From the IMG/VR virus record IMGVR_UViG_3300009553_000030, positions 1 to 50,891 of that record: a stretch of DNA of 50,891 bases; one strand, given 5' to 3'. Both the position numbers and the translations under genes were made by a program. The notes under the pieces were generated by a model that was not told where the DNA came from, made no database searches, and saw only the letters and a program-made list of their open reading frames with translations. This document shows, one piece after another, positions 1-50,891 of the stretch (its first letter is position 1; every line of letters begins with the position of its first letter). This DNA comes from a virus.

Positions 1-635
1 GCTTCGTCCAGGCGCAGAACACGACCGTGTTGCTGGCCTCGGATGCGCTGGGCTTGCTGTCGCTTTTCCTCGGGCCGCAGTGGGGGTTGTTCAACAATGC
101 CGGGCAGTCACCGTTCAATCTGATCCCCGGATTCGCAGGCGCTTTCACGAACGGTCTGGTGCGCCTCATCGGCGGTGGCGGGCAGTCGATCGGGTCGCTC
201 GACTTCCGGAATGATAACCGCATCTCATCGGCGCCACAGGAGCGGGGAGCATTCCTCTCCTATAACAAAGTCAACACGCCATTCAACGGACGCGTGACCT
301 ACATTGTTAGCGGCGTGGCGGGGATGCGTAGCGCGTTCCTCGCGGTGTGCGACGATCAGATCAAGGGCCTGGAATTGCTCACGCTCTCCATGCCTGAGTT
401 CACTTGGCCGTCATGCAACGTGGTTCATTACGATTTGCGCCGCGACGCCAAATCCGTGAGCATGATATCGGTGGACATCTGGGTTGAGGAAGTGCGCGAG
501 ACAGGGACGGCTCAGTTTACGAACACGCAAACGCCGACGGGTGCGGATCAGGTCAATGGCGGGACGGTGCAACCGGCGACGCCAACTCCAGTCCAGCAAA
601 ATGCCGCTCTGCCATCAGGGTTTGGAGCGGGCTGA
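1..635 (+). CDS. Dit-like baseplate protein, 5'-truncated by window edge
   Basis: The reading frame is open from the first complete codon at position 3, so the true start lies left of the window. The visible 210 residues carry a GPQWGLF segment near the front, then RISSAPQERGAFLSYNKV and a later DLRRDAKSVSMISVDIWVEEV stretch split over two beta-rich blocks. This pattern matches, from memory, the Dit/ripcord-like baseplate proteins that precede the plug in Pam3-like myophages. The stop overlaps the next start (TGATG at 633-637), so the two are translationally coupled. The last 35 residues are Thr/Pro/Gln rich and probably flexible. The frame is continuous with the tape measure frame at the right end if the genome is circular, which would make a fusion or leave an internal start such as GTG/TTG near 24-27. 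Placement in the baseplate is fairly safe; the exact family name is inference. Confidence 0.7.
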   Translation, partial: FVQAQNTTVLLASDALGLLSLFLGPQWGLFNNAGQSPFNLIPGFAGAFTNGLVRLIGGGGQSIGSLDFRNDNRISSAPQERGAFLSYNKVNTPFNGRVTYIVSGVAGMRSAFLAVCDDQIKGLELLTLSMPEFTWPSCNVVHYDLRRDAKSVSMISVDIWVEEVRETGTAQFTNTQTPTGADQVNGGTVQPATPTPVQQNAALPSGFGAG

Positions 636-1045
636 TGCTGATCGTTCCTCTCCAGCCCGTCCCGCGCCAACTGGTCAACATCACCCTGGCGGATCAGGCG
701 TGCCAGATCGTAGTGGCGCAGAAATCGACGGGCATATTCCTCGACCTCTACGTCAACGATGCGCTCGTGATCGGCGGCGTGATCTGCGAAAACCTCAACG
801 TCATCGTGCGATCCCTGTATCTCGGCTTCATCGGCGATCTGGCGTTTTTCGACATCGGCGGCAAGTCTGATCCGTTCTACTCGCTGATCGGCACGCGGTT
901 TTTCCTCGGATACTTCACGCCCGCCGAAGTTCCTTTCGTGGAGGAAATCACCGGAGAGATCACTGATCGAAACGGCATCGCGCTTGAAAACGGGCTTGGC
1001 TTCTGGGAACAAGAAAATGGCTCCGGCCTTTGGTTGTGGGGATAG
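635..1045 (+). CDS. Baseplate plug protein, Pam3 gp18 family
   Basis: This 136-residue protein opens with MLIVPLQPVPRQLVNITLAD followed by CQIVVAQKSTGIFLDLYVND and ALVIGGVICENLNVIVRS. These segments are characteristic of the baseplate plug protein family named after cyanophage Pam3 gp18 (DUF6983). In that family the protein closes the tail tube lumen inside the baseplate next to the hub and spike. Family members are usually about 100 residues long, so the last 30 residues (acidic, then WEQENGSGLWLWG) are an extension. It starts inside the stop of the Dit-like gene. In relatives it is followed directly by the hub, but here five genes are inserted between plug and hub. Confidence 0.85.
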   Translation: MLIVPLQPVPRQLVNITLADQACQIVVAQKSTGIFLDLYVNDALVIGGVICENLNVIVRSLYLGFIGDLAFFDIGGKSDPFYSLIGTRFFLGYFTPAEVPFVEEITGEITDRNGIALENGLGFWEQENGSGLWLWG

Positions 1046-1048
1046 ACG

Positions 1049-1762
1049 ATGCCCGACGTTAAAATCAGCAATGCGACGCCGACTGCCTACGCAAGCGAGC
1101 TTCTCATCCCCGTGGCGCAACCGGGCAGCACGCGAGCGTTCAATATCAGCGCCTCGGACTTGGCGACGGCAGCGCGCGGCGCAACCGGGGCAGTGGGTGC
1201 CACCGGCTCGACCGGAGCCACGGGCGCTGTAGGCCAGATGGGGGCCGCCGGGGCGATTGGACAGACTGGCGCCACTGGAAGCACAGGGGCAACAGGACCG
1301 ACCGGCGCGACCGGGCAGACGGGAGCTACGGGCCCGACCGGAAGCACAGGGGCGACGGGTGCCACCGGCTCCGGTGCTTATACCGTTGGCGTTTTCGTTC
1401 CTGGCACACTGACTGCTTCCCAACTCATGCTCCTTCACGAATTCCCCGCCGCCGTGACCTTCCCGGCCAATTTCGGCACGACCACGAGTGGCGGCACATC
1501 TCAGGCCGGAAGTAACGTCAATTCGACCGGTACGGTGACGTGTCTGATCAGTCAATGTCCCGCAGCATCGGATCCAACCACGGGTGGGAATTTCACCAAT
1601 GTTGGAACCGTCACGTTCTCGGCCGGGCACGCGGGCGCGATTACCAGCACCGGAGGCTCGACCGTGGCGTGCGCAGCCGGTGACTTCCTGAAAATCCTCG
1701 CGCCTGGAACGGCGGATGCGACTCTGGCGAATGTGTTCATGTCGCTTGTGGCGAACCGTTAA
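1049..1762 (+). CDS. Collagen-like virion fibre protein
   Basis: The protein has 237 residues in three parts. Residues 1-43 form a globular start ([19 protein letters not shown]) of the kind seen on phage baseplate-associated collagen proteins. Residues about 44-110 are uninterrupted Gly-X-Y triplets, mostly GAT, GST, GPT and GQT, which in phages form trimeric collagen-like rods without hydroxyproline. The remaining 125 residues are Thr/Ser/Gly rich and probably a beta trimer tip, with two Cys pairs. The gene lies between plug and hub, and its stop overlaps the next start (TAATG). It probably forms a short fibre on the baseplate. The receptor or ligand is unknown. Confidence 0.8.
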
Positions 1763-3735
1763 TGGCCGTCACTCTTCCTACCGTTTGGTATGCCAATTAC
1801 GGTAACGGTTCCTCGACCGGTTATTTTGCTGTTCCGGTATGGGCTACGGTCACGGCCTACACGGTCGGCGCTATTAGGCGAGCGACATCCCCTACGGCGG
1901 CAAACGAACGCACGTTCATTTGCATTGTCGCGGGAACATCGCTCGCCTCCGAACCAACCTGGGTCAACACGGCTGGGGCAAAGACCGTCGAGGCGGCTGG
2001 CCCAACCTGGATGGAATGCACAGGGCAACCGGCGCTTAACGCTGATCTGACCAATACGCCGCTGTCCTCGGCGAACCGATCTGGTGCGCAGGTGCTTGGC
2101 AACCTAATCCAGAACAACGCCGGGACATTTTACTTCATTTGCACGACGGCTGGCACGACAGGTGCTGGCGAACCAAGTTACACGCTGACCGCTGGAGTGA
2201 CGACGGCCGACAACACTTGCACCTGGACGTGCCTCGGCGCGGTTGGGTCATTCACGACGGCATGGGGGGCGCCATTCTCCCGTCTTGGCAACGCTCTGGC
2301 CACCGGTCTCGCGCGTGTCCCGGCAGGGGGGTACTTGCTTGTTTCGTCCGCTCACGCGGAAACCGTGGCGGCTAGCACGACGCTTACCAACGGCACCGCC
2401 AATGGCGCTCAAACGCAGGTGGTCTGCATCGCGAATGGCGGCAGCATTCCACCGACAAGCGCAACCACGGGCGCGACCTATACAGTCACGGGCGCGAACG
2501 GCATCACCCTGTCGGGCACCAACATCGAGTTCAATGGCGTCGCGTTCACTAGCGGCACAGCTAACCCTGCTTTCACTATAGCCAGCACCGCGGGTGGATT
2601 TGTCCGTTTACGTAACTGCTCAGTAAGCTGTCCCTCTACCGCGGGGCGGATCATAATTGGTCCCGGAGCGGTCGAGTGGATCAACACCCCGGTTGCGTTC
2701 GGTAACAACGCAGGCAGTCAGGGTTTCGGTGTATCTGGGAATTTTACCTGGCGTGATACTCCGAGCGCGCTATCTACGACGACCGCATGGCCTACAAACC
2801 TGTTTGGCGCGGGGGGTTCAGGCAACGGTGTAGTATTATGTGAAGGGGTTGATCTGAGTGCTTTCGCCGGAACTAACGTAATCCCCGCCGTGACTACCTA
2901 CGTTCAGCGTGCCGTTTTTAGTCATTGTAAGATGCCAACTATTACACTTATTAGCTCGGTGTCCCCGTCCATCAACGGATACGTGGTCGATCTAATCAAC
3001 TCCGATACGGGCGGCAATACTTACAATTCGCAGCGTCTTGGTCTCGATTGCGCGCAGCAGGTATCCACCACGGCTGTTATGACAGGCGGCGCGAGCGACG
3101 GCAAGACGCCGTTTAGTTGGGCGTTCACAGCAGCGGGTACGCGCAATTTAAGCTGGTCCAATTCGTTTGAGGCCATGCCAATCGTTGTCTGGAACGCCAC
3201 GACTGGCGCGAACGTGACGATCACACTGGAGGGCGCGTACGTCGGCACGGCTCTGCCATATAATGACGACTTCTGGTTCGACGTTCTTTACTTCGGCACC
3301 GCCAGCAGCACGCTTAGCACGCGTGGCACTTGTACCAAGGCCACGGCGCTTACCACGAACACACAGTGGAGCGCGTCGTCTCAATTGTGGGGTGGGTCTG
3401 CTCCCGCGCGACAAAATACAACGGCCTATGTGCGCGGCGATTTGATCGGTGTTTCCTCGGCCAGTGGCATTGTCAGGCTGTTTGTCTGCACCACGGCCGG
3501 AACTTCGAACGGCAGCCTACCAGCAGGATATGCAAGCGCGGTGGACGGCGGCACGGTTACAGACAATACCGCTACGTTTACGGCGGTTGAGCGGTTCACG
3601 ATGACGCTGACACTGAGCGCGCCGCAACCGCAGGCGGCGGGTTACTTCTATATTTACGTTAAAATCGCCAACAACGGCAACGGTGCCGGGAATTACCAGA
3701 CCATGTTCGTCGATCCGAAGCCGGTGTTAAGCTGA
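1762..3735 (+). CDS. Large tail adhesin with repeated Cys-containing modules
   Basis: This 657-residue protein is inserted between plug and hub. Residues about 28-180 and 555-625 contain three copies of a module of about 60 residues with the pattern aromatic-x-T-x-Y-x-x-G, then F-x-C-x-x-AGT (FICIVAGTS, FICTTAGTT, FVCTTAGTS), then an EP or LP turn and a T-x-T-W/F ending. I know such modules from phage and alphaproteobacterial surface proteins, where they behave like carbohydrate-binding or oligomerisation units. Residues about 200-480 are Ser/Thr/Gly rich with short beta repeats resembling a right-handed beta-helix. Several codons in 2580-3060 are more A/T-rich than neighbouring genes, which suggests acquisition. 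The likely role is host-surface recognition or depolymerisation, but no catalytic residues were identified. Confidence 0.6.
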   Translation: MAVTLPTVWYANYGNGSSTGYFAVPVWATVTAYTVGAIRRATSPTAANERTFICIVAGTSLASEPTWVNTAGAKTVEAAGPTWMECTGQPALNADLTNTPLSSANRSGAQVLGNLIQNNAGTFYFICTTAGTTGAGEPSYTLTAGVTTADNTCTWTCLGAVGSFTTAWGAPFSRLGNALATGLARVPAGGYLLVSSAHAETVAASTTLTNGTANGAQTQVVCIANGGSIPPTSATTGATYTVTGANGITLSGTNIEFNGVAFTSGTANPAFTIASTAGGFVRLRNCSVSCPSTAGRIIIGPGAVEWINTPVAFGNNAGSQGFGVSGNFTWRDTPSALSTTTAWPTNLFGAGGSGNGVVLCEGVDLSAFAGTNVIPAVTTYVQRAVFSHCKMPTITLISSVSPSINGYVVDLINSDTGGNTYNSQRLGLDCAQQVSTTAVMTGGASDGKTPFSWAFTAAGTRNLSWSNSFEAMPIVVWNATTGANVTITLEGAYVGTALPYNDDFWFDVLYFGTASSTLSTRGTCTKATALTTNTQWSASSQLWGGSAPARQNTTAYVRGDLIGVSSASGIVRLFVCTTAGTSNGSLPAGYASAVDGGTVTDNTATFTAVERFTMTLTLSAPQPQAAGYFYIYVKIANNGNGAGNYQTMFVDPKPVLS

Positions 3736-3917
3736 TGGCCCACTCCTCATTTTTAGCAGGTCCGAAAATGGTTGTCGCAACGAATCCGAACTGGAGTTTT
3801 CTGTCCGGGGTTTATGTAGGATTGATGGCGGGGGTCGGCCTCGGATCGTTCGCGGCTACTGTGGCTTATTGTTGGTTCTGGGGGCACATTGAGATCGTAG
3901 TGAAGGCGGCTAACTGA
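3735..3917 (+). CDS. Small single-pass membrane protein
   Basis: A 60-residue protein whose start overlaps the adhesin stop (TGATG) and whose own stop overlaps the next start. Residues about 22-48 form one hydrophobic helix (FLSGVYVGLMAGVGLGSFAA continuing into a Trp/Cys-rich end). The short Lys-containing C-terminus follows. A holin-like or other membrane role is possible from size and topology alone, but nothing else supports it. It is coupled to structural genes rather than to any endolysin. Confidence 0.6.
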   Translation: MAHSSFLAGPKMVVATNPNWSFLSGVYVGLMAGVGLGSFAATVAYCWFWGHIEIVVKAAN

Positions 3918-4189
3918 TGATAACCCGCGATGAATTTATCAGCGCATATCTAACCAGAACCAATCTGGAGAGAGGTGCCAGACGAGCAAAGCGATTCGAG
4001 AATGGCATTGTTCTTGGGGCGCATCGCCGATGGGCCGTGCTTTGCGCCTGTGGAGAGCCTAACTGCGAAGGATGGGCGATGATCAGTGACGAGGGTCTTG
4101 ACCATCACTTTCAGTTCAACGCACCGAAGGGAGCCATATGGCCTGAAGGTGCCATTGAGGCGAATGCGGCCGCATGGACTGAGGTTTAG
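3917..4189 (+). CDS. Small protein with Cys cluster (CACGEPNCEGW)
   Basis: A 90-residue protein that starts in the stop of the small membrane protein gene. The middle contains CACGEPNCEGW, a compact C-x-C-x5-C motif I have seen in other small phage proteins and that could bind zinc with the nearby HH pair (DHHFQF). No enzyme family is recognised. It is not an obvious virion component, yet it sits in the late operon with tight coupling on both sides. Confidence 0.6.
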   Translation: MITRDEFISAYLTRTNLERGARRAKRFENGIVLGAHRRWAVLCACGEPNCEGWAMISDEGLDHHFQFNAPKGAIWPEGAIEANAAAWTEV

Positions 4190-4342
4190 ATGGCACCGTT
4201 CCAGGCCCCTGTCGCTTCGTTTCCATTCACGGCTTCTACCAGTCAGACCTCCCCTCGTCAGGCGCCAACGTCTGGGAGCGCGATGGTCAGCGAAACATCA
4301 TCAACGACACCTGTGCAACCACAAGTGTTCGTCGCTACATGA
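4190..4342 (+). CDS. Small Ser/Thr/Pro-rich protein
   Basis: A 50-residue open frame beginning MAPFQAPVASFPFTAST, below the usual ORF length cut-off. It begins directly after the preceding stop (TAG-ATG) and ends with an ATGA overlap with the hub start at 4339. This continues the coupling seen throughout the operon and is the main evidence that it is translated. About half of the residues are Ser, Thr, Pro, Ala or Gln, with no membrane segment, so it is probably unstructured. No family is recognised. Confidence 0.45.
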   Translation: MAPFQAPVASFPFTASTSQTSPRQAPTSGSAMVSETSSTTPVQPQVFVAT

Positions 4343-5325
4343 GCGCTTCTCAATCCCAGGTCACCGGCACGTCATGGACCAAGAAGTCGCTCACGATCAC
4401 GTTGTCGCTCGGCAAGGGCACGTTCGGAACGACTGGCGCGAACACGGTAAAACTCGAAAATCTCCGGATGATCGTTTCGGTTGAGAAGAAGGGATTCCCA
4501 TCGCTCGATCGGGCCGAGGCGCGAGTCTATGGCCTGACGCCAGATGTCATGAACTCCGTATCGACGCTCGGCATTCCCCTGACCATGTGGCGTCCCGGCA
4601 ATGCGATGCTCATCGAGGCAGGCGACGAAGGCGGCGCGATGTATACGGTCTACAACGGCTATCTGCATCAGGCGTTTCAGGACTTCTCCGAGGTTCCCGA
4701 AACGAGCATGATCTTTGTCGGTTGGGGCGGACAGGCGCAGGCGATCACGCCAACGAACGCGGTCAGTTACTCTGGGGCCACCGATGCGGCGACAGTCGCC
4801 AAGGCCATCGCGGACAGCGCCGGGTGGACGTTCGAAAACAACGGTGTGAACGTGCAACTCAGTAACCCATATTTCTGGGGCACACCTCTGCAACAGGCGC
4901 ACGACCTCGCACGGGCGGCGGGGATCGAGGTCTATTTGGACACTGGAAACAATCCGCTGAAGCTGGCGATCTGGCCGCGAAACGCAACACGATCCGGCCC
5001 TAAGCCACTAATCAGCACGCGATCTGGGCTTACCCGATATCCAAAATTCCAAAGCAATGGCATGTTGTTTCAATGTCTGTTCAATCCGTCGATCCGGCTC
5101 GGTGGTCAGATTGTCATGGAAAGCAGCGTCGGCAACACGACAGGCAAAATAGAGATCGGTTCCATCGGCTCATCCGCGTCACCGCAGACCGTCCAGGGCG
5201 GCCCAAATGGTGACTGGTATGTCATTTCGCCGCTGGTCTATGACCTCTCCAGTCAATTGCCCAGCGGCCCGTGGTTCTGCGAGGTGATGTGCGCCCGCAC
5301 GAACATCCTGGCGTCGCAGGCATGA
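4339..5325 (+). CDS. Baseplate hub protein (gp27/Pam3 gp19-like)
   Basis: The protein has 328 residues. The segment LENLRMIVSVEKKGFPSLDR and AEARVYGLTPDVMNSVSTLG near residues 35-75, then YNGYLHQAFQDFSEVPETSM, are typical of the short baseplate hub proteins of Pam3-like myophages. The hub forms a ring at the tube end and carries the spike. Position supports this: spike, gp25-like wedge and baseplate J follow. The start ATG overlaps the previous stop (ATGA), and its own stop overlaps the spike start at 5322. Confidence 0.8.
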   Translation: MSASQSQVTGTSWTKKSLTITLSLGKGTFGTTGANTVKLENLRMIVSVEKKGFPSLDRAEARVYGLTPDVMNSVSTLGIPLTMWRPGNAMLIEAGDEGGAMYTVYNGYLHQAFQDFSEVPETSMIFVGWGGQAQAITPTNAVSYSGATDAATVAKAIADSAGWTFENNGVNVQLSNPYFWGTPLQQAHDLARAAGIEVYLDTGNNPLKLAIWPRNATRSGPKPLISTRSGLTRYPKFQSNGMLFQCLFNPSIRLGGQIVMESSVGNTTGKIEIGSIGSSASPQTVQGGPNGDWYVISPLVYDLSSQLPSGPWFCEVMCARTNILASQA

Positions 5326-5954
5326 GCGCCAGCACCAACAGCACCAAGGCGGGCCAACTTCCGACCACGGGAGGCTACGCTGGCCTCCAGCGGTTTCAGG
5401 AACTCACAAACACGTTCGCCGCGCTCGACGGCCTTGTGCGCCAGGTCATGGACGGCATGGCTCATTGCGGCCCAGTGGAGGTTGTCGCGGTGCATGGCGG
5501 GGGCCCGTCCGGCGCTCCGACCGTGGACGTGCGCCCGATGGTCAATCAGGTGGATGGCCTGGCACAGAATACGCCGCACGGCATCGTCCATGGGCTACCG
5601 ACGTTCCGCCTCCAGGCGGGGAACGCGGCCATCATCATTGACCCGATCGTCGGCGACAAAGGCATCGCGATCATCTGCGATCGGGACATCTCGACGGTCA
5701 AAGCGACCAAGGCGCAGTCCGGTCCCGGCTCGTTCCGATCGAACTCATGGGCCGATGGCTGCTACATGGGCGAATTCTTCGCGGGGAGCGCGTCGCAGTA
5801 TGTCCAGATCACGCAATCGGGCATCAACATCGTGACCGGTGGCGCGATCAATATCACCTCTGCCAGTCTGACCCATAACGGCGTAAACATCGGCTCGACG
5901 CATGTCCACAAGGATACGCAGCCGGGCGGCGGAAACTCAGGGCCACCATTGTGA
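5322..5954 (+). CDS. Baseplate central spike protein (gp138/V-like)
   Basis: The protein has 210 residues from the ATG at 5322, which overlaps the hub stop; longer upstream readings enter the hub gene. After an OB-fold-like region (MAHCGPVEVVAVHGGG, then VDVRPMVNQVDG) there is a repetitive beta-helical region and the C-terminus STHVHKDTQPGGGNSGPPL. The HVH pair before a Gly/Pro-rich end is the classic metal-binding apex of phage spike tips (gpV/gp138 type), where His residues coordinate an iron ion. It punctures the outer membrane during injection. Confidence 0.88.
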   Translation: MSASTNSTKAGQLPTTGGYAGLQRFQELTNTFAALDGLVRQVMDGMAHCGPVEVVAVHGGGPSGAPTVDVRPMVNQVDGLAQNTPHGIVHGLPTFRLQAGNAAIIIDPIVGDKGIAIICDRDISTVKATKAQSGPGSFRSNSWADGCYMGEFFAGSASQYVQITQSGINIVTGGAINITSASLTHNGVNIGSTHVHKDTQPGGGNSGPPL

Positions 5955-6301
5955 AAACGCTCCTTTTGGACCTCACGAACTGGGATTTGTGCCTCGATAG
6001 CTTCGGCGGCATCGCGGTCGCGAGTGATCCATATTCCGTGGCGCAAGACGTGGCCTCGGCATGTAAATTGTTTCGATCAGAATATCTCTACGACCTATCG
6101 ATAGGCGTCCCCTACTTCGAAAGTATCCTTGGTAAACTCCCGCCCATCAACGTCGTCAAAACTCTGATCGCGACCGAAGCCGCGCGGGTGCCAGGGTGTA
6201 ATAATCCGGTGGTATATCTCTCCGCGCTGTCAGGGCGTAACCTGACGGGGCAAGTGCAATTCACCGATAGCAACGGCAGGCAACAGGTGGCGAGCTTCTG
6301 A
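5951..6301 (+). CDS. Baseplate wedge protein (gp25/W-like)
   Basis: A 116-residue protein starting at a GTG that overlaps the spike stop (GTGA). It contains DPYSVAQDVASACKLFRSEY, then LYDLSIGVPYFESILG and a C-terminal beta segment. This matches the small wedge proteins (gp25/W/gp46-like) that sit between spike and gpJ in contractile tail clusters and initiate the sheath-baseplate joint. Its stop overlaps the gpJ start (TGATG). The family call rests on order and on the V.QDV..A....GE-like start. Confidence 0.75.
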   Translation: MKTLLLDLTNWDLCLDSFGGIAVASDPYSVAQDVASACKLFRSEYLYDLSIGVPYFESILGKLPPINVVKTLIATEAARVPGCNNPVVYLSALSGRNLTGQVQFTDSNGRQQVASF

Positions 6302-7701
6302 TGAGCGACACGACCTCAGTCCCGCCGATCGATTTCACTGACCGGGGCTTCGTCGCGCCGTCCGAACCCGCGATCGTCACGGGACTGGATGCCGATTACA
6401 ATGCGGCGTTCGGCGGCGATCTTGATACCGATCCCTCGACGCCAGCCGGGCAACTGATCGCCAGCACGGCGGCGATGCTCGGCGACAATTACGATCAGCA
6501 AACGGCGCTTTTCAACGGCGTGGACCCGGCTTACGCGAGCGGGCGGATGCAGGATGCCATCGCGCGCATCTACTTCCTTGAGCGCAACCCGGCGCAGTCC
6601 ACCGTGATCCAGGTCGATTGCGTCGGCGGCGTGGGCGTCATCATCCCGGTTGGCGCGACCGTGACTGATCAGTCTGGCACGCTCTACATCTGCAATGGCG
6701 CTGGCGTGATCCCCGACACTGGCACGATCACATTGCCGTTCGCCTCGCAAATCCAGGCGCCCTTCCCGGTCCCTGACAGCGTTTCGATCTATCAGACGAT
6801 CCCCGGATGGAACACGGCCACGATAACCTCTGGCGTGGTCGGGAACCTCGCGGAAAGCCGGGCGGCGTTCGAAGCGCGGCGCGAGGCGACGGTGGCGGCG
6901 AATGGGGCCGGATTCCTACCGGCGATCGGCGGGGCAGTCGCCAAGGTTCCGGGTGTGATCGACTATTACGCGACCGAAAATCCCACGGGATCGCCGGTGA
7001 CGATCGGTGGCGTGTCAGTCGCGGCGCACAGTCTCTATGTGGCAGTAGCGGGCGGCGCCGAGGCAGACGTTGCCTACGCGATCTGGACGAAGAAAAATCC
7101 CGGATGCGGATACACGGGCAACACGACCGTGACGGTGGAGGACACCAATTCGGGCTACTCGCCGCCCTTCCCGTCCTACGAGGTCACATTCCAGATCCCC
7201 GACGCGGTTTCGATCTGTTTCTTGGTCACTCTGACGGACAGCCCATCGGTGCCCTCGACGGCGGCGACGCAGATACAGGTAGCGATCCTGGCGGCGTTCA
7301 ACGGGCAGGACGACGGCACGCGGGCGCGCATCGGCTCAACGATCTATGCCAGCCGCTACTACGCCGCCGTGACGCTCCTGGGGGCGTGGGCACAGGTCAT
7401 CTCCATCCTGGTGGGCAGCAATGCCTCGCCGGACGCCTCGACCACAGGGGCGATTGCCGCGACCGCACTGACGGTCAGTAGCGGGACCGGCATCGCCGTT
7501 GGCCAGTTCGTCTTCGGCGCCAGTGTGGCGGCAGGCACGCGCATCGTCAGCGGCTCGGGGACGTCCTGGGTTGTGTCGATCAGCCAGACGGTGGCGAGCG
7601 AGGCCATGACGTTCGTTGGCGCGACCGAATTCGACGTGACCATGGACATTGACGAGATACCGACCCTCGCCGCGGCGGACACTCAGGTGGTGCTCGTATG
7701 A
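6301..7701 (+). CDS. Baseplate J protein (gp47/gp6-like) with extra module
   Basis: The 466-residue protein begins with the gpJ pattern [19 protein letters not shown] and a [18 protein letters not shown] segment, then [20 protein letters not shown] and a central [19 protein letters not shown]. These are baseplate J/gp47 features; the protein builds the outer wedge ring that triggers sheath contraction. Residues about 382-438 hold an added Gly/Thr-rich module ([20 protein letters not shown] and [13 protein letters not shown]) also found in three other virion proteins here. The normal gpJ C-terminus ([11 protein letters not shown]) resumes after it. Confidence 0.9.
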
Positions 7702-8990
7702 GCCATGACAATCCAGGATGGGCCTTCGGTTACGAGCCGCCCGCTTATGAGTGGAACGATTGGTTCGGCCGCAAGCAGGACTGGAGCCCGGTCCTCGATC
7801 AGGTCATCGCCAACAGCGGGGCGTTCGGAGCGACCGGCAACACGGGAGCCACCGGAGCTACGGGAGGCACTGGCGCAACAGGGGCTACCGGGGCCGTTGG
7901 CGCGACGGGATCAACCGGCTCGACCGGTAGCACGGGCAGCACGGGAAGCACGGGATCGACCGGATCTACCGGGGCAACCGGAGCAACGGGCGGGGCGGGG
8001 CAATGGAACGGCGGATCTGTGTCTGCCGTCGGCTCATCCCTCGCAATTCACGACGGATCGACGATCGACCTCGCTCCGGTGCTGGCTCACAACCTGGTCG
8101 GAAACTCATCGGCGATCACCGGCATTCCGGGCGAAGCCAGCCTCTCGCATTTTTTCGATCTGAATTTCGGCACCGTCGGCGGCATGCTGGTCTACCGCCA
8201 GGTTGGCGTGGGCTTCGAGAATTGGGTAGCGCTGCCGCCAGGGACCAACAATCAGGCGCTGGTCATGCAAGGCACGACCGCTGTTGCGTGGGGATCGTCC
8301 GTCGTGGGCGCGACAGGAGCCACGGGGGCAACCGGCGGCACGGGGGCCACAGGCGCGACCGGATCAGCGTCTACCAGCGCGATCATCGTCAATGGCGTTA
8401 CGGCGGGCGGCACGATCATCCTGTTGAATGGTGTGATCCAGAATGTGCCCGCCGCATCTGGATTTACCGCCGTCAATCAAAACAGTGCCACGCTCGCGGA
8501 CAACACCAATGGACCGCTCGTCTGGAAATGCACAACCACGCTCGGATCGGACCAGATCAGCGCGTTTCACAAGGCGGTTCCGGGCGGCAGTTGGACGCTG
8601 ACCATGAACGCCGAATACAGTTATCTGACCGATGGCGTGGACTTCGGCATCGATGACGGGACCAAGGCATGGTTCATCATCATCACGGGCGGCACGACAC
8701 GCTCGTTCATCGTGCAGCGATGGAACTCCTTCACGTCGGCGGTGGGAAGCACGACGGACGTTAATCTGGTCATCCCGCTGCCAAATCCGGTATGGTTGCG
8801 GATCGTTTATGACAGCGCGACGCCTCGAATGACGTTCCAATACAGCATCGACGGGTTTACGTGGATAACGGCGTTCACGACAACCTCTCTGTTCTTAACG
8901 CCCGCGAATTATTTCATCAGCGCTGACATCAATCATTCGACGGCTACCATACCGCAGCAATGGTCCGTTAATCACCTGACGATCGCATAG
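7698..8990 (+). CDS. Collagen-like tail fibre with lectin-like C-terminal domain
   Basis: A 430-residue protein coupled to gpJ by an ATGA overlap. Residues 1-50 ([20 protein letters not shown]) are a likely baseplate-attachment domain. Residues about 51-97 are collagen-like GAT/GST triplets, followed by a Ser/Gly spacer, a second short GAT tract at about 198-214 and a C-terminal domain of about 190 residues. That last domain has the jelly-roll look of a concanavalin-type lectin ([20 protein letters not shown], then [17 protein letters not shown]). It is probably a receptor-binding fibre. The target sugar cannot be read from the sequence. Confidence 0.75.
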
Positions 8991-8998
8991 GGGCGGAT

Positions 8999-9658
8999 GT
9001 GGCATTTCCATCCTCTGCCATCGGCCTTTTCGAGATCGGCATCAGTCACATCGGCGCATCGATCATTCCGCCCGATGGCTTCGACTGGTATGCCACGCTC
9101 TACAGCCAGTATTCCAATAGCCCGACAATCGTTCAACTGACCAAGAACATGAGCGGATATCTCAACCCTCGTGCGAATATCTATCAATTCTACAAGTTGG
9201 TGTGGAACGTCGATACCGCCGAGGGCTATGGCCTCGACGTGTGGGGGCGCATCGTTGGCGTGGGGCGCGTCCTGGCGCTCGGTGCGACTGACTTCTTCGG
9301 TTTCACGGGGCCGCTCGGGGAAAGCGGCGTGCCGTTCAACCAAGGCATCTTCTACCATGGCACACCTCTGACCACGAACTACGCGCTTCTCGATGGTCCG
9401 TTCCGCACGCTGATCCTGGCGAAGGCGCTGGCGAACATCTGCAACGCGACGATCCCGGCGATCAACCAAATCCTCATCAACTTGTTCGGCGCCGACGGCC
9501 CGATGCCAGTCGCGGGAAATTCCTACGTGACCGATGGGGAGGACATGACCATGACCTACACGTTTAGCTCGCCGCTTGATCCGATCCAGGCCGCTATCGT
9601 GTTTCAGTCCGGCGTGTTACCGCGTCCGGCAGGCGTTTTCGCAACCGTGGTGGACTGA
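8999..9658 (+). CDS. DUF2612-type tail/baseplate protein
   Basis: A 219-residue protein beginning at GTG 8999, just after the fibre gene. The segments YNLNPRANIYQ-like SGYLNPRANIYQFYKLVWNV and GYGLDVWGRIVGVGRVL are typical of DUF2612 proteins, which take the place of P2 gpI after gpJ in this type of tail cluster and link fibres to the baseplate. RTLILAKALANICNATIPAI and a beta-rich C-terminus follow. The next gene starts 3 bp after its stop. Confidence 0.8.
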   Translation: MAFPSSAIGLFEIGISHIGASIIPPDGFDWYATLYSQYSNSPTIVQLTKNMSGYLNPRANIYQFYKLVWNVDTAEGYGLDVWGRIVGVGRVLALGATDFFGFTGPLGESGVPFNQGIFYHGTPLTTNYALLDGPFRTLILAKALANICNATIPAINQILINLFGADGPMPVAGNSYVTDGEDMTMTYTFSSPLDPIQAAIVFQSGVLPRPAGVFATVVD

Positions 9659-9661
9659 CCC

Positions 9662-10573
9662 ATGCAGGCATCGGATATCCCCTACAAGTTCGCTCAGCCA
9701 TGGGGCAATGCGGCGGGCGTGGGATACCTTACAGACCCGATCCCGACAACCGCGTCAGGCGGCGCGGCCTCGCAGTCCGAGGGCTTCCCGCCCATCACGG
9801 CGACGCCAACAGGCGCGGGTGGGATTCCGCCCGACATCGCGGATTTCAATGGCGCATTCTCCTATTTCTCGCTCTGGGATCGTTGGCAGCAGGCCGGCGG
9901 TTCGGTTCCCTACGATGCGACGTTTCAGTCCGATATCGGCGGCTATCCGGCCGGTGCCCGCGTGCGCTCGGCTTCCGGCCTGTATGACTGGCTGTGCCTG
10001 GTTGATGACAATGTGACCAATCCCGAAACGGGCGGCGCCGGCTGGCAGGCGCTCAAAACCTATCTGACGATCAGCGAAACGACGATCGTGGCCGCCGCGT
10101 CGCAAACCATCTTGCTGCCCGCAGCATATGAGCGTTTCCGCCTGACCATTCAAAATGGCGTCGTCAGCACGGCAGCGAACAATATCCAGATCGTTCTTTC
10201 CAGCGACGGCGGCGGATCGTTCCTGACCGCGGCGAATTACACCTACATTCAAAACGTGGCCGATACGTCTGGCGGCGGAACGGGAACGATCGTCGGCAAT
10301 CTGGTGGCGACAGCGATACCGCTTTCGTCATTGCTCCCGGCGAACAATACGGGCGGCCCGTGGGACGCGACGTTTGATCTCTGGCCGGGAACCGGATCAG
10401 CGGCACCGCGCATCTATGGTAATGCCAATGGCGTGGACAGCGCGATGAACGCGATCGGCGGATTTTTCATGGGATCGTGGGGCGGCGCTCCGGCGACGAT
10501 GAACGCGCTCCGGTTGCAAACGCTGGCTGGAACAATCAGCCTGAAAGCCATTCTTGAAGGGCTTCCGGCTTAA
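9662..10573 (+). CDS. Tail fibre protein with conserved attachment domain
   Basis: A 303-residue protein opening with SDIPYKFAQPWGNAAGVGYL and then SEGFPPITATPTGAGGIPP. This is a well-known attachment module found at the N-termini of many phage tail fibres (the pattern F..PW...A......IP.....DGFPP....P...GG.PP). Residues beyond about 135 are a beta-rich tip domain unlike the other fibres here. It sits directly after the DUF2612 protein, the usual fibre position. Probably receptor-binding. Confidence 0.8.
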   Translation: MQASDIPYKFAQPWGNAAGVGYLTDPIPTTASGGAASQSEGFPPITATPTGAGGIPPDIADFNGAFSYFSLWDRWQQAGGSVPYDATFQSDIGGYPAGARVRSASGLYDWLCLVDDNVTNPETGGAGWQALKTYLTISETTIVAAASQTILLPAAYERFRLTIQNGVVSTAANNIQIVLSSDGGGSFLTAANYTYIQNVADTSGGGTGTIVGNLVATAIPLSSLLPANNTGGPWDATFDLWPGTGSAAPRIYGNANGVDSAMNAIGGFFMGSWGGAPATMNALRLQTLAGTISLKAILEGLPA

Positions 10574-10590
10574 CCAAAGGAAACGCGCGC

Positions 10591-10848
10591 ATGGCCAGCA
10601 TACCTCAGATCAACCCCTTCAGTTTCGTGCCCATGACCGCGAACACGGTCTATGCACCTGGAAACGGCATCCAGCTAAATGCGTCGGTAGCGGGCACCGT
10701 GACGCTGACGGGCACAGATGGAAGCACGATCGTCGTCTCACTCGACACCGCCAATGTCGATAAAATCTATCCATATTCCGTTATAAAATGGGTAGCAGGA
10801 ACGGCGACGGTCGCGAGGGTCTATAATCTGATGACCCGCGCGTCATGA
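10591..10848 (+). CDS. Small virion-type protein, 85 residues
   Basis: The frame begins with ATG 10591, preceded by an AAAGGAAA ribosome site at about 10577. The protein is short, rich in Val/Thr and probably all beta (NASVAGTVTLTGTDGSTIVV). No family is recognised. Its stop overlaps the following start (ATGA at 10845), and it lies between a tail fibre and a lectin-like protein. It may be a fibre accessory or capping protein, but this is a guess from position. Confidence 0.6.
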   Translation: MASIPQINPFSFVPMTANTVYAPGNGIQLNASVAGTVTLTGTDGSTIVVSLDTANVDKIYPYSVIKWVAGTATVARVYNLMTRAS

Positions 10849-11633
10849 CGGGAGCCGTAAGCCTTGGTCTCGGTATCGGAATATCGGAACTCGGTCTGAT
10901 CGAAAGCGCGCCCGCCGGGGGCGGCCCGGCGCCGTATCACGCGGATGCGGTGCATTTTGATGGAAACACGTTTTTGTCAATAGCGTCGCTGGCGGCCACG
11001 AACAATTCTCGTTTTTCCATATCTGGGTGGATCAAACTCGCGGCTGCCGATTTAGGAAACGGATGGTCTTTACTGGCGAACGACACTCAGAACAACGATG
11101 GTATCTTCGATTTCAGGTCCGATATAATCGTGGAATGTAAATTCGTCTCGCCGTCCGCTGGCGCATCCACCGTGATTGTGAGCAATGAGGTTACGTCCGA
11201 AGTCTGGGTGAACTTCATCTTCAGTGTGGATAACTCCGCGCAGCAAGCTGCCCTTTATATAAACGACACCGCTATAACCTTTTCTGCCACGAACTTTCCT
11301 TCTCCGGCGGTCAATTTTTTATACAACGGACTGGACTGTTTCTTCGGTTCCGATGGTTATGGCGATAACGGGATAGCTGATTTCGCGGATTGTCGTGCTC
11401 AGATCGGAACAAGTTGGCTGGATGGAGGCGGCCTCATACCAGAAGCAACGAGACGTTTATTTATTGATGCGGGCGGCAAACCGGTGGACCCGGCGACTGC
11501 CACGGGAACTTTGGGCGCTCCGACAATACTGTTCTCCGGGGACGCGACGGGGTTCGGGACCAATCAGGGGACTGGTGGGACGTTCACTACGACCGGCACC
11601 CTGACCAACGCCAGCACAAGCCCGAGCGACTGA
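10845..11633 (+). CDS. LamG/concanavalin-like domain protein
   Basis: A 262-residue protein. The pattern FDGNTFLSIASLAATNNSRF followed by SISGWIKL, then EVWVNFIFSVDNSAQQAALY is typical of LamG or concanavalin A-like jelly rolls, which bind sugars or glycoproteins. The C-terminus is a low-complexity Gly/Thr tail. Parts of the gene (10960-11340) are more A/T-rich than the flanks. It is the last gene of the fibre cluster and may be a variable receptor-binding or decoration protein. Confidence 0.65.
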   Translation: MTGAVSLGLGIGISELGLIESAPAGGGPAPYHADAVHFDGNTFLSIASLAATNNSRFSISGWIKLAAADLGNGWSLLANDTQNNDGIFDFRSDIIVECKFVSPSAGASTVIVSNEVTSEVWVNFIFSVDNSAQQAALYINDTAITFSATNFPSPAVNFLYNGLDCFFGSDGYGDNGIADFADCRAQIGTSWLDGGGLIPEATRRLFIDAGGKPVDPATATGTLGAPTILFSGDATGFGTNQGTGGTFTTTGTLTNASTSPSD

Positions 11634-11720
11634 TGCCCAAGCCGCCCCGCGATGTCCGAGGATGAACCCAGCGACGTCGAGTTCGGCCGAGGCCGATGAA
11701 CCAAGTGAGACGGAGGACGA

Positions 11721-12104
11721 ATGAACGCAGAGTTTGGGTACTTCGTAGATCATCTGCCGAGTATCATTGGGGCGATTTTCGCCGGGTTCGTGCTACTTCG
11801 ACAGGCAGGGACCAAAACAACGATTGCCAGGATCGATAAGACGACAGAGGCAACGCGCACCGATATTCGCAACGGTATCGGCGAGAAGATCGCCACGAAA
11901 GTGGTTGAACATGTCGGGCCTGGTTTGGAGGTCGTGGTAAGCAACGCCACCGACAAGGCCGCTGACAGGGTTGAGCAAAAGGCATCTCTGGCCGCTACGA
12001 TCGCCGCTGATAAAATCGAACAAAAAGCAACCGAAGTCGCCGCCAAACTGGCCGAATGGGACGGGACGGAACGCCGCTCCGGCGTCGATCGTCGGCAACC
12101 GTAA
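11721..12104 (+). CDS. Membrane-anchored coiled-coil protein
   Basis: A 127-residue protein with a good ribosome site (GGAGG shortly before ATG 11721). Residues about 10-27 are a transmembrane helix (LPSIIGAIFAGFVLL). The rest is a long Ala/Lys/Glu helix, probably coiled coil. It ends in WDGTERRSGVDRRQP, an Arg-rich tail of the ERRxGxDRR type that recurs on many unrelated bacterial and phage proteins. Together with the next two membrane genes it forms a cassette in the place where lysis genes often sit, but no holin or spanin family is recognised. Confidence 0.6.
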   Translation: MNAEFGYFVDHLPSIIGAIFAGFVLLRQAGTKTTIARIDKTTEATRTDIRNGIGEKIATKVVEHVGPGLEVVVSNATDKAADRVEQKASLAATIAADKIEQKATEVAAKLAEWDGTERRSGVDRRQP

Positions 12105-12115
12105 GGAACAAGAGA

Positions 12116-12283
12116 ATGGGACTGATACTTCTGATCGTCGTTCTGATCCTGGTCTTTGGTGGAGGTGGCGGATGGTATGCCCATCGGACTTATGATGGCA
12201 GTCCGCTTTACACGGGAGGCGGCATTCTGGTGCCAATCCTGATCGTCATTCTCGTGCTATATCTACTGGGATTCAGAATTTAG
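12116..12283 (+). CDS. Small two-helix membrane peptide, DUF3309-like
   Basis: The frame from ATG 12116 gives 55 residues: a hydrophobic helix (GLILLIVVLILVFGGGGG), a short polar loop containing the Trp-Tyr pair, and a second helix (LVPILIVILVLYLLGFRI). This is the layout of the DUF3309 family, small membrane proteins frequent in alphaproteobacteria and their phages. A ribosome site AAGGAACAAGAG precedes the start. The longer upstream reading would enter the previous gene. A holin-like role is possible but unproven. Confidence 0.65.
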   Translation: MGLILLIVVLILVFGGGGGWYAHRTYDGSPLYTGGGILVPILIVILVLYLLGFRI

Positions 12284-12606
12284 TGGACGCAGCGACCCTC
12301 ACAGCCATCGCCGCTATCGTTGCCGCTGTCGCCGGTCCTCTGACCGCATGGATACAGGGGCGCCGCACCATGGCGAAGGTCGCGGACGTTGAACAAAAGA
12401 TCGATGGTCCGTTGACGGCCTTGATCGCTTCGATCCGGGCCGAGGCCGAGGTCAAGATCGCCGTCGCGGAGGAAAACACGCGGCGGGCGTTCCGAGATGG
12501 CCGGGAACGCGAGCGGGGTTCTCCCATGGCGACAAAGGCGGATGTAGAGGCGGGGACAAAGACGGTAACGGATGCCGTGGCCGCGATCCCTCCCGTTCCG
12601 CCGTAA
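12283..12606 (+). CDS. Membrane-anchored helical protein
   Basis: A 107-residue protein whose GTG start shares a base with the TAG of the previous gene. It has one N-terminal helix long enough to span the membrane (ATLTAIAAIVAAVAGPLTAW) and then a charged alpha-helical body with a Pro-rich end (AIPPVPP). The layout resembles an i-spanin, but no partner o-spanin with a lipobox was found, so this is only a suggestion. Coupled to the winged-helix gene by a TAATG overlap. Confidence 0.55.
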   Translation: MDAATLTAIAAIVAAVAGPLTAWIQGRRTMAKVADVEQKIDGPLTALIASIRAEAEVKIAVAEENTRRAFRDGRERERGSPMATKADVEAGTKTVTDAVAAIPPVPP

Positions 12607-12971
12607 TGGATGCCCTCTCAGACCTTCGCGAGCGTATCGGCGTGTTGGAGGAAGAAAACCGTCAGTTGCGGGCCGTCCATGAACTCTCGATCCCCGCGCG
12701 ATATGGCAACCTCCCCCTCTCTCGCACCGAAGTCCAACTGCTTTGGGCGTTGGAGAGCGCGGCCACAAACCGCGTATGCTCGGTCGATTATCTGATCGAC
12801 CGCATAGGTAAGGCGACGGCCGATGACCAACCGATAGCGGCCACCTCGTTGAAAGTTTACATTTGCCGCCTTCGGAGGAAAATCCAGCCGATGAAAATCC
12901 GGAATGCATTCGGTGAAGGCTACTGGCTCGATGAAGATATCAAGTCAGCCTTGCGTGAGATGCGAGGCTGA
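12606..12971 (+). CDS. PhoB/OmpR-type winged-helix DNA-binding protein
   Basis: A 121-residue protein. Residues 1-25 form a short coiled coil (LRERIGVLEEENRQLRA). The rest is an OmpR/PhoB effector-type winged helix: LSRTEVQLLWAL, then a VDYLIDRIG turn, the recognition-helix region SLKVYICRLRRKI, and the wing ending GEGYWL. There is no receiver domain, so it is not a standard response regulator. Such stand-alone proteins are frequent in alphaproteobacterial phages and probably act as transcription regulators. It is the only DNA-binding protein seen in the distal late region. Confidence 0.8.
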   Translation: MDALSDLRERIGVLEEENRQLRAVHELSIPARYGNLPLSRTEVQLLWALESAATNRVCSVDYLIDRIGKATADDQPIAATSLKVYICRLRRKIQPMKIRNAFGEGYWLDEDIKSALREMRG

Positions 12972-12985
12972 GGCATAGGATCGCC

Positions 12986-13378
12986 ATGCCCGCTGATGTG
13001 AACCCCGCCCTTCGCGCTGAATTGATGGCCGCTCTGGCGGTCCTGGAGCCTCAGATACGGGGGCTGCATGACCTCGCGGCCGTGTCCATCTCGCCGGAAC
13101 TGCTGACGCAGATCGACGCGCAGATCGCCTCCCGCGAGCGTCGGCGCGATCTGATCCAGGCCGTCCTGGCGAGCCTGGACGCAGCGAACGCGGCGAACGA
13201 CGCGCTGGCATCCGACGGTTACCCGGCGCTGCCGAACGCCTCGCTGCCGGCCGGATTGTTCGCGGAACTCCAGGGCGAGGAAACTGATCTTGATGCCGCC
13301 GTGGCCATTTTCGAGGAAACTCTGCCGGCCACTATCGTGTCTGTTGATTTGGGTGCGCCAACAGACAAGCCGCTGTAG
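12986..13378 (+). CDS. Unrecognised helical protein, 130 residues
   Basis: The protein from ATG 12986 is almost all alpha-helical and acidic (ALLAVLEPQIRGLHDLAAVS-like start; SRERRRDLIQAVLASLDAAN centrally). It ends with IVSVDLGAPTDKPL, very like the end of the next protein (VVALDLGAATEKP). No domain is recognised. It lies between the winged-helix gene and an Ig-like protein at the very end of the late operon. Confidence 0.6.
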   Translation: MPADVNPALRAELMAALAVLEPQIRGLHDLAAVSISPELLTQIDAQIASRERRRDLIQAVLASLDAANAANDALASDGYPALPNASLPAGLFAELQGEETDLDAAVAIFEETLPATIVSVDLGAPTDKPL

Positions 13379-13409
13379 CGCTCATAGCGAACCGAGAAAG
13401 AGAAAATCG

Positions 13410-13748
13410 ATGATCAACGCAACAACGGATCAGGAATGGTTGGCGGCATCCGTCGGGTTCAAGAACGCTCGCGGCGAGCCGGCGCCCGTCGAGGCCGGAT
13501 CGGTCGTTTGGGCCTCGTCGGATGATACGGTCCTCGCGGTCACCCCCTCCGCTGACGGCATGACGGCATCGGTCAAGACGGTGGCGCCCGGTGGTCCGGC
13601 TCGGATCACAGTGAGTGCGGATGCTGACATTGGCTCCGGCGTGCAGACCATTACCGGCTTCACTGACGACGTGACCGTGACGCTAGGCCCGAACAGTGCG
13701 GCGAGCGTTGTGGCTCTGGACCTCGGCGCCGCTACCGAAAAGCCGTAA
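13410..13748 (+). CDS. Ig-like (Big-type) domain protein
   Basis: The ATG at 13410 (after GAAAGAGAAAA) gives 112 residues. The pattern GSVVWASSDDTVLAVTPSAD, GMTASVKTVAPGGPARITVS is that of a bacterial Ig-like fold, commonly displayed on phage virions. It ends with VVALDLGAATEKP, closely matching the end of the preceding protein. It is the last gene before the terminator at 13771. A head or tail decoration role is an inference. Confidence 0.65.
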   Translation: MINATTDQEWLAASVGFKNARGEPAPVEAGSVVWASSDDTVLAVTPSADGMTASVKTVAPGGPARITVSADADIGSGVQTITGFTDDVTVTLGPNSAASVVALDLGAATEKP

Positions 13749-13770
13749 GATCACACCGGATCGGCAACAG

Positions 13771-13800
13771 CCCCGTCACTCAGGTGGCGGGGTTTTTGTT
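13771..13800 (+). terminator. Rho-independent terminator of the late operon
   Basis: CCCCGTCAC (13771-13779) pairs with GTGGCGGGG (13784-13792), nine pairs with one G-T wobble, around the four-base loop TCAG. TTTTTGTT follows. It lies 22 bases after the last rightward gene and between convergent operons, so it ends the rightward late transcript. Confidence 0.88.
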
Positions 13801-13851
13801 CGTGCATTCCACGATCCGACCGCCTCTCGACGGTCGGTGTTCGTGGTCAGT

Positions 13852-14112
13852 TCAATCTGGCATCTTTCTGCCTGGATAGTTGTCGGCTTCAAGTGCAAGG
13901 CGTCGCATATTATCAGCTAAGTCCAGATCGCCGGTCTGTTCGGCTGAATTCGCATACGCTCGAAGCGCCACCGGGGTATTGATGTCTTTCAGTTTCAGCA
14001 CAACAAAGTCGTCTGTCGGGTCTTTGATGTGAGTGATCTTCCCGCCTTTCCAGTTCTCGACGATTGAGAATTTGCCGGTCGTTTTGCTGTCGTCATACCT
14101 GTCCAGGATCAT
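13852..14112 (-). CDS. Unrecognised small protein, 86 residues
   Basis: The start was set at ATG 14112 because AAGGAG lies 6-8 bases upstream; a second ATG at 14139 overlaps the previous stop and would add nine residues. The sequence begins MILDRYDDSKTTGKFSIVEN and ends in a helical part (LADNMRRLALEADNYPGRKM). No family is recognised. Last gene of the leftward operon that starts at 19090. Confidence 0.6.
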   Translation of the reverse strand: MILDRYDDSKTTGKFSIVENWKGGKITHIKDPTDDFVVLKLKDINTPVALRAYANSAEQTGDLDLADNMRRLALEADNYPGRKMPD

Positions 14113-14138
14113 ATCAATCTCCTTTTGCTTGGGTTGCA

Positions 14139-16304
14139 TTAAACGGCGGCTCGCAGAACGGCTTCTCTGGCCTTCCCGGCCCGCGACACTTCGCCCCATA
14201 GCGGAGGCTCCATGCCATTGAGTTTGCGGGCGTCGGCGATGAAGTCTGGCGAGTTCCCGATCGCCACGAGATCAGCGATCGTTTTGCAGTTGGCGAAGTT
14301 GGCCAACATCGCATCGGCCAGTTCCCGTGCCGGAGATTTGATCGGTTCGTCAGGCACGTCCGGCAGTTCGGGCAACGCAGGCCGCTCCGCTTCCACCAAC
14401 GCCGCCCGCTTCGCTTTGATCGCCGCCTCAATCTTGGCGTGGACGCCAAGCGACAGCCCAAGGATTTTCTTGATCTCGTCTTTCGTGCCGTCGAAAGCGA
14501 GCCACGCATCCAAATCCTTGACGCTCGCCATCGCCGTCACGTCGCGCATCAGGCCCTCGGCCAGTAATCCAGGGTCAGGCTCCGCGCCACGCGCCGGCGG
14601 TGGGCTGAGAGCCTTCTGGCGGTCCTCCACGAGAGCCTTGCACGCGAGGCGATGCGACGGCGGAAACTTCTCATAGACGGCACCATTCACGTCGATCACG
14701 TGATTGATCGCCTCGGGCGTCGTGGCAGCCCCAAGCGCCGCGGTCAGGCCAGCCTTGTATTTGTCGTAATCGGCCTTCGTGGGCTTCGCTGGCGGCGCGA
14801 ACACGACAGCGGGATCGACGGGCATGTCCATGGGCAGCGTGGGGCTATCAAGGGCGTTTAACCCCTGTGAAGGGTCTTTCAGGGTGTTTAAGGGTGTTCC
14901 TAAGCCACGCGCCGCCGCGATGATGGCGGCAACCCCAGGCGTCTGCTGCGCCCGCTGTAGCGCATCGTGGTTGGCGCGATCAAACAATTCCAGATCAGCG
15001 GGGAACATCGTCTCACGCGCCTCGGCATAAGCTCGGGCGAAGGCGACCGGATCGGTGATGGGTTCGATCACGCCATCTTCGGTCGGGATTTCGCTGCCCT
15101 CGCCGTCAACGAGGTATTCGGAAAACGACCCGTCGACGACTGGGCCAGATCCGGCCATATTTTGGTTGAGCCCTGGCGACAAGTCCTTATTTGACGGGGA
15201 TTTGTCTGCGTCGACGACTAGGCGGGATTGCGAGTTTGGATCCGGCTGTCTTGGCGCATCTCCCCAACGATCGTCAGGGATACCGTCCGCCGGCGTCTGG
15301 CGAGCCTGCTGACGCTCCGCATCCGTAGGCGCGGCTTGTCCATTGGCTTTCGGATCGGGCTTGCCCTCAGCCTGCCTGGTTGGCGCGGGGCGGCTCGTTT
15401 TCGCCGGACCTGACGACTTCACGCTCTCCCGCGTTGGCTCCTCGGCGGGAATGGGCGGGATTAGACCAAGTGCGATGCATGACGCCAGGAAATCACCCAT
15501 GTTCTTCGTGCGCGCGGCCTCGGACAGACCGGCGATCTGGTCAAGCAGTAGGGTATCCAGCACGTCACGATTGATGGCCACGCCCTGCGCCGCGCCATAC
15601 CGGAGCACGCCATCGCGTTTCTCGGCCAGGACCGATCCCGTGATGACTTCGTTCTTGCCAATCCCCTTCATGCTTTCCATCCATTCAAGCTGGATGGCCT
15701 GCGGAATGACCATGAGAATACCGTTACGTTGCGCCTTCGATTGAGCGATCGTCGCGAAGTGTGCCTTTTCGCGCCAGCGACCTTCCTGACCGTTCTTCCC
15801 CGCGATCCATTCGAACTGACCCTCGAATTTTGCCGCCATCATCGAGTTGCCGGAATTGATGTCCTGGACCTCACACACGGCCTCGTAACCGTCCGGCTCT
15901 TTCTCAAGTTCGGGTAGCACGCTCGTTTGCATGGACGGTTGCACACCAGGCGCCGCATACGTTGTGAACACGAATAGTTTCCCGATCTTGCGCGTGCTGG
16001 AAACCAGCCGATGCTTGATCTTGCCGTAATGGGAGGCAAGTTCACGCGCACCAACGGCGCTGATGCCGCGCACCACAGAGCCGCCAATCGAGAAGTCATA
16101 CACGAACTTCGAGGACCGTGCGCCGCCCATGATCTCATCCTGGATCAGTCGCGTGTCTCGCTGATCCATGACATGCCACGCCTCGGCATCGAAGCCGGAT
16201 TGCACGGTCTGTTCGATCACGCGTTCCAGCAGGATGTCATGTCGCGCCTTGGGACTGGCGATGCCGACATGCGCGGCACTCTGGCCTTGTTCCGTTTCAC
16301 TCAC
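14139..16304 (-). CDS. Large recombination-type phage protein with long linker
   Basis: The 721-residue reading starts at GTG 16304, which has AAGGAA 7-9 bases upstream; the open frame extends to 16469 but the extra part overlaps the exonuclease gene. Residues about 50-285 form a conserved block: FVYDFSIGGSVVRGISAVGA, RELASHYGKIKHRLVSSTRK, then IAQSKAQRNGILMVIPQAIQ. I recognise this block from other alphaproteobacterial phages near recombination genes, but know no assigned activity. Annealing-protein function is only a guess from its place next to an exonuclease. Residues about 290-400 are a Pro/Gln/Lys-rich disordered linker, and the C-terminal 300 residues are helical with short repeats (EAERPALPELPDVPDEPIKS). 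Confidence 0.7.
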   Translation of the reverse strand: MSETEQGQSAAHVGIASPKARHDILLERVIEQTVQSGFDAEAWHVMDQRDTRLIQDEIMGGARSSKFVYDFSIGGSVVRGISAVGARELASHYGKIKHRLVSSTRKIGKLFVFTTYAAPGVQPSMQTSVLPELEKEPDGYEAVCEVQDINSGNSMMAAKFEGQFEWIAGKNGQEGRWREKAHFATIAQSKAQRNGILMVIPQAIQLEWMESMKGIGKNEVITGSVLAEKRDGVLRYGAAQGVAINRDVLDTLLLDQIAGLSEAARTKNMGDFLASCIALGLIPPIPAEEPTRESVKSSGPAKTSRPAPTRQAEGKPDPKANGQAAPTDAERQQARQTPADGIPDDRWGDAPRQPDPNSQSRLVVDADKSPSNKDLSPGLNQNMAGSGPVVDGSFSEYLVDGEGSEIPTEDGVIEPITDPVAFARAYAEARETMFPADLELFDRANHDALQRAQQTPGVAAIIAAARGLGTPLNTLKDPSQGLNALDSPTLPMDMPVDPAVVFAPPAKPTKADYDKYKAGLTAALGAATTPEAINHVIDVNGAVYEKFPPSHRLACKALVEDRQKALSPPPARGAEPDPGLLAEGLMRDVTAMASVKDLDAWLAFDGTKDEIKKILGLSLGVHAKIEAAIKAKRAALVEAERPALPELPDVPDEPIKSPARELADAMLANFANCKTIADLVAIGNSPDFIADARKLNGMEPPLWGEVSRAGKAREAVLRAAV

Positions 16305-16338
16305 GTTGCAGTTCCTTTCAGGGGATTGTCGCGTCGCT

Positions 16339-16998
16339 TCAGGCGCCCGCGTGTGATTTAGCATACCGGATTTTTGGTTCGATTGGTATACCACTTTCGA
16401 CCAGTTTACGAAAAACAGCCAACGTCGCGCGAGCATCAGCCATTGACGAATGAGCGTCCTCGAAGTCACAGCCGAAGAAATGCCGATATGCTTCGATTAG
16501 TTTTGGTTGTTTGAACGCGTAACGGCCAGATGCCATCTGTTTGCCGGTCGGAGGTAATTTGAATACCTCAATGAAGTCGGCCTGAGTGCAGACGTTCTTC
16601 GTGGCCTCGAATAAATCAGGCATCTGGTGTCTACGCAACTCGCCTCTCATGATCTTGAGATCAAAAATACAATTATGACAGACCACGATCCATCCATTGG
16701 TGATGTATTCGGAATAGATCGAAAGCACGTCGCGCACGTTGATGCCCTTATCAAGCGCCATCTGCGTCGTGATGCCGTTGACGGCGATCGCGCCGGCGGT
16801 CATCTCCCAACCCTCTGGCCGTATCAGTGCGGTGATGCTCTGATCCTCATCGACTTCCAGGTCTGGTGTCGTCACAAGCGCCGTGAAACTGACAAGGCGC
16901 GGCTGGCCTGGATGATCGGCGGGAGGCGGTGGTTCGCCTTTCTTGGCATACATCGGGAGGCCGGATGTTTCGGTATCGATCACGACGTAGCGAGGCAT
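16339..16998 (-). CDS. DnaQ-like DEDDh 3'-5' exonuclease
   Basis: A 219-residue protein with the four expected motifs: DTETSG at residues 8-13 (Exo I, D and E), HNCIFDLKIM near 108 (Exo II), and HSSMADARATLAVF near 185-198 (Exo III, H and D). This is the proofreading-exonuclease fold, acting on single-stranded 3' ends. AAAGGAAA precedes the ATG at 16998. It lies directly upstream of the recombination-type protein, which fits a role in phage recombination or DNA degradation. No polymerase domain is attached. Confidence 0.9.
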   Translation of the reverse strand: MPRYVVIDTETSGLPMYAKKGEPPPPADHPGQPRLVSFTALVTTPDLEVDEDQSITALIRPEGWEMTAGAIAVNGITTQMALDKGINVRDVLSIYSEYITNGWIVVCHNCIFDLKIMRGELRRHQMPDLFEATKNVCTQADFIEVFKLPPTGKQMASGRYAFKQPKLIEAYRHFFGCDFEDAHSSMADARATLAVFRKLVESGIPIEPKIRYAKSHAGA

Positions 16999-17009
16999 GG
17001 TATTTCCTT

Positions 17010-17285
17010 TCAGAATGAGACTTCTTCGGGCAGATCAGGGTCAGCCGGTGGCATTGCTATCGGCACAGCGGCTTGGGGTTGCTCGATCTCGACGGAAGGC
17101 TCAATCACGTCGATCAGTTGAGCGCCCGTGACAATCGGATCGCCACCATTTACGAATACGAACGGATCGCCATAACGCGGGTTGGCAACCTCCCGCATCC
17201 GGCTTGCGATGCCGAGAAGGGCAATCGCATCCTCGTGCGAGATCGCATAATTCGTATAGCCAATCTGCACCATTAGCGTCTTCAT
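17010..17285 (-). CDS. Unrecognised small protein, 91 residues
   Basis: It starts at ATG 17285 with AGGAGATAATCC just upstream. The N-terminal half reads MKTLMVQIGYTNYAISHEDA followed by a helix (ALLGIASRMREVA), and the C-terminus is acidic and Pro-rich (PPADPDLPEEVSF), typical of disordered tails. No family is recognised. It lies between a DUF1351-like protein and the exonuclease. Confidence 0.55.
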   Translation of the reverse strand: MKTLMVQIGYTNYAISHEDAIALLGIASRMREVANPRYGDPFVFVNGGDPIVTGAQLIDVIEPSVEIEQPQAAVPIAMPPADPDLPEEVSF

Positions 17286-17288
17286 GGA

Positions 17289-18128
17289 TTATCTCCTGTT
17301 GAGGTCAGGCACATCGTCGATAACGATGCCATCCACGCTCGGTATCGGATCGCCCGCCTTCCCGATCGCCTCGCGGATCAGCGCATCGCTTGGGACGCAC
17401 AGATGCCGGGGCACGATGCCGGGATTGATGATGCGAAACGTCCGCACGCGCCGCAGGGACGCCAGTCCGAACCCATCGCCTCGGCTGGTAGTCAGGGCGG
17501 CTGTGGGGGCTGTCGCGATGGCCTCGGCTGTCTCCGCCGCTATCGCCGCCTCCGCTGCCTGCCCGAACGTGCCCACGCCTCCCCTGGCCGCGCTCTGTTC
17601 GGCGAGCTTGGCTTCCTCGGCCTTACGTTTCGCCTCGGCGGCGGCTTCCTCGCGGATGCGCGTGTCTTTCGCATCCTTGTAGGTCGCGATCATTATGTTG
17701 AGTTGCTCGGCCAGCGTGAACGGCGCGCGGCGACTATTCTTGCCAGTTGGCGGACGGATTTCCATCTGCGTGCCGTATTTGCCGAACTCGCCATCGATCT
17801 TCACGCCCGCATCCCAGACAGGTTGTTTCAGGGCCTTGCGCGCGTTCTCGATTCGGCCAGGAAACTTGATCGCGGTGGACAGGACGCCCGTGGCGATGCC
17901 CTCGACCTCATCGTCTGTGATGACAGGATGCGCCGAGATGAACCGCTTGCACATGTCCTGCAATTCAACGTCACGCTCCCGAATGGACTTGATCTTGCCG
18001 CCCTCCGGATTGTCCGGCTCGCGGTTCAACTCGGCCTCGATCAATGCCATGACCTGATCCGCTGTCAGCATCTCGGCGAATGTGGTCAGCGGCGGACGGT
18101 TGTGTCCAATCGGTGGATTGTCGCTCAT
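17289..18128 (-). CDS. IGHN-motif coiled-coil protein, DUF1351-like
   Basis: A 279-residue protein. It begins MSDNPPIGHNRPPL; the IGHN motif also occurs in the major capsid protein here. Then comes a helical body with RAPFTLAEQLNIMIATYKDA, a Glu/Ala/Lys coiled coil (EEAAAEAKRKAEEAKLAEQ) and a C-terminal domain with RVRTFRIINPGIVPRHLCVP. That last segment resembles phage recombination-accessory proteins of the DUF1351 type, found next to RecT/RecE-like genes. The AGAGGG ribosome site supports ATG 18128. The link to recombination is from context and partial similarity only. Confidence 0.65.
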   Translation of the reverse strand: MSDNPPIGHNRPPLTTFAEMLTADQVMALIEAELNREPDNPEGGKIKSIRERDVELQDMCKRFISAHPVITDDEVEGIATGVLSTAIKFPGRIENARKALKQPVWDAGVKIDGEFGKYGTQMEIRPPTGKNSRRAPFTLAEQLNIMIATYKDAKDTRIREEAAAEAKRKAEEAKLAEQSAARGGVGTFGQAAEAAIAAETAEAIATAPTAALTTSRGDGFGLASLRRVRTFRIINPGIVPRHLCVPSDALIREAIGKAGDPIPSVDGIVIDDVPDLNRR

Positions 18129-18363
18129 GTAACTTTCCCTCTGTTGCCCATTTAACTATCAGCGCGTTGAGTGCGAACTTCTTCAGCCTCTTGATGCTGC
18201 GCACATGGTTGAAGTGCTTGATATGCTCTCGGCCATTCGCCGATCGCAGAAAACTCCGGTTCGAACAGAGCCGCCCGCAGTATTTGACCTCGAAGCCCTT
18301 ACGCAGATTGGTCGGCGCTCCGCACGCCTCGCACTTTCCTTGACCGATGATTGGAGGGGCCAT
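17971..18363 (-). CDS. Zinc-ribbon protein with anomalous C-terminal overlap
   Basis: The first 80 residues look real: KCEACGAPTN followed by VKYCGRLCSN gives two Cys pairs of a zinc ribbon, then a basic helix (SIKRLKKFALNALIVKW). The ATG at 18363 overlaps the previous stop (TGATG). From about residue 79 the frame runs inside the next gene for 158 bases, and the translated end (DADSGSGHGIDRGRVEPRAG) looks like a shadow of that gene. The gene may have lost its original stop or contain a frameshift near 18130. Function unknown; nucleic-acid binding is plausible. Confidence 0.5.
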   Translation of the reverse strand: MAPPIIGQGKCEACGAPTNLRKGFEVKYCGRLCSNRSFLRSANGREHIKHFNHVRSIKRLKKFALNALIVKWATEGKLHERQSTDWTQPSAADHIRRDADSGSGHGIDRGRVEPRAGQSGGRQDQVHSGA

Positions 18364-18695
18364 CAGAACGGCACGATCGTGTGCTGGTTAATCGCTCGCG
18401 TCGGATTGGCCGCGGCGTGGTCCGGCTGATAGATCGCGGCCCATCGCTTCACGCCGATGCGGAACTGGACTTCTTCCGCCGTCGAAAATCGGCCCAGAAA
18501 GACGTGGTGCATGAGAGGGAGTGACCAGGGATCGGCGGCCGGTCCCTCCGTGACACCATCACGCATCACGCTCCACGTCCCGTCATCGTGCCGCATGATC
18601 GAAGCGCCGACGAACGGCCCCTTAGGCACCACGCGAACCAGGTAGTGACCGGGCGTGGGTTGATCGACGCGGCGCGGGGCTTGCTTTTCGGTCAC
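18363..18695 (-). CDS. Unrecognised protein, 110 residues
   Basis: The start was set at GTG 18695, which overlaps the TGA of the previous gene; a longer reading to 18773 enters that gene. The protein has a Pro-rich opening (VTEKQAPRRVDQPTPGHYLV) and a mixed alpha/beta body containing IMRHDDGTWSVMRDGV and VQFRIGVKRWAAIYQPD. No family is recognised. It is coupled on both sides within the leftward operon. Confidence 0.55.
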   Translation of the reverse strand: MTEKQAPRRVDQPTPGHYLVRVVPKGPFVGASIMRHDDGTWSVMRDGVTEGPAADPWSLPLMHHVFLGRFSTAEEVQFRIGVKRWAAIYQPDHAAANPTRAINQHTIVPF

Positions 18696-19090
18696 TCGTC
18701 GCCTGCCAGCAACAGATAAGAGCATGACACGTCGAAACGAACCTCGCGTCCCGTGAAACACGCGATCAGACAATCAGGATCGGGGATGGTCTGTCGCTCC
18801 GTATGCGACATTCCTTCATAATAGGCTTCATCCAGCGTGCGGGTCAGATCAAGATAGCGCCAGAACCGAAACACCATTCCGGCCTTCGCATAGGCGACAA
18901 GTGGCCCGGTCCCCTCGAGATACCGCACCGCATCGCCGCGCTTGAAAGTCGGCCGATCGCGTTGGCTCATCTCCACCACCTGGCGCAGCATGTCCGCCTG
19001 CGCCTCCTTCATGGGGAACGATGGCGTGTCATCATCCTGATCCCCAAGCATTTGCAAAAGACCGGCAGGCAACGTGTTGCGGCGGGACAT
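18692..19090 (-). CDS. Unrecognised protein, first gene of leftward operon
   Basis: A 132-residue protein from ATG 19090, directly downstream of the divergent regulatory region. The front is helical (GLLQMLGDQDDDTPSFPMKE). A beta-rich part follows (TFKRGDAVRYLEGTGPLVAY) that resembles a small SH3-like barrel, with FRFWRYLDLTRTLDEAYYEG after it. No family is recognised. Confidence 0.55.
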   Translation of the reverse strand: MSRRNTLPAGLLQMLGDQDDDTPSFPMKEAQADMLRQVVEMSQRDRPTFKRGDAVRYLEGTGPLVAYAKAGMVFRFWRYLDLTRTLDEAYYEGMSHTERQTIPDPDCLIACFTGREVRFDVSCSYLLLAGDE

Positions 19091-19172
19091 TGATGGTTCC
19101 TCGGGCTTGCTTTTGAATGAGCGGACGTGTTATGCGCGAGTATGCATTTTTGTGCAAGAGACAAAATCCGCC
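19091..19172. promoter_or_regulatory. Divergent control region between two early operons
   Basis: This 82-base gap separates the leftward operon (start 19090) from the Cro-like gene (start 19173). For leftward transcription a candidate promoter is TTGCAC (complement of 19152-19157) and CATAAC (complement of 19129-19134) with a 17-base spacer. The pair TGCA-N6-TGCA inside TGCATTTTTGTGCA (19143-19156) is a possible operator overlapping the -35 element. The match to consensus is moderate. Control by the adjacent Cro-like protein is inferred from position. Confidence 0.4.
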
Positions 19173-19412
19173 GTGACTGATAATCTCACAGGCATCCAGC
19201 GGGCCATCATCGCGGCGGGCGGCACGCAAGCCATGCTCGCGGATCGACTGCTTGAAGCCGGCGAGCGGGTCGATCAAAGCCTGATATCGCGATGGCTCGC
19301 GCATGGCTACGTTCCGACCAGGCGGGCCATCATCGTGGCACAGGTCACGCAAATCCCGATCGCCGATCTTCTCAAACCCCGAAAGGCCCGCAATGGCAAA
19401 GCACCCGACTGA
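19173..19412 (+). CDS. Cro/YdaS-like transcriptional regulator
   Basis: The GTG at 19173 gives 79 residues. The order GGTQAMLADRLLEAGERVDQ, SLISRWLAHGYVPTRRA and a trailing LLKP resembles the YdaS/Cro helix-turn-helix family, where the second helix of the motif contains SLISRW. Upstream in-frame codons would extend into the promoter region and look non-coding. It probably binds operators in 19091-19172. The next gene starts 20 bases before its stop. Confidence 0.7.
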   Translation: MTDNLTGIQRAIIAAGGTQAMLADRLLEAGERVDQSLISRWLAHGYVPTRRAIIVAQVTQIPIADLLKPRKARNGKAPD

Positions 19413-20103
19413 GCAAAGCAACGTGTCGTCCGAGTTGTGGGCCGAGGCCATGGGTCAGTTCACGATGGACACCAGTCTGATCGATCGAGCCTCGAAGATC
19501 GTCAAACGCGCCCGCGATCGGCGGAAGAAAAATCAGGCACGATATGCGGAGGCCGGCGTGCCAGCGGCAATGATCGCCAAACTCTACGGCGAGGACCGTA
19601 TGACCGAAAGCGCGCGGATCAGCCTTTACGCCATCGAGCAAGTGGGCCGGCGCGCACTCGACCTGTGGAACGCTGAGACGCCCGAGGACTTCAACCGGAT
19701 CATGGAGCGGGCGGCGGCCACGGAAGCCGCTATCGGCCTCGGGGCGGAAGCCAGGGAGCATGCCCGCGTCTACGTGTATGGCTTCAACGCGGCGATGCAC
19801 GGCCACCAATCGAAAGATGATAACCCACACGCGGCTGGCACCCGCAACCATGTGACGTGGCTGGAAGGCTATGGCGACGCGTCGAAGGAAATGGCCGAGA
19901 TGGAAGAATTTCTCAGCCCGCCGTCCCTGACCGAGGCCGTGGAGCGTGAGGCTGGCGCGATGGCGGCCGCAACCGATACCGTTGCAAAGACAGACGCTCC
20001 CGCGAAACGCCCCTCCCGCAAGAAAGCCGCAGCCGCGCCACCGGCAGAGGAACCCGCCGCGGGCATCTTCGAGATGCCGGAGATGCCGGGACTGCCGAAT
20101 TGA
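19393..20103 (+). CDS. Rmf/CrpP-like domain protein with Ala/Pro-rich tail
   Basis: The ATG at 19393 gives 236 residues. Residues about 25-65 are basic and helical (SKIVKRARDRRKKNQARYAE). Residues about 120-165 contain VYVYGFNAAMHGHQ, then NPHAAGT and WLEGYGDAS. This follows the G..A...G.....NP.......W..G pattern of the ribosome modulation factor/CrpP fold seen on many phage proteins. The last 60 residues are a low-complexity Ala/Pro/Lys tail. The specific function is unknown; binding RNA or a host protein is possible. Confidence 0.55.
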   Translation: MAKHPTEQSNVSSELWAEAMGQFTMDTSLIDRASKIVKRARDRRKKNQARYAEAGVPAAMIAKLYGEDRMTESARISLYAIEQVGRRALDLWNAETPEDFNRIMERAAATEAAIGLGAEAREHARVYVYGFNAAMHGHQSKDDNPHAAGTRNHVTWLEGYGDASKEMAEMEEFLSPPSLTEAVEREAGAMAAATDTVAKTDAPAKRPSRKKAAAAPPAEEPAAGIFEMPEMPGLPN

Positions 20104-20258
20104 CCATCAGATTGGCACGCGGCGAATGCTTCATGGACGTGGAGATCGTCGCCAAAGGGACGCATGACGATGCGGTGCGCCAACCGGGCGGCAAGTTGCT
20201 TTCGCTCACGGACTTGTTCGGAAGCGGTTGGGTTGTCATCGCGAAAATATCGCGCTGA
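20100..20258 (+). CDS. Small protein, 52 residues, TTG start
   Basis: An open frame from TTG 20100, overlapping the previous TGA, to TGA at 20256-20258, overlapping the RusA ATG (TGATG). The product begins LTIRLARGECFMDVEIVAKG and ends SLTDLFGSGWVVIAKISR. No family is recognised. It fills the gap between two genes with stop/start overlaps at both ends, which is the main support for it. A later ATG at 20133 would give a 41-residue version. Confidence 0.4.
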   Translation: MTIRLARGECFMDVEIVAKGTHDDAVRQPGGKLLSLTDLFGSGWVVIAKISR

Positions 20259-20725
20259 TGGCCTGGTCACTCAGCGAACCGATTCGCATCGTGGTTCCCG
20301 GCCCTCCCACAGCCTGGCAGCGCGCCGGTCATCGCATCGCCAAGGCCAAATCTGGCGCACTGTTCGTGCAGTCCTATACCCAGACCAAAACCCGCGAGGC
20401 GCAAACTGATATCAAGGTCATTGCGCACGAGACCATGAAAGGCCGCGCGCCGATCAATGGCCCAATCGATCTGCGCTTCGCCGCGTTCCTTCCCGTGCCC
20501 GCATCGTGGTCGAAAAAGAAAACCCAGGACGCGCTTGCCGATCGGGTGCGACCAACGACAAAGCCGGACTTCGACAACTACTCACGAATGATCGATGCGC
20601 TGAAGCAAATCGTTTGGACGGATGACAGTCGGGTAACGGATGCTGGCGTGTTCAAACGCTATTCCGCAACCCCGAAGTTGGTTATCGAAGTCCGCGCCCT
20701 GACCTGGACCGACGCACCAGACTGA
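20258..20725 (+). CDS. rusA: RusA-family Holliday junction resolvase
   Basis: The ATG at 20258 gives 155 residues. IRIVVPGPPTAWQRAGHRI at the front and KPDFDNYSRMIDALKQIVWT with TDDSRVTDAGVFKRYS later are the RusA signature: the Asp residues of KPDFDN and TDD bind metal. RusA-type resolvases cut four-way junctions during phage recombination and before packaging. The longer frame to 20228 is rejected because the ATG at 20258 is coupled to the preceding stop. Its end overlaps the convergent PEP-CTERM-like gene by 44 bases. Confidence 0.9.
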   Translation: MAWSLSEPIRIVVPGPPTAWQRAGHRIAKAKSGALFVQSYTQTKTREAQTDIKVIAHETMKGRAPINGPIDLRFAAFLPVPASWSKKKTQDALADRVRPTTKPDFDNYSRMIDALKQIVWTDDSRVTDAGVFKRYSATPKLVIEVRALTWTDAPD

Positions 20726-20999
20726 TCCCCGCAATCCCCACGACTACCAACAGGACCGAACCCGGCTCGGGGATTGGCGCCGGAGCAACGCGCTCATAGC
20801 CACCAACGGGGATCGGCGTCGCGTTCAATAACGGGGGCACGGCCAGCCCAACACCGCCGGCACACACGATCGCACCACTGACCTTCGCGGCTTTGACCAG
20901 GGCCAGTTGCTTGCCGATATGCGGCATACTTGCCCATTGCTTGAAGGTCAGCCAGCGCCACGTCCACCGGCCGCACAACCACACATGCGTCCACACCAT
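20682..20999 (-). CDS. Membrane protein with PEP-CTERM-like C-terminus
   Basis: The ATG at 20999 lies just after the methyltransferase stop and gives 105 residues. An internal hydrophobic segment (VSGAIVCAGGVGLAVPPLL) could be a signal or membrane helix. The end reads PIPEPGSVLLVVVGIAGISL followed by an Arg-rich VRRSRSGRGLR. This is the full PEP-CTERM pattern: a PEP motif, about 15 hydrophobic residues and a basic tail. In bacteria such tails are processed by exosortases. It may instead be a simple two-helix membrane protein whose second helix is preceded by PEP by chance. It is the last gene of the leftward operon. Confidence 0.6.
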   Translation of the reverse strand: MVWTHVWLCGRWTWRWLTFKQWASMPHIGKQLALVKAAKVSGAIVCAGGVGLAVPPLLNATPIPVGGYERVAPAPIPEPGSVLLVVVGIAGISLVRRSRSGRGLR

Positions 21000-21000
21000 G

Positions 21001-21786
21001 CTACACCCTCCCAAACAGGCCGAGTTCAATACTGTCAGGCTTGTAGACCCTCGCGATATGCCGCGCCAAAGGTTCAGGGATGCGCGCGATCATCGCGGAT
21101 GCGGCTTTGCGGGCCGGGGACTTGCTACTGGTCAGGCGCGATATCGAGGGCTGCGAGGCGTTGAACCAATCGCCACCGCATTTTATGTGCTCATCCACGA
21201 TGCGCTGTTGAATACCGCCCGGCCCGAAAACACCATGCTTCATGCCCTTAACCTTTACACCGCTATGATCGACAGAAGCCGTTTGAAACGATCCGCCGCT
21301 TCCATCGAAGCGAAAGCCTGGAACCTTCGAAGCCTTGAATGTCATCGGCATCAACGCCGGCACGTCACCCCATAGGTAAAACGACCCAAAATTCCACCGT
21401 GCCCGTCCGACCCATGGCTGCGCGCCGCGGACGTTCTCGACCACGAGCGGAATGTGATGTCCGGCCGCTTCGATCGCCTCGCGTTGGATGCGGAAGCAGG
21501 CTTCGAACAGCGAGTTGTCAGGCGGCGGGAGTGCCTTGGCGCGGGACCATGGCATCGCTCGATATGAATAGCCTTGGCATGGCGGGGAGGCCACCAGGAG
21601 CGCCGCCTCCCGAAATTGCGACCCATGCAGCGTCAACACGTCCTGGATGACCAGTTGCGCGGGATAGCAGTGCTCGCCGTAGACGTGCCTCTCGATATCG
21701 AAACCGATCACGTCCCACCCTTCGGCCAGAAGTCCGTCAGACCAGCCTCCGAGGCCCGCATAAAGGTCGATCGCCAGCGGCTTCAT
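21001..21786 (-). CDS. DNA cytosine-5 methyltransferase, GLFG tail
   Basis: The ATG at 21786 overlaps the previous stop (ATGA) and gives 261 residues, short for the family. Motif I is DLYAGLGGWSDGL, motif IV is ASPPCQGYSYRA (catalytic Cys in PPCQG) and motif VI is VVENVRG. The target-recognition domain is small. The enzyme methylates C5 of cytosine in DNA. No restriction partner is nearby, so anti-restriction protection or gene regulation is likely. The protein ends SIELGLFGRV, the C-terminal motif shared with seven other proteins of this operon. Confidence 0.9.
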   Translation of the reverse strand: MKPLAIDLYAGLGGWSDGLLAEGWDVIGFDIERHVYGEHCYPAQLVIQDVLTLHGSQFREAALLVASPPCQGYSYRAMPWSRAKALPPPDNSLFEACFRIQREAIEAAGHHIPLVVENVRGAQPWVGRARWNFGSFYLWGDVPALMPMTFKASKVPGFRFDGSGGSFQTASVDHSGVKVKGMKHGVFGPGGIQQRIVDEHIKCGGDWFNASQPSISRLTSSKSPARKAASAMIARIPEPLARHIARVYKPDSIELGLFGRV

Positions 21787-22043
21787 ACTAACCCAAACAG
21801 ACCGGGACCAATCGCCTCCGGCGTCGCCCGCTCCACCAACACACGCCGGCAATGCGCTCGCCACTCTTCTGTCCAATCCGCACTCAATCGCCCGCGGTTC
21901 GCCGCTTCGAACGCCTGCCACTGCGTCTCGTATTCGGACTGCGGTATCTTGGCCAGCATCGCGCTGATGCGCCACGTAGCGGGACGCCAGTCGCGCGGGA
22001 GAGGTGTGCCGATCGGGGTGGCGGGACGGGGACGTTTAGCCAT
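21783..22043 (-). CDS. Small helical protein, GLFG tail
   Basis: The ATG at 22043 gives 86 residues and overlaps the previous gene's TAA by eight bases; a longer frame upstream looks non-coding. The body is helical and basic (MLAKIPQSEYETQWQAFEAA, then LSADWTEEWRAHCRRVLVE). No family is recognised. It ends EAIGPGLFGLV, another member of the GLFG-tailed set. It is coupled to the cytosine methyltransferase downstream. Confidence 0.6.
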   Translation of the reverse strand: MAKRPRPATPIGTPLPRDWRPATWRISAMLAKIPQSEYETQWQAFEAANRGRLSADWTEEWRAHCRRVLVERATPEAIGPGLFGLV

Positions 22044-22380
22044 CGTTCGCCCCACTCGTTGTCGATTTCTCCCGCCGCCGATGTTCGCCCGTCGTCGGAT
22101 ATCCCCGATCGTCATAGTCCAGCGCGTCGTGTTCGGCCTTGAGCTTTCGGTCCCGATGCCAGATTTCCATTTGCGTCGCGATCCGCATGGCCTCGGTGAT
22201 TTGCGGACGGTCAGTCTCGGGGCGCAACCCCATCCCGATTTCTTGGAGCCACAAATGACACCAGATTTTGATCGTGATCGGAGAGGCACGATCCCGGCCG
22301 GTCAGAATGAACACGGGCTCGTCCGGTTCGCACTTGTCCAGATATTTGAGACTGCGGGAGCGGGTTCGTGAGGTTGCCAT
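22036..22380 (-). CDS. Conserved small phage protein
   Basis: Starts at ATG 22380, which overlaps the adenine-type methyltransferase stop (TGATG); a GTG one codon earlier is also possible. It has 114 residues with DEPVFILTGRDRASPITIKI near the front, a segment I recall from many small phage proteins of unknown role, followed by ATQMEIWHRDRKLKAEHDAL. The C-terminus is basic and polar. It has no GLFG tail, unlike its two neighbours. Confidence 0.6.
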   Translation of the reverse strand: MATSRTRSRSLKYLDKCEPDEPVFILTGRDRASPITIKIWCHLWLQEIGMGLRPETDRPQITEAMRIATQMEIWHRDRKLKAEHDALDYDDRGYPTTGEHRRREKSTTSGANDG

Positions 22381-23423
22381 CACGCTTGTCCAAACAGGCC
22401 GATGGCGGGTTCCGGGAATGGCTCCACGCCTTGATCGTCGCCGAACACATCAAACAGCGTCCCGGCGTTCTTCTGCCTCTCAGCCGTTCGCAGATTGGCC
22501 ACGGCCTGCCGATAGTAGCTGGCCTTGAGTTCCGCACCGCAGAACTTCCGGTCCATCTCGATCGCGATGTAGCCGACGCTGCCGATGCCCGTGAACGGGG
22601 AGAAAACCACGTCGCCGGGATTGGTCCACAGATCGAGGCATCGGCGGATCGGCGTCAACTGCAAGGGGCTGATGTGGCGCTCGTCGTGTTCGGCGCGGGC
22701 AACGCGATGGGTCAGAACGTCCGATTGTGCAATGTCCATCCAGACGGGCTCGGCATATCGTTGCCAAATGTGGATTGACTTGTTTTCCTCGCGTGTCCGA
22801 TTGCCGCTGGACTCCCAATTGGCATTCGCGTGGGCGGTCAGTTGCTCATCCGTCATATCGTCGCCGTAGTAGGTTTCGAAGATGCCTGACACGGGATCAT
22901 CGTTTTCTCCGGGCTTTCGCATCGTGATGATCTGATCGCAGATTGCCATACGAGATAGCGCCGAGTCCTTGACGATCTGCTTATGCAACAAACCGATGGC
23001 TTTGGTTCGCTGCATCGCCGATACCGGATCTTTCCGGATGATCGTGCGGGAATGGAGAATGTATCCAACGTCCTCGCACAGCCGCCGGATGTCATCGGGG
23101 AACGCGCGCATACCGATAAAGCCGTCGCGTGTGATTGAGGTCGGAAGGTCCATCGCGTGAAACGACAATTGCCGTCCAGGCTTCAGCACGCGGAACAGTT
23201 CGGACAGAACGAACCTGAATTGCGCGAAGAAGTCGGCATCGTTGCGGCAATTCGACAGGTCGCGCGCATCGTCGCTGAACACATAGAGGGAACAAAACGG
23301 CGGAGAAAAGAGCGAATACCCAACGCTGTTACTCGGCATCCCGCGCAGCACATTCACGCAATCATCGTTATACAACTGCCAACTCTCGCCAGCGGCCTGA
23401 TCCATCACGCTCACTTGATCCAT
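22380..23423 (-). CDS. DNA N4/N6 methyltransferase, GLFG tail
   Basis: A 347-residue protein. The catalytic motif SPPF lies in GYSLFSPPFCSLYVF (residues about 35-49). The AdoMet motif is near the C-terminus in DVVFSPFTGIGSVGYIAIEM, so the order is that of beta-class N4-cytosine or N6-adenine amino methyltransferases. The SPPF form slightly favours N4-cytosine, but both are possible. It differs from CcrM, which carries DPPY. It lies next to the helicase and upstream of the C5 enzyme, with no nuclease partner. The end reads EPAIGLFGQA. Confidence 0.88.
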   Translation of the reverse strand: MDQVSVMDQAAGESWQLYNDDCVNVLRGMPSNSVGYSLFSPPFCSLYVFSDDARDLSNCRNDADFFAQFRFVLSELFRVLKPGRQLSFHAMDLPTSITRDGFIGMRAFPDDIRRLCEDVGYILHSRTIIRKDPVSAMQRTKAIGLLHKQIVKDSALSRMAICDQIITMRKPGENDDPVSGIFETYYGDDMTDEQLTAHANANWESSGNRTREENKSIHIWQRYAEPVWMDIAQSDVLTHRVARAEHDERHISPLQLTPIRRCLDLWTNPGDVVFSPFTGIGSVGYIAIEMDRKFCGAELKASYYRQAVANLRTAERQKNAGTLFDVFGDDQGVEPFPEPAIGLFGQA

Positions 23424-24835
23424 GCTGGCAATTCCATCCGTTTGTTCGATTGTTGAATGAACGTGGCGTTGCGTCCACCGACGACGTTCTCTCGCATTAA
23501 GTCTCTCATGTGATCAGACATCGAGTCCAGCATCAATTCAAATGCGATCTCTTTTCGTTTGAGATTGGCGACGATGGCCCCTTCTAGTTCCGAGGCCACG
23601 AAATAAGCGTCAACCGGACGCAACTGACCGAAGCGCCAGACTCGCCGGATGCCCTGATAGATCATTTCGAAACTATCTGTGAGGCCAACGCAAAGAAGCC
23701 TCGCGCAATGCTGATAGTTCATACCGTGGGCGGCGATCGATCCCTTGGTCACGAGCCAGAGAGGGTCGCGTTGTTTGAAGCCTAGCAGCCGCTTAACCTT
23801 AACGTCCTGGTCATGCCGCCCTGCGACCTGCAAGGCCCGAGGGAGCGCCTTTTCAAGTGCATCGGCCTCGGAGTTCAAATTACAGAACAGGAGCCACGGC
23901 TCGTCCGGTTCGCGCATCACTATCTCAACAGCCTTCGCGACTCGATCCGCCGCCGTGTCCCGCCGCACACCAATCCGTTGCGAAAGCGTTGACGCCATCA
24001 TAGGGAACAGTTCGCCAGCCGTGGGCTTGTATTCTGCCGCGACGGTGACCTGATGCAAATTGAGCGGGGGGAGGTCATACCCTGGCTCGTCAAAGCCGAG
24101 GTCACGCGGATGCCGAACCATGACGCTCCACGATGCCAGCCAGCGCCAGAAGTCCGCGGCGGCGTGTCGCTTCATACGCCATCCATCGTTGCCCTGTGTG
24201 GCATCTCCGGCGCGGATCGATCCGTCATGAACGAAAAACATTGCCAGCATTTCCTTGCTGTCCATGACACCAAGAAACTCGGAGTGCTGGCCAAGCTCGG
24301 TATAATCATTGGGACTTGGAGTGGCTGTGCAGCACAGGCGCCAGGGAATGTCGCGGCACGCCTTGGTCAGGAGTTTGCGCGTCTTGCCGTCTTGCGATTT
24401 GATGATGCCGCTCTCATCCAGCACGATCCCGACGAAAGCAGATATGTCGAATTTCTCGAAGCGTTCGTAATTGGTGACGACAATCGTAAGATCACCAACG
24501 GTGGTCTGATCAGTGGCATACCCCACACCATGGATGCCGAACTTCGCGGCCTCGGCGACGGTCTGTTCCGCGACAGCCAGCGGACACAGGATCAGGATAC
24601 GACGATAGGTGTGATCCGCGACAGCGGAGGCCCATGCCAGTTGCATGAGCGTCTTCCCAAGTCCCGTTCCGGCGAAGATCGCGGCACGACCGCGACGCAA
24701 AGCCCAGTTCACGATCGCCGATTGAAACGGCTTAAGGCTCGACGGAAGGTCAGGAACCACAACCAACCCGCTCGGCGCATCCGCTGGCGATTTGCCCGCG
24801 AGAAACCGTTGATACTCGGCAACGTCAAACGCCAT
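23411..24835 (-). CDS. SNF2-like superfamily 2 helicase/ATPase
   Basis: The ATG at 24835 gives 474 residues. Walker A is AGTGLGKTLMQLAWA and the Walker B region is IVLDESGIIKSQDGKTRK, so the usual DEAH box is DESG. Motif III is TATPSPND. The C-terminal RecA domain has GMNYQHCARLLCVGLTDSFE and YQGIRRVWRFGQ (motif VI). This is the SNF2-related helicase family common in phage genomes. Such proteins translocate on double-stranded DNA and may assist replication or recombination. It sits between a small protein gene and the methyltransferase, overlapping both. Confidence 0.9.
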   Translation of the reverse strand: MAFDVAEYQRFLAGKSPADAPSGLVVVPDLPSSLKPFQSAIVNWALRRGRAAIFAGTGLGKTLMQLAWASAVADHTYRRILILCPLAVAEQTVAEAAKFGIHGVGYATDQTTVGDLTIVVTNYERFEKFDISAFVGIVLDESGIIKSQDGKTRKLLTKACRDIPWRLCCTATPSPNDYTELGQHSEFLGVMDSKEMLAMFFVHDGSIRAGDATQGNDGWRMKRHAAADFWRWLASWSVMVRHPRDLGFDEPGYDLPPLNLHQVTVAAEYKPTAGELFPMMASTLSQRIGVRRDTAADRVAKAVEIVMREPDEPWLLFCNLNSEADALEKALPRALQVAGRHDQDVKVKRLLGFKQRDPLWLVTKGSIAAHGMNYQHCARLLCVGLTDSFEMIYQGIRRVWRFGQLRPVDAYFVASELEGAIVANLKRKEIAFELMLDSMSDHMRDLMRENVVGGRNATFIQQSNKRMELPAWIK

Positions 24836-25028
24836 CAGGCCATCTCCGGTAGAGCGGCGCGGTGGCCATCTCTTGTTTCGCCAGTGATATCTCTCGCACC
24901 CAATCATTCCACGCTTTGTCCATCAGCGGGGCGATGAACTCGGGTCGATAGGGTTCGCCTGTATCCCATCGTTCTCGGCTTGCTTGGGAACGCCCGTCAA
25001 TCTCGCCATTCGCGCGGCGCCGTTTCAC
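24825..25028 (-). CDS. Unrecognised small basic protein, 67 residues
   Basis: Starts at GTG 25028, overlapping the TGA of the previous gene (GTGA), and ends overlapping the helicase start. The sequence is basic at the front (MKRRRANGEIDGRSQASRER) and amphipathic later (AWNDWVREISLAKQEMATAP). No family is recognised. Confidence 0.5.
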   Translation of the reverse strand: MKRRRANGEIDGRSQASRERWDTGEPYRPEFIAPLMDKAWNDWVREISLAKQEMATAPLYRRWPDGV

Positions 25029-25207
25029 GGCTTCAATCCCCGCAACCGCTCCACGATCGCGCGCATTATAGCGATCTTCCTGTCCGCGTCATCCTGTTTC
25101 ATGCGTCCGTTTATTACGAGTTTTGGATAGACGTTTATTCTCATGCGGACTTCGCGCTCGGCATCGACGATCATCTCTTGCAAAGACGGTTCGAACAGGT
25201 CACTCAC
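25025..25207 (-). CDS. Small helical phage protein, 60 residues
   Basis: Starts at GTG 25207, which overlaps the preceding TGA. The protein begins MSDLFEPSLQEMIVDAEREV, then RMRINVYPKLVINGRM and DADRKIAIMRAIVERL. I recall similar short proteins with a VYP..V..GRM core in many phages, always without known function. Coupled on both sides. Confidence 0.55.
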   Translation of the reverse strand: MSDLFEPSLQEMIVDAEREVRMRINVYPKLVINGRMKQDDADRKIAIMRAIVERLRGLKP

Positions 25208-25953
25208 GGTCGATCCCCAAACATTCCAAGGTCGATATCAACCGCAGGCGCGGCGATCTCCGGCGCCTCGCTAGGGCTGCCCGCCGCGATCCATCGCAAC
25301 TCGTCAAACATCGCCGGACCGTGCTGTGGAGCGTGAAGCGAGACGGCGCGGGCGAGGGTTTGAAGCAGGAACCCGCGATATGAAAAGCCGTGCTGACCTT
25401 GGCCGTTCATTGGTGCCTCTGTGGCGATCCTCGCAGCCAGTCGCCGGACGCCAGCCTCATCATCCCAATCCGCGGCGAGGTCGGTGCGGGATCGAGGAAC
25501 CCACTTGCGCCAAACCGCGATATCGGCGGCGCGCACATCGTTCTTGATCAGCCAGCCGAACGCCTCATCCGACTTGGCGCGCATCAGTTCCAGCGAGCGC
25601 TCGGCCTGCGGGTCAGTATCGGCCCGATACCAGCCGATCAGCCACAACTTGCCGTCCATGGACAGCGGAGCGGCGTCGGCCTCGGGTGGCAGGACGTTGG
25701 ATGTCACTGGCGCGTTCGCCCGTTGCCACGTCTCGAGCGCCTGCGTGACCTTGGCCTCGTTCCAGTAGCGTTCGGTGGCGCACACGGCATCGGCGCTGGC
25801 GGCACAGAAGCAATCGGCGGGGAAGCGCGCGATGAAAGCGGGGAGCGAAAGCCGGGCCTGTATCTCGACCTGATCGGTGCTCATCGTGACGGCCTGGCGG
25901 GCCATGACGGTCAGAATCCAGGTTCTCGTCTGTTTCTGGGTTGCCTTAGCCAT
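25204..25953 (-). CDS. Unrecognised protein, 249 residues, GMFG tail
   Basis: Starts at ATG 25953 within the stop region of the next upstream gene. The front is basic and hydrophobic (RTWILTVMARQAVTMSTD). A middle part has two Trp-rich segments (KLWLIGWYRADTD, DIAVWRKWVPRSR). The end reads AVDIDLGMFGDRP, a variant of the GLFG tail. No enzyme motif is seen. Its position between small helical proteins and a replication-type protein suggests a DNA-related role. Confidence 0.6.
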   Translation of the reverse strand: MAKATQKQTRTWILTVMARQAVTMSTDQVEIQARLSLPAFIARFPADCFCAASADAVCATERYWNEAKVTQALETWQRANAPVTSNVLPPEADAAPLSMDGKLWLIGWYRADTDPQAERSLELMRAKSDEAFGWLIKNDVRAADIAVWRKWVPRSRTDLAADWDDEAGVRRLAARIATEAPMNGQGQHGFSYRGFLLQTLARAVSLHAPQHGPAMFDELRWIAAGSPSEAPEIAAPAVDIDLGMFGDRP

Positions 25954-26146
25954 TGAGGCAGAACTCCGGGGCGATAACCAAAGCCTCGCGATTAGTGATC
26001 AGGCAGTGCGTGCATTGCGCTTCCCCATGTCCGACGCGTGACGGTCCCCATGTATGACGACGCGGGCCAGATAGTTCGGTCTTTGTGGGCGGAATTAACT
26101 GATTGAGGTGCGCCAGACAGTAGGGGATGGGGTTGCGATCAGTCAC
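25946..26146 (-). CDS. Small Cys-containing protein, 66 residues
   Basis: The GTG at 26146 overlaps the replication-type gene by eight bases. The protein contains PIPYCLAHLNQL and later AQCTHCLITNREAL with a final Cys (EFCLNG). The Cys and His residues (C-x2-H and C-x2-C) could form one zinc site. The longer frame to 26260 overlaps the upstream gene and looks non-coding. Function unknown. Confidence 0.5.
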   Translation of the reverse strand: MTDRNPIPYCLAHLNQLIPPTKTELSGPRRHTWGPSRVGHGEAQCTHCLITNREALVIAPEFCLNG

Positions 26147-26504
26147 CGGCCGATCCCTCCAACAGGTTCCCCGCGTCCCATCGCGCCTCGGCATCGCGGG
26201 CGAGGAGTTCCATGGCGCCATTCGTGAACATCGGGCGGGTCGATTGCGTGGGCAATTCATCGGCCCACCCTTCCGATCTCAACCAACTGGCCGGATAGGG
26301 GATAAACTGCTTCTCCTGTAGTCCCTGCCGCCGCGCGTTTGCCTTCATGGCCTCGAATGTGCCGGCCGCCAGATGGGCGCGTAGGCCGTCCAGGATCGTC
26401 TCGGCGGGCGTGTCTTTGATGCGGGCATTCCAGGCTTTGCGGGCCTCGCCCTTGGCGACGCGCTTCGGATACAGCACCCAGAAATCGTCCAGGGTGGCGG
26501 TCAT
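26139..26504 (-). CDS. Replication-protein C-terminal-like domain
   Basis: A 121-residue protein with FWVLYPKRVAKGEARKAWNA near the front and KQFIPYPASWLRSEGWADEL later. This FW..YP.....K..A...W...(FIP.P.TWL....W) signature is the C-terminal domain of many phage replication initiators and DnaD/lambda O-type proteins. There it usually follows a DNA-binding domain, which is missing here. It may help load the host helicase, but that is inference. Overlaps the next gene's start (TCAT). Confidence 0.7.
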   Translation of the reverse strand: MTATLDDFWVLYPKRVAKGEARKAWNARIKDTPAETILDGLRAHLAAGTFEAMKANARRQGLQEKQFIPYPASWLRSEGWADELPTQSTRPMFTNGAMELLARDAEARWDAGNLLEGSAGD

Positions 26505-26779
26505 AGGCCCGCGGCCTTATTGATTGCGGCGCCAGCGGCCTCCAGGGTTGTGCCGTAATAGCCCAACTTTTCGCAGGTTCGCGTCAAATCGATCAGCGCA
26601 GCCAACGGATCTGGAGCGGCGGCCGTGAGGCGGGCATCGTCCTCACCGATATAGCCGGTGAGGTTAAACCCGTTTGGCGTGTAGCCATCGCCCCCGGCGA
26701 CTTCGAAATATCCCTGAGTGTCGGGGTTATTGTCCCCGATCGGATCGAAATAACGCCAAGGCCCTGGTGTGTGCGGCAT
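26501..26779 (-). CDS. PHTPGPW-type conserved phage protein
   Basis: The ATG at 26779 (GGAG seven bases upstream) gives 92 residues. It begins MPHTPGPWRYFDPIGDN, the start of a widespread but uncharacterised group of small phage and prophage proteins. Later it has GEDDARLTAAAPDPLAALID and a helical end. A longer open frame to 26848 exists, but without a ribosome site and with the conserved start inside it. First gene after a structured non-coding stretch. Confidence 0.65.
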   Translation of the reverse strand: MPHTPGPWRYFDPIGDNNPDTQGYFEVAGGDGYTPNGFNLTGYIGEDDARLTAAAPDPLAALIDLTRTCEKLGYYGTTLEAAGAAINKAAGL

Positions 26780-26954
26780 ACCGTCTCCTGTGACAATTTC
26801 AGGACTGACGGTTGCAACGAAGTCGCTCGCCACGTATTTACGGGCCAACGGTTCGTCAAAACCACGGTCCCTCGTGGTTTAGGCTTCAAGCGGGGGCGGA
26901 GTTTCGCGGCTCCGTTCCCCACCGTTTCAAGCATCCTCCGCGCGAGGCGGATCG
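26780..26954 (-). other. Non-coding gap with two hairpins
   Basis: The longest non-coding gap of the leftward operon, 175 bases. One perfect 8-bp hairpin pairs AAACCACG (26859-26866) with CGTGGTTT (26873-26880). A second pairs GGGG and CGGAG (26893-26901) with CTCCG and CCCC (26910-26920), with a two-base bulge. On the leftward transcript the first hairpin is followed by TTTTG, which fits a weak terminator or attenuator. A leader RNA or replication origin is also possible. Confidence 0.35.
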
Positions 26955-27365
26955 TCAAGCGGTCCCGAACAGACCGAGGTCGATTTGGCTCCAATTCCAA
27001 AACCCCTGACGGCCGACCGCAGGCACAGGCGGATCGATCGGCTCCAGATCAGTCAGGTGCCAAGCGAATCGGCCCTCTCCATAATCCCCAAACTCATCCC
27101 ACGGCACGGCATCCGCCGGGTAGACAGTTCGAAGGATTGCAGTGCAGACGAAGGCGCCGAGGGGCGGCGGGACATTTGCCTTTGATACGCGATACCACCA
27201 TTCGCGATCATCTTTGTCGATCCGGCGTTTCGCCGCATGGATCGCAATTCGCTGACCAACAAATCGCCGAGGTGGCGTCCAATGGCGGGTTTCGTATGGC
27301 TTCACGCCGATCGCGATGAAGCTGGCCCAAGGCTGCCACAGGGAGATTGCCGGAAGATCAGCCAT
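26955..27365 (-). CDS. ASCH-domain protein, GLFG tail
   Basis: The ATG at 27365 overlaps the preceding stop (TGATG) and gives 136 residues. ISLWQPWASFIAIGVKPYET is the classic ASCH start (P.W...I..G.K..E.R), then RIAIHAAKR and DDREWWYRVS. ASCH domains are PUA-like RNA- or modified-nucleoside-binding folds; some hydrolyse N4-acetylcytidine. The end is NWSQIDLGLFGTA. This member of the GLFG set is the last gene before a 175-base gap, so the motif cannot be explained by overlap with a downstream ribosome site. Confidence 0.82.
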   Translation of the reverse strand: MADLPAISLWQPWASFIAIGVKPYETRHWTPPRRFVGQRIAIHAAKRRIDKDDREWWYRVSKANVPPPLGAFVCTAILRTVYPADAVPWDEFGDYGEGRFAWHLTDLEPIDPPVPAVGRQGFWNWSQIDLGLFGTA

Positions 27366-27649
27366 CACATTGATCCGAACAGGCCGAGGTTGATTTCCTT
27401 CGCCGCTTGCTCGCGAGCCTTGCGCGCGGCCTTGTCCGCATCGTTCGGCCTGTATCGTGCAGCGCATTTATGGATCGACATTACCGTCCAGCAGGCCATC
27501 CCGCGCTCGTCATAGATGGTCGCGGGGCCGTCCTCGATCCCGGCATCGGTCATCTGGCGGATCACGTCGAACCACGCATCCGTGCCGGTCGCGCGGAGGT
27601 TGGTCCAATAGGCGTTGCCGGCCGATCGATCGAAGTTGATGCAGATCAT
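27365..27649 (-). CDS. Unrecognised small protein, 94 residues, GLFG tail
   Basis: The ATG at 27649 overlaps the preceding stop (TGATG). The sequence begins MICINFDRSAGNAYWTNLRA, has a middle WFDVIRQMTDAGIEDG and WTVMSIHKCAARYRP, then a Lys/Ala helix. It ends KEINLGLFGSM. The long frame up to 27955 looks non-coding beyond 27649. No family is recognised. Confidence 0.6.
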   Translation of the reverse strand: MICINFDRSAGNAYWTNLRATGTDAWFDVIRQMTDAGIEDGPATIYDERGMACWTVMSIHKCAARYRPNDADKAARKAREQAAKEINLGLFGSM

Positions 27650-27810
27650 CAGTGCGCCACCATATAAGCAACCGTGGCCACGAACGCGACCCAAACGGCA
27701 TAGGTCGCGGCCGCCTTCAAGACGTAGCGGATGCGCTCCACGCGGACCTCGCGGGCGATGCGCCGGCGGTAGGCATCTGTCTCGGGTTCCATGCTGACGA
27801 GGCGCATCAT
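27649..27810 (-). CDS. Small membrane protein, 53 residues
   Basis: Too short for routine ORF calling, but overlapping stops and starts on both sides support it (ATGA at 27807-27810, TGATG at 27647-27651). It begins MMRLVSMEPETDAYRRRIAR, a basic cytoplasmic part, then has one membrane helix (AAATYAVWVAFVATVAYMV) and ends at once with AH. The N-terminus is probably inside the cell by the positive-inside rule. Function unknown. Confidence 0.55.
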   Translation of the reverse strand: MMRLVSMEPETDAYRRRIAREVRVERIRYVLKAAATYAVWVAFVATVAYMVAH

Positions 27811-28235
27811 GGGGCCTTTCCGAACAGGCCGACATCGGGCGGCGGGGGCGAAAGCGATTGCTCAACCAGCACCGCAAGCTCAGCCGATGCGCTTCGGCGC
27901 GTCTTTTGGGCACTTTCCTGAACCTTTTCCCAGAGGGATCGGGGCAGACGGACATTAATTGTGTCTTCCTCCGACGACTGATCAGGGTGGTCCGGCGTTC
28001 TGACGGTCATCATCTCGGCTTGATATTCGAACCACTCCCCGGCAGCGCGGACGCCGGAGAAAAAGCCGTGCAACCATGTCTCTGCCCAACGGGGCGCCTC
28101 TATTGTTCGGATCACGACCAACGGAAACGGCTGTCCACACTGAAGGTTGGCACGGCGCTTCGCCAACGTCCGCTCGTCCTTTGTCCAGCCGATCTTGACG
28201 TGGCCAGTGTTGCCCGCGCGCATGAAGTAGATCAT
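27807..28235 (-). CDS. GIY-YIG (T5orf172-type) and RHH fusion, GLFG tail
   Basis: The ATG at 28235 overlaps the RHH gene stop (ATGA) and gives 142 residues. Residues 1-75 match the T5orf172/GIY-YIG type: IYFMRAGNTGHVKIGWTKDE, then RRANLQCGQPFPL and GEWFEYQ. Residues about 88-130 look like a ribbon-helix-helix domain (DTINVRLPRSLWEKVQESAQ followed by an Ala/Leu helix). It ends PPDVGLFGKAP. Such a fusion could place a nuclease-like domain at specific DNA sites. The catalytic Arg/Glu of a working nuclease are not clearly placed. Confidence 0.7.
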   Translation of the reverse strand: MIYFMRAGNTGHVKIGWTKDERTLAKRRANLQCGQPFPLVVIRTIEAPRWAETWLHGFFSGVRAAGEWFEYQAEMMTVRTPDHPDQSSEEDTINVRLPRSLWEKVQESAQKTRRSASAELAVLVEQSLSPPPPDVGLFGKAP

Positions 28236-28420
28236 GGGACCTGCCCGAAAACACCCGGACCCGGCGGCGAAACCCATCCCATCATACCCTGTCGATTCAA
28301 GGATACGATCAGGGACGCGAGCGAGCGATCCTCGGCTTTCGCGCGGATGCGAAGCTGTTCAAGCAGATCGGCCGGTATCCGAATGGTGATCGGCGGCGCT
28401 TTGGTCTGTGTGTCATTCAT
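28232..28420 (-). CDS. Ribbon-helix-helix regulator, GVFG tail
   Basis: A 62-residue protein, first gene of the leftward operon. PPITIRIPADLLEQLRIRAK, then EDRSLASLIVSLNRQGM is the Arc/CopG ribbon-helix-helix pattern. No ribosome site is seen, and the inverted repeat begins at the base next to the ATG, so the message may be leaderless. It ends GPGVFGQVP, a variant of the shared tail. It probably represses its own divergent promoter region (28421-28552). Confidence 0.75.
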   Translation of the reverse strand: MNDTQTKAPPITIRIPADLLEQLRIRAKAEDRSLASLIVSLNRQGMMGWVSPPGPGVFGQVP

Positions 28421-28552
28421 GCGGCTACCGTAGCATACGATCGGATTTGTATGTATGCGTTTATAGCCTCTCCGGTATGCGTTATTGTATGTAGCCGCTT
28501 GTCACACGTTCCATCATTCTCCCCTCACACCAACGGACACAAGGAAGTCGCC
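28421..28552. promoter_or_regulatory. Divergent promoter/operator region with repeats
   Basis: The 132 bases between the leftward RHH gene and the rightward gene at 28553 hold an ordered set of repeats. GCGGCTAC (28421-28428) and GTAGCCGC (28491-28498) are a perfect inverted pair. GCATAC (28433-28438) is inverted against GTATGCGTT at 28453-28461, which recurs at 28475-28483, two helical turns later. This is a typical operator arrangement for a small dimeric regulator such as the neighbouring RHH protein. No clear -35/-10 pair could be fixed. Confidence 0.5.
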
Positions 28553-28759
28553 ATGAGCAACGAGCAACAAGCCGCCGCACTGATCGCACACAAGGCGACG
28601 ATTGACGCGGCGCTTGCGCGGCTTCAGGCGTTTTCGGACGAGCATTTTGGCGTTGCACCAGACGATGTGACCTGGGGCGATGTTTCCTCGATTGGCGAAC
28701 TGGCCCGCAAAATCACGTTGGCAACCGATTGGGCCTTCGCCGAAGGGGAAAACGCATGA
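28553..28759 (+). CDS. Unrecognised small protein, 68 residues
   Basis: The ATG at 28553 is preceded by AAGGAAG. The sequence is helical with an acidic core (MSNEQQAAALIAHKATIDAA, then EHFGVAPDDVTWGDV and a final helix). First gene of the rightward accessory chain, coupled to the next gene by ATGA. No family is recognised. Confidence 0.6.
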   Translation: MSNEQQAAALIAHKATIDAALARLQAFSDEHFGVAPDDVTWGDVSSIGELARKITLATDWAFAEGENA

Positions 28760-29007
28760 CCGAAGTCGCAATCCACGCCTGGAACGCCCGCGCCTCTGGT
28801 CGGCATCGCTTCACGGAGCGCGCCGAGACGGTCGCCGCCAGCATCAGCGAACGCCTTGCGGCCGGCTGCCGCATCACCCTCGATATCGACCGGCCGCACG
28901 AGATCATGTCCGCGCGTGCCGAGGCTGGTGTGGTCTACCTCATGCTGGCTTGCGGCCGCGCGCTGCGCCTCGGCGGCTGCTACAGCCTGACCACGACGCG
29001 ATCATGA
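28756..29007 (+). CDS. Unrecognised small protein, 83 residues
   Basis: Starts in the previous stop (ATGA at 28756) and ends in another ATGA overlap at 29004. It reads MTEVAIHAWNARASGRHRFT, then ETVAASISERLAAGCRITLD and VVYLMLACGRALRLGG. A mixed alpha/beta small domain with two Cys residues. No family is recognised. Confidence 0.55.
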   Translation: MTEVAIHAWNARASGRHRFTERAETVAASISERLAAGCRITLDIDRPHEIMSARAEAGVVYLMLACGRALRLGGCYSLTTTRS

Positions 29008-29198
29008 CACCAGACACCCGCCGCCTGATGAGCCAGGCACTCGCCAAAGCTCTTGCGTTCAAGCAATGCGGCAACGATCAGCAGGCCGATGCATGGGCCG
29101 GAACGCTTGTCACCATGCTGGCGGATGCCGGGATCACACCGAAGGAGCAATCGACCGATGCCAACCCCACGTCGCCTGTTCACGCTGGCCGAGACTGA
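29004..29198 (+). CDS. Unrecognised small protein, 64 residues
   Basis: Begins at ATG 29004, overlapping the previous stop. It has a helical start (MTPDTRRLMSQALAKALAFK) and a polar end (PKEQSTDANPTSPVHAGRD). Its last 41 bases overlap the next gene, which has its own ribosome site inside this one. No family is recognised. Confidence 0.5.
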   Translation: MTPDTRRLMSQALAKALAFKQCGNDQQADAWAGTLVTMLADAGITPKEQSTDANPTSPVHAGRD

Positions 29199-29451
29199 CA
29201 CCATCCGCACTCTCCGCGGCGAAGGATGGTCGCTGGACAGGATTTGCGCGGCCATCGGCGGGTGTGCGCGGGACACGCTCGCGGCGCACATGCGCAAAGT
29301 CGGCATCCCGATGACCGCCCTTGGTGGCGTCGGCCCGAAGCCCCAGACCTTCGCGACGATCGACCGCGAACCGCTACCGGCAGGCCATCCAGTGTCCTGG
29401 GGAGCCATCTGCGTCGGGACGTGCATTGAGGGGCAGGAGTTCGGGGCGTGA
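29158..29451 (+). CDS. Small helix-turn-helix protein
   Basis: The ATG at 29158 has GAAGGAG eight bases upstream and gives 97 residues. ETDTIRTLRGEGWSLDRICA and ACARDTLAAHMRKVGIPM-like segments form a helix-turn-helix of the type that starts with a Trp-Ser-hydrophobic turn, similar to small GcrA- or resolvase-type DNA-binding modules. The C-terminus is Pro/Gly rich with two Cys residues. It is likely a DNA-binding protein; the target is unknown. Confidence 0.55.
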   Translation: MPTPRRLFTLAETDTIRTLRGEGWSLDRICAAIGGCARDTLAAHMRKVGIPMTALGGVGPKPQTFATIDREPLPAGHPVSWGAICVGTCIEGQEFGA

Positions 29452-29612
29452 AGTATGCCGTCGCGGCTGCAATTTACCTCTCACTCGTGTTCGCGTGGTG
29501 GTTCGCCGATTTCTTTCTGACAGGGCGGCGCACGACGTGGCGCGAGTCGTTCCCTGCCTATTTCATGGGCGGGTCTATGATGCTTCTGGCAATCTGGACC
29601 GTCACCGAATGA
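29448..29612 (+). CDS. Small two-helix membrane protein, 54 residues
   Basis: A GTG start at 29448 overlaps the previous TGA, and the stop overlaps the next ATG (ATGA at 29609). It has two hydrophobic segments (YAVAAAIYLSLVFAWWFADF and YFMGGSMMLLAIWTV) separated by a basic loop with RRTTWRE. It is a probable hairpin membrane protein. Role unknown. Confidence 0.55.
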   Translation: MKYAVAAAIYLSLVFAWWFADFFLTGRRTTWRESFPAYFMGGSMMLLAIWTVTE

Positions 29613-29827
29613 CCCGCCATCCTTGTTATGGCCGCAGCAAAGCCGCCCGCATCGCCTTCGAACAAATCGCCGTCGGCAATGATCGCGGCCACCCTCTCAG
29701 GACGCTGGATGCGCTGATGGATGCCGGACTGATCACGCGGACGTGGCAGATCGTCGGCAAGGATGTGTTCGGCCCGATCCGCGTTCCGGTCTACCACGTG
29801 CCGATCGCCATCCACATGCAATGGTAG
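29609..29827 (+). CDS. Unrecognised small protein, 72 residues
   Basis: Begins MTRHPCYGRSKAARIAFEQI and ends VPVYHVPIAIHMQW, with a central helix-turn region (LRTLDALMDAGLITRT). The middle resembles a small winged-helix or replication-type domain, but it is too short to be sure. Coupled to the membrane protein gene upstream. Confidence 0.5.
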   Translation: MTRHPCYGRSKAARIAFEQIAVGNDRGHPLRTLDALMDAGLITRTWQIVGKDVFGPIRVPVYHVPIAIHMQW

Positions 29828-29857
29828 CGAGCAACCAGGAATCACGGAGAAATCACG

Positions 29858-30049
29858 ATGACTGATAAATCCGAGATGTTCGTTACGGCGTCTCCATACA
29901 AAACCTTCACCCCACGCCCTCATTTTCGATGGGCGAAGTCGCTTGTGATGGATATCGAACTCGGAGCCTACCGACGTGAACTACAGCAAGTATGGCAAGA
30001 GGTTAGGACAGGCGAAATAGAGTGGCGACCGATTGAGATCGAAACCTAA
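29858..30049 (+). CDS. Unrecognised small protein, 63 residues
   Basis: The ATG at 29858 has GGAG 11 bases upstream. The sequence MTDKSEMFVTASPYKTFTPR, then FRWAKSLVMDIELGAYRREL and WRPIEIET suggests a short beta-alpha fold. No family is recognised. It is not overlapped by its neighbours. Confidence 0.5.
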   Translation: MTDKSEMFVTASPYKTFTPRPHFRWAKSLVMDIELGAYRRELQQVWQEVRTGEIEWRPIEIET

Positions 30050-30069
30050 CATCAACCAAGGAACAACCG

Positions 30070-30246
30070 ATGACCACCAAACAAATCACGATCCGGCCGC
30101 CGGAGCCATGGGAGGTCGCACGCGCCGATTACCGCAGGCAGCAAGCCCACCGGGAGGCAATCTGGATTTGTGCCATCGTGGCGGCGGCCTGCCTCGGGCT
30201 GATCGGGATGGCGTTCGGGCCGTGGTCTGCGGTGTGGATGGGCTGA
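30070..30246 (+). CDS. Small membrane protein, 58 residues
   Basis: The ATG at 30070 is preceded by AAGGAA. The protein begins with a soluble, basic part (MTTKQITIRPPEPWEVARAD) and ends with one membrane helix (IWICAIVAAACLGLIGMAFG). It is too short for the usual ORF cut-off; a frame-shifted ORF over the same bases looks non-coding. A GC-rich hairpin follows at 30256-30279. Confidence 0.5.
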   Translation: MTTKQITIRPPEPWEVARADYRRQQAHREAIWICAIVAAACLGLIGMAFGPWSAVWMG

Positions 30247-30255
30247 ACGCCGAAA

Positions 30256-30279
30256 CGCCCCGGCTTTGACACCGGGGCG
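30256..30279 (+). terminator. GC-rich hairpin, possible terminator
   Basis: CGCCCCGG (30256-30263) pairs perfectly with CCGGGGCG (30272-30279) around the loop CTTTGACA. It lies ten bases after a stop codon, the right place for a terminator, but it is followed by AATTGGTG rather than a T-run. It may be a rho-dependent or pausing structure, or protect the 3' end of the message. Confidence 0.35.
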
Positions 30280-30436
30280 AATTGGTGACTTGATAGGGAT
30301 GCCTGAGAGGTCTTGGCCGACCTCGAAAGGCGATGACCGGCGTGCGACGGTCAGCGACGAACATAGAGATTTGTGTTCCCGCCGACAACCCCGCCACGGA
30401 ATGGTCATCGAAGTTTCTGGGCCGAGGGGTCGAATT

Positions 30437-30829
30437 GTGCGCATCATGGTTACGGGCGGTAGATATTACGGGATGCTTCGGGCTGCCAAGCCGAACAGTC
30501 TCGCGTGGGCCGAACGCGATTATCTGGTGGCCACGCTTGGCGGCATCCACAGCCGAACGCCAATAATGGAATTGACGCACGGCGAATGCCCTTATGGCGG
30601 CGCAGACCTTCTGGCGGATATGTGGGCCAGATCAGTAGGAGTTCCAGTCGATCCCACGCCCGTCAGTTTTCAGGACGGTCCATGGCCAGCCGCGGGGCCG
30701 AAACGCAACGGACGCGCGCTCAGAAAGCTACCGGATTACTTGGTCGCCTTCGATGGCAATGCCGGAACTGCGGATTGCGTCCGTCAGGCAAAGGCCATGG
30801 GGATCGAAGTCATGGATCTTCGCTCGTGA
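30437..30829 (+). CDS. SLOG-domain protein (DUF2493/YspA-like)
   Basis: The GTG at 30437 gives 130 residues; the open frame extends to 30266 but the extra part looks non-coding. VRIMVTGGRYYGM is the nucleotide-binding turn, followed by GECPYGGADLLADMWARSVG and LPDYLVAFDGNAGTADCVRQ. This is the SLOG (LOG/DprA-like Rossmann) family, DUF2493 branch, which binds nucleotides or ADP-ribose-type ligands. In phages and defence systems SLOG proteins sense or degrade nucleotide signals. The actual ligand here is unknown. Confidence 0.8.
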   Translation: MRIMVTGGRYYGMLRAAKPNSLAWAERDYLVATLGGIHSRTPIMELTHGECPYGGADLLADMWARSVGVPVDPTPVSFQDGPWPAAGPKRNGRALRKLPDYLVAFDGNAGTADCVRQAKAMGIEVMDLRS

Positions 30830-30854
30830 TCGTGGGTGTTGAGGGGGCCGGGAC

Positions 30855-31118
30855 GTGAGCCAATCGGATCCGCGAGACGCTGAGTATTGGAGACGCCAAG
30901 CAGCCGGCTACCGAATGCTGTTGGGTGAGGTTCCTGAGACAGAGATCGTTGAGGTCGAATTTCCCGATGACGGGCCAACATCGCCAATCAACATCGCGCT
31001 CGCCATCCAGGAATTGATCAACGCCGCCCGCGCATGGCGGGAGAAACAGCGACCGGAGCAATACAGGCGGTTTCTCGACGCGCTCGCCGCTCTGGATGCG
31101 GTTGAGGATATGCTGTGA
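30855..31118 (+). CDS. Unrecognised small helical protein, 87 residues
   Basis: Starts at GTG 30855. It has MSQSDPRDAEYWRRQAAGYR, an acidic middle (ETEIVEVEFPDDGPTSP) and a long C-terminal helix (RAWREKQRPEQYRRFLDALA). Coupled to the next gene through GTGA at 31115. No family is recognised. Confidence 0.55.
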   Translation: MSQSDPRDAEYWRRQAAGYRMLLGEVPETEIVEVEFPDDGPTSPINIALAIQELINAARAWREKQRPEQYRRFLDALAALDAVEDML

Positions 31119-31276
31119 CCGCCCAGGCCCAACCGGCCTTCCTGGCCCGGCGCACGATCGCCGAACAACTGCACGCGGAACGCACCGAGGCAGTCTACGC
31201 GTGGTGCGTGTTCGATTGCCGTGGCCACGAGATACAGGCCTGCCAGTGGTGCCTGAGAATGGCGCCGAGGTCGTGA
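31115..31276 (+). CDS. Small zinc-finger-like protein, 53 residues
   Basis: A short frame from GTG 31115, overlapping the preceding TGA, to TGA at 31274-31276, overlapping the next GTG. The second half contains WCVFDCRGHEIQACQWCLR, four Cys and one His in a C-x3-C and C-x2-C layout that could hold zinc. No family is recognised. Double overlap is the main support. Confidence 0.45.
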   Translation: MTAQAQPAFLARRTIAEQLHAERTEAVYAWCVFDCRGHEIQACQWCLRMAPRS

Positions 31277-31527
31277 AATCCCCACGGCCGCCAAAGCCAT
31301 CGCCTCTGACCATTGAACTGGTCGCGCGACAACTGATCATCCACATGGGATTGCCGGACGAAATAACCGCGCCATTGATGGCTCGCGCCGAATGGTGGTT
31401 GCGAAAATCCTACCGCCCATCGTTCAAATCAAGCGAAGTCGTTTGGTTCCGTGCCACCGCTGACCGGATTACCCGTAAGCCTCGCCACTTCAAACGAATC
31501 GAGGGAGGCAAGCCCATCGCCCGATAG
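31273..31527 (+). CDS. Unrecognised basic protein, 84 residues
   Basis: The GTG at 31273 overlaps the previous stop. The sequence reads VKSPRPPKPSPLTIELVARQ, then MARAEWWLRKSYRP and WFRATADRITRKPRHFKRIE. It is strongly basic (Arg/Lys) with several Trp, so DNA or RNA binding is plausible. It ends the rightward accessory chain. Confidence 0.5.
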   Translation: MKSPRPPKPSPLTIELVARQLIIHMGLPDEITAPLMARAEWWLRKSYRPSFKSSEVVWFRATADRITRKPRHFKRIEGGKPIAR

Positions 31528-31531
31528 GCGA

Positions 31532-31828
31532 TCAGAGGACCTCTCCGGGTCGGTAATCATAGACGGCGGCCGGTTGGGGATAGACAAGGGTGAACCCGTG
31601 GGATTTCAGCACACACCCACATGAGCGGCGACGATCCCGGTAGGTCGGGATGGCACCAGGCTCGCTGAACCGGAGAGGCTGACACGATCGTCTACGCTTG
31701 CATGGGACGCGTGTCAGAGTTCGGGAAATGGTGTCCGGGTAGCGCGGGTCTCTCCCGTAGCCTCTGTCAGCCGGCGACCTCCGCCCCTGACCGTTCGTTT
31801 CAACCCCGTTTCGGCGGGTTTGGGACAA
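31532..31828 (-). CDS. Doubtful leftward ORF, 98 residues
   Basis: This is the only long frame in the 457-base gap 31528-31984. It would start at TTG and read RTLTRVPCKRRRSCQPLRFS, then RSCGCVLKSHGFTLVYPQPA. It has no ribosome site and an unusual Arg-rich make-up. The end looks more protein-like than the beginning, so it may be a remnant. The same bases hold hairpins ATCCCG/CGGGAT (31634-31651) and GGTCAGG-AGAA-CCTGACC (31839-31856). Confidence 0.25.
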   Translation of the reverse strand: MSQTRRNGVETNGQGRRSPADRGYGRDPRYPDTISRTLTRVPCKRRRSCQPLRFSEPGAIPTYRDRRRSCGCVLKSHGFTLVYPQPAAVYDYRPGEVL

Positions 31829-31838
31829 CGCTGCCTGA

Positions 31839-31984
31839 GGTCAGGAGAACCTGACCGATGGTTAAGAAAGAATGCTTAGAAGATACAGTCTAAGACTTAG
31901 AAAAAGAAAGGAAGTAAGAAAGAAGATAGGTAGCACTTACAAAATTGGCCAAAATCGCGAACGAAACGAAATCGAGGGATCAAA
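31839..31984 (+). promoter_or_regulatory. AT-rich control region upstream of GcrA-like gene
   Basis: The base make-up changes abruptly to A-rich purine tracts here, unlike the GC-rich surroundings. A perfect hairpin GGTCAGG-AGAA-CCTGACC (31839-31856) is followed by CTTAGA (31875-31880), then the perfect palindrome TCTAAGACTTAGA (31889-31901). This looks like an operator/promoter for the GcrA-like gene and the late genes after it. Exact promoter hexamers could not be assigned. Confidence 0.45.
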
Positions 31985-32776
31985 ATGTTCAATAAAAATC
32001 ACGGCGGGGGTTTGCCTGACACCGACATTGATAACGTGCTCGTGGAATTACAGGGAAAGGAGAAGTTGCGGCGATCGAAAGCGCTGATAGACTTTCCGCC
32101 GGTCGGAGACGCGCCAGAACGTCAGCCCGGTGACAACATCATCATCGCGGGATGGCTTGCTGGGTTGTCCACGAACGCCATCGCTGTCCACGCTGGACGC
32201 ACCAAGAACGCCGTCGTGGGTCGCTCGCACCGTTTGATGGCACTTGGATTGATTGAGCCGCGAGAAACGCCGATCTATCGCGATGACCCAAATCACCCGC
32301 CGCGCCAGCCAAAGCCGAAGCGAGTGAAGGGCGACGCGACCTTGCCACCACTTCTGAGTGCGGTTGCTGAAACTGAATTGGACGCCATGGGGGAACCCGC
32401 GATGCCGCCCTACACGCCTCCCGCCTTCCAGCGTCCGACAGAGATCAGACAGCCCGTGGACCACGCCAAGGCCGTCAGGGCAGCCGTCGCCGCGAAGTCC
32501 AGTGGTATCCCCTCTCCGTTCAGTGATCGGATCTACCGCGAGCCGAAGCCGGCCGAGACGCTCATGCCCTACCGCCGCACTCAGGCATGCTGCTGGCCGA
32601 TCGGGGAGCCGGGCGCGCGTGACTTCCGGTATTGCGATGCGCCCCACAAGAATCGGACATACTGCGATGAGCATGAGGCGCTGGCGTTTGTGAAGGTGCG
32701 CCCCGCGTCCGAGCGCAATGACCTGAGATTGAACGTCGGCGGGGCGACTTTGGTTGGATTTCGGTTTCAGCAGTGA
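31985..32776 (+). CDS. GcrA-type cell-cycle regulator homologue
   Basis: A 263-residue protein. Residues about 48-95 resemble the GcrA helix-turn-helix (IIAGWLAGLSTNAIAVHAGR, then TKNAVVGRSHRL, matching the family's TRNAVIGK.HRL). The C-terminus has CCWPIGEPGARDFRYC and a later YCDEHEALAFV, the GcrA C-terminal Cys/His box. In alphaproteobacteria GcrA binds RNA polymerase sigma-70 and activates promoters that carry CcrM methylation. This copy is longer, with a Pro-rich linker, and sits just upstream of the terminase genes. It may switch host RNA polymerase to late phage genes. Confidence 0.75.
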   Translation: MFNKNHGGGLPDTDIDNVLVELQGKEKLRRSKALIDFPPVGDAPERQPGDNIIIAGWLAGLSTNAIAVHAGRTKNAVVGRSHRLMALGLIEPRETPIYRDDPNHPPRQPKPKRVKGDATLPPLLSAVAETELDAMGEPAMPPYTPPAFQRPTEIRQPVDHAKAVRAAVAAKSSGIPSPFSDRIYREPKPAETLMPYRRTQACCWPIGEPGARDFRYCDAPHKNRTYCDEHEALAFVKVRPASERNDLRLNVGGATLVGFRFQQ

Positions 32777-32851
32777 CCGCCCGAATAAATTGGCGCATCC
32801 GAATATTTTTGCGCGCTGGATATTCGGGTTCCACTGTGCCATCAAAGCCAC

Positions 32852-33235
32852 ATGGTCACAAAACCGACAGGACGCCCGCGAGGTAGACCCAAGGGCGCGC
32901 CGAACAAAACCACAAAGAAGCGCATCCGACTTTCCCGCTGGCGGGGTGCCAGGAGCGGCTTCGCGACCCTGACCGAGGAACAAATCCTGGCGTTGGTGCC
33001 GCGAGAGGCATTCCGCCTTTTGCTACAGCACTATGTTCGCGTGCATGACCTGGACAAAATCCGCGAGGTCGCGAAGGACTGGGCGCCCTACGAGCATGCC
33101 AGAAAGACTGACCAGCAGCCCTTGACGCCAGAGGAGATACGGCAACTTGGCAACCTTGCGCGATCTGAGGCGAGCCGACGTGGCTACGATCTCAAGGATG
33201 CCCCCGGCCCTGCTGATGGAATTATGCCGAATTGA
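32852..33235 (+). CDS. terS: Terminase small subunit
   Basis: A 127-residue protein with a strongly basic front (TGRPRGRPKGAPNKTTKKRI), an AT-hook-like DNA-binding tail seen in small terminases, then a helical body (LTEEQILALVPREAFRLLLQ). The large terminase gene follows and overlaps its end. It recognises the packaging site on phage DNA. Identification rests on size, the basic front and position rather than on a family-specific motif. Confidence 0.65.
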   Translation: MVTKPTGRPRGRPKGAPNKTTKKRIRLSRWRGARSGFATLTEEQILALVPREAFRLLLQHYVRVHDLDKIREVAKDWAPYEHARKTDQQPLTPEEIRQLGNLARSEASRRGYDLKDAPGPADGIMPN

Positions 33236-34715
33236 CGAAGGACTTCCGGCAGAGCCGGCAGTCGAGGCCGATGCGCCGGAGCGCGACTGGCGCAGCCTGA
33301 CCATCATCGAGGCGATGGACGATCCTGAGTTGTTCGGGGCACATTTCGAGGGCGACACCTGGGATACCTGGCGCGTGTTCCTCAAGGCGGTTTTCGCGTT
33401 GCCGATGACGGCGGACGAACAAATCACCTTCCATCGCCTGACCGGCCGCACCGCACGGCCCGGTGTCCCGTTTCGCGAGGCGGCCATGATCTGTGGGCGG
33501 CGCGGGGGCAAGAGCCGCATCCTGGCCATGATCGCGGTTTACCTCGCCTGCTTCATCGATCACACGCCATGGCTTGCCACCGGAGAGATTGCGACGGTCG
33601 CGCTGATCTCGGCCGATCGGAAACAGGCGCGCACGGTGATGCGCTACATCATGGGCCTGATCGAACAGACGCATTTCCTGGCGCCGTTGCTCAAAGGCAA
33701 CACTCAGGAGATCGTGACCCTGACCAATCGCGTGGTCATCGAGGTCCATACCGCTTCGTTCCGGGTCACCCGCGGCTACACGCTCGTCGCGGTGCTGGCC
33801 GATGAGATTGCGTTCTGGCCCCCAGAGGATAGCGCCACGCCGGACACGGAAATCATCAGGGCCGTCCGGCCGGGTATGTCATCGATCCCGCACAGCATGC
33901 TCCTGATGGCATCCAGTCCCTACGCCAAACGCGGCGTGCTTTGGGACAGCTACCGCCAGCACTACGGCCACAACGATGCTCCCGTGCTGGTCTGGAAGGC
34001 CTCGACGGAGGAGATGAACCCCCGGATCGACAAGACGATCATCGAGGAGGCACGCGAGACAGATGCCGAAAGCGCCTCGGCTGAGTATGACGCCAATTTC
34101 CGTGACGACGTGGCGGTGTTCGTGCCGCGCGAGGTCATCGATGCGTGCGTGCAAGAGGGGCTTTTCGAGATTGAGCCTCGACGGTTCGGCGTCAATTACT
34201 TCGCCTTTGTCGATCCGTCAGGCGGTAGTAGCGACAGTATGACGCTGGCCATCGCGCATCTGGAAAAGGATGTGCCGACGGTCGATTGCATCCGCGAAGT
34301 CCGGTCACCTTTCAGTCCTGAGGCAGTTGTGGCCGAGTTCGCGGTGACCATGAAGCAATATCGCATCTTCCGGGTCACCGGAGACCGCTACGCCGGCGAG
34401 TGGCCGCGCGAGCGCTTCTCGGTTCACGGTATCGCCTATGACCTGGCCGACATGACCAAAAGCCAGATTTATCAGGCATTCCTCCCGCAACTCATGTCGG
34501 GAAAGTGCCAATTGCTGGACAACACGCGACTGGTTATGCAACTGGCCAGCCTACAGCGGCGCACGGCGCGCGGAGGTCGGGACAGCATCGATCATCCGCC
34601 CGGAGCGCATGACGACGTGGCTAACAGCGTGGCGGGCGTTCTGACCTTGATTGGTGGAAGTGCCGTGCCTCTGGTAGTGTCTGACGACTTCCTGGCTGCA
34701 TTGGGGCAACGATGA
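33198..34715 (+). CDS. terL: Terminase large subunit (ATPase-nuclease)
   Basis: The ATG at 33198 gives 505 residues; a second ATG at 33216 and an upstream TTG at 33147 are alternatives. Walker A is ICGRRGGKSRILAMIAVYLA, Walker B is LVAVLADEIAFWPPEDS, and coupling motif III is LLMASSPYAKRG. The nuclease half has YFAFVDPSGGSSDSM with its first metal-binding Asp, and PPGAHDDVANSVAGV with the last. The protein drives headful or site-specific DNA packaging through the portal. It is followed by a small gene and the portal. Confidence 0.92.
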   Translation: MPPALLMELCRIDEGLPAEPAVEADAPERDWRSLTIIEAMDDPELFGAHFEGDTWDTWRVFLKAVFALPMTADEQITFHRLTGRTARPGVPFREAAMICGRRGGKSRILAMIAVYLACFIDHTPWLATGEIATVALISADRKQARTVMRYIMGLIEQTHFLAPLLKGNTQEIVTLTNRVVIEVHTASFRVTRGYTLVAVLADEIAFWPPEDSATPDTEIIRAVRPGMSSIPHSMLLMASSPYAKRGVLWDSYRQHYGHNDAPVLVWKASTEEMNPRIDKTIIEEARETDAESASAEYDANFRDDVAVFVPREVIDACVQEGLFEIEPRRFGVNYFAFVDPSGGSSDSMTLAIAHLEKDVPTVDCIREVRSPFSPEAVVAEFAVTMKQYRIFRVTGDRYAGEWPRERFSVHGIAYDLADMTKSQIYQAFLPQLMSGKCQLLDNTRLVMQLASLQRRTARGGRDSIDHPPGAHDDVANSVAGVLTLIGGSAVPLVVSDDFLAALGQR

Positions 34716-35050
34716 TGACGATTATTCCGGAATTCAGGCAGTCGATCGAGATAGAGCGAGCGGCAATCGAGAGCGCTAATCGAAGTCAAGAGCGCCGGGT
34801 GGAACAATTCAATCGTGTAGCAAAAGAAAGAGGCGAGACACTGATTGTTACGCTTCGAAATAGAATTGATCAGGCTTTGGAGGTGATCCATCGTTATACG
34901 GGATGTGACGGCGAGCATCACAAACATTGGGTCATTGACCAAGCTGTCCGCGCGCTCACCGGATCGGACTATGAGGCTTGGGTGATTATGCACAAAGATG
35001 GCGAGGATGGTCCTGAAACTTATGGTTGGGATGAGGGTGTTCCTCCATGA
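34712..35050 (+). CDS. Conserved small phage protein between terminase and portal
   Basis: A 112-residue protein coupled to the terminase by ATGA and to the portal by another ATGA at 35047. The first half is a charged helix (FRQSIEIERAAIESANRSQE). The second half carries HWVIDQAVRALTGSDYEAWV and ends YGWDEGVPP. That second half matches, from memory, a family of small phage proteins usually found elsewhere, here inserted between packaging genes. Codon use is more A/T-rich than in its neighbours, a sign of recent arrival. Function unknown. Confidence 0.6.
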   Translation: MMTIIPEFRQSIEIERAAIESANRSQERRVEQFNRVAKERGETLIVTLRNRIDQALEVIHRYTGCDGEHHKHWVIDQAVRALTGSDYEAWVIMHKDGEDGPETYGWDEGVPP

Positions 35051-36651
35051 AAATCTTCGGGCGACGCAGACAGGTGGTTACGCGGGTTGAGCCGGCGATG
35101 GCGGCGGCAATCGCATCACCTCCCCTGACCTCTCGGCCTCTCGATGTCAGCAACGCGATGCTGGACGAACTTGGCCGCGGTCGTGCGAGGCCATCATCCC
35201 CGTTCAAGGGCATCCCCAAGCCGCCGCCAGGCGTGCGTCCAGAGAAAGAACCTCTACCGACCGGCATGGCCATGGACGATGCGCTTGGCGGCAACGCGGG
35301 AGGCGCCTGGGGCCAGTGGGCAACTACGCAGGGTATGTGGGGCGAAGGACTGTCGTTTCTCGGATACCCATACCTCGCCGAGCTCGCGCAACGGCCCGAA
35401 TACCGCAACATCGTTGAAACCGTCGCCGAGGAAATGACCCGGAAGTGGATCGAACTCGAAAGCGCCGGTGATGAGGACAAATCCGAACCGATCAAAACCA
35501 TCGAAGACGCCATGAAGCGCCTCGGGATGCGCGAGGCATTCCAGCGTGCGGCCGAACTGGACGGTTATTTCGGAATGGGCATGGTCTATCTCGATATGCT
35601 GATGCCAGATGGAAAGACGCCGGTGCTGGACGTGGCCGAAGAATTGCGGCTGCCCTTAATCCTCGATGAAAGCAAGATCACACGGGACAGCCTACGCGGC
35701 CTCGTGCCGATCGATCCGACCTGGGCATCACCGCTCAACTACAACTCGACAGATCCATTAAAGGACGACTTTTTCAAGCCGAATACCTGGTATGTCATGG
35801 GCAAGGCGGTGCATACGAGCCGCCTGCTGATCTTCCGCTCTCGTGAGGTGCCGGACATCCTCAAGGCGTCCTACAACTTCGGCGGTCTGTCCCTGTCGCA
35901 GATGAGCAAGCCCTACGTGGACAATTGGCTTCGCACGCGCCAGTCCGTAAGTGATCTGCTGCACAGCTTCACGACGTGGGTCCTCAAAACGAACATGCAA
36001 GGATATTTGCAGGACGTTGGGGCCTTCGTGAAGCGCATGGCAGCCTTCGTGCTCGGTAGGGACAATCGCGGACTGTTGCTGGTCGATAAGGATACCGAGG
36101 AACTCGACAACCTCTCAGTGCCGCTCGGAAGTCTCGACAAGCTACAGGCGCAGGCACAAGAACAAATGGCGTTCCCCGCGAAGGAGCCGATTCTGAAATT
36201 CGTGGGTTATACGCCAACCGGCCTCGGCGAGACAGGCGAGGTCATCATCCGCACATGGTATGACCACGTTCACGCGCAGCAAGAGAAGATGATGGGGCAC
36301 AACGTCACCGACTGCCTCAAGGTGATCCAGCTATCCGAGCTCGGCACAATCGATCCTGAAATCACCTTCCGGTTCGTGGACCTATGGGAATTGGATGAGG
36401 CCGGGCGCGCGGCGGTGCAGAAGATCAAGGCCGATACGGCGGCGGTCCTGGCCGATATGAGCGCAATCGACAACGATGAGGTCAGGCAGGCGTTCGCGGA
36501 TGATCCCGAGAGCATGTTCCACGGGCTGCAAGGGGCGGCACCGGAGCCTCCCGAGGTGGACCTGATCGATGAAAACAGCGCGGACGCGGCAGGCGGGATC
36601 GCCGGATCAGGCGCGCGTGGGAGGACGACGGGAGCGAATAGCGGCGTTTAG
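35047..36651 (+). CDS. Portal protein, DUF1073 family
   Basis: A 534-residue protein. Segments such as FLGYPYLAELAQRPEYRNIV, ETVAEEMTRKWIEL, TWYVMGKAVHTSRLLIFRSR and SQMSKPYVDNWLRTRQSVSD are characteristic of the DUF1073 portal family. Portals form the twelve-subunit ring through which DNA is packaged and ejected. The first 80 residues are an unusual Pro/Arg-rich extension (SPFKGIPKPPPGVRPEKEPL). The C-terminus is acidic, then Gly/Ala rich. The next rightward gene is the minor head protein, after a leftward three-gene cassette. Confidence 0.9.
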   Translation: MKIFGRRRQVVTRVEPAMAAAIASPPLTSRPLDVSNAMLDELGRGRARPSSPFKGIPKPPPGVRPEKEPLPTGMAMDDALGGNAGGAWGQWATTQGMWGEGLSFLGYPYLAELAQRPEYRNIVETVAEEMTRKWIELESAGDEDKSEPIKTIEDAMKRLGMREAFQRAAELDGYFGMGMVYLDMLMPDGKTPVLDVAEELRLPLILDESKITRDSLRGLVPIDPTWASPLNYNSTDPLKDDFFKPNTWYVMGKAVHTSRLLIFRSREVPDILKASYNFGGLSLSQMSKPYVDNWLRTRQSVSDLLHSFTTWVLKTNMQGYLQDVGAFVKRMAAFVLGRDNRGLLLVDKDTEELDNLSVPLGSLDKLQAQAQEQMAFPAKEPILKFVGYTPTGLGETGEVIIRTWYDHVHAQQEKMMGHNVTDCLKVIQLSELGTIDPEITFRFVDLWELDEAGRAAVQKIKADTAAVLADMSAIDNDEVRQAFADDPESMFHGLQGAAPEPPEVDLIDENSADAAGGIAGSGARGRTTGANSGV

Positions 36652-36809
36652 GTTACGACCCGCAAACAAGGCGTCCGCACACCGGCTAGCACGCGCCGCG
36701 TTGCCATGGCGTCCGCCAATCGCCATCCCCGACCGGCCCGCCGCAGCACGACGCGACGATCAGCCAGGCGGGCGATGCGATAGACGGTGCCGTTGAGTTT
36801 GATGGACAT
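36648..36809 (-). CDS. Small basic protein in leftward cassette
   Basis: A 53-residue frame, too short for routine calling, starting at ATG 36809 with a perfect AGGAG six bases upstream. It reads MSIKLNGTVYRIARLADRRV followed by Arg-rich sequence. It overlaps the end of the portal gene by four bases on the opposite strand. No family is recognised. Last gene of the leftward three-gene cassette. Confidence 0.5.
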   Translation of the reverse strand: MSIKLNGTVYRIARLADRRVVLRRAGRGWRLADAMATRRVLAGVRTPCLRVVT

Positions 36810-36855
36810 GGGATGCTCCTATTTGTGAGCCAAGAGCGATACGAGAAATCCCGTT

Positions 36856-37182
36856 TCAGTCTGGTTTCGGATCAGCCCATGGCCCGGACTTTGGCATCCC
36901 GGTTGAAATATCCACTCCTGCTACATCGAAGAAATGTTGCATGTTCTGGTGTTTTTGGTGCAGTTCCAGCAACCTCCATACCGGCTCCGGCACTGGGCTA
37001 CCCTCCATCCATTTATATGCCGTGCGGACGGTCACTCCGACCAGTCGCGCGAGTTCGGCGGTGGACAGACCGAGGCGATCACGGGTGGCCCGAATGTCGC
37101 GAGACGTGGTGACTGATACGATTTCGTATCCGTCCAGACCGCTGCCTGTGATGGTGTCGCCGACTTTGAGGGGGCGGGTCAT
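36856..37182 (-). CDS. Helix-turn-helix transcription regulator
   Basis: The ATG at 37182 overlaps the previous stop (ATGA) and gives 108 residues. RATRDRLGLSTAELARLVGV and TVRTAYKWMEGSPVPEPVWR is a Cro/XRE-type helix-turn-helix in which TAELARLVGVTVRTAYKW covers the two recognition helices. It lies in a leftward cassette within the head genes. It may act on the tandem repeats at 37437-37468. Confidence 0.75.
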   Translation of the reverse strand: MTRPLKVGDTITGSGLDGYEIVSVTTSRDIRATRDRLGLSTAELARLVGVTVRTAYKWMEGSPVPEPVWRLLELHQKHQNMQHFFDVAGVDISTGMPKSGPWADPKPD

Positions 37183-37421
37183 ACCGCCAACATTCCTGTT
37201 TCGTTTGGTTCGGTGATTGCTCCACCGCACGCACCACACACGCCACCGACCGGCCCACGGCGACCGATCGTCCATTTGCCGCGGACCTGAGCCGCGACAC
37301 CCCTACACGAACATGCCGGCAAGCGAATGTAATCCTCGCCTCCATTGGGGAGTTTTCGTGGCCTGAGATAAACTCGCGGATGGTGCGGGGGAAGAAACTG
37401 ATCAATCATGCGCTGGCTCAT
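37179..37421 (-). CDS. Small zinc-ribbon protein
   Basis: The ATG at 37421 has GGAGG seven bases upstream and gives 80 residues. LPACSCRGVAAQVRG and VGGVCGACGGAITEP give C-x-C and C-x2-C pairs, a zinc ribbon layout. It begins MSQRMIDQFLPPHHPRVYLR. It is the first gene of the leftward cassette and is coupled to the HTH gene. Role unknown. Confidence 0.6.
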   Translation of the reverse strand: MSQRMIDQFLPPHHPRVYLRPRKLPNGGEDYIRLPACSCRGVAAQVRGKWTIGRRGPVGGVCGACGGAITEPNETGMLAV

Positions 37422-37436
37422 TCGATATCCTCCATT

Positions 37437-37468
37437 AGTGAAAATATGGCATAAGTGAAAATATGGCA
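37437..37468. repeat. 17-base tandem repeat at the minor head gene start
   Basis: AGTGAAAATATGGCA occurs perfectly at 37437-37451 and again at 37454-37468, a 17-base period. The second copy includes the ATG (37463) of the minor head protein; the first carries a decoy ATG at 37446 in another frame. The leftward cassette starts 16 bases away. It looks like an operator for a dimeric repressor that could block initiation of both directions. Confidence 0.55.
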
Positions 37469-38275
37469 CAACGGAAACTGACCGCCCCCACGAAAAAGCC
37501 CATCCGCCTCGCACCCGTCCGGCCGAACGCGGGCCTGACAATCCGATTTCAGGCGCAGATCGACGCCATGATCGACGCCATGAACCGGGATACGCTCCGG
37601 GTCATTCGCCGGACGTGGAAGGCGCGGCCGCCCGAGATGGCCACCGATATCAGCCCGGCCGCGGCGTTGCGGAACGCGATGAGCAAGCTCGCGACCAAGT
37701 GGACGCGCCGGTTCGCGGACTTCGCCGAGACGATCGGCGGCACGTTCGGGCGCAAGGCGGCGGCGATGACAGACCGGGCGATGGCGGCCGCGCTGAAAAA
37801 GGCAGGCTTCATGGTCAAATTCAGCCTCACGCGCGAGATCAACGATATCGTGCAAGCCAACGTCGCGGACAACGTGACGCTGATCAAATCCATTCCGGCT
37901 GAGTATCTCACGGACGTTCAAGGCAGCGTCATGCGGTCAGTCCAGACCGGGCGGGACCTCGGCACACTCACGGCGGAACTGGATCGGGACTACGGCATCA
38001 GTCGGCGGCGGGCTGCGTTGATCGCCAAAACACAAAATCAGATGGCTACAGCGACCATTACACGCGCTAGGCAACTAGAATTAAATATTACCCAAGCGAT
38101 ATGGAGACACTCCGCGGCGGGGCGCGTGCCGCGTCCTACGCATGTTGCCAATAACGGAAAGTTGTATAATATTGCTGAAGGTTGGCTAGACCCTGCTGTG
38201 AACAAACGGATATGGCCAGGAATGGAAATCAACTGTAGGTGTATATCAATTCCTGTAATTACTGGGATCAGTTAA
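37463..38275 (+). CDS. Minor head protein, Mu gpF-like
   Basis: A 270-residue protein. Residues about 180-268 hold the Mu F-like head morphogenesis domain: RRRAALIAKTQNQMATATIT, then WRHSAAGRVPRPTHV and the end GMEINCRCISIPV, whose NCRC is the family's zinc-like C-terminal motif. Such proteins sit inside the head and help assembly. The last 235 bases (from about 38040) are clearly more A/T-rich than the rest, matching the homing endonuclease gene that begins right after the stop (TAAATG). This suggests the 3' end was replaced together with it. Confidence 0.85.
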   Translation: MAQRKLTAPTKKPIRLAPVRPNAGLTIRFQAQIDAMIDAMNRDTLRVIRRTWKARPPEMATDISPAAALRNAMSKLATKWTRRFADFAETIGGTFGRKAAAMTDRAMAAALKKAGFMVKFSLTREINDIVQANVADNVTLIKSIPAEYLTDVQGSVMRSVQTGRDLGTLTAELDRDYGISRRRAALIAKTQNQMATATITRARQLELNITQAIWRHSAAGRVPRPTHVANNGKLYNIAEGWLDPAVNKRIWPGMEINCRCISIPVITGIS

Positions 38276-38902
38276 ATGACAAGTGACAGAAGTTATCTCA
38301 CGGGTATTTATTTAATAACTTCGCCGAGCGGAAATCAATACGTTGGTAGCGCAGTCAACATGGATCGGCGTCGCCGGGAGCATTTCCGAGATTTGAAGCG
38401 AGGTGAACATTGCAATCGCGCTCTTCAAAATGCTTGGATAAAGTATGGCGATCGACTAACCTTCTCGACCTTACTCATCTGCGCACGATACGATTTGATA
38501 TTTTACGAACAACGCGCGATGGATGCATTACGACCAGAATACAATGACGCCCCTGTGGCTGGTAGCGCGCTCGGTTCCAGGCGATCAGATGCCCATCGGA
38601 AGAAGACCTCCAAATCCCTCATGGGTCATCCCGTGAGTGTTGAAACTAGGGCCAAGATACGGGCGGCGTTGATTGGTAGAAAGTTACTGCCTGCCACAGT
38701 GGCGAAATTGACAGCGGCCATCCGACGTCGGCCAAAGCGCGCACCCTACACCCTGACTGCGGAGCATCGAGCAAATATTGGCATCGCTAATCGTGGCAAA
38801 AAGCGCTCTCTCGAAAGCTGCGCCAGATATTCGTCTGCGAGGAAGGCGTGGTGGGCGATGCGCCGAAAGGTCGCGGACGGACCGATTATTCCCGGTTTAT
38901 GA
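38276..38902 (+). CDS. GIY-YIG homing endonuclease with NUMOD3 repeats
   Basis: A 208-residue protein. TGIYLITSPSGNQYVGSAVN is the GIY-YIG core (GIY, then QYVGS for YIG), with RRREHFRDLKRGEHCNRALQ, the catalytic Arg region, and FYEQRAMDALRPEYND with the catalytic Glu. From about residue 105 there are three short repeats of the NUMOD3 type (HRKKTSKSLMGHPVS, TRAKIRAALIGRKL, HRANIGIANRGKKR) that bind DNA. It is a freestanding homing endonuclease that cuts an allele of the head region lacking the insert. Base composition is A/T-richer than the host genome. Confidence 0.92.
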   Translation: MTSDRSYLTGIYLITSPSGNQYVGSAVNMDRRRREHFRDLKRGEHCNRALQNAWIKYGDRLTFSTLLICARYDLIFYEQRAMDALRPEYNDAPVAGSALGSRRSDAHRKKTSKSLMGHPVSVETRAKIRAALIGRKLLPATVAKLTAAIRRRPKRAPYTLTAEHRANIGIANRGKKRSLESCARYSSARKAWWAMRRKVADGPIIPGL

Positions 38903-38965
38903 CGTTCCGCTTGCCAATCGCCTAAAAAACAGTCATACGCCGAAATATCAGTCTCCGGGGAAGCG

Positions 38966-40318
38966 ATGACGCTCGCCTTCGACCGCTCGCAACGAACGAA
39001 AGATCAAGACGGCCGGCTTCACGTCGCGTGGACGCCAATATCGAAGGCAATGGTATGCCCTTATTGGGGCCGCGAGATACCGGACTTCGAAGCCCTCGGA
39101 CTGGAACCCGATCGCGTTTACCACCTCTGGCGGCATCCCGAGGAACTGGCCAAGGCAGCGGGCACGTTCAACAATATCCAGTTGATGAGCGAGCACATCG
39201 CCGTCTCGGCGGATAGTCCGAACGAGAAACAAGTCGCCGGCAGCACCGGAACGGACTGCGAATTCCGTCCGCCCTACCTCGGCAATTCCATGGTCATCTG
39301 GCGGGCCGAGGACATCGCGGCGATCGAAAGCAACGCCCGTAGGCAGTTGAGCGCCGGCTACTATTACCGAGCCGACATGACGCCCGGAGAATATGAGGGC
39401 TTGCGTTACGACGGGATTATGCGCGACATCCGAGGTAATCACGTTGCCTTGGTAGAGGCCGGGCGCGCCGGTCCCGACGTTTTGGTCACTGACACAAGGG
39501 AAACCACAATGCCCGCAGTTCCGCTTTCGTCACGTAAGGCGCTCCTGGCCAGCGGTGCGATCCGCTCGCTTCTCCGGCCCAATCTGATGCCGGGCACGAC
39601 CCTGGCTCTCGACGGCGCGCTTGGTGGCGTCAACCGGCTGAACTGGAAAACCGAAAAGCCCAAGGTGCTGGCGGCGGTGGTCGAATACATCGGGCCGAAG
39701 CTCGCGAAGGACGCGAAGATCGACCAAATCAAGGCTGATCTGCAACTCGCTCTGGACCGCATGGACGATGAGGACGACGGCGAGGCCGAGGACGATATGA
39801 TCCAGTCCGAGGACGAGGATCTGACCGAGGCTGAGAAAGAGGCGAAGGCCAAGGCCGAACAGGCGGCCAAAGACAAGAAGGCCAGGGACGCGAAGCGGGC
39901 TAAGGATAAGGCGGCGAAGGACACCAAAGCCGCGAAGGATGCCGAAGAGGACGATGACGACAAGGACGATGATGACGACAAGGCGAAGGACACCGTGATG
40001 GACCAAAAGGCCATGGACGCGGCAATCGAGAGCGCCGAGACGCGCATCGTCAAGCGGATGAACGACGCCATCGAGGCCCGTGAGATCGTTCGCCCGCTCG
40101 TCGGCCAGGTCGCGCTCGCCCTCGACAGCGCCGAGGCGATCTTCAAGTTCGCGCTCGACGCGCACAAGGTTCCGACCAAGGACGTTCATCCCTCGGCCTT
40201 CAAGGCGATGGTTGGGATGATCCCGAAGCCTGGCCAGCAACGGCAGATGGCCACCGATGCGGCGCCGTCCGCGGCGTTGCAAACCCGTTTCCCGCAAGTG
40301 GCGCGTTTCGGCCAGTAA
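38966..40318 (+). CDS. Prohead protease/scaffold, DUF2213 family
   Basis: A 450-residue protein. The first 180 residues match DUF2213: VYHLWRHPEELAKAAGTFNN, IQLMSEHIAVSADSP, RRQLSAGYYYRADMTPGEYE and GNHVALVEAGRAG. These are the expected regions of a prohead maturation protease with its Ser and His residues (SAGY, GNHVALVEAG). The C-terminal 270 residues are an acidic/Lys-rich coiled coil typical of a scaffold domain. It directs capsid assembly and is then cleaved. Cement and major capsid proteins follow. Confidence 0.85.
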   Translation: MTLAFDRSQRTKDQDGRLHVAWTPISKAMVCPYWGREIPDFEALGLEPDRVYHLWRHPEELAKAAGTFNNIQLMSEHIAVSADSPNEKQVAGSTGTDCEFRPPYLGNSMVIWRAEDIAAIESNARRQLSAGYYYRADMTPGEYEGLRYDGIMRDIRGNHVALVEAGRAGPDVLVTDTRETTMPAVPLSSRKALLASGAIRSLLRPNLMPGTTLALDGALGGVNRLNWKTEKPKVLAAVVEYIGPKLAKDAKIDQIKADLQLALDRMDDEDDGEAEDDMIQSEDEDLTEAEKEAKAKAEQAAKDKKARDAKRAKDKAAKDTKAAKDAEEDDDDKDDDDDKAKDTVMDQKAMDAAIESAETRIVKRMNDAIEAREIVRPLVGQVALALDSAEAIFKFALDAHKVPTKDVHPSAFKAMVGMIPKPGQQRQMATDAAPSAALQTRFPQVARFGQ

Positions 40319-40333
40319 GAAGGACACCGCAGG

Positions 40334-41284
40334 ATGACAGGCTTCCAGACGGCGACGCGCAACCTCCAGGCTCCGGCGTTGGCGGGCGACTTCGCCTCGA
40401 TGAACCCCTATGCGTCGCAGCTTTCGACGCAGATTTACAATTCGACTGGCTTCCGCGCTGGCGCGTCTGGCCTGGTCATCGGCCTGTTCTGTTGGCTTGA
40501 TCCGTCCACTTGGACGTTCGCCAACAACTCGGGATCGGGCAAGCCGCAGGGCTTCGTGGGACGCGGCGGCATGTCTGCGCTGATCACCACTTACCTATCC
40601 GAGGCCGGCGTGACGATCCCAGCCGGGTTCGGCGTAGGCAATATCTATGACGGCGGCGACTTCTGTGTTCGCAATGGCGGGACCACCGAGGCCACGCCGG
40701 GCATGAAAGCCTACGCCAACAACACGACGGGCGTTGCCACCTTCGCGGCGACAGGCGCGCCGACGAACTCATCTTCGTCCACCAGCTCCAGCATCGCGGC
40801 CGGGACCGGCAGTTCCGCACTCAGCACGATCGTTGATAATGTGCTGACCACGGGCGCCTCTGTCACGGGCACGCTCCCTGTCGGCGCGATCCTGTCTGGC
40901 ACAGGCGTCGCCGCCGGCACGCAGATCGTCGCTCAGTTGTCCGGCACGGCGGAAGGCGTCGGCACATATCAGGTCACGCCGCGCGATCAGACCGTCGCCG
41001 CGACCACGATCAGCGCCATGTTCGGTATCTTCACCGCGGGCACTGTCACCGGCACGATCGCGGTTGGCCAGACAGTCAGCGGATCGGGAGGCGGCGGTGT
41101 CGCGGCGGGAACGGTGGTTACCGCGCTCCGCACCGGCACGGGTGGGACAGGCACCTACATCGTCAATCTGACGCAGACGGTGACCTCCAGCACGATCACC
41201 ACGGCATCCAATACGGAAACGGATTGGGAATGCCGATCGTTCGGGCAACCCGGCGATGTCGTTAAAATCCACAAGGCGGCGTAA
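40334..41284 (+). CDS. Structural cement protein (Gp24-like) with two extra modules
   Basis: A 316-residue protein. Its first 135 residues match capsid cement proteins of the Gp24 type: LQAPALAGDFASMNPYASQL, GASGLVIGLFCWLDPSTW, then MSALITTYLSEAGVTIPAGF and GDFCVRNGGTTEATPGMKAY. Such proteins bind the outer capsid to stabilise it. The rest is different: a Ser/Thr spacer, then two tandem copies (about 40815-41015 and 41016-41215) of the module seen in the sheath, tail terminator and baseplate J (GTGVAAGTQIVAQLSGTAEG and TVSGSGGGGVAAGTVV). The modules probably project from the capsid surface. Confidence 0.85.
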   Translation: MTGFQTATRNLQAPALAGDFASMNPYASQLSTQIYNSTGFRAGASGLVIGLFCWLDPSTWTFANNSGSGKPQGFVGRGGMSALITTYLSEAGVTIPAGFGVGNIYDGGDFCVRNGGTTEATPGMKAYANNTTGVATFAATGAPTNSSSSTSSSIAAGTGSSALSTIVDNVLTTGASVTGTLPVGAILSGTGVAAGTQIVAQLSGTAEGVGTYQVTPRDQTVAATTISAMFGIFTAGTVTGTIAVGQTVSGSGGGGVAAGTVVTALRTGTGGTGTYIVNLTQTVTSSTITTASNTETDWECRSFGQPGDVVKIHKAA

Positions 41285-41298
41285 GGGGAACCACGAAC

Positions 41299-42423
41299 AT
41301 GCTGGCACGCAACCCGGAACTGGATGTCCTCGCGCAGCGCGCCGGCATCGTGTTCGACCACGCCATCGACTTCGCCGATCGGATGCCCGGCATCGGTCAC
41401 AACTCTGGCGCCAAACCGACCTTGGACGAGAAGTTCGGGCCGATCGACCAGGCCAAGGTGCGGCTGGCACTCGACGCGATCATGGGGATGGACGCGCCGA
41501 ACTATAACCAGCCCTCCCCGATTACGTCGCCGAACGCCGGCATCCCCGCGTTTCTGACCACGCTGGTTGATCCCAAACTCATCGAGGTGTTGCTTACGCC
41601 TCTGATGTCCGAGGAGATTTACGGCGTCAAGAAAGAGGGCGACTGGACGACGCAGACCGTCATGTTCGCGCTGATCGAACTGACCGGCGAGACGGCTTCA
41701 TACGGCGACTACAACGAAAACGGCATGTCGAATGCCAACGTCAACTGGCCGCAGCGCCAGAGTTTCTTGTGGCAGACCTTCACTCGGTGGGGTGATCTGG
41801 AACTCGACCGGATGGCGCTGGCGCGTGTTGATTGGGCCGCCCGCCTCAATATCAGTTCGGCGAACACGCTTACTCGTTTCGCCAATCTGGTGAATTTCTT
41901 CGGCGTGTCGGGGTTGCAGCTTTACGGCGGCCTCAATGACCCGTCGCTCTCAGCGGCACTCACGCCAGCGACCAAGGCGGCGGGCGGCACATCATGGGCC
42001 AACGCGCTGCCCACGGAAATTCTCGCGGATGTCCAGGCGATGTTCGCCCAACTGCAAACGCAGTCGCCGGGCAACACCACGCGCGCCACGCGCATGACGC
42101 TCGGGATCGATCCGACCTCGGACGTTTACATGGCCAACACCAACGCGTTCGGCCTCACTGCCCAAGAGATGGTCAAGAAGGCGTTCCCCGGCATCACGAT
42201 CAAGACGGCACCGGAATATCTCTCCGGAACCACCTACTCGGCGCAGTTGATCGTTGACGAGTGGTTCGACGGGCAGCGCACATGCGAGACGGCGTTTACC
42301 GAGAAGATGCGGGCGCACCGCATAATCCCCTCGCATTCGTCATTTTCGCAGAAGAAAACGAGTGGAGGATGGGGCACAATCATCTATCGCCCGATCGGCA
42401 TCGCCTCGATGTCGGGGATCTGA
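41299..42423 (+). CDS. Major capsid protein, DUF2184-type HK97 fold
   Basis: A 374-residue protein. YNQPSPITSPNAGIPAFLTT, LVDPKLIEVLLTPLMSEEIY, RQSFLWQTFTRWGDLELDRM and the end GWGTIIYRPIGIASMSGI place it in the DUF2184 capsid family with the HK97 fold. The N-terminal residues about 33-40 read MPGIGHNSG, the same IGHN motif as in an early protein here. Hundreds of copies would form the icosahedral head. Protease (DUF2213) and cement genes lie just upstream, the usual order. Confidence 0.9.
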   Translation: MLARNPELDVLAQRAGIVFDHAIDFADRMPGIGHNSGAKPTLDEKFGPIDQAKVRLALDAIMGMDAPNYNQPSPITSPNAGIPAFLTTLVDPKLIEVLLTPLMSEEIYGVKKEGDWTTQTVMFALIELTGETASYGDYNENGMSNANVNWPQRQSFLWQTFTRWGDLELDRMALARVDWAARLNISSANTLTRFANLVNFFGVSGLQLYGGLNDPSLSAALTPATKAAGGTSWANALPTEILADVQAMFAQLQTQSPGNTTRATRMTLGIDPTSDVYMANTNAFGLTAQEMVKKAFPGITIKTAPEYLSGTTYSAQLIVDEWFDGQRTCETAFTEKMRAHRIIPSHSSFSQKKTSGGWGTIIYRPIGIASMSGI

Positions 42424-42426
42424 TCC

Positions 42427-42876
42427 ATGGCGAGTTCGCCCGTCCTGACAGCCGCCACGCGATCCGTCGGCGAGATGGTGCTGATCGCGTGCAAGCACCC
42501 GAATGGCCTGATCCTGAATCTTGACCGTTACGTCGCCAAGGGCACACAAGGCCAGGTCGATCGCGTCAACGGCAAGGCGACGGTCACGCTCAAGGGATGG
42601 GCGCACAAGATCGGCATCGATCCAGATCCGACCGAGGGCGGATATCGCCTCACGCCAGTTCCGCGCGACTTCTGGGATGCGTGGTTCAAGCTCAACGCCG
42701 AGAGCTCGTTCATCGCGGACAAGATCATCTTGCCGCCGGCGAGCGACGCACAGGGGCAGGCGATCGAACACCGGAGCGTTCCGAAGATGTTCCGGCCCGC
42801 GCATCCCGATGACAAATCGCCTGATCGGGCATCGCCGGGCGTCGAGGTCGGCGAGCGACAGGACAAGGTTGCCTGA
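42427..42876 (+). CDS. Conserved head-region protein, 149 residues
   Basis: The protein reads MASSPVLTAATRSVGEMVLI, then ACKHPNGLILNLDRY and WAHKIGIDPDPTEGGYRLTP, and ends with a polar tail. In this type of genome a protein of this size regularly lies between the major capsid and the DUF4054 adaptor. Its role is not established; head completion or a minor capsid role is possible. Coupled to the next gene by TGATG. Confidence 0.65.
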   Translation: MASSPVLTAATRSVGEMVLIACKHPNGLILNLDRYVAKGTQGQVDRVNGKATVTLKGWAHKIGIDPDPTEGGYRLTPVPRDFWDAWFKLNAESSFIADKIILPPASDAQGQAIEHRSVPKMFRPAHPDDKSPDRASPGVEVGERQDKVA

Positions 42877-43373
42877 TGACCGATGGCGTTGTCACATTCG
42901 ATTATGCGGCGTGGGCACTCCTGTTCCCCACGCTCGCCACGTCGATCGATGAGGACACGGCCACGGCCTATTTCGGTATTGCCGAACTGTATCTGCAAAA
43001 TCAGCCATGGTCCCAGGTCTGCGATCTGACCAAGCGGGCGCTGATCCTCAATCTACTGACCGCGCACATCGCGGTTCTGTTCGGATCGATCAACGGCCAG
43101 CCGCCACAGCCTCTCGTGGGCCGGATCAGCCAGGCAACCGAGGGTAGCGTCTCGGTATCGGTGGACTTCCCCGAAAACCCGAACGCGGCATGGTTCAATC
43201 AGACGCCCTACGGCGCGGCGGCATGGGTCGCGATGGCGCCGTGGCGGACGGCGTTCTACGTGGCCGCACCGCAAATCCCCCTCTCCGCTCAGTCGTGGCC
43301 GGGAGCCGGCGCGGGACCATTCGGGCCGTTTGGCGGGATGCCGTTCAACGGAGGCTTCCCATGGCCACGATGA
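42876..43373 (+). CDS. DUF4054 head-tail adaptor
   Basis: A 165-residue protein. FDYAAWALLFPTLATSIDED, TKRALILNLLTAHIAVLFGS, EGSVSVSVDFPENPNAAWFN and QTPYGAAAWVAMAPWRTAFY are the DUF4054 pattern, a helical adaptor bound to the portal. The C-terminus is a Gly/Pro-rich tail. The stop lies 13 bases inside the next gene (start 43361). Confidence 0.85.
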   Translation: MTDGVVTFDYAAWALLFPTLATSIDEDTATAYFGIAELYLQNQPWSQVCDLTKRALILNLLTAHIAVLFGSINGQPPQPLVGRISQATEGSVSVSVDFPENPNAAWFNQTPYGAAAWVAMAPWRTAFYVAAPQIPLSAQSWPGAGAGPFGPFGGMPFNGGFPWPR

Positions 43374-43948
43374 CCGGTGGGGAGAAACTGCAAGCCTATC
43401 TGCAACAGATCGCCGGGAAACTCGCCAGCGCCGGGACCAATCCGAACGTGCGCGTGGGTTTCCTCGAAGGCGCGACCTATCCCGATGGCACTCCGGTCCC
43501 GCTGATCGCGGCACAAAACGAGTTCGGTGCGACCATTCAACGTCCGGCCGGAACTGTGACCGTCTACCGGAAGACGAACAAGGCCGGAACGCATTTCCTC
43601 CGCAATGGGCGCTTCGTGAAACGCTCCGAGGCTAATTTCTTCAGCACGCACGCGACGGCCGCGCACGCGGTAACGATCCCTCCCCGGCCGTTCTTTCGCC
43701 GCATGATCAAGGCCAAGGGACCGACGTGGGGGCCGGATATCGGAAAGCTTCTGCCAGCCTATAACTACGATGTGGCCAAGGTTCTCACGGCCATGGGCAC
43801 GCTGATCCGAGGCCAGTTGCAGGACAGCATCCTTAATTTCACGACGCCACGGAACGCGCCCGCCACCGTCGCACGCAAGGGTTTCGATCGTCCGCTGATC
43901 GATACGAGCCACATGCTCAATTCGGCGGACTTCGAAGTCTCAACCTAA
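43361..43948 (+). CDS. Neck/tail completion protein (gp10-like)
   Basis: The ATG at 43361 has GGAGG eight bases upstream and gives 195 residues; longer readings run into the adaptor gene. [37 protein letters not shown] and [20 protein letters not shown] follow the pattern of HK97 gp10-like completion proteins (G.L......YPDG..V..VA..NE.G.....PPRPF.R). A loop with [17 protein letters not shown] is an insertion. It joins the connector to the tail. Confidence 0.78.
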
Positions 43949-43959
43949 AGGGAACCGTC

Positions 43960-44322
43960 ATGTCCACTGGCGATACGATCCTCACTGATGTTGGACTTGG
44001 GCCGGTTCCGGCATCCGAGGTCATGATCACTCCGGCCGGTGCGACTGGTGCATCGCAACTCGGCACTGCGTTGGCCAATGCGACCTCGGGAGCGACCGGA
44101 GCTACAGGTGCCACGGGAGCTACGGGTTCAACTGGACCGACCGGTGCCACCGGAGGAACTGGCGCAGCCGGTGCCACCGGCAACACCGGGGCAACCGGAG
44201 CCACCGGGGCGACGTTCACAGCCGGCCAATTCGCCGCGACTGACCTGTCCGGCCTTCCATCCTCTGACCCTGGCGGCGGCCTCCCTTGGCTCAAGGCCGG
44301 TGACTTGCACGTCGGCGCATGA
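43960..44322 (+). CDS. Short collagen-like protein of the neck region
   Basis: A 120-residue protein. The first 42 residues ([20 protein letters not shown], then [17 protein letters not shown]) are followed by about 16 Gly-X-Y triplets ([16 protein letters not shown] and similar) and a tip of 36 residues ([18 protein letters not shown]). Its position, between completion and tail-terminator genes, is where whisker or neck-fibre proteins could sit. It is the third collagen-like gene of the genome. The stop overlaps the next start (ATGA). Confidence 0.75.
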
Positions 44323-44711
44323 ACCTCCACGCCATCGCATCGCCGGCCATTGGCGTCGTCAACCCGCCCGTCTTCTGCACGGTTCGGACCTCGACAGGCT
44401 ATACGGTCGCGGGTGATGGCACTCAGGTTCCGACCTACTCGACGGCAAGCGACGTGCCTGTCCAGGTGCAAGCCCTCGCCTATACCGACCTGATGAAACT
44501 CGGGGCGATGAACATCCAGGGCACGCGCCGCAAGGGTTATTTTTACGGCAACGTGGAGGGCCTTGACCGTGCGGCGATCAAGGGCGGCGATCTGGTGACG
44601 ATGCCAAGTCTGCCGACGTTCCCCGGTCCCACGGTTTGGCTTGTGGCACAGGTGCTTGAGCACTTCGAGGGATGGACTTCAGTCGCTCTCACGTTGCAGG
44701 ACGGATCGTGA
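44319..44711 (+). CDS. Putative neck/tail completion protein, 130 residues
   Basis: An ATGA-coupled gene. It has [36 protein letters not shown], then [20 protein letters not shown] and a C-terminal [20 protein letters not shown]. The beta-rich layout and the place next to the tail terminator fit head-tail joining proteins, but no family name is sure. The next gene starts at GTG 44708, overlapping the stop. Confidence 0.6.
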
Positions 44712-45451
44712 GCGGATCGATCACCCTCACTCAGACCGCGATTTTCACGGCACTCGTGGCCGTGCTTGGGACGTTCGGCCTCACGCCCGCCAGCGGCAGC
44801 GCGGTTCCGATCATCCGCGGTCAGGTCAATCGCGTGCCCGAGCCGGCCGGGAAAGACTTCGTGATCCTCTGGCCGATCGCGCGTGACCGGATCGCGATGA
44901 ACATCGATACGACGCTGGACGTGGAGTGCGTCGGATCGATCACTTCCAACGTCCTCAATGTCACGTCGATCATCACCGGGCCACTGGCGGTGGTGCAGAT
45001 CATCTACGGCATCGGCGTGGCCGTGAACTGTCGGATCGTCGCGCAACTCACGGGATCGCCGGGCGGCATCGGAACCTACTCGACCACGACGACGGCCAAT
45101 GTCGTCTCGAAACATCTCTACTGCGGCACGATTTCGAATATGCAAGAGACGGAAATCACCATCCAGGCCGACGTGCACGGGCCGGCGAGCGCGGACAACG
45201 CGCAGCGGCTTTCGACCCTGTTCCGAGATCAGTTCGCCGTCGATGCATTCCAAACGCAGGGATTGCCGATCACGCCGCTCTACACGTCCGAACCGCGGCA
45301 AATCCCGTTCGAAAACGGCGAGCAACAGACCGAAGAACGATGGGTTGTCGATCTCTGTATGCAGGCGGACGTCGCCATTGTGACCACGATGCAGTTCGCC
45401 GATAAGTTGGACATCACGACGACGCCCGTCGAAACTCTGCCGATCATTTAG
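44708..45451 (+). CDS. Tail terminator (neck) protein with inserted module
   Basis: The GTG at 44708 gives 247 residues. SAVPIIRGQVNRVPEPAGKD and FVILWPIARDRIAMN at the front with TEITIQADVHGPASADNAQR and LSTLFRDQFAVDAF later match the neck terminator family (gp12-like, LIC_12616 type), which caps the tail tube and sheath. Between residues about 75 and 139 the chain is interrupted by one copy of the Gly/Thr module (TSNVLNVTSIITGPLAVVQI, then IVAQLTGSPGGIGTYST). The module's exact boundary inside the fold makes it look like a neat insertion. Confidence 0.82.
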   Translation: MSGSITLTQTAIFTALVAVLGTFGLTPASGSAVPIIRGQVNRVPEPAGKDFVILWPIARDRIAMNIDTTLDVECVGSITSNVLNVTSIITGPLAVVQIIYGIGVAVNCRIVAQLTGSPGGIGTYSTTTTANVVSKHLYCGTISNMQETEITIQADVHGPASADNAQRLSTLFRDQFAVDAFQTQGLPITPLYTSEPRQIPFENGEQQTEERWVVDLCMQADVAIVTTMQFADKLDITTTPVETLPII

Positions 45452-45460
45452 GAGCCGATC

Positions 45461-47455
45461 ATGTCCGCGACAATCAGCAGCATCCCGGCATCCTACTACG
45501 TCAACGTCGTCCCTGGCGTGATCGACGCTGGCGCGGCCGGACTGTCTCTGACCGAACTGATGCTGACCACCAGCACGCGGCCGCCGATTGGCGCGGTGCT
45601 CTCATTCCCGAACCTCGCGGCGGTCAAGTCGTATTTCGGCAACACGAGTGATGAGGCCGTGGAGGCAACGGTCTATTTCGGCGGCTACAATCTGGCGACG
45701 ATCCAGCCGGGCATGTTGATGTTTGCCCAATATCCGCTGGACGACGTTGGGGCCTATCTCCGGGGCGGCGACGTTTCGACGCTGACCCTCACGCAGCTCC
45801 AGGCGCTTTCCGGAACGATCATCGTGACGATCGACGGCACGCCGCACACATCGGCGACGATCGACCTCTCGACGGCAACGAGTTTCACGAACGCCTCGCA
45901 GTTGATCGCTGACGGACTGGTGGGGCTGGTGGGGCCGACGCAGGCCACGTTCACGGCATCGGTTGGCGCGACCGCCACCGGCACCGGGACAGGCACCAGT
46001 CTCGTGCTTAGTCCCGTGGTTGGCGTCATCCATCCAGGCACGGCGCTCAAGGCCACCATCACGGGAACGGGCATCCCGGCGAACACCTACATCGTCTCAC
46101 AATCCACCGGTTCGGCGGGCGGCGCTGGCACCTACATCACCAATCAGGCCACGACGGCATCGAGCGCGGCGATCACGGTGACGAGCAACGTGCTCGACGT
46201 GACGGCGGTCGCAACCGGCGCGTTGGCGGTCGGACAGGAAGTCGTCGGCACGGGGATCAGCGACAATTTCATCGCGGCACAACTGACCGGGACCGCCGGC
46301 GCGGCTGGCACTTACACGATCACCACGGGCGATCAGCAGGCGTCCGAGAGTATGTCTGGCGTCATGCCCATCGTCACATATGATAGCCAGTCAGGCGGCT
46401 TTGTGATCGTGTCCTCAACCACGGGGGCATCGTCCACCATCGGATTCGCATCGGGCACGCTAGCCGCTGGCGTTCTCCTGACCTCGGCCACTGGCGCGGT
46501 CACATCGCAGGGCGCGGATGCGGCGGTTCCTGGCGATTTCATGGACGATATCGTCGCTCAGACCGTCAACTTCGCGACGTTCCAGACGATCTTCGATCCC
46601 GACGAAGGTTCAGGCAACACGCAAAAGTTGCTCTTTTCGGCATGGGTCAATTCGACCGATGACCAATACGTCTACCTCTGCACTGATACCGACATCACGT
46701 CGACGGAAAGCGACGATGCCGCATCGAGCATGGGGCAAATCCTCAAGGGCCTGGACAGCTCGGGCACGGTGCTGATTTACGAACCGGTGGACGGCAACAA
46801 TCATCTGGCGGCGTTCGCGGGAGGCTATGCGGCATCCGTCAACTTCAACGCCACCAACGGACGCGCGACGGCGGATTACAAGAGCCAATCCGGCCTTTCG
46901 CCAAGCGTTACGAGCGTCCTGGCCAAGTCGAACCTCATCGCCAATGGCTACAACTCCTACGATGGCGTGGCGAACCGCGGCGCGTCCTGGCAGTTTTTCG
47001 ACAACGGATCGATCACCGGTCCATTCACCTGGTTCGATACGTATATCAACCAAATCTGGCTCAACAATCAGTGCCAGAACGCGTTGATGCAGTTGCTCAC
47101 GACGCTCGGCCGGATCCCATACAATCCGGCCGGATACGGCATGATCCGGCAGACCCTCACAGGCGGCGCGGATGGTTCGAAGGTGACGTTACCGCCCGCC
47201 TCTCCTGTCGCCGCTGGTCTCAACAATGGCGTCATCACGCCGAACGTGCCGCTGTCCTCGGTGCAAGCGATTGAGGTCAACACGCTGGCCGGGTTCAAGA
47301 TCGATGATATCCTGTCCTCGCAGGGCTACTACCTGATCATCCAGCCCGCGACGGCGCAGGTCCGGCAGGCGCGCAATTCGCCGACGATCATCCTGTTATA
47401 TTGCGACGGCGGATCGATCCAAAGGATAAACCTATCCTCTTTCGTGGTCCTTTGA
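45461..47455 (+). CDS. Contractile tail sheath protein, DUF3383 family
   Basis: A 664-residue protein. [60 protein letters not shown] and later [20 protein letters not shown] with a C-terminal [17 protein letters not shown] are DUF3383 sheath features. Between residues about 165 and 300 two tandem copies of the Gly/Thr module are inserted ([20 protein letters not shown] and [20 protein letters not shown]), probably facing the outside. The HNH gene follows in a TGATG overlap at its stop. Confidence 0.88.
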
Positions 47456-48012
47456 TGCAGTCACAATCTGAAAGAAACCGGGCTTATTATGCTGCCAACC
47501 GAGAGGCGATGAAGGCTCGCGGTCGCGCGTATCGAGCGGCCAATCCAGAGAAACATAAGGCAGCTACTACGGCATGGCGAGCCGCCAACAAGGAGCGGTT
47601 CGCCGAGGTAAAGCGTCAATACCGGGCAGACAATCCGGAGAAAGTGCGCGAGGCTCGCCGCCTTGCGTATTTGACAAAAGGAGAGGCGGAACGATCTGCG
47701 GCGCGCGCGTGGAAGCGACAGAACGCCGCCAAAGTGATTGCTGATATGGCCAAGCGAACTGCGCTTAAAAAGAAAGCCGTGCCAGTCTGGGCCAACATGA
47801 CCGTGATCAAGGATGTTTATCGGCAGGCCAGAGAATTGACGATCGCTACCGGCATCAAACATCACGTCGATCACATCGTGCCGCTGAAGTCAGATATCGT
47901 TTGTGGCCTTCATTGCGAGGCCAATTTACAAATCCTCACGGCGTTCGACAACCAATCCAAAAAGAACAGATGGTGGCCTGACATGCCCGCGCAAACAGGA
48001 GTGCCCACATGA
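47455..48012 (+). CDS. HNH homing endonuclease between sheath and tube genes
   Basis: The ATG at 47455 shares a base with the sheath stop and gives 185 residues; a TTG at 47401 is an unlikely extension. Residues 1-95 are made of short basic repeats (RAYRAANPEKHKAATTAWRA, then RQYRADNPEKVREARRLAY), a DNA-binding helix array common in phage HNH proteins. Residues about 140-180 are the nuclease: HHVDHIVPLKSDIVCGLHCE, then NLQILTAFDNQSKKNR. It is a freestanding homing nuclease, moderately A/T-rich. The downstream tube gene starts in its stop (ATGA). Confidence 0.9.
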   Translation: MQSQSERNRAYYAANREAMKARGRAYRAANPEKHKAATTAWRAANKERFAEVKRQYRADNPEKVREARRLAYLTKGEAERSAARAWKRQNAAKVIADMAKRTALKKKAVPVWANMTVIKDVYRQARELTIATGIKHHVDHIVPLKSDIVCGLHCEANLQILTAFDNQSKKNRWWPDMPAQTGVPT

Positions 48013-48449
48013 GCATCAGTTCCCCGAACGCGGTCATCACGCTTACGATCCCGCTCGTGCTTCCCGTCCCCGTGCAGCTCCAGGGCTTCGCGGCGGATGA
48101 CGTGTTCGATACGGACGAAGTGGAGTTGGCCACGACGCTGATGGGCGTGGACGGCATCCTGTCCGGTGGCTTCGTCAACTCGATGATCCCATGGAACATT
48201 ACGTTGCAGGCGGACAGCCCCTCGATGGCGACGTTCGAAACGTGGGATGCGGCGCAGCAGGCGGTTCAGGACGTGTTTCCCGCACAGGCCAACGTGACCC
48301 TCACGACGCTCGGCCGCTCGTATCAGATGATCACGGGGTTCCTGGTGCGCGGGAAGCGGATGCCGGACGCCAAGAAAACCCTGATGCCGCGGAAGTGGCG
48401 GATCGACTGGCAGCGTGTTGTTCCGATCCCCGTTGGCCTGGCCGGGTAA
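48009..48449 (+). CDS. Tail tube protein
   Basis: A 146-residue protein. PLVLPVPVQLQGFAADDVFD, TDEVELATTLMGVDGILSGG and FVNSMIPWNITLQADSPSMA are typical of tube proteins that follow DUF3383 sheaths. It polymerises into the inner tube through which DNA passes. The start overlaps the HNH stop, and its own stop touches the chaperone ATG at 48449. Confidence 0.85.
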   Translation: MSISSPNAVITLTIPLVLPVPVQLQGFAADDVFDTDEVELATTLMGVDGILSGGFVNSMIPWNITLQADSPSMATFETWDAAQQAVQDVFPAQANVTLTTLGRSYQMITGFLVRGKRMPDAKKTLMPRKWRIDWQRVVPIPVGLAG

Positions 48450-48988
48450 TGCTCCGGACCTCGACCATCGTCATCAATCAGTCGATCGCCGGCAACCCAA
48501 GCCGGGACAATGGCGGCATCTTCACGCTCAAGGAAATGCCAGCGGAACAGGCGTCCGATTGGTTCTTGCGGGCGATGCAATTCCTGGTGCGATCGGGCAT
48601 GGACGTGCCGCCGCACATTTTCGAGGCGGGGCCAGCCGGGTTCTTCGCCATCGGCATCGGAACCGCGTTAGCGGGGTTGGCCAAGTCGCCATTCCACGAG
48701 GTCAAGCCGCTTCTGGACGAATTGAAGGCGTGCGTCGAAACCTACCTTCCGCCCGGTGGCACACAGGAATTGCGACAGTGGGCCGTGATCAGTTCGCAAA
48801 TCCAGGAAGCGACCACGATCTTCCGCCTTTATGAGGAGGTGGTTTCCCTCATGCTGGGTTTTTCGCTGGCCGCCGAGTTCTCGATCTGGAAGGAGCGGAT
48901 AGCGACGATGATGGCCGAGTTTATGCGGAATACCGAAACATCGACGGGCGACTTGCCGTTGTCATCGGAAGCCGGCTTGCCTCACTGA
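48449..48988 (+). CDS. Tail assembly chaperone (gpG-like)
   Basis: The ATG at 48449 gives 179 residues (a longer frame exists but overlaps the tube gene). It begins MLRTSTIVINQSIAGNPSRD, then GGIFTLKEMPAEQASDWFLR and LAKSPFHEVKPLLDELKACV. It lies between the tube and tape measure genes, the place of the lambda G/GT pair. A G GGT TTT heptamer at 48856-48862 lies near its end, and a second, start-less frame follows (next feature). Confidence 0.85.
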   Translation: MLRTSTIVINQSIAGNPSRDNGGIFTLKEMPAEQASDWFLRAMQFLVRSGMDVPPHIFEAGPAGFFAIGIGTALAGLAKSPFHEVKPLLDELKACVETYLPPGGTQELRQWAVISSQIQEATTIFRLYEEVVSLMLGFSLAAEFSIWKERIATMMAEFMRNTETSTGDLPLSSEAGLPH

Positions 48989-49092
48989 TCGAACTGCAAA
49001 CAGTCTACGGGCTGCGCGACCTGTATGGCATGCTGGAGGTTCTTGCGGTGGACCGACACAATGAGCGCGTGGCCATGAAACGGGAGGACTGA
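48860..49092 (+). CDS. Frameshift extension of the tail chaperone (gpGT-like)
   Basis: The -1 frame is open from 48835 to the TGA at 49090-49092. It has no ATG, GTG or TTG before 49030, so it needs a ribosomal -1 shift. The perfect heptamer G GGT TTT (48856-48862, zero-frame codons GGT TTT) lies at its beginning. The product would continue FAGRRVLDLEGADSDDDG and end LRDLYGMLEVLAVDRHNERV plus AMKRED, a sequence type I recall from such chaperone extensions. The fused protein would have about 214 residues and bind the tape measure. Confidence 0.75.
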
Positions 49093-49096
49093 GGCA

Positions 49097-50891
49097 GTGC
49101 CGACCGTGATCGATTCTCTTGTCGTCAGCCTCGGCCTCGACGCATCGCAGTTTACCGCTGGCCAGAAAACCGCGATCGAGAGCCTACGTCAGACTGAAGG
49201 TGCAGCCGCGCGCACGGCCAAGTCCTTGCAGTCCGATGGCGCGAAGGCGGCAGAGTTCTTCTCATCGATCAAAACGCAGGCGTTAAGTCTGTTCGCTGTC
49301 CTGATGGGCGGCAAGGGCGTTGTCTCAGTCGTTGGCGACATGACGCGCGGCCTCGCGGAGTTCGGTCGCACCGTAGGCATGATCGGTTCCGATCCGCAGA
49401 TGATCCAGGCCTTCGAGGCTGCCATCGCGCGCATGGGCGGCACGATCGGCAATGCCCACACGTCGCTGCTTGGCCTGGCCAAGGCACGGCAAGAATGGAT
49501 CACGATGGGCCAGGGCGCCTCGAGCGCTGCCTTCATGGGCATGGTGGGGGCGGCGCCGACTGACGACCCCATAACGATCATGGGCAAGTTCTCGGCCTAC
49601 ATAAAAGCCAACATCGGGCGGCCCGGCGCGGAGTCGGACATCCGCCAAAAGGGCGAAGGCATCGGGATCGACTTCAACACGATCACGGCCATGATCCAGA
49701 TGGCCAGGACTTCGAACTTCAACGCCGAGATGCAACGATCCTTCGAACTCAACGCGGTTGCGTCAAAACAACAGATCGAGGCGGCGACGCGATTCCAGAC
49801 TGCCACCACGGCATTTCAACAGGCGATCGAAGGGTTCGTGCGAGCGCTGATCCCGTGGGAGGCGATGGCTAAGGCGATCGAGGAACTGACCGATCGCATC
49901 ATCCATCCCGAGAAAAACCAGGCCGAGGTTGATCGTCTCAAGGCCGAACTGACAAGGCGAGGTCATCCGTTCGGGGATCGGAAAGAAGAGATCATCCCCG
50001 GCGCGCGGGAGTGGATCGACAGGCAATGGCAAAGGTGGTTCGGGGGCGGCGAGAAGAAACCGCTACCGGGACCGCGCGCCAGTGCCGAACCTGCAGCACC
50101 CTATCAGGCTGGCGACATTCTCAACCGCATGGGCATTTCGCAGGGCCAATACGACACGACCAAAAACGCCATCGCGCAAATTGAGCGAGCCAGTTACGGC
50201 CAGATGGGCGGCTCAAGTGGACGCTTCGCCGGTCGATACCAGATGGGTGCCGCGGAGATACGCGAGACGGCGCAACGCCTCGGAGAACCCGCCCCCACAC
50301 AGGCGCAATTCCTCGCCGATCCCGCCATGCAAGAGCGTTTCATGGAGGCATACACGGCGGGGCACCATGAACAACTGATGGCGCAGAGTGCCCGCTACCG
50401 CGCCATGTCGCCGAATGAACGTCTCGCGGTTCTGGGGTATGCCCACAATCAAGGCGTTGGCGGCGCGTCGCGCTGGCTGGAAACGGGCGTCGCCGGAAGG
50501 GATGCGTTCAACACAAGCGGCACTGCATATTCCGATGCGATCCGGTCACGTCTGAACAGTCCCGGCATGGCCAGTCGGGCCTACGATAGCGTCGTGGACA
50601 AAGCCAGAGAGGCGCGTCGTGCGCTGCTGCGAGCACAGGGACTTGATCCCGACGCCCCCGGCGCCGGCTACAAAACCCTCTCCCGCGATCAACTGGAACT
50701 GCCGCCCGGTGCCGTCACGCCTGGACAGGTGCGTCCGCTCAACCCGAACGCAGGCCCGCGCGTGTCAAACGACAATTCGACCGCCGTGCAAATCGACAGC
50801 CTCAACGTGCATACGCAGGCGACAGACGCGAAGGGCATCTCTCGGGACATCAACCGCACGCTGTCCGATGAAATCGCCGCGCAGTCAGCCC
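49097..50891 (+). CDS. Tape measure protein with transglycosylase-like domain, 3'-truncated
   Basis: The GTG at 49097 follows GGAGGA and gives 598 visible residues before the window ends. The first 280 residues are the helical tape (DSLVVSLGLDASQFTAGQKT, then a membrane-like stretch near 60-75). Residues about 350-490 resemble a muralytic domain: GGSSGRFAGRYQMGAAEIRE and LAVLGYAHNQGVGGASRWLE, similar to lytic transglycosylase domains fused to tape measures. No other cell-wall enzyme was found in the window. The frame is in register with the first gene of the window if the genome is circular. Confidence 0.85.
   Translation, partial: MPTVIDSLVVSLGLDASQFTAGQKTAIESLRQTEGAAARTAKSLQSDGAKAAEFFSSIKTQALSLFAVLMGGKGVVSVVGDMTRGLAEFGRTVGMIGSDPQMIQAFEAAIARMGGTIGNAHTSLLGLAKARQEWITMGQGASSAAFMGMVGAAPTDDPITIMGKFSAYIKANIGRPGAESDIRQKGEGIGIDFNTITAMIQMARTSNFNAEMQRSFELNAVASKQQIEAATRFQTATTAFQQAIEGFVRALIPWEAMAKAIEELTDRIIHPEKNQAEVDRLKAELTRRGHPFGDRKEEIIPGAREWIDRQWQRWFGGGEKKPLPGPRASAEPAAPYQAGDILNRMGISQGQYDTTKNAIAQIERASYGQMGGSSGRFAGRYQMGAAEIRETAQRLGEPAPTQAQFLADPAMQERFMEAYTAGHHEQLMAQSARYRAMSPNERLAVLGYAHNQGVGGASRWLETGVAGRDAFNTSGTAYSDAIRSRLNSPGMASRAYDSVVDKAREARRALLRAQGLDPDAPGAGYKTLSRDQLELPPGAVTPGQVRPLNPNAGPRVSNDNSTAVQIDSLNVHTQATDAKGISRDINRTLSDEIAAQSA

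Follow-up and report, generated by a model that had tools for sequence, protein, structure and literature searches.

The stretch of viral DNA analysed here (the window: 50,891 nucleotides, positions 1 to 50,891 of IMG/VR record IMGVR_UViG_3300009553_000030) carries an early leftward operon in which eight genes encode proteins that terminate in G[LMV]FG followed by two to four further residues. The features of the operon are as follows.

21001..28420, minus strand: early leftward operon, approximately 15 genes, 8 tailed
28235..28261, minus strand: tail GPGVFGQVP, 62-aa RHH (CopG/Arc-like) protein (gene 28232-28420)
27810..27836, minus strand: tail DVGLFGKAP, GIY-YIG (MUG113/T5orf172) and Arc/RHH fusion (gene 27807-28235)
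27368..27394, minus strand: tail INLGLFGSM, 94-aa protein (gene 27365-27649)
26958..26984, minus strand: tail IDLGLFGTA, ASCH-like protein (phrog_3193; gene 26955-27365)
25207..25236, minus strand: tail IDLGMFGDRP, 249-aa protein
22383..22406, minus strand: tail AIGLFGQA, N4/N6 DNA methyltransferase (gene 22380-23423)
21786..21809, minus strand: tail GPGLFGLV, 86-aa protein (gene 21783-22043)
21004..21030, minus strand: tail IELGLFGRV, C5-cytosine DNA methyltransferase (gene 21001-21786)
23411-24835: SNF2-like helicase, untailed operon member
26139-26504: replication-initiation-like protein, untailed operon member
22036, 24825, 25025, 26501 and 27649: small proteins, untailed operon members

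A six-frame scan of the whole window placed the pattern at the C-termini of these eight genes, all of them in the one minus-strand operon running from 28420 to 21001, as an earlier note on this DNA had described. None of the other genes called in the window (approximately 80 in all) has a G[LMV]FG ending, and among the phage's known early replication genes the tail is absent from the helicase, the replication-initiation-like protein and a DnaQ-like exonuclease. A ninth ORF ending in [LMV]FG, at 46387, was discounted as implausible. The commonest three-residue pattern at the C-terminus is G.FG, found in 8 of 79 C-termini, whereas in 2000 draws of random internal 10-mers from the same proteins any three-residue pattern was common to at most three to six. 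The excess thus withstands correction for the post hoc choice of motif, and a check proposed in the earlier note, that the motif be commoner in this genome than chance allows, comes out in its favor.

Tailed proteins and their relatives

The same note had counted eight unrelated protein bodies, and approximately seven of these are independent. The 62-aa RHH protein, whose body matches RHH_5/Arc in Pfam and whose tail lies outside that domain, is homologous to the RHH half of the GIY-YIG fusion (30.6%, E 8e-6), which removes one from the count. The 94-aa protein has no PHROG match, and the longer ORF containing it has no Pfam match; no family was assigned to the 86-aa protein.

In the ASCH-like protein and the C5-methyltransferase, comparison with homologues that end without the tail identifies it as an add-on. 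The ASCH-like tail begins after ...WNWSQ, the point at which the homologue from L098 stops (...LWNWSQP*), and the C5-methyltransferase tail is an 11-aa addition missing from the approximately 80 homologues retrieved. In the N4/N6 methyltransferase, the one tailed protein of the eight that was modelled, residues 321-347 are predicted to be disordered (pLDDT <50).

The nearest relative of the phage, L002, bears xMF tails on orthologues of tailed proteins. Across ten orthologue pairs between the two genomes, [LM]F is kept in both tailed pairs, in a different context, and is absent from both genomes in the eight untailed pairs. The 249-aa protein, for which a pattern search gave no relatives, has its sole orthologue (49% identity, C-terminus EFDDEMFR) in L002, through which it was reached. 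Orthologues of the N4/N6 methyltransferase end in ADTMFGE (L002) and VSLFGEI (L003), and two further L002 proteins end in GMFGE and EMFAP. The RHH protein of the window could not be aligned with a tailed 63-aa L002 protein, and a search from the 132-aa protein returned the L002 contig only. The end RPDIFGEAA of a GIY-YIG homologue (L005/L033) looked supportive but was not counted, because a Pfam YdaS match covers it. In the IMG/VR collection, the exact DLGLFG/ELGLFG tail was found in no other real gene (all 10 scan matches were implausible or antisense ORFs), and this flavor of tail is therefore private to the phage.

Resemblance to sliding-clamp-binding motifs

The N4/N6 methyltransferase family offers the fullest comparison. 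Of its 114 nonredundant members, 79 carry [LMIV][FW] after the enzyme body, and 38 of these 79 have Gln at F-4 (0-10 at other positions). The F-2 residue is mostly D/S/T/G, and tails such as QLDLF, QIDLF, QLSLF, QPDMFG and QVDMFG are recognizable clamp motifs at the position of the phage tail; this holds for the methyltransferase family, the other families having too few homologues. In other proteins of these related loci, C-terminal QxxLF was seen 30 times against 12.3 expected, with no excess in reversed-order controls. LFG without Gln was not generally enriched at C-termini of all related loci (43 seen, 35.2 expected). These enrichment counts leave out 54 loci (L104-L157).

A GcrA gene in the phage makes an alphaproteobacterial host probable, at the level of class. 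In 33 alphaproteobacteria, the internal clamp motif of DnaE reads Q-x-S/G/N-L/M-F-G, with Gln in 31, Phe in 33 and the final Gly in 28. This Gly after Phe, which lies outside the classic QL[SD]LF consensus, is common to the DnaE motif and the phage tails. Some alphaproteobacterial DnaE proteins have the motif without Gln (GALDMFGG, GIVDMFGG, GMTDMFGG).

Set against the bacterial beta-clamp motif (CBM; QL[SD]LF, QxxLF or Dalrymple motif), the tails share its hydrophobic-Phe core, a small residue at F-2, C-terminal placement and occurrence on DNA-acting proteins. Positions 4 and 5 are L/M/V and then F in all eight tails (L or M in seven). Position 2 (F-3) is aliphatic in six, with L in four, V in one and I in one, and is Pro in the other two. 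However, Gln is missing from position 1 (F-4) of every tail, where D occurs three times, G twice and N, E and A once each; the reservation on this point in the earlier note therefore stands. In E. coli consensus clamp peptides, replacing Gln with Glu, Ala or Gly weakens binding strongly and replacing it with Asn does so only modestly; binding can occur without Gln, important as that residue is, and among known natural clamp ligands the delta subunit (AMSLF) alone lacks it (PMC11139829).

A parallel comes from an archaeal provirus, L304, that contains a homologue of the tailed methyltransferase. Six L304 proteins without detectable mutual homology end in SLFED or SLF[DN]F. The L304 genome contains PCNA, and neither a beta clamp, nor an archaeal FEN1, nor a host protein with a Q-x-[ST]-L-F-[DN]-F motif was found in it. 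The archaeal and eukaryotic PIP-box, which consists of Gln, any two residues, a small hydrophobic residue, any two residues and two aromatics, docks a terminal peptide on the sliding clamp (PMC3504372). The L304 tails are close to this motif, with a partial fit (QQSLFDF, SLFNF). The phage tails, unlike the PIP-box, have no Gln, a single Phe and no aromatic three residues past Leu, but they would work in the same way, as terminal peptides docking on a sliding clamp.

On these comparisons of sequence, the tails are probably C-terminal docking motifs for the host beta sliding clamp. This reading draws on the QxxLF ends of the methyltransferase family, the L-F-G of DnaE, the [LM]F core kept in L002 and the PIP-box-like tails of L304, and it supports the earlier proposal of a linear motif that brings the tailed proteins to a common hub, the host clamp being the first candidate. 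The tail would mimic the clamp motif of DnaE (Q-x-[S/G/N]-L-F-G) at the tip of a flexible C-terminus, in the form [D/E/N/A/G]-[L/V/I/P]-G-[L/M/V]-F-G. No recognizable polymerase or clamp is encoded by the phage, and so the host replisome must be used. The tail may tether both DNA methyltransferases, the GIY-YIG nuclease, the RHH proteins and the remaining tailed proteins to the clamp on phage DNA as it replicates, where, for example, new phage DNA could be modified at the fork. Since Gln is missing from all eight, clamp binding is probably weak and transient; it might be aided by the avidity of the dimeric clamp or by residues adjacent to the tail, and would leave the polymerase in place. Against the clamp reading count the missing Gln, the Pro at position 2 of two tails, the absence of the tail from the known early replication genes, its restriction to this phage and, across all related loci, the lack of a general C-terminal enrichment of LFG without Gln.

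It is unlikely, though the most serious of the alternatives, that the tail docks instead to another single hub of the phage or host, such as a scaffold, RNA polymerase or a recombination protein, and that its clamp likeness is partly coincidental. All eight tails lack Gln, which contributes more to clamp binding than any other residue, the flavor of the tail is the phage's own, and several proteins of the window match no family, so the phage could encode a new hub. However, homologues of the tailed methyltransferase carry canonical Gln-containing clamp motifs in the equivalent place, the Gly after Phe is that of DnaE in the probable host class, and the L304 tails are similar to PCNA motifs; nothing points to a different hub.

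Tail signal in peptide and DNA

The tail signal sits at the peptide level: synonymous codons differ between genes and the flanks are unrelated. The Phe codon is TTT in four genes and TTC in four, and the 12-nt tail core is 79% identical between genes, compared with 32% for the 60 nt upstream. As a candidate DNA-level element, CTGTTYGGR was rejected, as it occurs outside the tails twice against 1.8 expected by chance.

The tail DNA is not wholly neutral, however. The Gly codon after Phe is GGA or GGG in all eight tailed genes, compared with 35% in the genome, and in seven of the eight the start codon of the following gene overlaps the stop or lies just past it; the codon bias fits overlap with the ribosome-binding site of that gene. 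These two features are what would be expected if the tail were an inert by-product of gene overlap, its GG serving as that ribosome-binding site, an explanation that is largely refuted and now very improbable. A ribosome-binding site leaves unexplained the Leu-Phe before it and the Gly two residues earlier; the Phe codons are evenly split, the helicase and other overlapping genes of the operon have no tail, and methyltransferase homologues often end directly after LF. The earlier note had set this by-product aside because no gene starts within 175 bases downstream of the ASCH gene, an argument that holds, but the uniform GGA/GGG codons qualify it.

Still less credible is a spread of the tail between genes as a short copied stretch of DNA, giving functionless or neutral ends. 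Leu is encoded by CTG in 6 of 6 tails, which together with the similarity of the 12-nt core would suit such copying, and the RHH and GIY-YIG/RHH proteins may share their tail by descent; however, the flanks are unrelated, synonymous positions vary, and, were the copies neutral, [LM]F would not have survived in orthologues (49-70% identity) whose tails have otherwise diverged around it. Least probable of all is a C-terminal degradation or sorting tag for a host protease or adaptor: the extreme C-terminal location on early proteins, which often need removal, would suit it, but recognition of C-degrons normally depends on the very last residues, and here the last two to four (QVP, KAP, SM, TA, DRP, QA, LV, RV) are not conserved and the core lies inside them.

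Implications and known parallels

To our knowledge, clamp-binding motifs have been described protein by protein, and no report of a clamp tail shared across the early proteins of a phage was found in the open-access literature. It is an even call whether bacterial and archaeal viruses can mark a whole group of unrelated early proteins with a single clamp-docking peptide that is specific to the genome, is acquired convergently by one gene after another and follows the clamp dialect of the host (LFG in this phage of a probable alphaproteobacterium, SLF[DN]F in the archaeal provirus). On this view, the tag of the phage belongs to a type of beta-clamp motif without Gln, which current consensus searches miss. 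If so, the tails, on seven or more unrelated early proteins, would illustrate how a virus that encodes no polymerase brings its enzymes to the replication forks of the host, and a clamp motif that dispenses with Gln would broaden the definition now accepted. A C-terminal pattern recurring within a single genome would then become a way to find replisome-targeted proteins, including small ones of unknown function, and the L304 tails suggest that the strategy is a general one.

Two known systems come close. Bacterial insertion-sequence transposases have a C-terminal clamp motif that unrelated mobile-element proteins acquired convergently (PMC4549789). These elements carry it on one protein each and keep Gln, whereas the phage has its putative counterpart on approximately seven unrelated proteins, in a single flavor and without Gln. 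Similarly, T4 gp33 and gp55 bind the gp45 clamp through hydrophobic C-terminal tails, LDFL (PMC9690074). T4 and the present phage thus both place a short hydrophobic C-terminal tail on several proteins; however, the T4 clamp is self-encoded, whereas the putative partner here is the clamp of the host, and the tails are carried by methyltransferases, a nuclease and DNA-binding proteins.

A common C-terminal tail in the early operon

A simple custom caller predicts about 80 genes in the window, which is a virus record 50,891 bases long with 60% GC. A six-frame search for [LMVI]FG among the last residues of reading frames returned exactly eight genuine genes, each encoded on the minus strand and within 28420-21001. 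They are the eight early proteins to which the earlier note had attributed a common tail. Together they amount to one tenth of the genes and about half of one operon.

Tailed proteins (operon 28420-21001, minus strand) and their C-terminal residues
RHH protein: GPGVFGQVP
GIY-YIG + Arc/RHH protein: DVGLFGKAP
94 aa protein: INLGLFGSM
ASCH-like protein: IDLGLFGTA
249 aa protein: IDLGMFGDRP
N4/N6 methyltransferase: AIGLFGQA
86 aa protein: GPGLFGLV
C5 methyltransferase: IELGLFGRV

Four of these bodies are confirmed by Pfam. The ASCH-like protein falls in phrog_3193 (PHROGs); its name comes from the earlier note, and Pfam gave no match for its longer ORF. Because the RHH protein shares homology with the RHH portion of the GIY-YIG fusion (30.6%, E 8e-6), the independent bodies number about seven, and the view that all eight are unrelated does not hold for this pair.

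The tails exceed chance. When every gapped pattern of three residues within the C-terminal ten was scored for how many different proteins share it, the top count was 8 of 79 C-termini, for G.FG; the equivalent count on randomly drawn internal 10-residue segments of these proteins (2000 draws), a correction for post hoc motif choice, reached 3 to 6. Constraint acts at the peptide level. The 12-nt core of the tail DNA is 79% identical from gene to gene; identity falls to 32% in the 60 nt upstream and to 28% in the 45 nt downstream. The first Gly is encoded by GGC, GGT or GGA and Phe by TTT and TTC with equal frequency. The tail Leu is CTG in 6/6, which may hint at copying. The Gly after Phe is GGA or GGG in all eight (background 35%), a bias that fits a ribosome-binding site for the following gene, whose start coincides with or closely follows the stop in seven of the eight. 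Neither codon bias accounts for Leu-Phe.

Attachment and conservation of the tail

Comparison with homologues shows that in two of the proteins the tail is an add-on to the body. GLFG was found in none of about 80 C5 methyltransferase homologues (57-72% identical), which stop near residue 250 of 261 or run on differently. The ASCH-like homologue on contig L098 stops at ...LWNWSQP, where the window protein runs on as NWSQ-IDLGLFGTA. In the N4/N6 methyltransferase, the tail (residues 321-347) is predicted to be disordered (pLDDT below 50, from a ten-sequence alignment with a mean pLDDT of only 64).

The related phage L002 has a partly syntenic early module. Among ten orthologue pairs, the two with a tail in the window have one in L002 as well, in changed context: AIGLFGQA versus ADTMFGE in the methyltransferase (70% identical) and IDLGMFGDRP versus EFDDEMFR in the 249-aa protein (49%). 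The eight untailed pairs, including the helicase, a replication-initiation-like protein and a 721-aa protein, lack such an end in either genome. Tails of this kind also close another two L002 proteins (DARGMFGE and VADEMFAP) and, on the fragment L003, the methyltransferase (EPVSLFGEI) and the 87-aa protein beside it (DVVLFGEIV). The L002 and L003 tails thus keep the hydrophobic-Phe core while the remainder drifts.

Likeness to sliding-clamp motifs

Among 114 nonredundant N4/N6 methyltransferase relatives, drawn from viruses and prophages spanning many phyla, [LMIV][FW] follows the enzyme body in 79. With this Phe as the anchor of the alignment, 38 of the 79 have Gln at F-4 (0-10 at other positions), with mainly D, T, S or G at F-2 and Leu at F-1, a pattern that is the beta-clamp consensus QxxLF.

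Clamp-like ends of methyltransferase relatives
QLDLF: L173, L249
QIDLF: L273, L277
QLSLF: L215
QPDMFG: L169, L216
QVDMFG: L263
QTELF: cultured Alteromonas phage XX1924

QxxLF is also enriched 2.4 times at the C-termini of other families' proteins in these loci, and order-reversed controls are without enrichment. Taken together, these findings indicate that the methyltransferase family probably docks on sliding clamps, or once did, the window version being a Gln-less form.

The phage encodes a GcrA-type regulator (31985-32776; PF07750, E 7.5e-14). GcrA is an alphaproteobacterial protein, and the homologue hints that the host belongs to this class and that the phage may interfere with the host methylation/cell-cycle circuit. 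In 33 alphaproteobacterial genomes, the internal clamp motif of DnaE, the replicative polymerase, has Gln in 31, Phe in 33, Leu/Met at F-1 in 32 and mostly S/G/N at F-2. Whereas the classic beta-clamp pentapeptide lacks a Gly after Phe, all eight window tails have one, as do 28 of the 33 DnaE motifs. The window core departs from QGGLFG and QVGLFG, as seen in host-class DnaE, chiefly at the Gln; in one bacterial family the DnaE motif varies, and some genomes are Gln-less (GALDMFGG, GIVDMFGG, GMTDMFGG).

Among loci with at least 15 genes, the window ranks first in the unbiased shared-tail scan and L304 second, a metagenome-assembled contig whose host assignment is less secure than an isolate's. 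The genome in which it lies, labelled Candidatus Nitrosotalea, has PCNA and no beta clamp. Six L304 proteins end SSLFED, TSLFED, ESLFDF, QQSLFDF, NSLFNF and ESLFNF; no mutual homology was detected, and their Pfam families differ where any match. The spacing is that of the archaeal PIP-box core, typified by the Pyrococcus RFC large subunit. As in the window, unrelated proteins carry one clamp-like tail, in another dialect; archaeal FEN1 was not found in the L304 genome, and no host protein in it carries Q-x-[ST]-L-F-[DN]-F. A B-family polymerase is also encoded at L304, where the gene right after the methyltransferase specifies an RFC/Rad17-like clamp-loader protein.

L304:1523-10909, archaeal provirus, SLFED or SLF[DN]F tails: TGT-like, Methyltransf_11, DUF6884-like, 210 aa, DUF2284-like and N4/N6 methyltransferase proteins, adjoining GTP cyclohydrolase I, QueC, the polymerase and the clamp loader
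L099:6653-10567 (and L100): ASCH-like homologue and upstream neighbour ending CPLTLDLFAEDV and CPETLDLFAATTEAV; nearby D12-class methyltransferase ending QTSLFDDKGIT

With L099/L100, several LF tails are seen in a third phage, and they come near the canonical clamp motif.

Proposed docking and neighboring genes

No polymerase or clamp was recognized among the phage genes, so the host replisome must serve the phage. A common C-terminal clamp tail would deliver to nascent phage DNA both methyltransferases, the nuclease and the DNA-binding proteins. The data establish that the tail is present, exceeds chance, is constrained as a peptide, is an add-on, keeps its core in a relative and resembles motifs of the enzyme family and of the host class; binding, the partner, the function and the host are inferred. 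The exact tail flavor of the window was matched by no other real gene across the viral collection, which leaves docking to a private partner as an unlikely alternative. At the host clamp, the likelier partner, binding is expected to be weak and transient, since Gln, though not essential, matters to the motif (replacement by Asn has a mild effect, by Glu, Ala or Gly a severe one), AMSLF of the delta subunit is the sole natural clamp ligand known without it (PMC11139829), and the alphaproteobacterium Acidiphilium has clamp motifs that depart further from the consensus than those of E. coli (PMC4549789).

The small protein encoded directly downstream of the C5 methyltransferase (20682-20999) matches the PEP-CTERM sorting motif PF07589 at 21.2 bits (cutoff 20.7), which is unusual in a phage. 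A 236-aa protein (19393-20103) matches ribosome modulation factor RMF, but below threshold (19 bits against a cutoff of 27.9). An SNF2-like helicase (23411-24835) adjoins the N4/N6 methyltransferase; in many relatives, its conserved C-terminus is M-E-[LI]-P-x-W-[LI] (for example MELPAWIK, MELPSWLI, MELPTWL). Finally, L005:1973-2407 fuses GIY-YIG to a YdaS/Cro-type domain and the window version to Arc/RHH, the same nuclease module with its DNA-binding partner swapped.

Follow-up and report, generated by a model that had tools for sequence, protein, structure and literature searches.

One small all-beta domain recurs in the capsid cement, tail terminator, sheath and baseplate proteins of a phage genome

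Introduction

Why should one and the same small domain appear in the head, neck, sheath and baseplate proteins of a single phage particle? The accessory domains of phage particles tend to be treated protein by protein, and the question is raised here by an environmental phage, an entire IMG/VR virus record, IMGVR_UViG_3300009553_000030, whose full stretch of 50,891 nt is referred to as the window. A sequence-only reading had noticed a domain of about 60 residues six times in four of its virion proteins, and had taken it for a shuffled module. Our analysis shows that all six are copies of a single nearly uncharged all-beta domain, which folds by itself, has about 61 residues and is inserted in the loops or at the ends of these proteins. 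The case matters because a single particle has one domain family without a Pfam or NCBIfam model in its head, neck, sheath and baseplate, and has it in a layout that recurs.

The record is apparently a circular genome cut within a tape-measure-like gene, since the tape-measure-like ORF that runs off the right end (49097-50891) is continued in frame by the one that runs in from the left end (1-635), and both parts are matched by relatives. The joined frame consists of 598 codons, one split codon and about 210 codons. Residues 343-490 of the tape-measure-like protein (49097-50890) match the endolysin family PHROG 5867, a resemblance which suggests an integral cell-wall lytic domain.

Six copies of the module in four virion proteins

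All six positions were recovered and their coordinates refined. Since a profile made of the six copies themselves would be circular, ours was derived from 209 copies that lie outside the window and was searched against the 1,013 six-frame ORFs of the window. It found six domains, in four ORFs only, with E-values from 7.7e-6 to 7e-14, and so the six copies belong to one family by a profile to which the window did not contribute. None of the 1,213 shuffled or reversed control sequences matched this profile at E<=10, which rules out low complexity or chance resemblance as the source of the copies. The six copies share 29-55% pairwise identity. The module has no Pfam match at E<=10, and PDB sequence searches with six-copy and 80-copy profiles gave insignificant matches only.

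The four carriers are all encoded on the plus strand. The capsid cement or decoration protein (40334..41284, 316 aa) belongs to the XM1 gp53 family, as it matches the XM1 gp53 minor capsid model PF23982 (1.9e-16) and PHROG 2122. Its N-terminal part can be aligned to module-free homologues and its C-terminal half holds copy 1 (40820..41020, E 1.4e-13) and copy 2 (41009..41215, E 7.4e-13). The tail (neck) terminator (44672..45451, 259 aa; PF23961, 2.2e-18) has copy 3 inserted (44927..45124, E 7e-14), and a collagen-like GXX repeat protein is encoded at 43960-44322 in the neck gene cluster. The tail sheath (45461..47455, 664 aa; PF11863, 4.1e-103) holds a tandem pair, copy 4 (45980..46183, E 7.7e-6) and copy 5 (46169..46363, E 2.2e-11); its body is a homologue of the DUF3383-type sheaths (E217 gp31, XM1 gp6), as confirmed by both sequence and fold against E217 and Pa193. 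The sheath gene is followed by an HNH or endonuclease VII-like gene (47401-48012), possibly a homing-type insertion, before the next gene for a virion protein. The baseplate J-like wedge protein (6301..7701, 466 aa) was assigned from PHROG 6 (6e-43), its PF04865 score being under the model's own cutoff, and it has copy 6 close to the C-terminus (7441..7617, E 1.3e-8). A second collagen-like GXX repeat protein is encoded immediately 3' of it (7698-8990).

Fold, insertion sites and predicted exposure

We predicted the structure of module copy 1 by AF2 with an 80-row family alignment. The model is a compact all-beta fold with pLDDT 94.9 and pTM 0.81, indicating an independently folding domain as far as this one modelled copy represents the family. 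Its best fold match in the PDB is weak, namely chain 1 of 8eci from Arthrobacter phage Bridgette (prob 0.97, E 0.18, TM 0.65).

That the module interrupts known folds, as had been suggested, is shown by alignments with module-free relatives. Homologues of the sheath, terminator, cement and J proteins in the Pseudomonas phages Amjad_SA and E217 do not have the module, and the insertions are clean. The sheath is 664 aa here versus 495 aa in Amjad_SA, the terminator 259 versus 168 aa with the insert absent, the cement 316 versus 168 aa, and the baseplate J protein 466 versus 404 aa, again with the insert absent. About 75-78% of our sheath is aligned by the sheaths of cultured relatives among the matches listed. 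In other phages the J protein carries its insert at a different site or at two sites (loci L005 and L010), and the head-completion protein carries one module in some phages (loci L006, L008 and L009).

The AF2 model of the sheath (pLDDT 75.8, pTM 0.71) places the modules at residues 162-301, flanked by a helix (142-153) and a strand (304-308), and its top PDB matches are the E217, Pa193 and XM1 particles. The XM1 sheath has an insertion domain with a horizontal orientation while the tail is extended (PMC10457771), and further domains of sheaths sit apart from the part contacting the tube (PMC9230969). Reading from the alignment, we infer that the sheath modules are located in this XM1-type insertion domain. 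The capsid surface of XM1 is decorated by trimers of gp53, whose C-terminal part (95-160) serves mainly for trimerization (PMC10457771). The insertion sites coincide with parts reported to face outward in XM1- and E217-type particles, as judged from the structures of the homologues, and in agreement with these structures the modules would lie on the exterior of the capsid, neck, sheath and baseplate. Since the cement and sheath proteins would be present in hundreds of copies by the stoichiometry of XM1 and E217, a virion may display about a thousand modules.

Distribution of the module

A strict DNA pattern for the module retrieved at least 120 stretches in IMG/VR, and when a profile was iterated over the loci retrieved, the total came to 215 copies, which lie in 170 ORFs from 129 loci, with the window among them. 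After masking the modules, the carriers form 17 groups with three or more members, the remainder being singletons. PHROG annotations of the carrier representatives include P22-type head closure Hc3, connector, major head protein, tail fibre and collar, baseplate wedge, virion structural protein and amidase, while BFVD fold matches add an HK97 major capsid protein, a P22 gp10-like protein and Indivirus collagen-repeat proteins. The proposal of a shuffled module thus holds, as the same domain is found across many unrelated phage proteins. The sequence-only reading had also called the presence of the module along one particle unusual. Its mere presence is not, because it occurs in many unrelated virion proteins and is very common in uncultured phages; what stands is that the layout from head and neck to sheath and baseplate belongs to a group of related phages.

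The module also lies inside two long multi-domain families, PHROG 21413 (unknown function) and PHROG 38233 (tail fibre), at profile positions of about 400-465 and 555-625, where the module itself is not annotated. A profile for the module would annotate parts of many unknown virion proteins. Searches of cultured phages with isolated modules (tblastn, blastn) gave no match, but the Gly/Thr-rich queries were probably masked by the low-complexity filter, and hence this result does not speak for an absence from cultured phages. With the structural region as the query, megablast also brought up no close relative among cultured phages.

In cellular genomes the module is rare: among those of one phylum it is present in 2 of 299, one being the query's own genome and the other having it in a baseplate J protein. 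In the genomes holding sheath loci, matches were found in 11 of 15, nearly all of them on the contig of the sheath prophage. A rare non-virion carrier is a 975-residue cellular protein of a proteobacterial MAG (locus L244, 6871-9795), perhaps a PilX-like pilus protein, whose PilX_N match (E 0.096) falls short of the cutoff.

A recurring layout

The window shares its layout of two modules in the cement, one in the terminator, two in the sheath and one in J with a Rhodopila MAG contig and with Mesorhizobium prophages. The Rhodopila contig (52.7 kb, recovered as L166 and L247) has six module matches and is the closest relative with a named bin, which hints at an Acetobacteraceae host for the phage of the window. 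Mesorhizobium prophages that have the full layout, e.g. in strains WSM3860 and WSM3862, could open the function to deletion experiments, provided that they are inducible.

The cement, terminator and sheath are all complete in 74 loci, of which 11 have the 2/1/2 arrangement and 40 have no module in any of these three proteins. Among 86 loci with distinct capsid proteins, the module is carried by 34 of 79 cement proteins, 29 of 84 terminators, 29 of 81 sheaths and 22 of 50 J proteins; the major capsid protein, the hub and gp42427 have no module in any surveyed locus. The raw co-occurrence among the four carrier proteins is strong (Fisher 4e-8 to 5e-11). A paired test on the capsid-protein tree found no significant co-occurrence beyond kinship because there are too few independent changes, with 6-9 per trait, and on this tree the carrier pairs almost never change in opposite directions. 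The recurrence of the six-copy pattern in related phages suggests that the module is probably an accessory surface decoration and not essential machinery.

Descent, selection and composition

In distant phages, copies that share a site are 50.7% identical versus 45.1% for copies in different proteins, and the latter are 45.1% identical within one genome versus 45.2% between phages. Some copies of the window are nearest to copies in other proteins, e.g. cement copy 2 to the sheath copy of a Rhizobium prophage (74%). These identities fit an old insertion that was passed on mainly by vertical descent, with some transfer from one protein to another. A recent burst inside one genome is ruled out, as within-genome copies are no more similar to each other.

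The pN/pS ratios are 0.26-0.44 for the modules versus 0.20-0.38 for the carrier bodies, indicating purifying selection, and the possibility of a decaying insert is ruled out by these values. Charged residues make up 2.2% of the modules retrieved by the pattern and 3.4% of a set retrieved mostly via the sheath or capsid gene, versus 9-19% in the carrier bodies and the capsid protein. Cys is nearly absent from the modules and Trp is at about 0.1%. The conserved columns are Gly, Thr, Ser, one Tyr and aliphatic residues, for which our reading is a structural one.

Possible roles

What can be said most safely is that the module is an ornament domain which folds by itself, is accessory and mobile, and evolves under purifying selection. 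Our leading reading, which we hold tentatively, goes one step further, i.e. that it is an outward ornament with a weak multivalent effect on the contact of the particle with its surroundings. Modules on the outside of the capsid, neck, sheath and baseplate would act through their copy number, making weak multivalent contact with the host surface, biofilm or soil polymers via polar but uncharged surfaces and not via a specific lectin pocket. Precedents are offered by the 936 phages, which have CBMs on the neck and on the major tail protein (PMC6669499), and by the Ig-like domains of Hoc (PMC10385173). We put this reading first, followed by a tolerated passenger, a particle stabilizer and, last, a specific lectin. 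A bolder version, in which the modules form an ornament system of the whole virion whose uniform, neutral, Thr/Ser/Gly-rich surface tunes contact with the soil or biofilm matrix instead of binding specifically, strikes us as rather unlikely.

An alternative hypothesis could be that the module is a compact domain tolerating insertion into surface loops, which recombination has spread among phage genes with little benefit to the phage. This would account for the very many unrelated carriers, annotated as tail fibre, baseplate, head, connector and lysis proteins, for the equal identity within and between genomes, for window copies with their nearest match in another protein, and for the many sibling phages without any copy. 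However, purifying selection on the modules is near that on the carrier bodies, same-site copies in distant phages are the more similar ones, and the layout is kept across related lineages; hence we regard a mere passenger as possible though unlikely.

The modules could also contact neighbouring subunits in the cement trimers, sheath rings and neck and so reinforce the particle. The cement, sheath and terminator as carriers, together with the head-completion protein and P22 gp10-like head-closure proteins elsewhere, are in line with such a stabilizer, and stabilization by a sheath domain has been proposed for phage 812 (PMC9230969). The weak PDB match is to a 124-residue chain of Bridgette, and dimeric capsid cement proteins, of which that chain is a candidate, are reported for this phage. 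Against this, every site has module-free homologues, column statistics found no conserved charged or aromatic interface, and the domain is also present in fibres and collagen-repeat proteins, which makes stabilization quite doubtful in our opinion.

It had been suggested earlier that the modules could bind glycans all along the virion, as a specific lectin or CBM would, and this has functional precedents in 936 phages (PMC6669499) and T4 Hoc (PMC10385173). The suggestion did not gain support and seems improbable, since the module has near-zero charge (2-3% charged residues), almost no Trp and no conserved aromatic site beyond the structural Tyr of the GTY motif, and neither Pfam at E<=10 nor the fold matches returned a CBM.

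Comparison with known systems

The virion as a whole is similar to the XM1- and E217-like myoviruses in that its cement, terminator, sheath and J proteins come from the same families, whereas E217 and other relatives do not have the module at these sites. The module itself resembles both the Ig-like domains and the CBMs of phages in being accessory and exchanged, but it could be placed in neither class: besides the missing Pfam match, no Ig-like entry is among the PDB and BFVD matches listed, and the column statistics gave no conserved aromatic or polar binding site.

Like the Ig-like domains on the virion of T4, those of Hoc (PMC10385173), the module is a small, accessory beta domain. Ig-like domains are also exchanged among unrelated virion proteins, tail sheaths included, according to Fraser et al. 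2006 as cited in PMC9230969 and PMC10684548. In contrast to them, the module is shorter, Gly/Thr-rich and nearly uncharged, and Ig-like structures do not stand out among its matches. The CBMs of the lactococcal 936 phages (PMC6669499) offer a parallel in another respect, as they are accessory modules in the neck, the major tail protein and Dit of one particle. Two of them were shown to bind host cells, whereas the module here has neither a CBM match nor an aromatic site; and while the 936 phages carry their CBMs on the neck and tail, here a single family extends from the capsid to the baseplate.
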